From a bacterium (GTDB lineage: Bacteria; Patescibacteriota; Minisyncoccia; UBA6257; JAGOQP01): a stretch of DNA of 38,112 nt. Shown here piece after piece: positions 1-38,112 of the stretch. The stretch lies in the NCBI GenBank assembly GCA_021812345.1, contig JAKANP010000007.1, positions 1 through 38,112 on the forward strand, read 5' to 3'. Numbering within the stretch: position 1 is the stretch's first letter; each line of letters begins with the position of its first letter. Position numbers and translations under genes: made by a program. Below the pieces are notes generated by a model that ran no database searches, was not told the origin of the DNA, and worked only from the letters and a program-made list of their open reading frames with translations.

Positions 1-6
1 TCGGGA

Positions 7-246
7 TTGCTTAAAAAATCGGATTTGGACGAGTCAAAAATTGCCGGTTATGCGTTAAATACGGATTTGTCAAAAACAAAAGTTTCGGAGATCGTTATGG
101 ATTTTTCTACAAAACTTTTTAAGTCGCAAATGATTCCGGTAAATTTTGGAACGAGTACGGAAAATGTTTCAGTATTGTTGCCTTCTGCTGGTTTTGAAAA
201 TTATTCCGCTATTAAGGATTATATTCAGAATAAAATTTCAGAATAA
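7..246 (+). CDS. C-terminal part of an unidentified protein (probably continues upstream of the window)
   Basis: Open frame from the window edge to TAA at 244-246; no recognisable family motif. Confidence 0.5.
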   Translation: MLKKSDLDESKIAGYALNTDLSKTKVSEIVMDFSTKLFKSQMIPVNFGTSTENVSVLLPSAGFENYSAIKDYIQNKISE

Positions 247-285
247 AAATATTTGACGAATTATAATCGTTCAATTTTAAATTTA

Positions 286-1299
286 TTATTCCGATTCCGC
301 CGATGATTCCACGGCTTCCAATCTCTTTTCTATTTCTTTGGCGAGTTTTTTATCTTCTTCCAATTTTTGTCTGGTAGCTTCTTGACCTACGCCCAATTTT
401 TCTCCGTTGAATGAAAAAGTATTTCCTGTTTTTGTGATGACTCCATTTTTAATGGCGACATTCATCATATCGGAAACATAAGAAATCCCTTGACCAAAAA
501 ATATATCAAACTCGGCAACTCTGAAAGGAGCGGCAACTTTATTTTTGACAACTTTGGCTTTGACATGATTGCCGATTATTTCTTCTCCTTTTTTGAGCTG
601 AGCGATTCTTCGAATGTCTATCCTGACGGAAGCGTAAAACTTAAGCGCTCTTCCCCCCGGAGTCGTTTCGGGATTTCCCCACATAACTCCGATTTGTGAA
701 CGTAATTGATTTATAAAAATAATGGTTGTATTTGATTTGGCGGCAATGGAGGTTAGTTTGCGAAGCGCTTGAGACATAAGACGCGCCTGCAGTCCGATTG
801 TTTGGTCCCCAATTTCTCCTTCAATTTCGGCTCTTGGAGTAAGCGCCGCTACCGAGTCAACCACAACGAGCTCTATAATTCCCGAGCGCGCTAGATTTTC
901 CAAAATTTGAAGCGCCTCTTCTCCGCTATCCGGCTGGGAAATCAAAAGTTCGGACGTTTTAACTCCGATTCTTTTGGCATAATCCGGGTCCATTGCGTGC
1001 TCGGCGTCGATAAAAGCGCATTTGCCTCCGTGCTTTTGGGCTTGAGCGATAACCGATAAAGCCAAAGTGGTTTTTCCCGACATTTCTGGGCCGTAAATTT
1101 CAACAATTCTTCCTCGCGGAAGTCCACCCACTCCAAGCGCTCTATCCAGCGAAAACGAACCGGTTTGAGTCGCTTCAACTTTTAGAGTTTTTCTATCGTC
1201 AAGCCGCATAATGGATCCTTCTCCAAACTTACTTTGGAGTGAGTCTATTAAATCTTGAAGGTCATTGGATTCTTTTTTTGAATCTTTATCTTTTTTCAT
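286..1299 (-). CDS. recA: Recombinase RecA
   Basis: Walker [59 protein letters not shown]; full-length 337 aa. Confidence 0.98.
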
Positions 1300-1307
1300 T
1301 TTTGTTT

Positions 1308-2054
1308 TTAATAATTAATTATGTTGCTTGATGATGAAATTGGAACGGTGGATGTCGGCGCAGGTATCCCGCCGGGTATGCCGGTAGACGAGCTTGAATT
1401 GTTGTTTGTTGAATAAAAATCGTAGCAAATTGTTCTTCTTACCGTAACGCTGGAACCTAAAAATCTTTTTACCGTAAAATCATAATCATTTCTGCATCCG
1501 GGCTCGCTTAAAACGACCGACTGTTTGAATGTTCCGTCCGAATTGACCACCACCTCTCCGGAATTGATGCTTAATTTATCTTGCGGATTATCTATTTTTC
1601 CTTCAAGAATAAAGGTGTCCTGAGAGGTGTGAAATTGGTCTGAGGGCGGGGAAGTTATTTCTATTGAAGGTTTCCCGATAAAGCTGGAAATTTTAGGAAG
1701 CAATATTACCAAAACAACCAGGACTAAAATGGTTATAAAAAGAGTTTTTTTGTTAAAAGATTTTGGCGCATATCGGTTTAGCGGAAGAGTGTCTTTGGCG
1801 CCGGAAGTTTTTAATTCCGATTCTTTTTTATATTCCTGCCACAATGGTTCAAAATCTATTTCAAGAATTTTTGAAATGTTTTCCAGATATCCTTTGACGT
1901 AAGGAGAGGGTGGCATTTGAGAAATGTCGTTTTCCATTAACGCTTTTATATAACGGGGAGCAATACCGGTTAATTCGGAAAGTTTCTGGACATTTAACCC
2001 CTTGCTTCTGGACTCTTCTTTTAATATTTCTTTTATAGTTTTAAATTCTGTCAT
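1308..2054 (-). CDS. RodZ-like protein: N-terminal HTH (HTH_25 type), single TM helix, extracytoplasmic Ig-like domain
   Basis: [54 protein letters not shown], then a hydrophobic segment [17 protein letters not shown]. Confidence 0.75.
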
Positions 2055-2141
2055 AAAATTATTTCAAATATTCTATATTGATTATCGGGTTATGTAAAAT
2101 CGTTTCTATTTTTTATTGATTTTTTATTTTTTGTCAATGTT

Positions 2142-4241
2142 TTATTCTTCTTTTCCGACAAAAACTTCTCTTGGCTTGGCTCCGTCTCCGGGTCCGATAA
2201 TTCCTTTTTCTTCCATAATATCAAGCAATCTTGCCGCTCGAGCATAACCGACTTTTAATCTTCTTTGCAAAAGAGAGGCCGATGCTTTTTGCGCCTGTTT
2301 GACGGTTTCAATCGCTTCTTGAAGCAGTTCGTCATCGTCTTCATTCTCGGCATATTCTTCAAAAATGTCGTGTCCGCTATTTTCATTTTCTTCGCCATTT
2401 TCTTCAAACGGCAATCCTTCCTGGTTCGGGTCCGTATAATCTTCGTTGTTGTCTCTTATAAATGAGGCAACCTTTTTTATTTCATCTTCGGAAATATAAG
2501 AACCTTGAATACGTTTTGGTTTGGAAAGTTCTGCCGATACGAATAACAAATCTCCTCCACCCAAAAGTTTTTCCGCTCCGGCGGTATCCAGAATTGTTCT
2601 TGAATCTATTTGACTGGCAACTTGCAAAGCGATGCGAGCCGTGATGTTGGCTTTAATCAATCCGGTAATAACCTCAACCGACGGTCTTTGAGTCGATAGA
2701 ATCAAATGAATGCCGGTTGCGCGCGCCATTTGCGCCAAGCGAACGATGGCATTTTCCACATCTCGTCCATAAGCGGCCATGAGATCGGCCATTTCATCAA
2801 CCACAATAACAATAAACGGCAAAGGATTTTCCGAATTTTTTTTATTATAACTTTGAATATCTCTGGCTCCGGCTTTAAGTAAAATTTCATAGCGTTTGTC
2901 CATTTCGGATATTGCCCAGCGAAAAACTCCAAGAGCTTTTTTCCCTTGAGTGATGACCGGCGCAATCAAATGAGGCAGTCCGCTGTAAGCCGAAAGCTCG
3001 ACTCTTTTTGGATCGATTAAAATGAACCTTAATGTTTGCGGAGAGTTTTTATACAAGAGAGAAATTAAAATTGAATGCAACATTATTGATTTTCCTGAAC
3101 CGGTAGCTCCGGCAACCAATAAGTGAGGCATCTTTTCTATATTTCCGGTAACAATATCTCCGGTAACGTCGCGTCCGACGCAGAATCCCAGATTTCCGCT
3201 CGATGCAAATTCCGGATAGGCCATCAAACTGCCCAAACGGACAACGGCGGCGTTTTTGTTTGGGACTTCTATTCCCACATACGGCTTTCCGGGGATAGGA
3301 GCTTCTATTCTTATGGGATGAGCGCTTAATGCCAAAGAGAGGTCTTGGCTTAAAGCAGTGATGCGGGTTAATTTTATACCTTCTGCCGGACGCAATGTGT
3401 AGCGGGTGACTTTGGGTCCGATATTGATTTCTCCCATCTCAACGGCAATTCCAAAACTTTCTAAAGTTCTTTTGATTATATTGGCGTTAGCTCGCAAGTC
3501 TCCGGCATCCGGCTTTTCAGCGGACGATTTTAATAATTCCAGAGGAGGAGCTTTATAATCGACAAATTTTTTAACCGTTCCGTTTGTTTTTAATTCATTT
3601 TTATTAATCTTTTTGGGTTGAGCAATTTCCGGTTCCGTTTCTTCTTCCTCTTTTTCCTCTTCTGTTTTTTTATCCGTTTCCTGATTTTTAATTTCCTTTT
3701 CCGGAGCTACTTTAATTTCTATTTCCTCTTCTTCCTCTTCTTCCGAATCTTTTTTCCTGACTAATCTCAGAGGTCTGTCAAAAACAACAATAATTCCGAT
3801 AACCGCCGCAATAAAAAGTATTATGCTCCAAGCAATATTCCCAAACCAGACTTTCGGATAGCCGGATATTTTACCGATACTTCCTCCATCGGGCGCGATG
3901 GCTGAATCAATAAATCCCAAAGCCGACAAGAAAAATAATAAAGAGCCCCATAAGGTTGAAGAATAGATTTTTCCTTCTCTGCGATGAGAAAGGAGATTTA
4001 TGCTGATGCCGGCTAAAGTTAACGGCAAAAGTCCATAGCCCAATCCCAAAAGCGAAAATAAAAATTTGAAAATATATTTTCCCGCGTCTCCCGCCAGATT
4101 AAATCCGGAAAGCCCCAATAAAATTGCCAGCGCCAAGAAAATCAAAGCCCAAACGCTGTGAATCGTTTCTTGAGCGAGTTGTCTTGTTGATATTATTTCT
4201 TTGTTTTTTTCGCTCCTGTTATTTTTATTTTTTTTGGACAT
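2142..4241 (-). CDS. ftsK: DNA translocase FtsK/SpoIIIE
   Basis: N-terminal TM segments, acidic linker, Walker A GATGSGKS, DEMADLM, C-terminal gamma domain (ASLLQRRLKVGYARAARLLDIMEEKGIIGPGDGAKPREV). Confidence 0.97.
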   Translation of the reverse strand: MSKKNKNNRSEKNKEIISTRQLAQETIHSVWALIFLALAILLGLSGFNLAGDAGKYIFKFLFSLLGLGYGLLPLTLAGISINLLSHRREGKIYSSTLWGSLLFFLSALGFIDSAIAPDGGSIGKISGYPKVWFGNIAWSIILFIAAVIGIIVVFDRPLRLVRKKDSEEEEEEEIEIKVAPEKEIKNQETDKKTEEEKEEEETEPEIAQPKKINKNELKTNGTVKKFVDYKAPPLELLKSSAEKPDAGDLRANANIIKRTLESFGIAVEMGEINIGPKVTRYTLRPAEGIKLTRITALSQDLSLALSAHPIRIEAPIPGKPYVGIEVPNKNAAVVRLGSLMAYPEFASSGNLGFCVGRDVTGDIVTGNIEKMPHLLVAGATGSGKSIMLHSILISLLYKNSPQTLRFILIDPKRVELSAYSGLPHLIAPVITQGKKALGVFRWAISEMDKRYEILLKAGARDIQSYNKKNSENPLPFIVIVVDEMADLMAAYGRDVENAIVRLAQMARATGIHLILSTQRPSVEVITGLIKANITARIALQVASQIDSRTILDTAGAEKLLGGGDLLFVSAELSKPKRIQGSYISEDEIKKVASFIRDNNEDYTDPNQEGLPFEENGEENENSGHDIFEEYAENEDDDELLQEAIETVKQAQKASASLLQRRLKVGYARAARLLDIMEEKGIIGPGDGAKPREVFVGKEE

Positions 4242-4344
4242 TTTTTGAGTTGTCTTGAAGATTAAAAATTAACACAAATTATTTTGACGGTATAAGTTTA
4301 ACTCAATTTATGCTACAAATTCAATTGTTTTGACTTTTGATAAT

Positions 4345-4370
4345 AAAAAACCCCGATTGCTCGGGATTTT
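4345..4370 (-). terminator. Rho-independent terminator of infC-rpmI-rplT
   Basis: CCCGA-TTGC-TCGGG (4352-4365) with T-runs on both strands; lies just past the rplT stop. Confidence 0.8.
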
Positions 4371-4371
4371 T

Positions 4372-4716
4372 TTATTTGACTGATTTTATTATTTCTTTAA
4401 AAACATCAGGATATTTATTGGCAATTTCCGAAAGAATTTTCCTGTCCAAGGCGATGTTGTTCTTTTTTAACGCCGAAATAAATTTGCTGTAAGACATATT
4501 TTCGGTTCTGACCGCGGCGTTTATTTGTGTTTGCCATAAAGCGCGATAGTTTCTCTTGTTTTCTTTTCTGCCTCTGAACATTCGACTTTGGGCGTGGAGC
4601 AAAGCTTCTTTTGCCGCTCTTTCTTTTGATTTTCTTCCCCAGCGGAATCCTTTGGTTTTTTTAAGGACCGCTCTTCTTTTTTTGTTGGCAATAGTGCCTC
4701 TTTTTACTCTTGTCAT
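4372..4716 (-). CDS. rplT: Ribosomal protein bL20
   Basis: MTRVKRGTIANKKRRAVLKKTKGFRWGRKSKERAAKEALLHAQSRMFRGRKENKRNYRALWQTQINAAVR. Confidence 0.97.
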   Translation of the reverse strand: MTRVKRGTIANKKRRAVLKKTKGFRWGRKSKERAAKEALLHAQSRMFRGRKENKRNYRALWQTQINAAVRTENMSYSKFISALKKNNIALDRKILSEIANKYPDVFKEIIKSVK

Positions 4717-4743
4717 ATTAAAAAATTAAAACTTAAATTAAAA

Positions 4744-4926
4744 TTAAAGTGTTCCCGGTTTTGAATGCATCCTTTTTACGATAGAAGCCGCTGCTTTCCG
4801 AGCGCCTTTTTTGGCTCTTATCTGATTGGCTGTTTTTTTGGCGCGAAAATGGCATTGCGACATAACTCTATGAATTACTTTTCCATTTTTTGTAACTCTG
4901 AATCTTTTAGTTATTGATTTTTTCAT
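4744..4926 (-). CDS. rpmI: Ribosomal protein bL35
   Basis: MKKSITKRFRVTKNGKVIHR...KKGARKAAASIVKRM; position between infC and rplT. Confidence 0.93.
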   Translation of the reverse strand: MKKSITKRFRVTKNGKVIHRVMSQCHFRAKKTANQIRAKKGARKAAASIVKRMHSKPGTL

Positions 4927-4930
4927 ATTT

Positions 4931-5434
4931 TTATTTTGATTTAATCATTTGCATTATCAGCCCTTTTCCTCCCGGTTGAATATTTAATGTGATTTGGTGG
5001 GGGGCTGTTATCATCTTTTCAAATTCGGCCATTTTTTTTCTTGCCCAATCTTGATTATATTTTTCTCGTCCTCTTAAAACCATCATTACTTCAACCTTAT
5101 TTCCTTTTTCTATAAATTCACCTGCCTGATTGGCTCTTATCTTTAAATCATTTTCTGCCGCTCTAACGGTGATTCTTATTTGTTTTAACTCTCCGGCTGA
5201 TTTGTGAGGTTTCTTTTTCTCCTCTTTTTTTTGCTGATATCTGAATTTGTCGTAGCTTATTATTTTTACTACCGGAGGCTTTGTTTCGGAAGCGATTTCA
5301 ACCACATCCAGTCCCTTACTTTCGGCCAGAGTCAAAGCTTGTGAAAGCGACATAATGCCGATGTTGTTTCCGGTTTCATCTATCACTCTCACTTCGGAAG
5401 ATGTTATTTGATGATTTGTCTTGACGTAATCTAT
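4931..5434 (-). CDS. infC: Translation initiation factor IF-3; likely starts upstream of the called GTG (5392), probably at a non-canonical codon (AUA at 5432-5434 proposed)
   Basis: RVIDETGNNIGIMSLSQALTLAESKGLDVVEIA is classic IF-3. The in-frame upstream codons read NHQITSSEV, matching the conserved IF-3 N-terminus (INNQIRAREVRVIDE type). Confidence 0.9.
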   Translation of the reverse strand: MDYVKTNHQITSSEVRVIDETGNNIGIMSLSQALTLAESKGLDVVEIASETKPPVVKIISYDKFRYQQKKEEKKKPHKSAGELKQIRITVRAAENDLKIRANQAGEFIEKGNKVEVMMVLRGREKYNQDWARKKMAEFEKMITAPHQITLNIQPGGKGLIMQMIKSK

Positions 5435-5554
5435 ATTCGTTAAGAATTAATTGAACTTAACGGTTAAAAGATTAACACAAAAAAATGATGTTTGCAAATT
5501 TTTAGAATTATATTTAGAACAAAAACAACCCGAATTGAGTTATTTTTGTTTTGC

Positions 5555-5600
5555 GAAGTGCCGTGCACTCCGTAGCTCTGCTTAGACAGAGCGAAGGAGT
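5555..5600. repeat. Hairpin repeat copy A (GTGCcgtGCAC + ACTCCGTAGCTCTG...CAGAGCGAAGGAGT)
   Basis: Diverged copy of the repeat at 5940-5987 and 6139-6186, including a similar terminator-like hairpin immediately upstream (5525-5550). Confidence 0.85.
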
Positions 5601-5614
5601 AAGGATAATAAAGA

Positions 5615-5851
5615 TTAAATCAAATGTTTATTTCTGAACGCTATTCCGGATCCAGTTTTTAAATATCTCTCAAAATTATAAGCCGATTGTTTTTTTAAAA
5701 AAACACTAAACCACACTAGCTTATAATCACCAGTTTTAGTTGTTTTGACTGTATGCCATCCGTGATCTTTTAGGCGCTCTTTTAAATTTGATGTGGCGCC
5801 TGTATAAAATTTGTTAGCTATTTTATTTTTTAATATATAAACATAATACAT
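5615..5851 (-). CDS. GIY-YIG domain endonuclease (UPF0213/YhbQ-like small protein)
   Basis: MYYVYILKNKIANKFYTGATSNLKERLKDHG...KLVWFSVFLKKQSAYNFERYLKTGSG. ORF track starts at GTG 5896; the family start MYYVYILK is the ATG at 5851. Confidence 0.88.
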   Translation of the reverse strand: MYYVYILKNKIANKFYTGATSNLKERLKDHGWHTVKTTKTGDYKLVWFSVFLKKQSAYNFERYLKTGSGIAFRNKHLI

Positions 5852-5866
5852 AATAAAATCATAACA

Positions 5867-5894
5867 GTTCTCCTTCGTTAAAACTACGGAGAAC
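5867..5894. repeat. Short inverted-orientation copy of the CTCCGTAG...CGAAGGAG hairpin at the 5' end of the GIY-YIG gene
   Basis: GTTCTCCTTCG-ttaaaac-TACGGAGAAC; on the minus strand CTCCGTAGttttaaCGAAGGAG, same arms as copies A-C. Confidence 0.7.
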
Positions 5895-5902
5895 ACTCCT
5901 AA

Positions 5903-5935
5903 ACAAAAAACAACCCAAATTAGGTTGTTTTTGTT
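5903..5935. terminator. Bidirectional terminator-like hairpin between tmRNA region and GIY-YIG gene
   Basis: ACAACCC-aaatta-GGTTGT flanked by AAAAAACA on the left and TTTTTGTTTT on the right. Confidence 0.65.
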
Positions 5936-5939
5936 TTAC

Positions 5940-6006
5940 GAAGTGCTGCGCACTCCGTAGCTCTGTCTTTTGACAGAGCGAAGGAGTGGAGATGGTGGAA
6001 GTTGAA
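5940..6006. repeat. 67-bp direct repeat copy B: hairpin plus 24 bp duplicating the tmRNA 3' end
   Basis: gaagtgctgcgcactccgtagctctgtcttttgacagagcgaaggagtggagatggtggaagttgaa, identical to 6139-6205. Confidence 0.97.
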
Positions 6007-6127
6007 GCTCGGACTAAAATTTTTCCGTCGAAAAATTTTGTCCAGCCGCCGTCTCGCGTCCCGATGTGCTCATCGGGACATGCTCCGACGGATTTAACTT
6101 CAACGAAAGCAAATCAATTTGCTTTCG
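6007..6127. repeat. Cluster of strong inverted repeats between the two direct repeats
   Basis: GGACtAAAATTTTTC...GAAAAATTTTGTCC (6011-6043); GTCCCGATG-tgct-CATCGGGAC (6058-6079); CGAAAGCAAAT-ca-ATTTGCTTTCG (6104-6127). Confidence 0.8.
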
Positions 6128-6138
6128 TTTTACCTTGT

Positions 6139-6205
6139 GAAGTGCTGCGCACTCCGTAGCTCTGTCTTTTGACAGAGCGAAGGAGTGGAGATGGTGGAAG
6201 TTGAA
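6139..6205. repeat. 67-bp direct repeat copy C, overlapping the tmRNA 3' end
   Basis: Identical to 5940-6006. Confidence 0.97.
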
Positions 6206-6500
6206 TCCACGTCTGGGGCGGTTTGTTAAAAATATCTACGAGCGTATCTTCTTGCGAAGCGAAATTGCTTCCTTAATTTTCTCTCAACTACGGAAGCGCT
6301 TGATGAGAGTAATTCTCATATATAACACCGGCAATTTCCCTATGAGAAATCGGGAGCCGATGGCCTATGCTTGAACTTTTTGGTTCTTATGCGTAAGCAG
6401 GTGCTAAATTGTAGTTAGCAGATTTGTTTTGGCGGATTTACAAGTCGCCGCTTGACTCGCAATTTTTAACGCGCTCGCTCCATCGATTCCCGTCATCCCC
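6186..6500 (-). ncRNA. ssrA: Transfer-messenger RNA (tmRNA)
   Basis: Minus strand 5' GGGGATGACGGGAATCGATGG... and 3' GACGTGGATTCAACTTCCACCATCTCC(A); 7-bp acceptor GGGGAUG/CAUCUCC and T-arm GUGGA-UUCAACU-UCCAC; internal tag ORF ending NYNLAPAYA-TAA; directly follows smpB. Confidence 0.93.
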
Positions 6501-6510
6501 CTAAAAATTA

Positions 6511-6945
6511 TCAAAAATGGCGTCGCGTTTCTTTCTCAATGTCCCGTTTTTTTATAATTTCTCTCTTGTCGGATTTCTTTTTGTGGACTCCCAATCCGAT
6601 TTCAATCTTTATCTTTCCGTTCTTGTTATACAATTTTAACGGCACGAGCGTCAAGTTTTTTGAAGATGTTTTTCCAAGCAGATATTTTATCTCGTCTTTT
6701 TTAACCAATAATCTTCTTGAACGCATCGGGTCAAAATCATCGGGAATATTTTTTGATTGATATGGGCCGATACTTGCCCCCATCAGCCAAAGTTGTCCAT
6801 TATATATTTTAACAACGGCGCCTATTATATTGGCTTTTCCGGTTCTAATCGCCTTAACCTCGTGGCCAAGCAACTCCATGCCCGCTTCCATAGTTTCTGA
6901 AATTTCGTAATCAAAATAAACTTTTTTATTCAGAATCGATTCCAT
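6511..6945 (-). CDS. smpB: SsrA-binding protein SmpB
   Basis: NKKVYFDYEISETMEAGMELLGHEVKAIRTGKANIIGAVVKI...GLGVHKKKSDKREIIKKRD. Confidence 0.97.
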   Translation of the reverse strand: MESILNKKVYFDYEISETMEAGMELLGHEVKAIRTGKANIIGAVVKIYNGQLWLMGASIGPYQSKNIPDDFDPMRSRRLLVKKDEIKYLLGKTSSKNLTLVPLKLYNKNGKIKIEIGLGVHKKKSDKREIIKKRDIEKETRRHF

Positions 6946-7001
6946 AAAGACATTATGCCTTTATTTTTTTTAAAATGCGAGAGTGCTATAATAAATCCAA
7001 T

Positions 7002-9137
7002 ATGAAAAAAACATCAATATTGATATCGGTTATTGTCTTTGTGATTATTACTATTCCACTTACAACAAAGACACAACCGATCAAAAATCTGACGAATTTT
7101 ATTCAGAGTATTCAGTCGATATTTTCCGGGCCAAAGATATCACTTTCAGTGTCATTATTACCGGATACCGGAGCATACGGATCACTGACTATAATTTCGG
7201 ATGTTGTTGATTCAAATGGCAACTATCTTCGCGATTTGACAAATTTAGAGTCATCGCAAGTCGCATTAGATATAGAGAGAACTTCGGGACTCTCAGGATT
7301 TCCTAATGAACCAGTTTCTCAAATATTATTGCCGGCTCATATTGGAACATACACCAATTTACCGGCAAGCAATGGAACAATTTATGCAAAATATGTCATT
7401 GCAGTTACCGTTTCTCCAAGCGGATTGAAATATTCTTCCATGATAAATGGTCCGACTATTAATCTTCAGCCCAATATAAACAATGTGGTGTCTATTCATT
7501 TTATGGTGGCGAATGATGGGGTGATTAAATCTTCGACACCACCTATAACATCTACTTCAACTCCTACACCTACATCCGTGTCGGGAATTTCTACGGATAA
7601 CAAAATCGTTTCATTTAATTTTTCTCCATATTCACTTTCGTATGTTAAAACTTTAGTTAAAACATATACTGACGATATGCTGAATAATAGCAATCCATCG
7701 TTTCTTGATGGGGATATGGGTTTTGGTGCGGCCAGAGCTTTTCCTTTCAGTCTATCCGAGGCCAGTTTTAGTGGAAAGCCGTATCTTTTTATTTCATCTT
7801 TAGGTTTTATAGAAATATATGATATATCCGATCCTGCAAATCCAATTCAAGTTGGGAACTTTGCTTTATCATCTCTTATTAGTGTGGATGATTTTTGCAA
7901 ACCTGCCAATCATGGAGGAACCGGTGGTAATTTTGTTTCTGCGTTTAGTATTTCCGTTGCCGATGATTATCCTTATGCAATAATTGATCAACATTTTGGA
8001 GATTTTATGACAACGGCACGTGGTTTTGCCATATTGAATGTAAATGTTTCGGGGAGTAAGGTGACTTTAAGTGCCAGCGCTAATCAAACTTATTGTCAGG
8101 CGTTTCGCTCTGCGGACGTTGCTCAAAGCGGACAATTATTTAAAGTAGCTGACGGCAATGTTTATATTGCGGGTCCATTGCCATATAAGATGATTGCCGG
8201 AGGAAATTACAAAATGGGAACAATAGGAATATATAATATTTCATCCAGTGGCAATGTTTCGGTTGCGTCAAAACTTTATGTTCCTTTTGTGAAAACTGGT
8301 TTTGAGAGCTTGGATTTTAGCAAGATGGTTATAATTCAACAGCCATCAAAAACATTTATTTTATCACCAAGAACAACCAATAGTGGAATTTGGGGAGTTG
8401 TAGATGTTTCCAATCCTTCCAATCCTGTTTTGGGAAGTAGCACATATCCATTATTAAATCCTGTGTATGATAAAACTTCAGAATTAATATATTCTCTAAA
8501 TGGAAATAATCTTTCGGTATACGACGCATCTTCACTGCCAAGCTTAACTCTTAAGAAGACTTTATCTCTGAATAATATAATAGATATTAAAAATACCTAT
8601 ATTAAAAATCTCAGGTCGCTTTTGAATATTCCTTCAAATCAAGCAGTAACTATAACGCCGACTAATCAAAAATTATTGACGGCTGAAGGAAATATTATTG
8701 TTGTAAGCGTTAATACATTTCCTGATCAAGAAATTGCCCTTAAGCAATATGGCTATAGAAGTGAGCTGGGTCTTTCGGAATATGTTCTTGATCTAAACGA
8801 TTTAAACGCTCCCAAGCTTGCCGGCATTATAACTGCCAGGCAGTCGCTTCCGGCTGATTATGCGGGAGGATTTGGAGGAGAAGATTATTGGTACGGAGAC
8901 GCATTGGTTACGAATAATTATATATTTAGAGCAGATGTGAGAAGGGCGGATGTTTGGAAATTGAACAATGCTACGACTACCAACCAGGTTCCCGCTAATG
9001 TCACTTCCGTAAATGGAGGAAATAATAATGTAACCGGAAAAATTATTTCCACTACAACCTTGAAAAATTTTCAACAAACTCTATTTTCTTTTCAAAATAT
9101 ACTCAACATCTTCAAGAATATATTAAATGGTAAATAG
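7002..9137 (+). CDS. Secreted protein, possible LVIVD/beta-propeller-like, unknown function
   Basis: ATG 7002 followed by signal/TM segment (KKTSILISVIVFVIITIPL); Ser/Thr/Pro linker; repeated IYDISDPANPIQVG / VVDVSNPSNPVLG motifs. Confidence 0.7.
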   Translation: MKKTSILISVIVFVIITIPLTTKTQPIKNLTNFIQSIQSIFSGPKISLSVSLLPDTGAYGSLTIISDVVDSNGNYLRDLTNLESSQVALDIERTSGLSGFPNEPVSQILLPAHIGTYTNLPASNGTIYAKYVIAVTVSPSGLKYSSMINGPTINLQPNINNVVSIHFMVANDGVIKSSTPPITSTSTPTPTSVSGISTDNKIVSFNFSPYSLSYVKTLVKTYTDDMLNNSNPSFLDGDMGFGAARAFPFSLSEASFSGKPYLFISSLGFIEIYDISDPANPIQVGNFALSSLISVDDFCKPANHGGTGGNFVSAFSISVADDYPYAIIDQHFGDFMTTARGFAILNVNVSGSKVTLSASANQTYCQAFRSADVAQSGQLFKVADGNVYIAGPLPYKMIAGGNYKMGTIGIYNISSSGNVSVASKLYVPFVKTGFESLDFSKMVIIQQPSKTFILSPRTTNSGIWGVVDVSNPSNPVLGSSTYPLLNPVYDKTSELIYSLNGNNLSVYDASSLPSLTLKKTLSLNNIIDIKNTYIKNLRSLLNIPSNQAVTITPTNQKLLTAEGNIIVVSVNTFPDQEIALKQYGYRSELGLSEYVLDLNDLNAPKLAGIITARQSLPADYAGGFGGEDYWYGDALVTNNYIFRADVRRADVWKLNNATTTNQVPANVTSVNGGNNNVTGKIISTTTLKNFQQTLFSFQNILNIFKNILNGK

Positions 9138-9151
9138 TTTTATCACTAAAT

Positions 9152-9180
9152 ACCCCCTCTTTATTTAAAAAGGGGGTTTT
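9152..9180 (+). terminator. Rho-independent terminator
   Basis: ACCCCCT...AGGGGGTTTT following the 9137 stop. Confidence 0.85.
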
Positions 9181-9225
9181 AAAATGACGCTTCAAATTTC
9201 AAAAAAAGTGTGATAAATTATTTTA

Positions 9226-12200
9226 ATGCTAAGAAACTTAAAGAACTTTAACCCGCCGGAAATTGAAGAAAAAGTCCTTCAATTTTGGAAAGAAAAGAAT
9301 ATTTTTCAAAAAACTCTTAAAGCAAAAAAGGGAAAGAAAAATTTATCTGCCAATAAACAGGAAAAAGTTTTTAAATTTTGGGAAGGTCCTCCGACGGCAA
9401 ACGGTCGGCCGGGAATTCACCATGTTTTAGCCCGTTCATTCAAAGACGTCGTTTTGCGTTTTAAAACGATGCAAGGATTTATAGTCCCACGAAAAGGCGG
9501 TTGGGATACGCACGGCCTTCCGGTGGAAATTCAAGTTGAAAAACAGCTTGGATTCAAAAATAAAAAAGACATAGAAGATTACGGAATCGCAAAGTTCAAT
9601 CAAAAATGCAAAGAATCCGTCTGGCTTTATCAAAGCGAATGGGAAAAACTTACCGAGAGAATGGGTTTTTGGCTTGATTTGAAAAATGCCTACATTACTT
9701 ACCACAAAAATTATATGGAATCTTTGTGGTATATAATCAAGCAGGCATGGGATAAAAAATTGATGTATCAGGGACATAAAGTCGTTCCGTGGTGCACTCG
9801 TTGCGGAACGGCTCTTTCTTCCCACGAACTGGCGCAAGGTTATAAAGAAACAACCGACACCTCCGTTTATATAAAATTCAAATTATTAAAAGGACAGAAA
9901 ATTACTCTTCGACAAGCTCAGAATAAAATTCAATATTTTGAGGTTGATGATAAAACTTACATCTTATCTTGGACAACCACTCCCTGGACTTTGCCTGGAA
10001 ACGTCGCTTTGGCTGTTGGAGAAAAAATAAAATACGGAATTTATAGACAAAAAAACAACGAAAAATTCATAATTGCTTTGGATTTGATTGATACTTTAAA
10101 AGATTATGATTTTTCGGAAAAAATTTCTGAAGTTTCCGGAAAAGATCTGGTTGGATTTGAATATGAGCCGTTATTCAAAATAAAAAAATTAAAGAACGAA
10201 AAAACTTATAAAATATATCCGGCTAGTTTTGTTACTACTACTGATGGAACAGGAGTGGTTCATACGGCTGTAATGTACGGAGCGGACGACTACGAGCTTG
10301 GCAAGGAAGTCGGACTTCCTAATATTCACACCGTTAATGAACAAGGTTTATTTATTGATGAAGTGGTAGGACTATCCGGACTTTATGTCAAATCAAAAGA
10401 AACGGAAGATAAAATACTAAAATATTTGGAAGAAAAAAATTATTTACTTGGAAAACTGGATTACACTCACGAGTATCCGTTTTGTTGGCGATGCGGAACC
10501 CCATTGATTTACTACGCGCGAAGTTCCTGGTTTGTAAAAATGCCTGAATTGAAAAAAGAAATGATTGAAAGCAATGAAAAAACAAATTGGGTTCCTTCTC
10601 ATATAAAAAACGGCAGGTTCGGAGAGTGGCTGGAGGATGTTAAAGATTGGAATTTCTCCCGCGAAAGATATTGGGGAACTCCGCTTCCGATTTGGAAATG
10701 CGAGAGTTGCGGAGAATTTAAAGCAGTCGGAAGTTTTTCCGAATTATCGCAATTTCTCCCTTCCGGGACAAATAATTACGTTTTAGTCAGACACGGAGAA
10801 GCGCTACAAAATATCGAAAATATAATCAATGGCAATCCCAAGAATAAAGATGAATTTCCGCTTACCTCAAAAGGAAAATCTCAGGCGAAATTGGTTGCTC
10901 AAAAGTTGTCAAAATTGAAAAATAAAATAGATTTGATTGTCGCTTCTGATTTTCTCAGGACGAAAGAAACGGCCGAGATAATCGCTAAAAAATTAAAGAT
11001 AAAAGAAATAGTTTATGATAAAAGATTGAGAGAGGTTTATACCGGAGATTTTGACGGCAGTGATGTCAAAAATTATCACGAGTATTTTTCCTCGCTTGAA
11101 GAAAAATTTATGAAGCCGACCCCCAACGGAGAAAGCTTAAGAGATTTAGCGTTAAGGCAATACGAATTTGTTAAAGCTTTTGAGAAAAAATATAAAGATA
11201 AAACAATTCTTGTCGTTGGTCACGAATATCCTCTTTGGATGCTGGAAACTGTTTTGTCCGGATGGAGCCAAGAGGAATCGGTTAAAGTCAAAGAATCAAG
11301 AGGAAGCGATTTTATAACTTATGCCGGCTTTGATGTGGCATCCTACCTCCCGGCATCAAGAGATGAGTGCGGAATTTGCGATTACCACAAACCTTATGTT
11401 GATGAAATAACTTTTTCTTGCGATAAATGCGGAAAAACAATGAGGCGAGTTAAGGAAGTTGCCGACGTTTGGTTTGATTCCGGCTCTATGCCTTTTGCTC
11501 AAGACCACTTTCCTTTTATAAAGGACAAAAAAACAAATTATTTTCAAGCAGATAAAAATGAAATAAAAAATCCTTCAAAATTCATAACTTATCCGGCCGA
11601 TTACATTTGCGAAGCGGTGGACCAAACTCGAGGCTGGTTTTACACACTGCTTGCCGTTTCCACCGTTTTAGGATACAAAACGCCATTTAAAAGTGTTGTT
11701 TGCTTGGGACATATCAATGATAAATACGGACAAAAGATGTCAAAATCAAAAGGCAACATCGTTGATCCGTGGGCGGTTATAAACAAATACGGGATTGACG
11801 CTATCAGGTGGTATTTTTACACCGTAAACGCTCCCGGTGATTCAAAAAATTTTGATGAAGTCGAAATTTCAAAAGTGCTAAGACGTTTGATGCTTACCGT
11901 TTACAATTCGTTTGCCTTTTTAAATTTATATGGAAAAAATAAATGCAAGATAGATTCGGCGCCGAATTCAAACAATGTTTTGGATAAATGGATAATATTA
12001 AAGACTCAAGAATGCGCCGATGCTGTCGGCAAAAAAATGGAAGAATATAATTTTCTTGAATCCGGACAAATAATAGAATCTTATGTTGATGATTTATCCA
12101 GGTGGTATATCAGGCGTTCCAGAAAAAGGTTCCAAAAAGTTCAGGATAAAAAAGATTGGGAACAGGCATCGGCAATTTTGGCTTATTCCTTGCTTGAACT

Positions 12201-12849
12201 TTCAAAAATTATGGCGCCATTCACTCCGTTTTTCTCGGAAGCGATTTATCAATCACTGGCGTCGCTTGAATCGTTTTCTGCCAAAGAATCGGTCCATCTT
12301 GAATCATGGCCGGAAAAAATAAATAAAACTTCAACCAATCAAAACTTGATTGATGAAATGTCAAATATAAGAAATCTGGCGTCTGCGGTTTTGGCAAAAA
12401 GAGCCGAAGTCGGAATAAAAGTCCGCCAGCCATTAAACAAACTTGAAATAAAAAATTATAAATCAAAAAACGAAGATTCGCTTAAATTACTCGATGTCTT
12501 AAAAGATGAGATTAATGTTAAAAAAGTGGAAATAAACGATAAGATAGAAAACGATTTTTTGCTGGATACTGTCATAACTCCGGAGTTAAAGACCGAAGGC
12601 GTTATAAGGGAATTGGTCAGGGCCATTCAAGATTTGAGACAAGACGCCGGGTGTGTTCCGAAGGATAAAATAGAAGTTTGGATTTCCGGAGATAAAAATA
12701 TTGAGGCAATGGTTAATGAAAACCAATTATCCATAGCAAAAGATGTTGGAGCCAAAAAAATATCAATCGGGAGAACCGATAAATTTTCGGCAGAAATAGA
12801 AACCAAAATAGATTCTTCGCCTGTTAAAATAAAAATTAAAAAAATATAA
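9226..12849 (+). CDS. ileS: Isoleucyl-tRNA synthetase (type 2-like) with inserted histidine-phosphatase domain
   Basis: FWEGPPTANGRPGIHHVLARSFKD, GGWDTHGLPVEIQVEKQLG, WTTTPWTLPGNVALAVG, WGTPLPIWKCESCG, VWFDSGSMPFAQ, KMSKSKGNIVDPW; internal RHGEA...SDFLRTKETA...VVGHEYP domain. Confidence 0.96.
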   Translation: MLRNLKNFNPPEIEEKVLQFWKEKNIFQKTLKAKKGKKNLSANKQEKVFKFWEGPPTANGRPGIHHVLARSFKDVVLRFKTMQGFIVPRKGGWDTHGLPVEIQVEKQLGFKNKKDIEDYGIAKFNQKCKESVWLYQSEWEKLTERMGFWLDLKNAYITYHKNYMESLWYIIKQAWDKKLMYQGHKVVPWCTRCGTALSSHELAQGYKETTDTSVYIKFKLLKGQKITLRQAQNKIQYFEVDDKTYILSWTTTPWTLPGNVALAVGEKIKYGIYRQKNNEKFIIALDLIDTLKDYDFSEKISEVSGKDLVGFEYEPLFKIKKLKNEKTYKIYPASFVTTTDGTGVVHTAVMYGADDYELGKEVGLPNIHTVNEQGLFIDEVVGLSGLYVKSKETEDKILKYLEEKNYLLGKLDYTHEYPFCWRCGTPLIYYARSSWFVKMPELKKEMIESNEKTNWVPSHIKNGRFGEWLEDVKDWNFSRERYWGTPLPIWKCESCGEFKAVGSFSELSQFLPSGTNNYVLVRHGEALQNIENIINGNPKNKDEFPLTSKGKSQAKLVAQKLSKLKNKIDLIVASDFLRTKETAEIIAKKLKIKEIVYDKRLREVYTGDFDGSDVKNYHEYFSSLEEKFMKPTPNGESLRDLALRQYEFVKAFEKKYKDKTILVVGHEYPLWMLETVLSGWSQEESVKVKESRGSDFITYAGFDVASYLPASRDECGICDYHKPYVDEITFSCDKCGKTMRRVKEVADVWFDSGSMPFAQDHFPFIKDKKTNYFQADKNEIKNPSKFITYPADYICEAVDQTRGWFYTLLAVSTVLGYKTPFKSVVCLGHINDKYGQKMSKSKGNIVDPWAVINKYGIDAIRWYFYTVNAPGDSKNFDEVEISKVLRRLMLTVYNSFAFLNLYGKNKCKIDSAPNSNNVLDKWIILKTQECADAVGKKMEEYNFLESGQIIESYVDDLSRWYIRRSRKRFQKVQDKKDWEQASAILAYSLLELSKIMAPFTPFFSEAIYQSLASLESFSAKESVHLESWPEKINKTSTNQNLIDEMSNIRNLASAVLAKRAEVGIKVRQPLNKLEIKNYKSKNEDSLKLLDVLKDEINVKKVEINDKIENDFLLDTVITPELKTEGVIRELVRAIQDLRQDAGCVPKDKIEVWISGDKNIEAMVNENQLSIAKDVGAKKISIGRTDKFSAEIETKIDSSPVKIKIKKI

Positions 12850-12873
12850 GATTATTTGCTATAAAAAATATTT

Positions 12874-12907
12874 AATTGCCGTTTTTTAAAAAGCGGCAAT
12901 TTTATTC
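12874..12907 (+). terminator. Rho-independent terminator after ileS
   Basis: AATTGCCG...CGGCAATTTTATT. Confidence 0.75.
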
Positions 12908-12939
12908 AATCGACGACTCAAAACTGGTATAATAAAAAT

Positions 12940-14250
12940 ATGACATCTCCAATCATTAATAAAAATAAGTTTTCTCAAACAAAAATGAGAAAAGACGCGA
13001 TGAAGATAATTGAAAGCGCCTATGAAGCGATAGATATTCAAAAAACCGTATCCCAAAGATTTGTTGTCGATGGCGATATATTGAAAGTTTCCAACGCATC
13101 TTTGGAAAAACATTTTCATCTTGATGATTACAAAAATATTTTTGTTATCGGCTTTGGTAAGGGTTCTTTTGCCGCCGTTTCCAAAATGTCGGATATTTTA
13201 AAAAATAATCTCACATCTGCAGTTTCGTTGGATGTTAAGGATTCTTTTCGACCGAAGAAAGCAAATAATAAAGTTCGGGCTTATTGGGGGACTCATCCTC
13301 AGCCATCTATTAAAAATATTAAAGCAACCAAAAAAATTGTTTCTATCGCCAAAGACGCCGGCAAAGACGATTTAATTATTTATTTCATTGGTGGCGGGGG
13401 ATCTTCTCTCCTGTGCGGTTCATTAAATGAGCTCAAATATGCAAAAACTCTTTTTAATAATTTGACCCGCAAGGGAGCGACGATAGATGAAATCAATGTT
13501 GTCAGAAAACATATTTCCGAAGTGAAGGGCGGAAATTTGGCAAAGTTTACTTATCCGGCGCAATCTTTATCTTTGATTGTTTCGGATGTTTGTGGAAATC
13601 CGCTTGAGGTAATCGCTTCCGGCCCGACTATTTATGATAAAACTAATGTAGAAGACGCTATTATTGTTTTGAAAAAATACGATATTTCAATAGAAAATAT
13701 ATTTTTTGTGGAAACGCCAAAGGATAAACATTATTTTGACAGATGCGAATATTTTTTATTTGCCTGTGACGAAGATGCGGTAATGGCGATGATTAGCAGG
13801 GCAAGAGCGCTTGGATACAAAGCATCTATCGGTTCTTTAGCTTTGGTTGGCGAAGCAAAAAGCGCGCTTCTGCCTTTTGTTAAAAAAATAAAATCTAATG
13901 AAGTCATTATTTGCGCCGGAGAGACAACGGTTAAGATAATAGGCAAGGGGAAAGGCGGAAGAAATCAAGAGGCGTGTCTTTCAATTATAAATCAATCGCA
14001 GGAAGGCAATTTTGATATTTCGAAAATTTTAGTTTCCAGCTTTGCTTCGGATGGATTTGATAATACTCCTGTTGCCGGCGCCATTGCCGACGTTATGACT
14101 TTAAAAAAAACAATTTCAAAAAAAATAAATTCTTTTGATTATTTAAAAAATAACGACTCTTATTCTTTTTTTCAAAAAACCGGAGATTTTCTTCGTGTTG
14201 AAAGGAAGGCATTCAATGTCGCCGATTTGATGTTGATAATAAAAGAATAA
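12940..14250 (+). CDS. Glycerate 2-kinase, MOFRL/DUF4147 family
   Basis: GFGKGSFAAVSKM, GTHPQPS, YFIGGGGSSLLCG, LIVSDVCGNPLEVIASGPT, ICAGETTVKIIGKGKGGRNQEACL, SFASDGFDNTPVAGAIAD. Confidence 0.92.
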   Translation: MTSPIINKNKFSQTKMRKDAMKIIESAYEAIDIQKTVSQRFVVDGDILKVSNASLEKHFHLDDYKNIFVIGFGKGSFAAVSKMSDILKNNLTSAVSLDVKDSFRPKKANNKVRAYWGTHPQPSIKNIKATKKIVSIAKDAGKDDLIIYFIGGGGSSLLCGSLNELKYAKTLFNNLTRKGATIDEINVVRKHISEVKGGNLAKFTYPAQSLSLIVSDVCGNPLEVIASGPTIYDKTNVEDAIIVLKKYDISIENIFFVETPKDKHYFDRCEYFLFACDEDAVMAMISRARALGYKASIGSLALVGEAKSALLPFVKKIKSNEVIICAGETTVKIIGKGKGGRNQEACLSIINQSQEGNFDISKILVSSFASDGFDNTPVAGAIADVMTLKKTISKKINSFDYLKNNDSYSFFQKTGDFLRVERKAFNVADLMLIIKE

Positions 14251-14327
14251 TAAGTTGTGAGGATGATTGTGGCATTGTGTCTAAAATATGTTATTATTTA
14301 AATAACGATTAGATAAAAAAATTATAT

Positions 14328-15572
14328 ATGGAGAAAAAAGTAAAGAATGTTTTATCAAGTAGCCACTCCTTCACTCTGATTGAATTATTGGTAGTAATCG
14401 GTATTTTAGCTATATTAACCGCAGCAGTTATAATCATCCTAAACCCCGCAGAATATCTCAAACAAACCAGAGATGTCACCAGAATGAATGACCTTACCTC
14501 AATCAATCAAGCCTTATCCGTCTTAGAATCTCAAGGAGTAACAAACTTCGGACTAGCTAATACCGTCTATGTCTCAATCCCTGATTCCACCTCCACTTGC
14601 GCCAACTTAGGTCTTCCCACCCTCCCTTCCAATTATTCTTATCATTGTGTCTCCATCTCTACTCTCCAAAGTGTCAATGGAACAGGTTGGATTCCTGTTG
14701 ACTTTACTCAATCCCCCACCCTTTCTTTCTCCCAGCTTCCCATAGACCCTATTAACTCAACTTCTACAGATAATTACTATACTTATGTCACAGGAGGCTC
14801 CTGGCAATTATCCACCCAATTTGAATCATCAAAATATCAAGCCAAAGAAGGTTCTAATGCTTCATATCTTGTCGGTACCAACACTAACTTAGCTCCTTTT
14901 GTTTCGGGACTGGTGGGATGGTGGAAATTGAATGATGGCAATGGATTGACTGCCGCTGATTCAAGTGGATTTTTAAATAATGGGACCTTATCAACACTTA
15001 GCTCCACTCTTCCACAATGGCAAAGTTCATTGATTTGCCACAATCAGACAAGTTGCTTGGGTTTTGATGGCTCAAGTGGTAGTTATGTTATATCATCAAG
15101 TACTATTCCTGACTCAAGCGCAACAAGCGTAACCGCTTGGGCCTATCCTGGTAGTATTTCCCCATCTAATTATGCAATTCTTTCTAAAAGAGTGGGTAAT
15201 GCAGAGCCCTACGCTCTCAATTTTGGATCAAATGGTACCACTCTTGATTTTCATGTTCAGACCTCTGCTGGTTGGGTAAGTTATTCAACTCCGTCTGGTG
15301 CCGTGAATCTTAATGCCTGGAATTTTGTCTCATTCACTTTTTCCGGATCAAATTATAGTCTTTATATAAATGGTGTTCTGATTGTTAGTGGCACCAATTA
15401 TGTTCCTTATACCTATTCGCCTCTAAATATAATCATCGGGTTAGTTTATACTTATCCGTACAGTTGCAACGGTTATTGTAATTTCTTCAATGGATATATT
15501 CAGGATGTCCGCATCTATAACCGTGCCCTCTCCGCCTCAGAAATTCAAGCTCTATACAACGCTACAAAATAA
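14328..15572 (+). CDS. Type IV prepilin-like protein with C-terminal LamG/concanavalin-like domain
   Basis: SFTLIELLVVIGILAILTAAVIIILNP prepilin N-terminus; C-terminal GLVGWWKLNDGNGLTAADSSGFLNNGTL...YNRALSASEIQALYN typical of LamG_3. Confidence 0.9.
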   Translation: MEKKVKNVLSSSHSFTLIELLVVIGILAILTAAVIIILNPAEYLKQTRDVTRMNDLTSINQALSVLESQGVTNFGLANTVYVSIPDSTSTCANLGLPTLPSNYSYHCVSISTLQSVNGTGWIPVDFTQSPTLSFSQLPIDPINSTSTDNYYTYVTGGSWQLSTQFESSKYQAKEGSNASYLVGTNTNLAPFVSGLVGWWKLNDGNGLTAADSSGFLNNGTLSTLSSTLPQWQSSLICHNQTSCLGFDGSSGSYVISSSTIPDSSATSVTAWAYPGSISPSNYAILSKRVGNAEPYALNFGSNGTTLDFHVQTSAGWVSYSTPSGAVNLNAWNFVSFTFSGSNYSLYINGVLIVSGTNYVPYTYSPLNIIIGLVYTYPYSCNGYCNFFNGYIQDVRIYNRALSASEIQALYNATK

Positions 15573-15580
15573 TTTTTCTA

Positions 15581-15626
15581 CCCTTCGACTTCGCTCAGGA
15601 CAAGCCTCTTCGACAAAGCTCAGGCC
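15581..15626. repeat. Two tandem REP-like units (CTTCGACttcGCTCAGG, CTTCGACaaaGCTCAGG)
   Basis: cccttcgacttcgctcaggacaagcctcttcgacaaagctcaggcc. Confidence 0.75.
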
Positions 15627-15628
15627 AC

Positions 15629-15655
15629 CTCCTTTATAAAAGGAGGAATTATTAG
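15629..15655 (+). terminator. Terminator-like hairpin after prepilin-LamG gene
   Basis: CCTCCTTTataaAAGGAGG followed by AATTATT. Confidence 0.55.
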
Positions 15656-15703
15656 CTATATGAGATTTGTAAAATAACTCTTTTTGTTTTATTCTGAATT
15701 ATT

Positions 15704-17902
15704 ATGAAAACAGCTATAAAATGGTCTTTGTTAGTTATGGCGTTTGTCCCGTTGATAGTGGACACGTCGGTCTTTTTCCCTTATATCACAGGAAAAACAT
15801 TTTTAATTCGCCTCGCAATTTCGTTGGCGGCAATTCTTTTTTCCATTCATCTTCTTTCTTCGGAAAAGTTTTTTGGAGAAATGGAAGCAAAATCAAAAAA
15901 GATTTTTAAAAACTCCGTCGTTATATCGACGCTGGCGTTTTTCGCAACATTCGTAGCGAGTGTATTTTTTGCTGTTAATACCTATCGGGCATTCTATGGA
16001 AACGTTGAAAGAGCGGAGGGGCTTATGGGAACGATGTATTTTTTTGGTTTTCTGATTCTCTCTCTTTTTATTTTTGAAAGAAAAGATTGGATATTATTTT
16101 TCAAACTCAATTTGCTCTCGGGCGCCATTCTTTTTGTTAACGAGATGTATCAGTGGATTTTACAGCACACGGTAAGGCCGTCTTCTTTCACCGGAAATTC
16201 TATCTATCTGGCGGCATATTTTCTTTTTGTAATGTTGTCGGGAGTGGTAATTATTGGCGATCACAATGAAAAAAAATACGGATTTTGGAAAATATTTTCT
16301 TGGCTGATGTTCCCGCTGTCTTTGCTTGGTATTTTTGTGACCGAAACAAGAGGGGTGATTGTCGGTTTTGGGGCGGGACTAGTTGCTTTGGTTGTTTATT
16401 TTGTTTGGAAGGGAAAAGAAGAAAAACTTTTTAATGTTTCGTTGAAAAAATTATCGGCAATTTTATTGCTTGCGATAGTGGTCTTTGGAGCATTTTTTCT
16501 TGCAACAAGAAAAGATGAATTCTGGCAAAAAATTCCCGGCTTAGACAGGTTATCTCATGTTTCATCCGGCGATGTAAGCACGGAAACACGTCTTATCGCA
16601 TGGGGAGTGGGACTTCAATCGGTAAGGCCTGATCTTAATGGCGTTGGAAAGTTTTTAATCGGCTGGGGACCGGAAAATTTCAATATCGCCTATAACACTT
16701 ATTACAATCCAAGATATTTTGAATTTGAGCAGGTTTGGTTTGACCGTTCGCACGATAAGCTTATAGATGTTTTTGTAATGAACGGATTTTTGGGACTTAT
16801 TGCTTATCTTTCAATTTGGTTTTGGTTTTTTTATATTGTTTTGAAGAGAAAAAATATGACTTGGTCTAACGGAGGACTCTTGTTCTTCGGCGTGGCGTAT
16901 TTTGCTCAGAATCTTTTCGTGTTTGATTCTGTTTCAACATTCACTCCGTTTTTCGCGATGCTCGGATACGCGGTCTATCTTTATTTGTTTGAAGAAAAAG
17001 AATCAGTTCAAGAACATCACGAAAAATCAAAGAGCAAAATTTTGCCGGTCTCGCTTATTTCCGCAAGCTGGTTAGTTTCGTTGTTTTTTGCTTTTTGCTT
17101 CGTTGCTTTCTTCTTGATTCCTTATTTTCAAATGAGAAATTATATTAATATATTGCAGTCGGGAGATCCGGCCCAGTATAACACCATATCAAACACTCTT
17201 ACTCCTTATACTTACGCGCAAGAGAATATAAGAATGTCGTTTTTGGAAACGACTCAGCAATATGCCGGGAGCAATAATCAGGAGGCGGCAAAACTTTTCA
17301 ATCAGGCGCTTGATTCTATGAAGGACTTGGTTCAAAGAGACCCGACCAACCCGAGATACTTTTTGTCATTGGCGATGGGATATACCTACGAAGCGCGAGC
17401 GGAAAATAATTTAAGTTATCTTAAAGATGCCGAAACTCAATTAAGAAAAGCGATGGCGCTAACTCCCAAAAGACAGGATATTAGATACCAGTTAGCTTAT
17501 AATTTAGCTCAACAAAATAGATTTCCGGAAGCGATTGCTTTAATGAAAGATACGGTGGCATTAGATCCAAATTTGGACGATTCTTATTATTATCTGGCGG
17601 TGGTTGAGTTTGTGGCAAAGTCAAATTACGTTGATGTTTATAATAATTTGGAAACGGCTTTAAGCGGAACCACTTTCCATCATATGGGTGACGGTCAAGC
17701 CGTAATTACTCAAATTTATCAGGATATTTTAAGTCAGGCATATCGGAATAAAAACAAAGATGTTTTCATTGGAGCGGCAAAAAGATTGGAGCAACTTTCC
17801 CCCGACCAAAAAACTTCGTTGGACAGTATCATAAACTTTGCCGAGCAAAACAAATGGGCACAAATACAACTACTTAAATCAGCGACTCCGCCCAAGCAAT
17901 AA
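15704..17902 (+). CDS. O-antigen ligase/polymerase (Wzy_C-type) membrane protein with C-terminal TPR repeats
   Basis: Many TM segments, ETRGVIVGFGAGLVAL, GWGPENFNIAYNTYYNPRYFEFEQVWFDRSHDKLIDVFVMNGFLGLIAYL; TPR-like C-terminus. Confidence 0.88.
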   Translation: MKTAIKWSLLVMAFVPLIVDTSVFFPYITGKTFLIRLAISLAAILFSIHLLSSEKFFGEMEAKSKKIFKNSVVISTLAFFATFVASVFFAVNTYRAFYGNVERAEGLMGTMYFFGFLILSLFIFERKDWILFFKLNLLSGAILFVNEMYQWILQHTVRPSSFTGNSIYLAAYFLFVMLSGVVIIGDHNEKKYGFWKIFSWLMFPLSLLGIFVTETRGVIVGFGAGLVALVVYFVWKGKEEKLFNVSLKKLSAILLLAIVVFGAFFLATRKDEFWQKIPGLDRLSHVSSGDVSTETRLIAWGVGLQSVRPDLNGVGKFLIGWGPENFNIAYNTYYNPRYFEFEQVWFDRSHDKLIDVFVMNGFLGLIAYLSIWFWFFYIVLKRKNMTWSNGGLLFFGVAYFAQNLFVFDSVSTFTPFFAMLGYAVYLYLFEEKESVQEHHEKSKSKILPVSLISASWLVSLFFAFCFVAFFLIPYFQMRNYINILQSGDPAQYNTISNTLTPYTYAQENIRMSFLETTQQYAGSNNQEAAKLFNQALDSMKDLVQRDPTNPRYFLSLAMGYTYEARAENNLSYLKDAETQLRKAMALTPKRQDIRYQLAYNLAQQNRFPEAIALMKDTVALDPNLDDSYYYLAVVEFVAKSNYVDVYNNLETALSGTTFHHMGDGQAVITQIYQDILSQAYRNKNKDVFIGAAKRLEQLSPDQKTSLDSIINFAEQNKWAQIQLLKSATPPKQ

Positions 17903-17993
17903 AAATTTAAGATTGATGATTAAAACTAAAGGAAAACCTAATCTTTTAATCAAAAAATAAGTCCGTAAACTATATGTAATATCAAAATTTGCC

Positions 17994-18023
17994 ATAAAAA
18001 TGATATTATGATATCATTTTTAT
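17994..18023. promoter_or_regulatory. Perfect 13-bp-arm palindrome, possible operator or terminator
   Basis: ATAAAAATGATAT-tatg-ATATCATTTTTAT, 21 bp upstream of the next start codon. Confidence 0.5.
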
Positions 18024-18044
18024 TATAAAATAATATAATAAATT

Positions 18045-19184
18045 ATGGTAAAAATAATAAAAAGAACCGCTGAAGAAAAAATACGAGAAAGACTTTTTAA
18101 AGGAAAAGTTATTGTTTTATATGGTGCCAGACAAGTCGGCAAGACAACGCTGTCTAAAAAAATATTGGAAGACTTTGGAGATCAAGGTAGATATTTAAAT
18201 TGTGAATTATTATCTGTTCAAAATGGTTTGGCTGAAATGGAGGCGGAAAAATTAAAATCATATCTCGGCAATTATAAAATTATTGTTTTGGATGAGGCTC
18301 AAAATATTGTTGATATCGGTAAAAAATTAAAGATAATGGTTGATACTTACCCAAATATTCAAATTATCGCCACAGGATCTTCCAGTTTTGATTTGGCCGG
18401 AAAAATATCCGAACCGCTAACCGGAAGAGTTTTTACTATAATTTTATATCCATTTTCCGCTCAAGAGATTATGAATTCATCAGACAGATTTTCTTTTGAT
18501 TCTAAAATTGAACGACTACTCCGTTTTGGTTCATATCCTGAAATATTTTCCCTTTCTGACGATGAGGCAACAGAGCGTTTAAATGAAATAGCATCAGATT
18601 ATTTGTATAAGGATATTTTGAAATTTGAGGGTCTTAGAAAATCAAGCGCTATTAAGGATTTATTGCAATTATTAGCTCTTCAAATATCGGGCGAAGTTTC
18701 GTATCAAGAATTAAGTCAAACATTAGGAATTAATCGTTTAACCATTCAAAAATATATTACTATTTTGGAGCAAAGTTTTGTTATTTTCCAATTGCGGGCA
18801 TTATCAAGAAATAAACGAAAAGAAATTTCTAAAAATTTTAAAATTTATTTTACCGATGTTGGTATTAGAAATAGTTTGATTCAAAATTATAATACATTAG
18901 ATATTAGAAATGACATTGGCCAACTTTGGGAGAATTTTTGCGTTTCTGAAAGAATTAAAATGAACAGTAACAATAACAAAAGAGTTAATTCTTATTTTTG
19001 GAGAAATTACGAGAAGAAAGAAGTTGACTATATTGAGGAATCGGGAGGCATCATACAGGGTTATGAATTCAAATGGAACGGCGATAAAATCAAACAAAAG
19101 TTATCAATAAAAAATTTTACCGATATCTATAATAGTGATGTCCAAATGATTACAAAAAATAATATAGGTGATTTTATTTTGTAA
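18045..19184 (+). CDS. AAA+ ATPase, AAA_14/DUF4143 family
   Basis: LYGARQVGKTTLSKKIL, IIVLDEAQN, IIATGSSSFDLAGKISEPLTGRVFTIILYPFS, LGINRLTIQKYITILEQSFVIFQL. Confidence 0.93.
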   Translation: MVKIIKRTAEEKIRERLFKGKVIVLYGARQVGKTTLSKKILEDFGDQGRYLNCELLSVQNGLAEMEAEKLKSYLGNYKIIVLDEAQNIVDIGKKLKIMVDTYPNIQIIATGSSSFDLAGKISEPLTGRVFTIILYPFSAQEIMNSSDRFSFDSKIERLLRFGSYPEIFSLSDDEATERLNEIASDYLYKDILKFEGLRKSSAIKDLLQLLALQISGEVSYQELSQTLGINRLTIQKYITILEQSFVIFQLRALSRNKRKEISKNFKIYFTDVGIRNSLIQNYNTLDIRNDIGQLWENFCVSERIKMNSNNNKRVNSYFWRNYEKKEVDYIEESGGIIQGYEFKWNGDKIKQKLSIKNFTDIYNSDVQMITKNNIGDFIL

Positions 19185-19227
19185 ATGATTTTTAATTTCT
19201 AAATCAATTTTTTATCAGGAATAGAAA

Positions 19228-19258
19228 AAGCCAAGTTATTTAGCTTGGCTTTTGAAAA
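19228..19258. terminator. Bidirectional terminator between convergent genes
   Basis: AAGCCAAG-ttatttag-CTTGGCTT with T/A tracts on both sides. Confidence 0.75.
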
Positions 19259-19277
19259 ATAAATTTTTGAAAAAGAA

Positions 19278-19619
19278 CTAATTTTTGGCGTTTGAGGCGC
19301 CTTGAATCTGATAAAGAGCAAAGAGAACACTGCCGGTTCCGCCGTAGGGAGCTCCGTCATTGCGACAGACAAAAATTCTGTCCTTGAATCTTTCAAAATA
19401 TGCCAATTCTTCGGCGCTTTGAATGGAGTCATTCCAAATGAATTGAATGACGGATTTGCCCATATTCAAGGCGTCAAAAACTTGGTATCTGGATTGAACA
19501 ATCCAGACATCGGCATCAACCGGAGCCTCAACAATCTCAAAACCATTTTGAAAACATAGGACCTTGAGTTTGGAAATAACATTTCTATCTTCAAAGTGTT
19601 CCGAAACATTTACCTTCAT
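19278..19619 (-). CDS. Small conserved-looking protein of unknown function
   Basis: ATG at 19619 preceded by AAAGGAGGCG on the minus strand; MKVNVSEHFEDRNVISKLKVLCFQNGFEIVEAPVDADVW... Confidence 0.65.
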   Translation of the reverse strand: MKVNVSEHFEDRNVISKLKVLCFQNGFEIVEAPVDADVWIVQSRYQVFDALNMGKSVIQFIWNDSIQSAEELAYFERFKDRIFVCRNDGAPYGGTGSVLFALYQIQGASNAKN

Positions 19620-19746
19620 TTTTTCGCCTCCTTTTTCTAAAAATAAAATACAATAAAAATAAATCTTAGTCAATCAAAATCCCATATTTCTTGTTTTTGT
19701 TTGATTTTTATTATAGGGTTTAGTCAGTTCTTCAAAAGGAGGATTT

Positions 19747-20697
19747 ATGAGCGCCAAAAAGAAACAGCTTCGCAAGCTATTTGTTATTACCGGAGGAAGC
19801 GGTTTTTTGGGACAACATATTCTTGGCGAGCTTTTAAAATCTGTTTTTGATGAAAACGTCGTTTTTGTTCCCAGTTCAAAAGAATTTGATTTGAGAGATT
19901 TTAAGGCTTGCAAGAAAGTTGTATCTATGGCGGATGTTGTCATTCATCTTGCGGCGAGAGTCGGCGGAATTGGTTACAATCTCAAGAATCCCGGACAACT
20001 TTTTTATGATAATGCCATTATGGGCATCCAACTTATGGAAGCCGCTCGCCTAAAAGGGGTGGAAAAATTCGTTGGAATTGGGACCATTTGTTCCTATCCT
20101 AAGTTTACTCCGGTTCCCTTTAAGGAGGAGTCAATTTGGGACGGCTATCCGGAAGAGACAAATGCTCCATACGGATTAGCCAAAAAGATGCTTTTGGTTC
20201 AAGCGCAAGCATATCGCCAGCAATACGGATTTAACGCCATCACACTTTTCCCGGTAAATCTGTATGGCCCGGGGGACAATTTCAATCCGGAAAGTTCGCA
20301 TGTAATTCCGGCATTGATAAAGAAATTTGTTGAAGCCAGAATCGAGAGAAAAAAGTCCGTTGAAATTTGGGGAACCGGAAACGCGACAAGAGAATTTCTT
20401 TTTGTTAAGGATGCCGCCAGAGCCATTGTCCTTGCCACTTTGAAATATAACAAACCCGATCCGGTCAATATCGGTTCGGGCATGGAAATTTCAATTCGCG
20501 ATTTGGTTTACATAATTTCCAAAATAATCGGCTACCAAGGAGAAATTGTCTGGGATTCATCAAAGCCCGATGGTCAGCCACGCAGATGTCTTGATGTTTC
20601 AAGAGCTCGAGAAGAGTTTGGATTTAAGGCAAGAACAAGTTTTAGTGATGGTATCAGAAAGACGATTTCTTGGTATCTTGCCAACTATCCTCGTTAA
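19747..20697 (+). CDS. fcl: NAD-dependent epimerase/reductase, GDP-L-fucose synthase-like
   Basis: TGGSGFLGQHI, LAARVGGIGYNLKNPGQLFYDNAIMG, GTICSYPKFTPVPFKEESIWDGYPEETNAPYGLAKK. Confidence 0.85.
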   Translation: MSAKKKQLRKLFVITGGSGFLGQHILGELLKSVFDENVVFVPSSKEFDLRDFKACKKVVSMADVVIHLAARVGGIGYNLKNPGQLFYDNAIMGIQLMEAARLKGVEKFVGIGTICSYPKFTPVPFKEESIWDGYPEETNAPYGLAKKMLLVQAQAYRQQYGFNAITLFPVNLYGPGDNFNPESSHVIPALIKKFVEARIERKKSVEIWGTGNATREFLFVKDAARAIVLATLKYNKPDPVNIGSGMEISIRDLVYIISKIIGYQGEIVWDSSKPDGQPRRCLDVSRAREEFGFKARTSFSDGIRKTISWYLANYPR

Positions 20698-20713
20698 TGT
20701 TTTTGATTTTTTA

Positions 20714-20740
20714 AATCCCCGAATTTCGGGGATTTTTTTT
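20714..20740 (+). terminator. Rho-independent terminator after fcl-like gene
   Basis: ATCCCCGAATTTCGGGGATTTTTTTT. Confidence 0.85.
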
Positions 20741-20815
20741 GCGCTTGAAAACGGTCGATTAAAAAGTGTATATTTATATAAGATAATAACCGACAATAAT
20801 TTACCGATTTTCAAA

Positions 20816-21268
20816 ATGGCAAAAAATAATAAACTGATTGGCGACAAGGAATATAAGAATATAGTAAAGTTGGTTCCGATAGTGTGCGTTGATTTGATTT
20901 TAACCGACGGAAATAAATTTCTTTTGGGAAAACGAGTCAATCAGCCGGCAAAAGGCCAATGGTTTTTCCCGGGTGGGAGAATTTATAAAGGAGAGAAAAT
21001 CGTTGATGCGGCGATAAGAAAAGCAAAGGAAGAAATGGGAATAAAGATATTGGCAAAAGATTTATCTATAATAGGAGTGGGAGAAACAATTTTTGACGGC
21101 AAGGGGATAGATAAAGCCCGTCATTCTATAAACGTAGTGTGTCTGGTTAAAATAAGCGATAAAACAAAATTTAATTTTGATAGAACTCAGCATTCGGAAA
21201 TAAAATGGTTTTCGGAAATCAATCCAGATTGGCATGAATATGTTAAAGAATTTTTGAGGAAAATTTAG
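20816..21268 (+). CDS. Nudix hydrolase, GDP-mannose mannosyl hydrolase-like
   Basis: GQWFFPGGRIYKGEKIVDAAIRKAKEEMGI Nudix-box variant; the ORF track's upstream 90 codons cross a terminator and the fcl gene, so the start is assigned at ATG 20816. Confidence 0.82.
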   Translation: MAKNNKLIGDKEYKNIVKLVPIVCVDLILTDGNKFLLGKRVNQPAKGQWFFPGGRIYKGEKIVDAAIRKAKEEMGIKILAKDLSIIGVGETIFDGKGIDKARHSINVVCLVKISDKTKFNFDRTQHSEIKWFSEINPDWHEYVKEFLRKI

Positions 21269-21290
21269 ATAATTAAATAAGAAAAATATT

Positions 21291-22289
21291 ATGAAAAAAG
21301 CTATTATTACAGGCATAACCGGTCAAGATGGATCATATTTAGCAGAGTTGCTTTTGAAAAAAGGATACGAAGTTCATGGAATTATAAGAAGGTCGTCAAC
21401 TTTTAATAGGTCGCGCATAGAACATTTGCACCCCGATATTCATCAAAGTGGTCCCAGAGTTATTCTGCATTATGGAGATATGACCGATTCCGGAAATCTC
21501 TTCTCTCTTATCTACGAAATCCAGCCGGATGAAATTTATAATCTTGCCGCTCAAAGCCATGTGCGTGTTTCTTTTGATGTCCCCGAATATACGGCTAATG
21601 TAGTTGGTCTTGGAGCTCTACGAATTCTCGATGCCATTAGAAATTTTGAGAAAGTTTCTAATAAAAAGATTAAGTTTTATCAAGCTAGTTCATCAGAAAT
21701 GTTTGGTGCTACTCCTCCTCCACAAAACGAGAAATCAATTTTTCATCCGAGAAGTCCTTATGGCAATGCAAAAGTTTTTGCATATCATACGACGGTTAAC
21801 TACAGAGAGGCTTATAATATATTTGCTTCAAATGGAATTTTATTTAATCACGAAAGTCCCCGTCGAGGAGAAAATTTTGTCACAAAAAAAATTACCAGAG
21901 GAGTGGCCAGAATTAAAGCAGGTCTAGATAAAAAAATATATCTTGGTAATTTGGAGGCTAAAAGAGATTGGGGTTATGCTCCGGAATATGTTGAGGCGAT
22001 GTGGCTAATGCTCCAATCAGATAAACCGGACGATTATGTGGTAGGAACCGGAGAATCGCATTCCATAAAGGATTTTCTTGAAGTTGCATTTAAGGAAGCT
22101 GGACTTGGAGATTGGAAGAAATATATTGAAATAGACAAGCAATATTTTAGGCCAACGGAAGTCGAGAATCTTATCGCGGATGCGACAAAAATTAAAAATC
22201 AATTAGAATGGGAACCCAAGACCAAGTTTGAAGATCTTGTAAAAATAATGGTTAATAGCGACATTGACGAGCTTAAAAAGAAATCATGA
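21291..22289 (+). CDS. gmd: GDP-mannose 4,6-dehydratase
   Basis: [39 protein letters not shown]...SSSEMFG...[21 protein letters not shown]...[22 protein letters not shown]. Confidence 0.96.
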
Positions 22290-22296
22290 TAAAAAA

Positions 22297-23328
22297 ATGA
22301 AAAAAGCTTTTATAACCGGCATAGGTGGTCAAGACGGATATTTTTTAACCAAACTTCTTATTCAAAAAGGATATTGTGTTTATGGTCTGGAGTTTTCAAA
22401 ATTATCAACCGGAAATTTTTTATTGCTTACCAATGAAGAAAAAAAACATACAAAATTATTTTTTGGTGATATTTGTGATAAAAAACTTATAGAAAAAATA
22501 TTAAAGAAGTATAAATTTGATGAAATTTATCATCTCGCCGGTCAAACCTCAATTCACCCGTCGCTTAAAAATCCGGATTTGGCTTATAGAGATAATATAG
22601 ATAGCGTCATTCATTTGCTTGAGGCTATAAAAAAATATTCACCGAGAACCAAATTTTTTCTTGCAGCATCAGCTGAGCTTTTTGGAGATAGACCATTTGC
22701 CGTTCCTCAAAATGAAAAAACCCCATTTTTTCCAAGAAATCCTTATGGTTTTTCCAAGTTGGCCGCCTTTTGGTTGGTTAAATATTATAGAGAAAATTAT
22801 AAAATATTTTCTTGTAGTGGAATTTTATTTAATCACGAATCGGAAATGAGGGGAGAGCAATTTGTAACAAGAAAGATAAGTATGGGCGTTGCTAAAATTT
22901 ATGCAGGCAAGCAAAAACAAATTGTTCTTGGGGATATAAGTGCCAAAAGAGATTGGGGTTATGCTGAAGATTATGTTGAGGCGATGTGGAAAATGCTTCA
23001 GTATAAAAAACCGGATGATTATGTTATTGCTACAGGAAAATCGCATTCCGTAAAGGATTTTGTTGACGAAGCGTTTAATTGTGTAGGAATAAAACTTCTT
23101 TGGATAAAAAGAGGAATTTTTTTATTGGCTAAAAATCCAAAAACAAAAGACGTGATTGTAAAAGCCGATTTGTCCGATGAAAACAATAATATGAGAAAAA
23201 AATTTTTATTAGTCGGCGATTCATACAAAGCTCGCAAGGTTTTAAAATGGAAGCCAAAAATTGATTTTAAAAAAATCGTCAAAATTATGGTTACTGCGGA
23301 TATGAAAATATTGTCCAACAAAAAATAG
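22297..23328 (+). CDS. GDP-mannose 4,6-dehydratase paralog (Gmd or Rmd-like SDR)
   Basis: MKKAFITGIGGQDGYFLTKLLIQKGY...RNPYGFSKLAAFWLVKYYRENY...FNHESEMRGEQFVTRKISMGVA; clear paralog of the preceding gene. Confidence 0.88.
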   Translation: MKKAFITGIGGQDGYFLTKLLIQKGYCVYGLEFSKLSTGNFLLLTNEEKKHTKLFFGDICDKKLIEKILKKYKFDEIYHLAGQTSIHPSLKNPDLAYRDNIDSVIHLLEAIKKYSPRTKFFLAASAELFGDRPFAVPQNEKTPFFPRNPYGFSKLAAFWLVKYYRENYKIFSCSGILFNHESEMRGEQFVTRKISMGVAKIYAGKQKQIVLGDISAKRDWGYAEDYVEAMWKMLQYKKPDDYVIATGKSHSVKDFVDEAFNCVGIKLLWIKRGIFLLAKNPKTKDVIVKADLSDENNNMRKKFLLVGDSYKARKVLKWKPKIDFKKIVKIMVTADMKILSNKK

Positions 23329-23383
23329 CTCAACGTCAAAATAAAAGCTTTATTTTTAATAGAAAAAATCATATTATTAAACA

Positions 23384-24637
23384 ATGTTATATCAAGAAAT
23401 AAAAAAATGCAGGATTTGCGGGAATCCGAATCTGGTCTCGATTATTAATTTGGGAGATCAGGCGCTAACAGGTGTTTTTCCTGCCGTTGGTGAAGAAATT
23501 GAACGTGGTCCGTTGGAAATTGTTAAATGTTTTAGCGACAAGGAAAAAAATGTTTGCGGTCTTGTTCAGCTGAAGCACGACTATCAGATGGAAAAATTAT
23601 ATGGAGACAATTATGGCTATCGCTCGGGTCTTAACAAGTCAATGATTAACCACTTGGGTGAAATTGTAGGAAAAATAGAAAACAAAGTGCATCTTTCTGA
23701 TGGTGATTTGGTTATTGATATCGCGAGCAATGATGGCACGCTTCTTTCTGCTTATAAAAATAAAAAACTTGAATTGTTAGGAATAGACCCGACTTCCGAA
23801 AAATTTGGCTCATATTATCCGGAATATATAAAGCACATTCCTGAATTTTTCTCTTCAGAAATTGTCAAAAAATTATACGGAGATAAAAAGGCAAAGGTGA
23901 TAACTTCTATAGCTATGTTTTATGATCTTCCCGATCCGTTAAGAATTATGCGGGAAATAGAAGAAGTAATGGACCCCGAAGGGATATGGGTTGTTGAGCA
24001 AAGTTATATGCCGGCAATGATAGGCAACACCTCATATGACACAATTTGCCATGAGCACCTGGAGTATTATGCCCTTGAACAATTCCAATGGATGGCTCAA
24101 TCAGCCGGGTTAAAAATCATAGATATTGAATTCAATGATACTAACGGGGCGAGTTTTTGTTTAACGATGGCAAAAAAGGATTCGTCATATAGCGAAGTTT
24201 CCGAAAAAATAAACCACTTTTTGTCCGTTGAAGAAGAGAGGGGATTTAACAAAATGGCTGTTTATGAAGAGTTTAGAGAAAAAACAATCAAACACAAGGA
24301 AGAATTGGTAAAACTTATAAAAAAAATAAAATCCGAAAATAAAAAAATTTTTGGATACGGTGCGTCAACTAAAGGAAATGTTATTTTGCAATATTGTGGA
24401 ATAACGCCTGAAGATGTGCCGTATATTGCCGAAGTGAACGAATATAAATTTGGCAGAGTTACTCCGGGGACTAAAATTCCTATAATCTCCGAAAAAGATG
24501 CTTTGGCAATGCATCCTGATTATTATCTGGTGCTTCCGTGGCATTTCAAAAAAGGAATTATTGAAAGAGAAAAAGAATATTTAAAATCGGGAGGGAAATT
24601 GATTTTTCCATTGCCGAAAATTGAGATTATTTGGTAA
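23384..24637 (+). CDS. SAM-dependent C-methyltransferase (zinc-binding Methyltransf_13/14 type)
   Basis: KCRICGNPNLVSIINLGDQALTGVFP zinc-binding N-terminus; VIDIASNDGTLL; VVEQSYMPAMIGNTSYDTICHEHLEYY; GYGASTKGNVILQY. Confidence 0.92.
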   Translation: MLYQEIKKCRICGNPNLVSIINLGDQALTGVFPAVGEEIERGPLEIVKCFSDKEKNVCGLVQLKHDYQMEKLYGDNYGYRSGLNKSMINHLGEIVGKIENKVHLSDGDLVIDIASNDGTLLSAYKNKKLELLGIDPTSEKFGSYYPEYIKHIPEFFSSEIVKKLYGDKKAKVITSIAMFYDLPDPLRIMREIEEVMDPEGIWVVEQSYMPAMIGNTSYDTICHEHLEYYALEQFQWMAQSAGLKIIDIEFNDTNGASFCLTMAKKDSSYSEVSEKINHFLSVEEERGFNKMAVYEEFREKTIKHKEELVKLIKKIKSENKKIFGYGASTKGNVILQYCGITPEDVPYIAEVNEYKFGRVTPGTKIPIISEKDALAMHPDYYLVLPWHFKKGIIEREKEYLKSGGKLIFPLPKIEIIW

Positions 24638-24643
24638 AATTTT

Positions 24644-26479
24644 ATGAATAGAACAGTTCTTTTTGTTAATCATAAGAAATCACAGTGCGGCGTTTACGAG
24701 TTTGGGAAAAATGTCGGTGCTGTTTTGCTACGCTCAAAAAAATACAATTTTATTTATACCGAGTGCTCATCACTAAATGAACTAAAAGCAGATATTGTCA
24801 AAAATAATCCAAATGTAATTATTTATAATTATACTTCATCAACAATGCCGTGGGCGGCAGACAAAATCTATCGTGGTATATATAAGAGCAATATAATTAA
24901 TATCAATATTCCTCAAATTGGTATTATACATGAAACAACACAAGATGTTTCCTATAGAGCCACTGCATATAGGAGTAAATTTTTATTCGGAAAGGGGATA
25001 AATTTATCTAATTCATTGTTTGATTTTTATATTGCTCCCGATCCGACATTGCTTTTAAAAAACAATCTTGTTTATAAAACTGGGAGATTGATTCCACCAT
25101 ATAAAAACAATTTTGAAGCTCCTGAAGTACCAACCATTGGAAGTTTTGGGTTTGGAACTCCTAAAAAAGGTTTTGAAAAAATAGTCCAATTGGTTCAAAG
25201 AGAATTTAACGAGGCTATAATAAGATTTAACATTCCTTTTGCTGATTTTGGGGATAAGGACGGAGTTGGTGCAAAAGAAATAGCAAAAAGATGTAATGCT
25301 TTAGTGAATAAATCGGGGATTAAGTTGTATATTTCCCATGATTTTTTAGATCACGGAGAAATTTTAGATTTTCTCGCAAAAAATACTATAAATGTTTTTT
25401 TGTACGAGGATGCAAATGGCCGTGGTTTATCTAGTGTTATAGATAGCGCGTTAGCAGTTCAAAGACCCATTGCAATATCTGAAAGTTCTATGTTTAGGCA
25501 TATAACTGATGCTAGTCCTTCTATTTGTGTCACGAAAAATAATTTAAAAACTATTATAGAAAATGGCATCACTCCATTGTTAAAATACTACAGCGAATGG
25601 ACTCCCGATAATCTTTTGTGGGATTATGAGAGAATATTGGATTCAATATTTTATAAACAAAATAATTTGGAAAATCATAAAAAAAATATTACAAGCACAT
25701 TATATTTCAAATTAAACAAACTATTACTACGTCCGAGCAAGTCATTTACGTGGTTAAGAAGTTCAAAAGATGGAGTAGTAGATGATATGCAAGTAGTTAA
25801 TTCAGCTTCATATAATCCTATACATATTTCAGCCAGAGACTCATTGAATCGTATTTTAGACAACGATGCTCGTAATTTATATAAACCCGCAATTGATAAG
25901 ATAACGGAATTAGTCCCCAAAACAATTTCTAAAAAGATACCAGAGGCAAATGTACAACAAGCATTTGTGTTTGATACCGTCTGGCGTTACGTCCCATTTT
26001 ATAAAAATCCTAAAATTTTATGTATCGGTAGCTACGAAGACACCGCCTCAATGAGTCTTATAAAAATGGGACTTAAGGTGGAAGAGATTGACCCCGCATT
26101 AAACTATTCTTTGCAAGAATATGTTACAAAGCCGTCAACCATCAAAGAGTCGTACAATATTATTTTTTCAACTTCCGTTATTGAGCACGACAAAGATGAT
26201 GAGTTGTTCATAAAATGCGTTAGTGATTTACTGGCTCCAGGGGGCGTGTTTGTTATGACCTGCGATTATAAGGATGGGTGGGTGCCTGGTGATATAAAAC
26301 CAGATGTTGATTTTAGATTTTATACCAAAAATGATTTAGAAAATCGCTTGTTGTCGCTGATGAAAAATTGTGAATTAGTAGATAAACCACAGTGGGACTG
26401 CCCAAATCCAGATTTTATTTTAGGGAAGTATAAATATACTTTCGCGACTTTTGTTTTAAAAAAATATACCAAAGGTTAA
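24644..26479 (+). CDS. Two-domain protein: N-terminal glycosyltransferase-like, C-terminal SAM methyltransferase
   Basis: C-terminal KILCIGSYEDTASMSLIKMGLKVEEIDPALNY...FSTSVIEHDKDDELFIKCVSDLLAPGGVFVMTCDY; N-terminal part resembles GT4-type folds only weakly. Confidence 0.7.
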   Translation: MNRTVLFVNHKKSQCGVYEFGKNVGAVLLRSKKYNFIYTECSSLNELKADIVKNNPNVIIYNYTSSTMPWAADKIYRGIYKSNIININIPQIGIIHETTQDVSYRATAYRSKFLFGKGINLSNSLFDFYIAPDPTLLLKNNLVYKTGRLIPPYKNNFEAPEVPTIGSFGFGTPKKGFEKIVQLVQREFNEAIIRFNIPFADFGDKDGVGAKEIAKRCNALVNKSGIKLYISHDFLDHGEILDFLAKNTINVFLYEDANGRGLSSVIDSALAVQRPIAISESSMFRHITDASPSICVTKNNLKTIIENGITPLLKYYSEWTPDNLLWDYERILDSIFYKQNNLENHKKNITSTLYFKLNKLLLRPSKSFTWLRSSKDGVVDDMQVVNSASYNPIHISARDSLNRILDNDARNLYKPAIDKITELVPKTISKKIPEANVQQAFVFDTVWRYVPFYKNPKILCIGSYEDTASMSLIKMGLKVEEIDPALNYSLQEYVTKPSTIKESYNIIFSTSVIEHDKDDELFIKCVSDLLAPGGVFVMTCDYKDGWVPGDIKPDVDFRFYTKNDLENRLLSLMKNCELVDKPQWDCPNPDFILGKYKYTFATFVLKKYTKG

Positions 26480-26498
26480 TTAAATTCTTAAACAGAGT

Positions 26499-27704
26499 AT
26501 GAAAATATTAATCGTGATGACTAACTATCCATTTCCTCCTCAAACTGGGAGTGAAATTATTGCTTATAACACCATTAAATATTTATCCAAACGACATGAG
26601 ATCAATCTTGTTTGTATAGAGCCTACAGAAAAAATAATTACCAATTCAGAATTTGTTAGTAAGCAAATTCTGGTCCGTGCAAAAAAAAATAATATCTTAT
26701 TAAAATATTTTTTTAGAGTCAGGTCTCTATTCGGATATTTATTAGGCAAGCCACAATTAATTGGAGCCTCCTTGTCATTAAAAGAAATGAGAAATGAGGT
26801 TAATAAAATAATAAATTCAAATAAATTTGATGCAACTTTATTATTTGAAATGGATGCAATAAAATATTTTCCTGAATTTTATTATGGGGAATTGATTGTT
26901 AACATAGAGGATCCCCAATCAATAAAATCAAGTCGTATGTCGGAGCTGGAATTTATATCGGTCTGCGGGAAATTTTTAGAAAAGATTAAGTCTAAAATAT
27001 GGTTTAATTATGAAAAGATAATTTTGCCAAAAATTAAAAAGGTTATTTTATTGTCGTCAGTTGATATGGAAGATATGCTGAAACAGGGGTATTATAAAAA
27101 TCTTGCTCACGTTCCTTATGGGGCCGATTATATTAGACAATCAGAAATATTGCCTTATGAAAAACGTGAGCGATCAATTATCTTTTCTGGTAATATGTAC
27201 CACCCGCCGAACATCGACGGTATATTATTTTTTTTAAGGGACGTTTTCCCTCTCGTGTTAAAAGAATACCCATCGGCGATTCTATGGATTGTAGGTTCAA
27301 GACCTGATCCTAGAATTTATGAGGCAACAAAGAAATTTGACAATAAAGTTGTTATTACCGGCAAGGTGCCAAGCATCGGTGAATATATAAATCGTGCCAG
27401 TGTGAGCATTTGTCCTGTAAGATTAAAAATTGGAGTTCAAACTAAAATTTTGGAAGCTTTATCTTGGGGAACTCCAGTTGTAACCACAAGTGCGGGCAAT
27501 AGCGGTATAATGGGCGTGTCTGGCAAGCATTTATTTGTAACAGACGACGCTAATCGAATGGCGAGAGAGATAGCGAATCTTCTTAATGGTGATGGGTGGT
27601 CTACTTTATCTAGAGAAGGAAGATTGCTTTCCATAAAAAATTTTTCATGGGAAAAAAATATTGAAGAATTTGAAAAAAAATATATTACAGACAATAACTG
27701 TTAG
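26499..27704 (+). CDS. Glycosyltransferase family 4-like
   Basis: TNYPFPPQTGSEIIAYNTIKYLSKRHEINLV; IIFSGNMYHPPNIDGILFFLRDVFPLV; VRLKIGVQTKILEALSWGTPVVTTSAGNSGI. Confidence 0.9.
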   Translation: MKILIVMTNYPFPPQTGSEIIAYNTIKYLSKRHEINLVCIEPTEKIITNSEFVSKQILVRAKKNNILLKYFFRVRSLFGYLLGKPQLIGASLSLKEMRNEVNKIINSNKFDATLLFEMDAIKYFPEFYYGELIVNIEDPQSIKSSRMSELEFISVCGKFLEKIKSKIWFNYEKIILPKIKKVILLSSVDMEDMLKQGYYKNLAHVPYGADYIRQSEILPYEKRERSIIFSGNMYHPPNIDGILFFLRDVFPLVLKEYPSAILWIVGSRPDPRIYEATKKFDNKVVITGKVPSIGEYINRASVSICPVRLKIGVQTKILEALSWGTPVVTTSAGNSGIMGVSGKHLFVTDDANRMAREIANLLNGDGWSTLSREGRLLSIKNFSWEKNIEEFEKKYITDNNC

Positions 27705-27723
27705 ATTATTATTTTATAAATTT

Positions 27724-28686
27724 ATGCCCAAAGTTTCAATAATAATTCCAACATATAATGGAGAAAAATTTATTAATAAAACAATAGAAAGCGTTGTTGG
27801 CCAAACTTACAAAGATTGGGAGTTGATTATTGTTGATGACTTTTCAAATGACAACACAAAAGAAATTATCAAAGAGTGGGAGAAAGAGGACAAAAGAATT
27901 CGCTCAATTTTTTTGGATAAAAATTCAGGTGGGCCGGCGCATCCTAAAAATATTGGGATTGAAAATTCTAAAGGAGAATATGTCGCATTTTTAGATCACG
28001 ATGATGAATGGATGCCGGAAAAATTGGAAAAACAAATAGATTTTTTGAAAAATAAATTAAATGACAAATATGAACTTGTAACTTGCAATTTTTTGATTGA
28101 TATTAATGGGGAAAAATATAAGTATATCACCCCAACTTACAATCTTGATAGTCAATTATCCCATATTTTAAATGGGAATTTTGTTCATTCGTGTAGTAGT
28201 ATTATTGTGCGAAAAAAAATTATTGACTCTTTGGGTGGGTTCGATGAATCAATGAAAATGTCAGATGATTGGGATTTATATCTGAGGATGTTACAACTCG
28301 GATATTTTATAGGAATTGTTCCTGAGGTACTTTTTATTTGGCACTCTCAAACAAATAGAGCTGGGAAAAGAATTGTTTTTGAAGGTAGAAGCGAGTTGGA
28401 ATATTTTTTAAAAAAACACAAAAATGTTTATACTCTGCATAATGATGTTTTTTGGAAAAAATTGTTGTCATTGAGTTTATTGTGTTTTTTTATTGGTAAT
28501 TTTGAGGACGGTAGGAAATATTTAAGAGAATCATTTCGAATTAAGCATAATTTTTTGTCTGTTATGCTGATGATGTTGTCATATTTTCATAGTGTTAGAT
28601 TGTTTAAATTTATATTTTATTTAAAAAAGCTAGCAAGCTCCAATGTTCTTGAAAAAAGTATTAATTTTTCCGATGTGTTAAGATAA
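27724..28686 (+). CDS. Glycosyltransferase family 2
   Basis: MPKVSIIIPTYNGEKFINKTIESVVGQTYKDWELIIVDDFSNDNT...FLDHDDEW. Confidence 0.94.
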   Translation: MPKVSIIIPTYNGEKFINKTIESVVGQTYKDWELIIVDDFSNDNTKEIIKEWEKEDKRIRSIFLDKNSGGPAHPKNIGIENSKGEYVAFLDHDDEWMPEKLEKQIDFLKNKLNDKYELVTCNFLIDINGEKYKYITPTYNLDSQLSHILNGNFVHSCSSIIVRKKIIDSLGGFDESMKMSDDWDLYLRMLQLGYFIGIVPEVLFIWHSQTNRAGKRIVFEGRSELEYFLKKHKNVYTLHNDVFWKKLLSLSLLCFFIGNFEDGRKYLRESFRIKHNFLSVMLMMLSYFHSVRLFKFIFYLKKLASSNVLEKSINFSDVLR

Positions 28687-28694
28687 TAATTATC

Positions 28695-29675
28695 ATGGAT
28701 TTTAAAAACCAATTTAAAACGCCAATTCTTTTTTTGATTTTTAATCGTCCCGACACTACGCGGATTGTTTTTGAAAAAATAAAAGAAATAAAACCAGAGA
28801 AATTATTTGTAGCGGCCGATGGTCCGCGTTTAAATAAGGAAGGGGAAAAAGAAAAATGTGAAATTACCAGAAAAATTATTGACGAGATTGATTGGGATTG
28901 TGAGGTTAAAACTTTATTTAGAGAAAAGAATTTGGGCTGCGGTAGTGCCGTTAATTCCGCAATTGGCTGGTTTTTTGATAATGTTGAAAACGGAATTATA
29001 TTGGAAGACGATTGCGTTCCGGATTTGTCGTTTTTTAATTTTTGTCAGGAACTGCTGGAGAAATATAAAGATGATAAAAGAGTTTTTGGAATTTCTGGTT
29101 TCAATCCCATTAGTCCGATGACAAATTATCCGTATAGTTATTTTTTTTCATATTATTCGGGTATTTGGGGTTGGGCAACGTGGCGTCGAGCTTGGAGATT
29201 ATATGATTTTAAGATTGAAAAATGGAGTAATTTAAGAAACACGCCATGGCTTTTAGATTTTTCTTTAGGCGAAGAAATGGAAAAATTAATGAGACGGAAT
29301 TTTGATTCTATTTTAGACAGAAAAATAGATACTTGGGATTTTCAATTAGATTTTGCTTTGTTAAACAACAATTCATTTTTTATTCATCCGGCGGTTAATT
29401 TGGTAAAAAATATAGGTTTTGGACATCAAGATGCGACATTTACTAAGGCAATAAATAAGATCGCAAATACCAAAGTAATTCCTATGAAATTTCCACTAAT
29501 CCATCCAGAAAAAGTGATTAGAGAAGATAAGGTTGAGAGATTGATTTTTGATAGATTCTTTAAGACATCCGGCCCCGTCGGCATTGTTAAGAGTATGTTA
29601 AAAAAGAATAAATATATTTATAAAGTGAGCATTTTATTTAATAATTTATTAAGAAGATTTTTTAATAAAAAGTAA
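28695..29675 (+). CDS. Nucleotide-diphospho-sugar transferase-like glycosyltransferase
   Basis: TPILFLIFNRPDTTRIVFEKIKEIKPEKLFVAADGPR...ILEDDCVPDLSFFNFCQELLEKY...GIWGWATWRRAW. Confidence 0.85.
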   Translation: MDFKNQFKTPILFLIFNRPDTTRIVFEKIKEIKPEKLFVAADGPRLNKEGEKEKCEITRKIIDEIDWDCEVKTLFREKNLGCGSAVNSAIGWFFDNVENGIILEDDCVPDLSFFNFCQELLEKYKDDKRVFGISGFNPISPMTNYPYSYFFSYYSGIWGWATWRRAWRLYDFKIEKWSNLRNTPWLLDFSLGEEMEKLMRRNFDSILDRKIDTWDFQLDFALLNNNSFFIHPAVNLVKNIGFGHQDATFTKAINKIANTKVIPMKFPLIHPEKVIREDKVERLIFDRFFKTSGPVGIVKSMLKKNKYIYKVSILFNNLLRRFFNKK

Positions 29676-29688
29676 TTAATTCTTCAAA

Positions 29689-30739
29689 ATGAAAAAAATA
29701 GCTTTTATTGACCACTCTTTCCATAAAAAAACAAAAAGCAGTAATTTTCTAAAAAATATCCTGGAAGAGGAATTTGAAACCAAATATTTTTGGGATGAAT
29801 CTTGGCAAGGAGGCAGGTCAATCACCGCCAAAGAGATAAACGACTTTGAACCGGACATAGTTTTTTATTTTCAAACAATCGGGAAGATATCAGAAATAAA
29901 AAAAATAAAATCAAAAAATATAATTTGGGCGCCAATGGAAGATGGATATTTCAAAAAAAAACATTGAATGGCTGAATTATAAAAAAATGAATTTGAAAAT
30001 TCTTTGTTTTTCTCAAGCGGTTTTTAAAAAAGCTTCTGATTTTGGATTTGATGCTTTGCGTGTGCAATATTTCATTGAACCCAAAAAAACGTCAAAAAAC
30101 TTTTCAGATTTAAAAATATATTTTTGGCAAAGGAGCAAGGATATAACTTGGACTTTAGTTAAAAATCTTTTGAAAGATAAAATTATCAATAAAATAATTT
30201 TTAGGAATACTCCGGATCCGTTCATGTTCGGATTGCCGATACCATCTAAAGAAGATGTTAATAAATATCACATGGAAATTTTAGACAAATGGATGAATAA
30301 AGAAGAAATTGAAAAAATATTATCTGATTTTAATGTTTTTATAGCACCCAGAAAATACGAGGGGATAGGGATGGCTTTTTTGGAAGCTATGGCTTACGGC
30401 ATGGTAGTGATTGCTCCAAATACCTCAACTCACAACGAATATATAAAATCAGGATTTAATGGTTATCTTTACGAATTAGATAATCCCGAACCTATCGATT
30501 TTTTAAATTTAAAAGACATATCAATGAATGCTCTCCAAACCGTAATTGATGGTTATGCAGAGTGGATAAAATCGGAAGGTGAGATTGTTGATTTTATTAA
30601 TAAAAAATCAAATACAGCACCGCTTAATAATCAAGAAAAGCGAATCTTAGTCGTGGGAAACATATTTTATCTTTCAATTATTAATGTTAAAAACATCGTT
30701 AAAAAAGTTATAAAAAAATTGCTGATTAATTTTAAATAA
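29689..30739 (+). CDS. Glycosyltransferase (GT4-like) split across two frames at a poly-A tract (29689-29967 and 29942-30739)
   Basis: N-terminal part MKKIAFIDHSFHKKTKSSNFL...; C-terminal part FNVFIAPRKYEGIGMAFLEAMAYGMVVIAPNTSTHNEYI. Frames meet at A9 (29953-29961). Confidence 0.75.
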
Positions 30740-30740
30740 A

Positions 30741-31490
30741 ATGAAAATTTCAATAATAACCGTTTGTTATAATAGTTCTGCTACTATAGAGCGCACTATA
30801 AAAAGTGTATTAGCTCAAGATTGCTTGGATATTGAATATTTAATTATTGATGGCGGTTCAACCGATGGGACTGTTGAAATCATAAAGAAATATTCTGATA
30901 AAGTTTATAAATTTATTTCAGAAAAAGATGGCGGTATTTATGACGCTATGAATAAAGGCATAAAATTGGCAACCGGAAATGTTATCGGCATATTAAACTC
31001 GGACGATTTTTATGCGAATAATTCGGTTTTATCCGAAGTTAAAAATGTTTTTAACAGCAATGCTGTGGATGCGGTTTATGGAAATATAGCCTACTTTCTT
31101 TATGGAGAAGAGAATAAAATTGTCAGATATTGGAAGGCGGGGGAATTTAGTCAATTAAAAATGAGAAATGGATGGATGCCTCCGCACCCGGCTTTTTTTG
31201 TGAAAAGAGAATGGTATAAAAAATTTGGAGATTTTAAATTAGATTTTGGCACAAGCGCCGATTATGAATTACTACTTCGTTTTATGCTTGCTGAAATTAA
31301 AATGAAATATATAAACAAAACATTTGTTTATATGCAAGCTGGAGGAGCCAGTGCTAAAAACTTAAAAACAAGATGGATTGCTTGGAAAATGATTAGAAAG
31401 GCATGGGAATGCAACGGAAAGCACCCGCCACTTTTTTTGATTGAAAGGAGAATTTTTTCAAAAATAATTCAATTTATTTTTAAAAAATAA
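30741..31490 (+). CDS. Glycosyltransferase family 2 (WcaA-like)
   Basis: MKISIITVCYNSSATIERTIKSVLAQDCLDIEYLIIDGGSTDGTVEIIKKY...SEKDGGIYDAMNKGIKLATGNVIGILNSDDFY. Confidence 0.95.
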   Translation: MKISIITVCYNSSATIERTIKSVLAQDCLDIEYLIIDGGSTDGTVEIIKKYSDKVYKFISEKDGGIYDAMNKGIKLATGNVIGILNSDDFYANNSVLSEVKNVFNSNAVDAVYGNIAYFLYGEENKIVRYWKAGEFSQLKMRNGWMPPHPAFFVKREWYKKFGDFKLDFGTSADYELLLRFMLAEIKMKYINKTFVYMQAGGASAKNLKTRWIAWKMIRKAWECNGKHPPLFLIERRIFSKIIQFIFKK

Positions 31491-32957
31491 TTAAATAGAT
31501 TCGTTTACAAGTATTCTTTTGGCTTCTTTTATAAGTGGTTCTTTTAACATTAATAATATTCCGAAATAAATCGCCCCGGAAATTATTATGTTTGCAATAA
31601 GATGTATGCCGACAAATGACATAAGTTCGGTAAATAGCGCCATTATTATTCCGGCAAAGGCAACTTTTTTCATTTTATCAAGAACATGAAACTGATTTAT
31701 TTTTTTCATTGCATACCATAAATATGAATTGCTTAATATCTGAGCAAAGAGCGTGGCTATTGCCGAGCCCTCCATTCCCCAATGGGGAATTAATAATAAA
31801 TCAAAGACAACATTTCCAATTCCTCCAATTGCCGAGGTGATTATAAATATTTTTTGGCGGTCGTAAGAGAATATTCCGTTTGCGATGACAGCTCCAACAT
31901 AATCAAATGACATATTTAACATAAGGATTGAAAACGCCAGTCCGCCCGCTACGTAAGCCGGACCGAAAACAAATCCCATTATTTGTTTACCCAAGATAAT
32001 TCCACCCAAAGAAAGCGGAATGGATATCATAAAAAGTATTGAAACAATTTGCTCTAAAGCATTTCTGAATTTTTGGTGGTCGTTTTTGGCAAGTCGGGAA
32101 AAAACAGGAAGCGTGCTCATTTGAACTACTGTCGGAATAAGATATAAAACTTGAATTATGCGAATAGCGGCAGAATAAATACCTACATCGGAAGCGTTTC
32201 TGAGCCAGCTTATCATAAGAATATCGGTATTAGTAAAAAGTATCCCCAAGGCGCTGGTGATGGCAAATGGCCATGCGGATTTTATAATCCATCCCATTTT
32301 TTTAAATGATATCTTTGAAAATATTTCTTTGAAATTTTTTCGTGCAAACCATAAAGCAACTATTGCCCCGATGGCTGTTCCAACAGTGTATCCTTGCGTC
32401 AGGGAATGAGGGGTCTTTGATATTCCCAAAAAAATAAATCCAAAAATCAAAATTCCAAGATTGGTTGCTAAGAATGCAGTAGCATCAAGTTGCATTTTTT
32501 CTTCGGAACGAAAAAGCGAAGCGAGAAATTCTCTGGTGCTATCAAAAGCGATAATTAAAGCAACGAGCGGAAGAAGAACTTTTGCCCCCGGCAGTGTAGA
32601 AAACATAGGGGCGATAGTGATGACCAATACGACGCTCAAAATCAGAACGAAAGCTTTCATCACCAAAGCCGTTGAAAATAAAGTGCTTTTTTCTTCGGGA
32701 GTGGCTTTTGCTCCTTCGCGAACGAGAATTCCGTTTATTCCCGGGTCTACAAAAAGAGTCAAAAATCCGGCTAAAGTTAGAGCGTAAGAAAAAACTCCGT
32801 AGCCGGCAGTTCCCAGAACTCTGGCGGCATAAATAATGACGGCTATTTTTATCAAGCGTCCGCCAAAGTTTGAAATAGAAAGCCAAATGGTGTTTTTGGC
32901 GACGGTTTGTTTGGTTGTTTTGTTTTCCAGTAAAAATGATTTAATGCGAGCAAACAT
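31491..32957 (-). CDS. Polysaccharide/lipid-linked oligosaccharide flippase (Wzx/MATE-like)
   Basis: NTIWLSISNFGGRLIKIAVIIYAARVLGTAGYGVFSYALTLAGFLTLFVDPGINGILVREGA; about 12-14 TM segments. Confidence 0.92.
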   Translation of the reverse strand: MFARIKSFLLENKTTKQTVAKNTIWLSISNFGGRLIKIAVIIYAARVLGTAGYGVFSYALTLAGFLTLFVDPGINGILVREGAKATPEEKSTLFSTALVMKAFVLILSVVLVITIAPMFSTLPGAKVLLPLVALIIAFDSTREFLASLFRSEEKMQLDATAFLATNLGILIFGFIFLGISKTPHSLTQGYTVGTAIGAIVALWFARKNFKEIFSKISFKKMGWIIKSAWPFAITSALGILFTNTDILMISWLRNASDVGIYSAAIRIIQVLYLIPTVVQMSTLPVFSRLAKNDHQKFRNALEQIVSILFMISIPLSLGGIILGKQIMGFVFGPAYVAGGLAFSILMLNMSFDYVGAVIANGIFSYDRQKIFIITSAIGGIGNVVFDLLLIPHWGMEGSAIATLFAQILSNSYLWYAMKKINQFHVLDKMKKVAFAGIIMALFTELMSFVGIHLIANIIISGAIYFGILLMLKEPLIKEAKRILVNESI

Positions 32958-32999
32958 ATTAGTAAATATTAGTCAGTAATTTATAAAGAGTAAAGAGTA

Positions 33000-33024
33000 A
33001 AAAAACCGGCAAAGTTTTGCCGGC
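33000..33024 (-). terminator. Terminator of the minus-strand small membrane protein gene
   Basis: CCGGCAAAG/TTTTGCCGG (33006-33023) followed on the minus strand by TTTTTTTAC. Confidence 0.75.
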
Positions 33025-33037
33025 GCATTTTTATGAG

Positions 33038-33310
33038 CTACTTGTCCCACGGACAATTGTGCTTGAGGACGTGCTTTCTGAAAAGAGAAATAACAGCCAT
33101 TCCGATGAAAATCAGATTAAGAATTATGAACAGCTCGTGCCAAATGTGAGCATCCCAGAATTGTTTATCGGTCAGATAGGTGAACACGATAGGAGTTTCC
33201 AAGGCCAGCGCGAAACCTGATGCCAGAGTGCATCTGTAATATCCGCCTTTGACGGTCATGTGAAACCAAAAAACAATAAGAACTAATCCGAGCAGGAGAA
33301 AGTAGAACAT
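33038..33310 (-). CDS. Small two- or three-TM membrane protein of unknown function
   Basis: MFYFLLLGLVLIVFWFHMTVKGGYYRC...ELFIILNLIFIGMAVISLFRKHVLKH; preceded on the minus strand by AAAGGAGGTCTT. Confidence 0.7.
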   Translation of the reverse strand: MFYFLLLGLVLIVFWFHMTVKGGYYRCTLASGFALALETPIVFTYLTDKQFWDAHIWHELFIILNLIFIGMAVISLFRKHVLKHNCPWDK

Positions 33311-33361
33311 AAGACCTCCTTTGTTTAAGTTCTGATTTTATTTTATTCCGATTTTGTAAAA

Positions 33362-33396
33362 AAATCAAAAATCAGCGCGACGTCGCGCCGATTTTA
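33362..33396 (-). terminator. Second terminator-like palindrome downstream of the putative ncRNA
   Basis: Minus strand AATCGGCGCGACGTCGCGCTGATTTTTGATTTTTTT. Confidence 0.6.
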
Positions 33397-33400
33397 AAAT

Positions 33401-33556
33401 AAAAAAATCCCTTAGTTCCGTGGACAACTGTGTGGATGTAAAGCCTTCGCAAAATAGCAAAGACATTCAGAACTTTCCAGAGGAGCGTCCGAGCGCGAAG
33501 CCGAGACGTCCTTAGCGTAGGAAGATTCCAAGATTGTCCACGAAACTAAAGGATCG
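33401..33556 (-). ncRNA. Putative stand-alone structured ncRNA (about 155 nt, family unknown; 6S-like architecture possible)
   Basis: 21 consecutive base pairs closing the RNA (AUCCUUUAGUUUCGUGGACAA / UUGUCCACGGAACUAAGGGAU), two internal arms, T-run at 3' end, consensus promoter immediately upstream. Confidence 0.75.
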
Positions 33557-33562
33557 TTTTGA

Positions 33563-33591
33563 AGCATAGCACAAATAATTGATTTTGTCAA
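33563..33591 (-). promoter_or_regulatory. Sigma70-type promoter of the putative ncRNA
   Basis: Minus strand TTGACA (33586-33591), 17-bp spacer, TATGCT (33563-33568). Confidence 0.8.
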
Positions 33592-33703
33592 GTTAGATAG
33601 AGCTCTGGTTGGTTTTGTATTTTAACTTTTATTTTATCCGGTTGGGCTTTCAAAAGTTGTTTTTTTTTGATACAGTAAAAAATAATAATTTGAATACCAA
33701 AAT

Positions 33704-34699
33704 ATGTCAAGTGGAAAAAATGTTAATAATTCAGCCCTTTTATCAAGAGACGAAACCGTTGATTTTGCTTTAAGACCGATAAATTTTAACGATTATATCG
33801 GACAGAAAAGAGTCAAAGAAAATCTGCAGATGATGATAGAGGCGGCGCAAAAGAGAAATGAGTCGGTTGACCATCTTTTGTTTTATGGCCAAGCGGGATT
33901 GGGAAAAACAACTTTAGCGATGATAGTGGCCAAAGAAATGAATGCTCAAATAAAAGTGACCTCAGGACCGGTGTTGGAAAAAACCGGAGATCTGGCGGCA
34001 ATTTTATCAACACTTGAAGAAGGGGATGTGTTATTTATAGATGAAGCTCATAGAATAAATAGAACGATTGAAGAAATGCTTTATCCGGCGATGGAGTCGC
34101 GCAAACTTCATTTGATTATCGGCAAAGGTCCGGCGGCAAGAATGATGACTTTGGATTTGCCTCAATTTACTTTAATTGCCGCTACCACCAGAGTTAATCT
34201 TTTATCTTCTCCGCTTCGTTCAAGATTTGGCGGAATATTCAGATTGGATTATTATAATCAATCGGATATTGAAAAAATTATAAAACGCTCGGCTTCTATT
34301 TTGGAAATGGAAATTGAACCGGAAGCGGTTGAAATTATTGCTTCGGCTTCAAGATTTACTCCCAGAATCGCCAACAGATTGCTAAAGCGAGTAAGAGATT
34401 TGTCTCAAGTTAATAATCAAAAAAATATCGACGTTAATTCAGCTCAAAAAGTTTTATCAATGTTTGAAATAGACGAATTGGGATTGGAAGAACACGATCG
34501 AAAACTTTTAAGGGTTATTTTTGAAAAATTCAAAGGGGGACCGGTTGGACTATCTTCTTTATCGGCGGCTTTGGGAGAAGATAAAGGAGTGATAGAAGAA
34601 GTTTACGAGCCGTATCTTTTAAAAATAGGATTTTTAGCGAGGAGTTCACAAGGGAGGATAATCACAGAATCTGCCAAGCAACATATTTATAAAAATTAA
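33704..34699 (+). CDS. ruvB: Holliday junction branch migration helicase RuvB
   Basis: LRPINFNDYIGQKRVKENLQMMIEAAQKR, LFYGQAGLGKTTLA, FIDEAHRI, AATTRVNLLSSPLRSRFGGIFRLDYY, FTPRIANRLLKRVRD. Confidence 0.98.
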   Translation: MSSGKNVNNSALLSRDETVDFALRPINFNDYIGQKRVKENLQMMIEAAQKRNESVDHLLFYGQAGLGKTTLAMIVAKEMNAQIKVTSGPVLEKTGDLAAILSTLEEGDVLFIDEAHRINRTIEEMLYPAMESRKLHLIIGKGPAARMMTLDLPQFTLIAATTRVNLLSSPLRSRFGGIFRLDYYNQSDIEKIIKRSASILEMEIEPEAVEIIASASRFTPRIANRLLKRVRDLSQVNNQKNIDVNSAQKVLSMFEIDELGLEEHDRKLLRVIFEKFKGGPVGLSSLSAALGEDKGVIEEVYEPYLLKIGFLARSSQGRIITESAKQHIYKN

Positions 34700-34715
34700 T
34701 TATTAAAAAAATAAT

Positions 34716-34970
34716 ATGAAAAAAAAGAATAATGTTTTACCGCTCGTTTTAACCTCGGTGGCTTTTTTTATGGGGTGGTCGGTAGTTTTGTTCGGGACGT
34801 TGGCGTTTTATGTTATCTTTCTGGGTCCGCTTATTGTTAATTCCGGATTTTTGGGGGATATAAGTTCCATTATTTTATTTTACGGAATAATATCTTTTTT
34901 TGTTATTATTTTAGGAGCTTGGTTTTACAATGAATTTTTTGAATATTCCACTAAAAGAAAAATAAAATAA
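34716..34970 (+). CDS. Small membrane protein of unknown function
   Basis: Two or more hydrophobic segments; tightly spaced with both neighbours. Confidence 0.65.
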   Translation: MKKKNNVLPLVLTSVAFFMGWSVVLFGTLAFYVIFLGPLIVNSGFLGDISSIILFYGIISFFVIILGAWFYNEFFEYSTKRKIK

Positions 34971-34971
34971 A

Positions 34972-36633
34972 ATGGAATTTTTTAATTCAAATAAGAAATT
35001 TTATATCATTGCCGGAATTTTTTTATTGGCGATATTTTTGCTTTCCGTTTCTCCTATAAGTGATTACGATACCGGCTATCATTTGCAAACCGGAAAATAT
35101 ATAGTGGAGCATAAAGTGGTGCCTCTTTATGATATTTTTTCTTATACCGCCAGTGGCGTTAGATGGATAGCTCATTACTGGCTTTCGGATGTTATTTTTT
35201 ATCTGATATATTTGTTTTCCGGATATTTAGGATTAATGATTTTTGTCGCTTTAATTTCGGCACTGACGTATTTTTTTGTTTTTAAAGTCACTTGGCTTAA
35301 AGCGGGGAAGACGATGTTGCCGATGATCCTGTTGGTGGTTTTTGCTTATCTATCACTTAATCTTTGGGTGGTTAGACCTCAAATTTTTTCTTATTTTTTG
35401 GCGATTGTCTTGGTTTATATTCTTGAGAAATGGAGAACATCAAAAAATATAAAATATCTTTATTGGATTCCGTTTTTGTTTTTAATTTGGGCCAACTTGC
35501 ATGCCGGAGTTATTTTGGGGATTGCGCTTTTTGCTCTTTATTGCGCGGGAGAGGCGTTGAACCAAAAAAGTTTGAAAGCGGTCAAGGCGCCGATTATTTT
35601 ATTCGTTACTTCTTCTTTGGCGACGCTTTTAAATCCAAACGGTTTTAAGTTGCTTGATTATCTTCAGATTATTTCGCCATCTATTCAAAAAATGAACATA
35701 TTGGAGTGGCAATCGCTTTTGTATTATTCATCTATGTGGCAGACAAAAGCAATGATTGTCTTGATGGCGGCTTCTTTCGTTTTTGTTTGGTGGAGAGAGC
35801 TTGATAAAGAGAAAGGATTTTTCAAAATGGATTGGATTTCTTTGGGATTGGTGACCGGTTCCATTATTATGCCGATTGTTTCAATGAGGCACATCATATT
35901 TTTTTCTATTTTAGCGTTGCCCGTCGTTTCTAATTATTTAGTTGAATATTTTTCGGAGAAAAATATTAAGATTGAAAACATCAGATTTGTTTTTCCGTTG
36001 GCGATTTTGCTTGGCGCGGTTTTAATAGCGGCTCCGGTTTTAAGATTTAATAAAATGGAAATTATCAGCGACCCGCGACTTCCGGAAAACGCCTCCAATT
36101 TTATAAAAGACAACAATCTTCCGAGTCAGATTTTCAATTCACAATTTTTTGGAGGATATTTGATTTGGAAATTGTGGCCCGAATATAAAGTTTTTATAGA
36201 CGGACGAAGCGAGGTGTTTGCCGGAGAGGTTAATAACGATTATATAAACATCGCTTACCGAAGAGACGATTGGAAAAATCTGATTGACAATAAATATAAA
36301 ATACAGACGATAATTTTGGGATATCCTTTTTCGGGCGGGGTTGATGCTAAAAGATTTGCCGCTGATGTAACTTCCGAAGATAATTTTGTTTTGGTTTATT
36401 TTGACGACGGCTCTATGATTTTTGTCAAAAATAATCCTCAAAATCAGGACATAATAAAAAAATTCGGATATCAAGTGATAAGTCCTTACAATATAGATTT
36501 TAATTCCATTCCAAAAGATAAATTAAATCAGGCATTTGAAGAATCAAAAAGAGCCGTAAGTGAAAGTCCGAATTCTTTGATTGCGTTTTATATTAATAAA
36601 GCTTTGTCCATAAAACTCGGAATAAAAAATTAA
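34972..36633 (+). CDS. Polytopic membrane protein, GT-C-like (glycosyltransferase-like) fold suspected
   Basis: Multiple TM helices; acidic motif in first loop SPISDYDTGYHLQTGKYIVEHKVVPLYDIFSYTASGVRWIAHYWLSDVIFYL. Confidence 0.7.
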   Translation: MEFFNSNKKFYIIAGIFLLAIFLLSVSPISDYDTGYHLQTGKYIVEHKVVPLYDIFSYTASGVRWIAHYWLSDVIFYLIYLFSGYLGLMIFVALISALTYFFVFKVTWLKAGKTMLPMILLVVFAYLSLNLWVVRPQIFSYFLAIVLVYILEKWRTSKNIKYLYWIPFLFLIWANLHAGVILGIALFALYCAGEALNQKSLKAVKAPIILFVTSSLATLLNPNGFKLLDYLQIISPSIQKMNILEWQSLLYYSSMWQTKAMIVLMAASFVFVWWRELDKEKGFFKMDWISLGLVTGSIIMPIVSMRHIIFFSILALPVVSNYLVEYFSEKNIKIENIRFVFPLAILLGAVLIAAPVLRFNKMEIISDPRLPENASNFIKDNNLPSQIFNSQFFGGYLIWKLWPEYKVFIDGRSEVFAGEVNNDYINIAYRRDDWKNLIDNKYKIQTIILGYPFSGGVDAKRFAADVTSEDNFVLVYFDDGSMIFVKNNPQNQDIIKKFGYQVISPYNIDFNSIPKDKLNQAFEESKRAVSESPNSLIAFYINKALSIKLGIKN

Positions 36634-36709
36634 AATTTTGTTTTTTAAATTGTATTTTTTCGGGTTATATATCAAGTTAAATTATCCCCAGTTTTTCCAG
36701 TAATAAAGC

Positions 36710-36739
36710 TTGACATTAAAACTGTTTTTACTATATACT
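36710..36739 (+). promoter_or_regulatory. Sigma70-type promoter upstream of the 23S rRNA leader
   Basis: TTGACA (36710-36715), 18-bp spacer, TATACT (36734-36739). Confidence 0.8.
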
Positions 36740-36750
36740 AACTTCACGAT

Positions 36751-36783
36751 ATGAATACGAAATTAAACTCTATAGGTGGATGA
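36751..36783 (+). other. Possible 10-codon leader peptide MNTKLNSIGG
   Basis: ATG AAT ACG AAA TTA AAC TCT ATA GGT GGA TGA; starts about 5 nt after the predicted transcription start. Confidence 0.35.
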
Positions 36784-36812
36784 AGCGTCGCGAACGTTTG
36801 TTTGTCGCAATC

Positions 36813-36836
36813 ATCCGCCAACCGGCGGATTTTTTA
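36813..36836 (+). terminator. Leader terminator/attenuator hairpin
   Basis: ATCCGCC-aacc-GGCGGAT-TTTTTA; upstream GGTGGATGA (36775-36783) can pair with TCATCCGCC (36811-36819) and exclude it. Confidence 0.65.
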
Positions 36837-37034
36837 TCTCTATATTAATATAAAATTAGAATAAAAAATTTTCAGGTATAGATTTTCTGAATCGACTGTT
36901 GTTTGAAAAATAAATAGAACAAGTATTAAAAATGCAGGTATATCTCTATCTTAAAGAAACTGTCGGCGCGTTTTTGTAAGGGGTCTTTATGACGCGCATG
37001 ATACTCTTTTAAAAGGTGGAGGTAACATGAAAAA

Positions 37035-38112
<1,078 letters not shown>

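Follow-up and report, generated by a model that had tools for sequence, protein, structure and literature searches.

A histidine-phosphatase domain nested in the zinc loop of isoleucyl-tRNA synthetase across Parcubacteria

Aminoacyl-tRNA synthetases with an added enzyme domain have been described. The methionyl-tRNA synthetase (MetRS) of Mycoplasma penetrans has an appended aminotransferase domain that supplies the amino acid (PMC7694997). Among isoleucyl-tRNA synthetases (IleRS), the GXHH motif is reported to confer hyper-resistance to mupirocin in type-2 enzymes (IleRS2; PMC10485003). The type-2 IleRS of S. griseus, the only bacterial type-2 enzyme studied, and the valyl-tRNA synthetase (ValRS) of E. 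coli are both without tRNA-dependent pre-transfer editing (PMC4861432). Class I synthetases count among the best-conserved enzymes, and we describe here an apparently active histidine phosphatase (HP) that is retained within one such enzyme across a bacterial class. Searches of open-access full text turned up no earlier account of a synthetase that contains a histidine phosphatase.

The window, which is the whole stretch of 38 112 nucleotides that was analyzed, contains an ileS gene (Table 1) with a frame that is open throughout. Its product passes the ileS equivalog model (NCBIfam TIGR00392; 852 bits against a cut-off of 621.4), and the order of its Pfam domains is tRNA-synt_1 (E value 2.5e-107) split by His_Phos_1, followed by the anticodon-binding domain. 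The best structure matches of the full chain, both by sequence and by fold (Foldseek), are IleRS of type 2 (IleRS2) and of eukaryotes. The class I signature has the swapped GXHH form, which is present in 60 of 104 nested IleRS and has a distribution in this set that does not follow the HP insert. The editing site appears to be intact, with the TTT motif accompanied by His346 and Asp355, and both CxxC pairs flanking the insert are retained in about 90% or more of 56 aligned fusions. Fusions and insert-less relatives conserve the HIGH-equivalent, KMSKS and editing residues alike, and the synthetase therefore appears to be fully functional. As judged from its sequence, the gene encodes a canonical synthetase, probably a type-2-like IleRS, in which the HIGH-equivalent, KMSKS, zinc and editing residues are all intact and for which charging activity is predicted.

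A preliminary description of this DNA had proposed that a histidine-phosphatase domain is nested in tRNA-synt_1 of this uninterrupted frame, with synthetase motifs on both sides and about 200 extra residues where IleRS has a short linker. These points are borne out by the present analysis. His_Phos_1 (PF00300) matches residues 519–685 with 107 bits against a gathering cut-off of 21.7 (E value of about 1e-30, or 1.3e-32 in a scan of the own genome), and the domain sits between the two CxxC knuckles of the zinc loop of the catalytic domain. The alignment with the Thermus thermophilus enzyme (PDB entry 1ile) is interrupted at residues 508–719, where about 210 residues stand against 11 in 1ile (477 to 489), and the coordinates given in the preliminary description (10741..11370) take in the insert together with its linkers. 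No PF00300 match other than the nested domain is present in the 725-kb genome to which the window belongs. The catalytic signature that had been read from the letters is complete, consisting of the RHG motif (Arg522-His523-Gly524), Arg578, Glu603 and His666. Eight residues (Arg522, His523, Ser574, Arg578, Gly607, Glu636, Arg644 and His666) are invariant in the alignment of 56 fusions, which diverge to ∼40% identity; the two histidines and two arginines that had been proposed for a survey across IleRS are thus conserved in 56 of 56. None of the outcomes that the preliminary description would have taken as refutation was observed, the Pfam match being strong, the catalytic residues conserved and the assembly sound. 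Trp671 of an H-x-x-P-L-W motif is present not only in the fusions but also in the free-standing HP copies of families f12 and f23.

Table 1. Coordinates of the IleRS gene, its synthetase motifs and the nested phosphatase domain in the window.
Feature	Position	Strand	Basis
IleRS gene with nested phosphatase domain	9226..12849	+	1207 aa; TIGR00392 852 bits; Pfam architecture
Class I signature GIHH (aa 63-66), swapped GXHH form of HIGH	9412..9423	+	Sequence
CP1 editing-domain TTT (aa 250-252)	9973..9981	+	Conserved in nested and insert-less IleRS
First CxxC knuckle of zinc loop (C492, C495)	10699..10710	+	C in 53/56 and 50/56 fusions
Whole insert with linkers (aa 506-715)	10741..11370	+	Gap versus 1ile
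Histidine phosphatase branch-1 domain PF00300 (aa 519-685)	10780..11280	+	Pfam; Foldseek
R522-H523, predicted phosphate-binding Arg and nucleophile His	10789..10794	+	Identical in 56/56
R578, second catalytic Arg	10957..10959	+	Identical in 56/56
E603, predicted general acid	11032..11034	+	E in 54/56, D in 2/56
H666, second catalytic His	11221..11223	+	Identical in 56/56
W671 of H-x-x-P-L-W motif	11236..11238	+	55/56; near-invariant in main clade
Second CxxC knuckle of zinc loop (C732, C735)	11419..11430	+	C in 53/56 and 51/56 fusions
KMSKS motif	11734..11748	+	Sequence; K/S/K invariant

The insert is predicted with confidence by AlphaFold2, a check that the preliminary description had proposed, with a pLDDT of 95.8 when modeled alone and of 89–97 within the full chain (pTM of 0.81 over 1200 residues). 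A Foldseek search with the insert retrieves branch-1 phosphatases, including PspA (4ij6; TM score 0.77), PhoE, Rv2419c and TIGAR, and the domain score, the set of catalytic residues and the predicted fold all place it in branch 1 of PF00300. We conclude that the insert is, according to the models, a histidine-phosphatase domain that folds autonomously and is threaded into the zinc loop; phosphatase activity is predicted from family knowledge and from conservation. The insert falls below the equivalog cut-offs for dPGM (NF038349; 82 versus 225 bits), CobC (alpha-ribazole phosphatase, TIGR03162; 71 versus 163 bits), PspA (phosphoserine phosphatase, NF045917; 66 versus 350 bits) and SixA (phosphohistidine phosphatase, TIGR00249; 39 versus 74.5 bits), and family membership thus gives no substrate. 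Between the window and a same-genus genome, dN/dS is 0.059 for the insert and 0.065 for the synthetase core, and the two values are alike in most of ten pairs, with the insert dS saturated in two of these. The catalytic set of HP is under strong selection. Distances of HP and of the IleRS core are moderately correlated (Mantel r of 0.405, with 0 of 999 permutations as high), which is consistent with a mostly shared history and some exchange.

The architecture is identical in same-genus genomes, with insert identities of 87% and 65%, and 92 of 101 relatives have a match to the insert, mostly within frames of ∼1100–1260 residues. In an even sample of 112 genomes of the class, at least 74 show a PF00300 match within a frame of 724 residues or more, the number being a lower bound that was counted among the matches listed. 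All 12 large HP frames retrieved for an identity check, which were picked for their oddest lengths, are IleRS, and one further frame (G424; 928 residues) is ValRS; no other large host of HP was seen among the matches listed for this sample. Relatives named among the matches listed include Jorgensen-, Wolfe-, Nomura-, Giovannoni-, Sung-, Colwell-, Azam-, Uhr- and Nealsonbacteria and other Parcubacteria, and the nested architecture is shared by AP024682.1 and CP011209.1, both titled 'complete genome'. One locus labeled Spirochaetia (L090) clusters tightly with Parcubacteria sequences and is probably mislabeled. Genome G016 has two different IleRS genes (L016 and L041), each with a nested HP. Five genomes of the class (G302, G067, G084, G092 and G070) have an insert-less IleRS and no HP nearby, and the partnership is therefore dispensable. 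Separately, the IleRS frames of three loci of family f26, which belongs to the same order as the window (L155, L156 and L157, in G072, G086 and G056, respectively), contain 9–12 in-frame TGA codons in the matched part; the f26 IleRS genes have 11–15 TGA codons each at conserved Trp columns, which suggests that this family may decode UGA as Trp. Typing of most of the 41 tRNAs of G056 showed no Trp tRNA of either kind.

Among the best 80 matches in 85 000 genomes, 75 are nested in IleRS and five are free-standing, and each of the five lies upstream of an insert-less ileS. Four of these (L108, L120, L126 and L133) abut or overlap the ileS frame, and in the fifth (L128) a HAD-like gene lies between HP and ileS. 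Abutting HP and ileS genes also occur at two loci from other samples (L060 and L192), with a third (L190) in which they are near. HP thus accompanies IleRS either as a nested domain or as a neighboring gene. An argS gene directly precedes HP in L060 and L108 and is further upstream in L120, and an ArgRS-like gene is found upstream of ileS at 39 of 80 loci. Thus, argS–HP–ileS and argS–ileS(HP) look like alternative layouts of a single set of genes. In families f12 and f23, HP and ileS are not linked, and the neighbors of unlinked HP genes (SecA, MurF and an O6-methylguanine methyltransferase) offer no hint of a substrate. In the window, a glycerate 2-kinase-type gene (DUF4147/MOFRL; 12940..14250) lies directly downstream of ileS. 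This context was considered as a functional clue and set aside, as a MOFRL-type gene is downstream of ileS at only eight of 80 loci. In family f9, a PF00719 gene adjoins ileS ∼1.5–2 kb from the insert in three of the five genomes having PF00719 (G020:C2, G061:C1 and G077:C44).

HP is also found in further arrangements. IleRS of other classes contain two HP domains in tandem (L049–L051), and the 1572-residue IleRS of G340 (L048:667-5382) contains three at three sites. Eight retrieved proteins that NCBIfam identifies as ValRS have HP in the homologous loop, and L173 and L191 are additional cases. The IleRS of the Patescibacteria genome G146 (L052:1638-5990) combines a GNAT-like insert with HP at another site, and the 1277-residue ValRS of G326 (L053:327-4157) has three nested enzyme domains: a HAD hydrolase, a serine hydrolase and a histidine phosphatase. 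The catalytic residues are kept in nearly all HP copies, including those of ValRS and of the two- and three-copy proteins; the second histidine is missing in L062, a ValRS copy, and in L063. The finding is therefore broader than the single protein of the preliminary description, being class-wide in Parcubacteria, split within an operon, present in ValRS and found in two or three copies. A different fusion was observed in G273 of family f79 (L059:1867-3177), in which a VTT-domain membrane protein has a C-terminal histidine phosphatase; matches in other f79 genomes are in frames of similar length.

In the HP tree, a clade with support of 99/99 comprises the Parcubacteria IleRS inserts, their split and unlinked relatives and three free-standing copies from the phylum, the placement of which is uncertain. 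The IleRS inserts of f101, f80, f109 and f88 and the ValRS inserts lie outside this clade at several places. A single clade of all IleRS-type HP, a natural group although the hypothesis was set after the tree, is rejected (AU p = 0.012), and a single clade of ValRS inserts is compatible with the data (AU p = 0.107). Along the IleRS tree, at least ten switches of the nested state are counted, with gains and losses pooled and in a sample enriched for HP. The phylogeny indicates that HP entered IleRS on several occasions.

We propose that the protein may be a bifunctional synthetase–phosphatase in which HP acts on phosphorylated species arising at Ile/Val charging, a reading to which we assign an even chance. 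From family knowledge, phosphoryl hydrolysis would proceed via a phospho-His523 intermediate, with the phosphate held by Arg522, Arg578 and His666 and with Glu603 as the acid. Less certain is the further proposal that HP is retained at IleRS, and elsewhere at ValRS, because its substrate is a phosphorylated species that is made, released or met at Ile/Val charging, so that HP would clear or repair something that otherwise slows charging. Aminoacyl-nucleotide-like compounds, along with other phosphorylated inhibitors, would be the leading substrate class, which we name tentatively. The preliminary description had named aminoacyl-adenylate by-products, phosphorylated nucleotides and a signaling nucleotide as conceivable substrates. 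The GNAT and serine-hydrolase classes are known from immunity to aminoacyl-nucleotide antibiotics. The microcin C proteins MccE and MccF are named in PMC9239234. By-products of editing are weakened as the main substrate by the lack of tRNA-dependent pre-transfer editing in S. griseus IleRS and E. coli ValRS.

The charging-coupled role is favored by the conserved active sites, the low dN/dS, the restriction of the large hosts seen to IleRS and ValRS, the use of mostly the same loop, the recurrence, the split genes adjacent to ileS and the tandem copies, and likewise by the association of a second phosphatase fold (HAD) with ValRS in L053 and with the HP–ileS operon in L128. Against coupling stand the insert-less IleRS with no near HP in several genomes of the class and the unlinked HP of f12 and f23; the GNAT and serine-hydrolase inserts, of unrelated chemistry, would also suit a site that is merely permissive. 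More broadly, HP could represent an unrecognized quality control of branched-chain aminoacylation in Patescibacteria, as a standing partner that IleRS and ValRS have gained repeatedly, in nested, tandem or operonic form. It would then dephosphorylate a charging-related molecule or the synthetase–tRNA complex, adding a proofreading or repair site to the synthetic and editing sites; we offer these two statements jointly as a possibility well short of probable.

The main rival to the charging-coupled role is that ileS took in a housekeeping phosphatase during genome reduction, one whose substrate has nothing to do with charging, because the zinc loop tolerates insertions and the host gene is essential and well expressed; HP would then be active and uncoupled from IleRS. 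We consider this rather unlikely. It is in keeping with the occurrence of HP as the sole PF00300 protein of the own genome, with the nesting of other enzyme domains (GNAT, HAD and serine hydrolase) in IleRS and ValRS, with the persistence of unlinked copies in f12 and f23, with the only moderate distance correlation and with the dispensability of the partnership in several genomes. Against it, the large hosts seen are only IleRS and ValRS, with several acquisitions and mostly the same loop, and split HP genes remain directly upstream of ileS; nor does co-expression call for the two or three HP copies that some genomes have within a single IleRS. An improbable alternative is a repair phosphatase, a built-in antidote that strips phosphate which toxins or regulatory kinases have placed on the synthetase or the tRNA end. 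Tethering of a phosphatase to its target suits both the nested and the operon states, and kinases that phosphorylate synthetases exist, HipA acting on GluRS, but the known kinase targets are other synthetases.

Two further explanations are very improbable. The resemblance of the insert to dPGM-type proteins and the absence of a match to soluble pyrophosphatase (PF00719) in the own genome would fit a substitute for a missing phosphoglycerate mutase or inorganic pyrophosphatase, but both functions are covered in this genome, by a phosphoglycerate mutase of full length (TIGR01307; 541 bits) and by a membrane pyrophosphatase (PF03030; 873 bits), and HP thus replaces neither enzyme. In addition, nested HP coexists with either type of pyrophosphatase (PF00719 in f9 and PF03030 in f1), and the insert is below each dPGM equivalog cut-off shown. 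A role for HP in place of a lost editing site was also rejected, since the editing residues are conserved to the same degree whether or not the insert is present. The second explanation, for which the preliminary description had left room, is that the insert has become structural, steadying the zinc loop after loss of catalysis. Its location in an intact structural loop and the L062 copy without the second histidine could be read in this way, but the catalytic residues are invariant over fusions as divergent as ∼40% identity at the lowest and purifying selection on the insert is strong (dN/dS 0.06). Finally, an assembly chimera or a gene-calling artifact has a negligible chance of accounting for an architecture that recurs in same-genus genomes and in more than 100 independent assemblies, closed genomes included.

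The charging-coupled reading would imply that a phosphate-hydrolyzing step is tied to Ile/Val charging, a step that textbook enzymes either do without or leave to a separate protein. It would also open a way into the physiology of bacteria that are uncultured and depend on hosts. The inserts show, in addition, that a single zinc loop is a hot spot for wiring enzymes into a synthetase. In its synthetase fold, zinc loop and editing domain, the protein resembles type-2 IleRS such as Priestia megaterium IleRS2 (8c8v) and T. thermophilus IleRS (1ile); it differs from the known structures in having a 210-residue phosphatase insert where they have ∼11 residues, and none of the IleRS chains among the structure matches listed covers the insert. 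The insert shares its fold (TM score of ∼0.75–0.77) and its catalytic residues with the branch-1 phosphatases PspA (4ij5/4ij6), PhoE/YhfR (1h2e/1ebb), Rv2419c and CobC, but it has only 22–30% identity to them, scores below the specific equivalog cut-offs shown, is nested in a synthetase and has its own conserved HxxPLW motif. M. penetrans MetRS is likewise a case of a genome-reduced bacterium in which a synthetase has been joined to a metabolic enzyme; that fusion, however, is terminal, occurs in one species and has a different chemistry, whereas the present one is internal, class-wide and recurrent. The window protein is also comparable to the IleRS of NCBIfam model NF040702 (ileS_w_GNAT) in bearing an extra enzyme domain, which here is a phosphatase and not GNAT, and it scores 292 bits with this model against a cut-off of 1999. 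Thus, while fusions of enzymes to synthetases are already known, a histidine phosphatase inside IleRS or ValRS looks to be undescribed in the open-access full text searched, with a substantial chance of new biochemistry.
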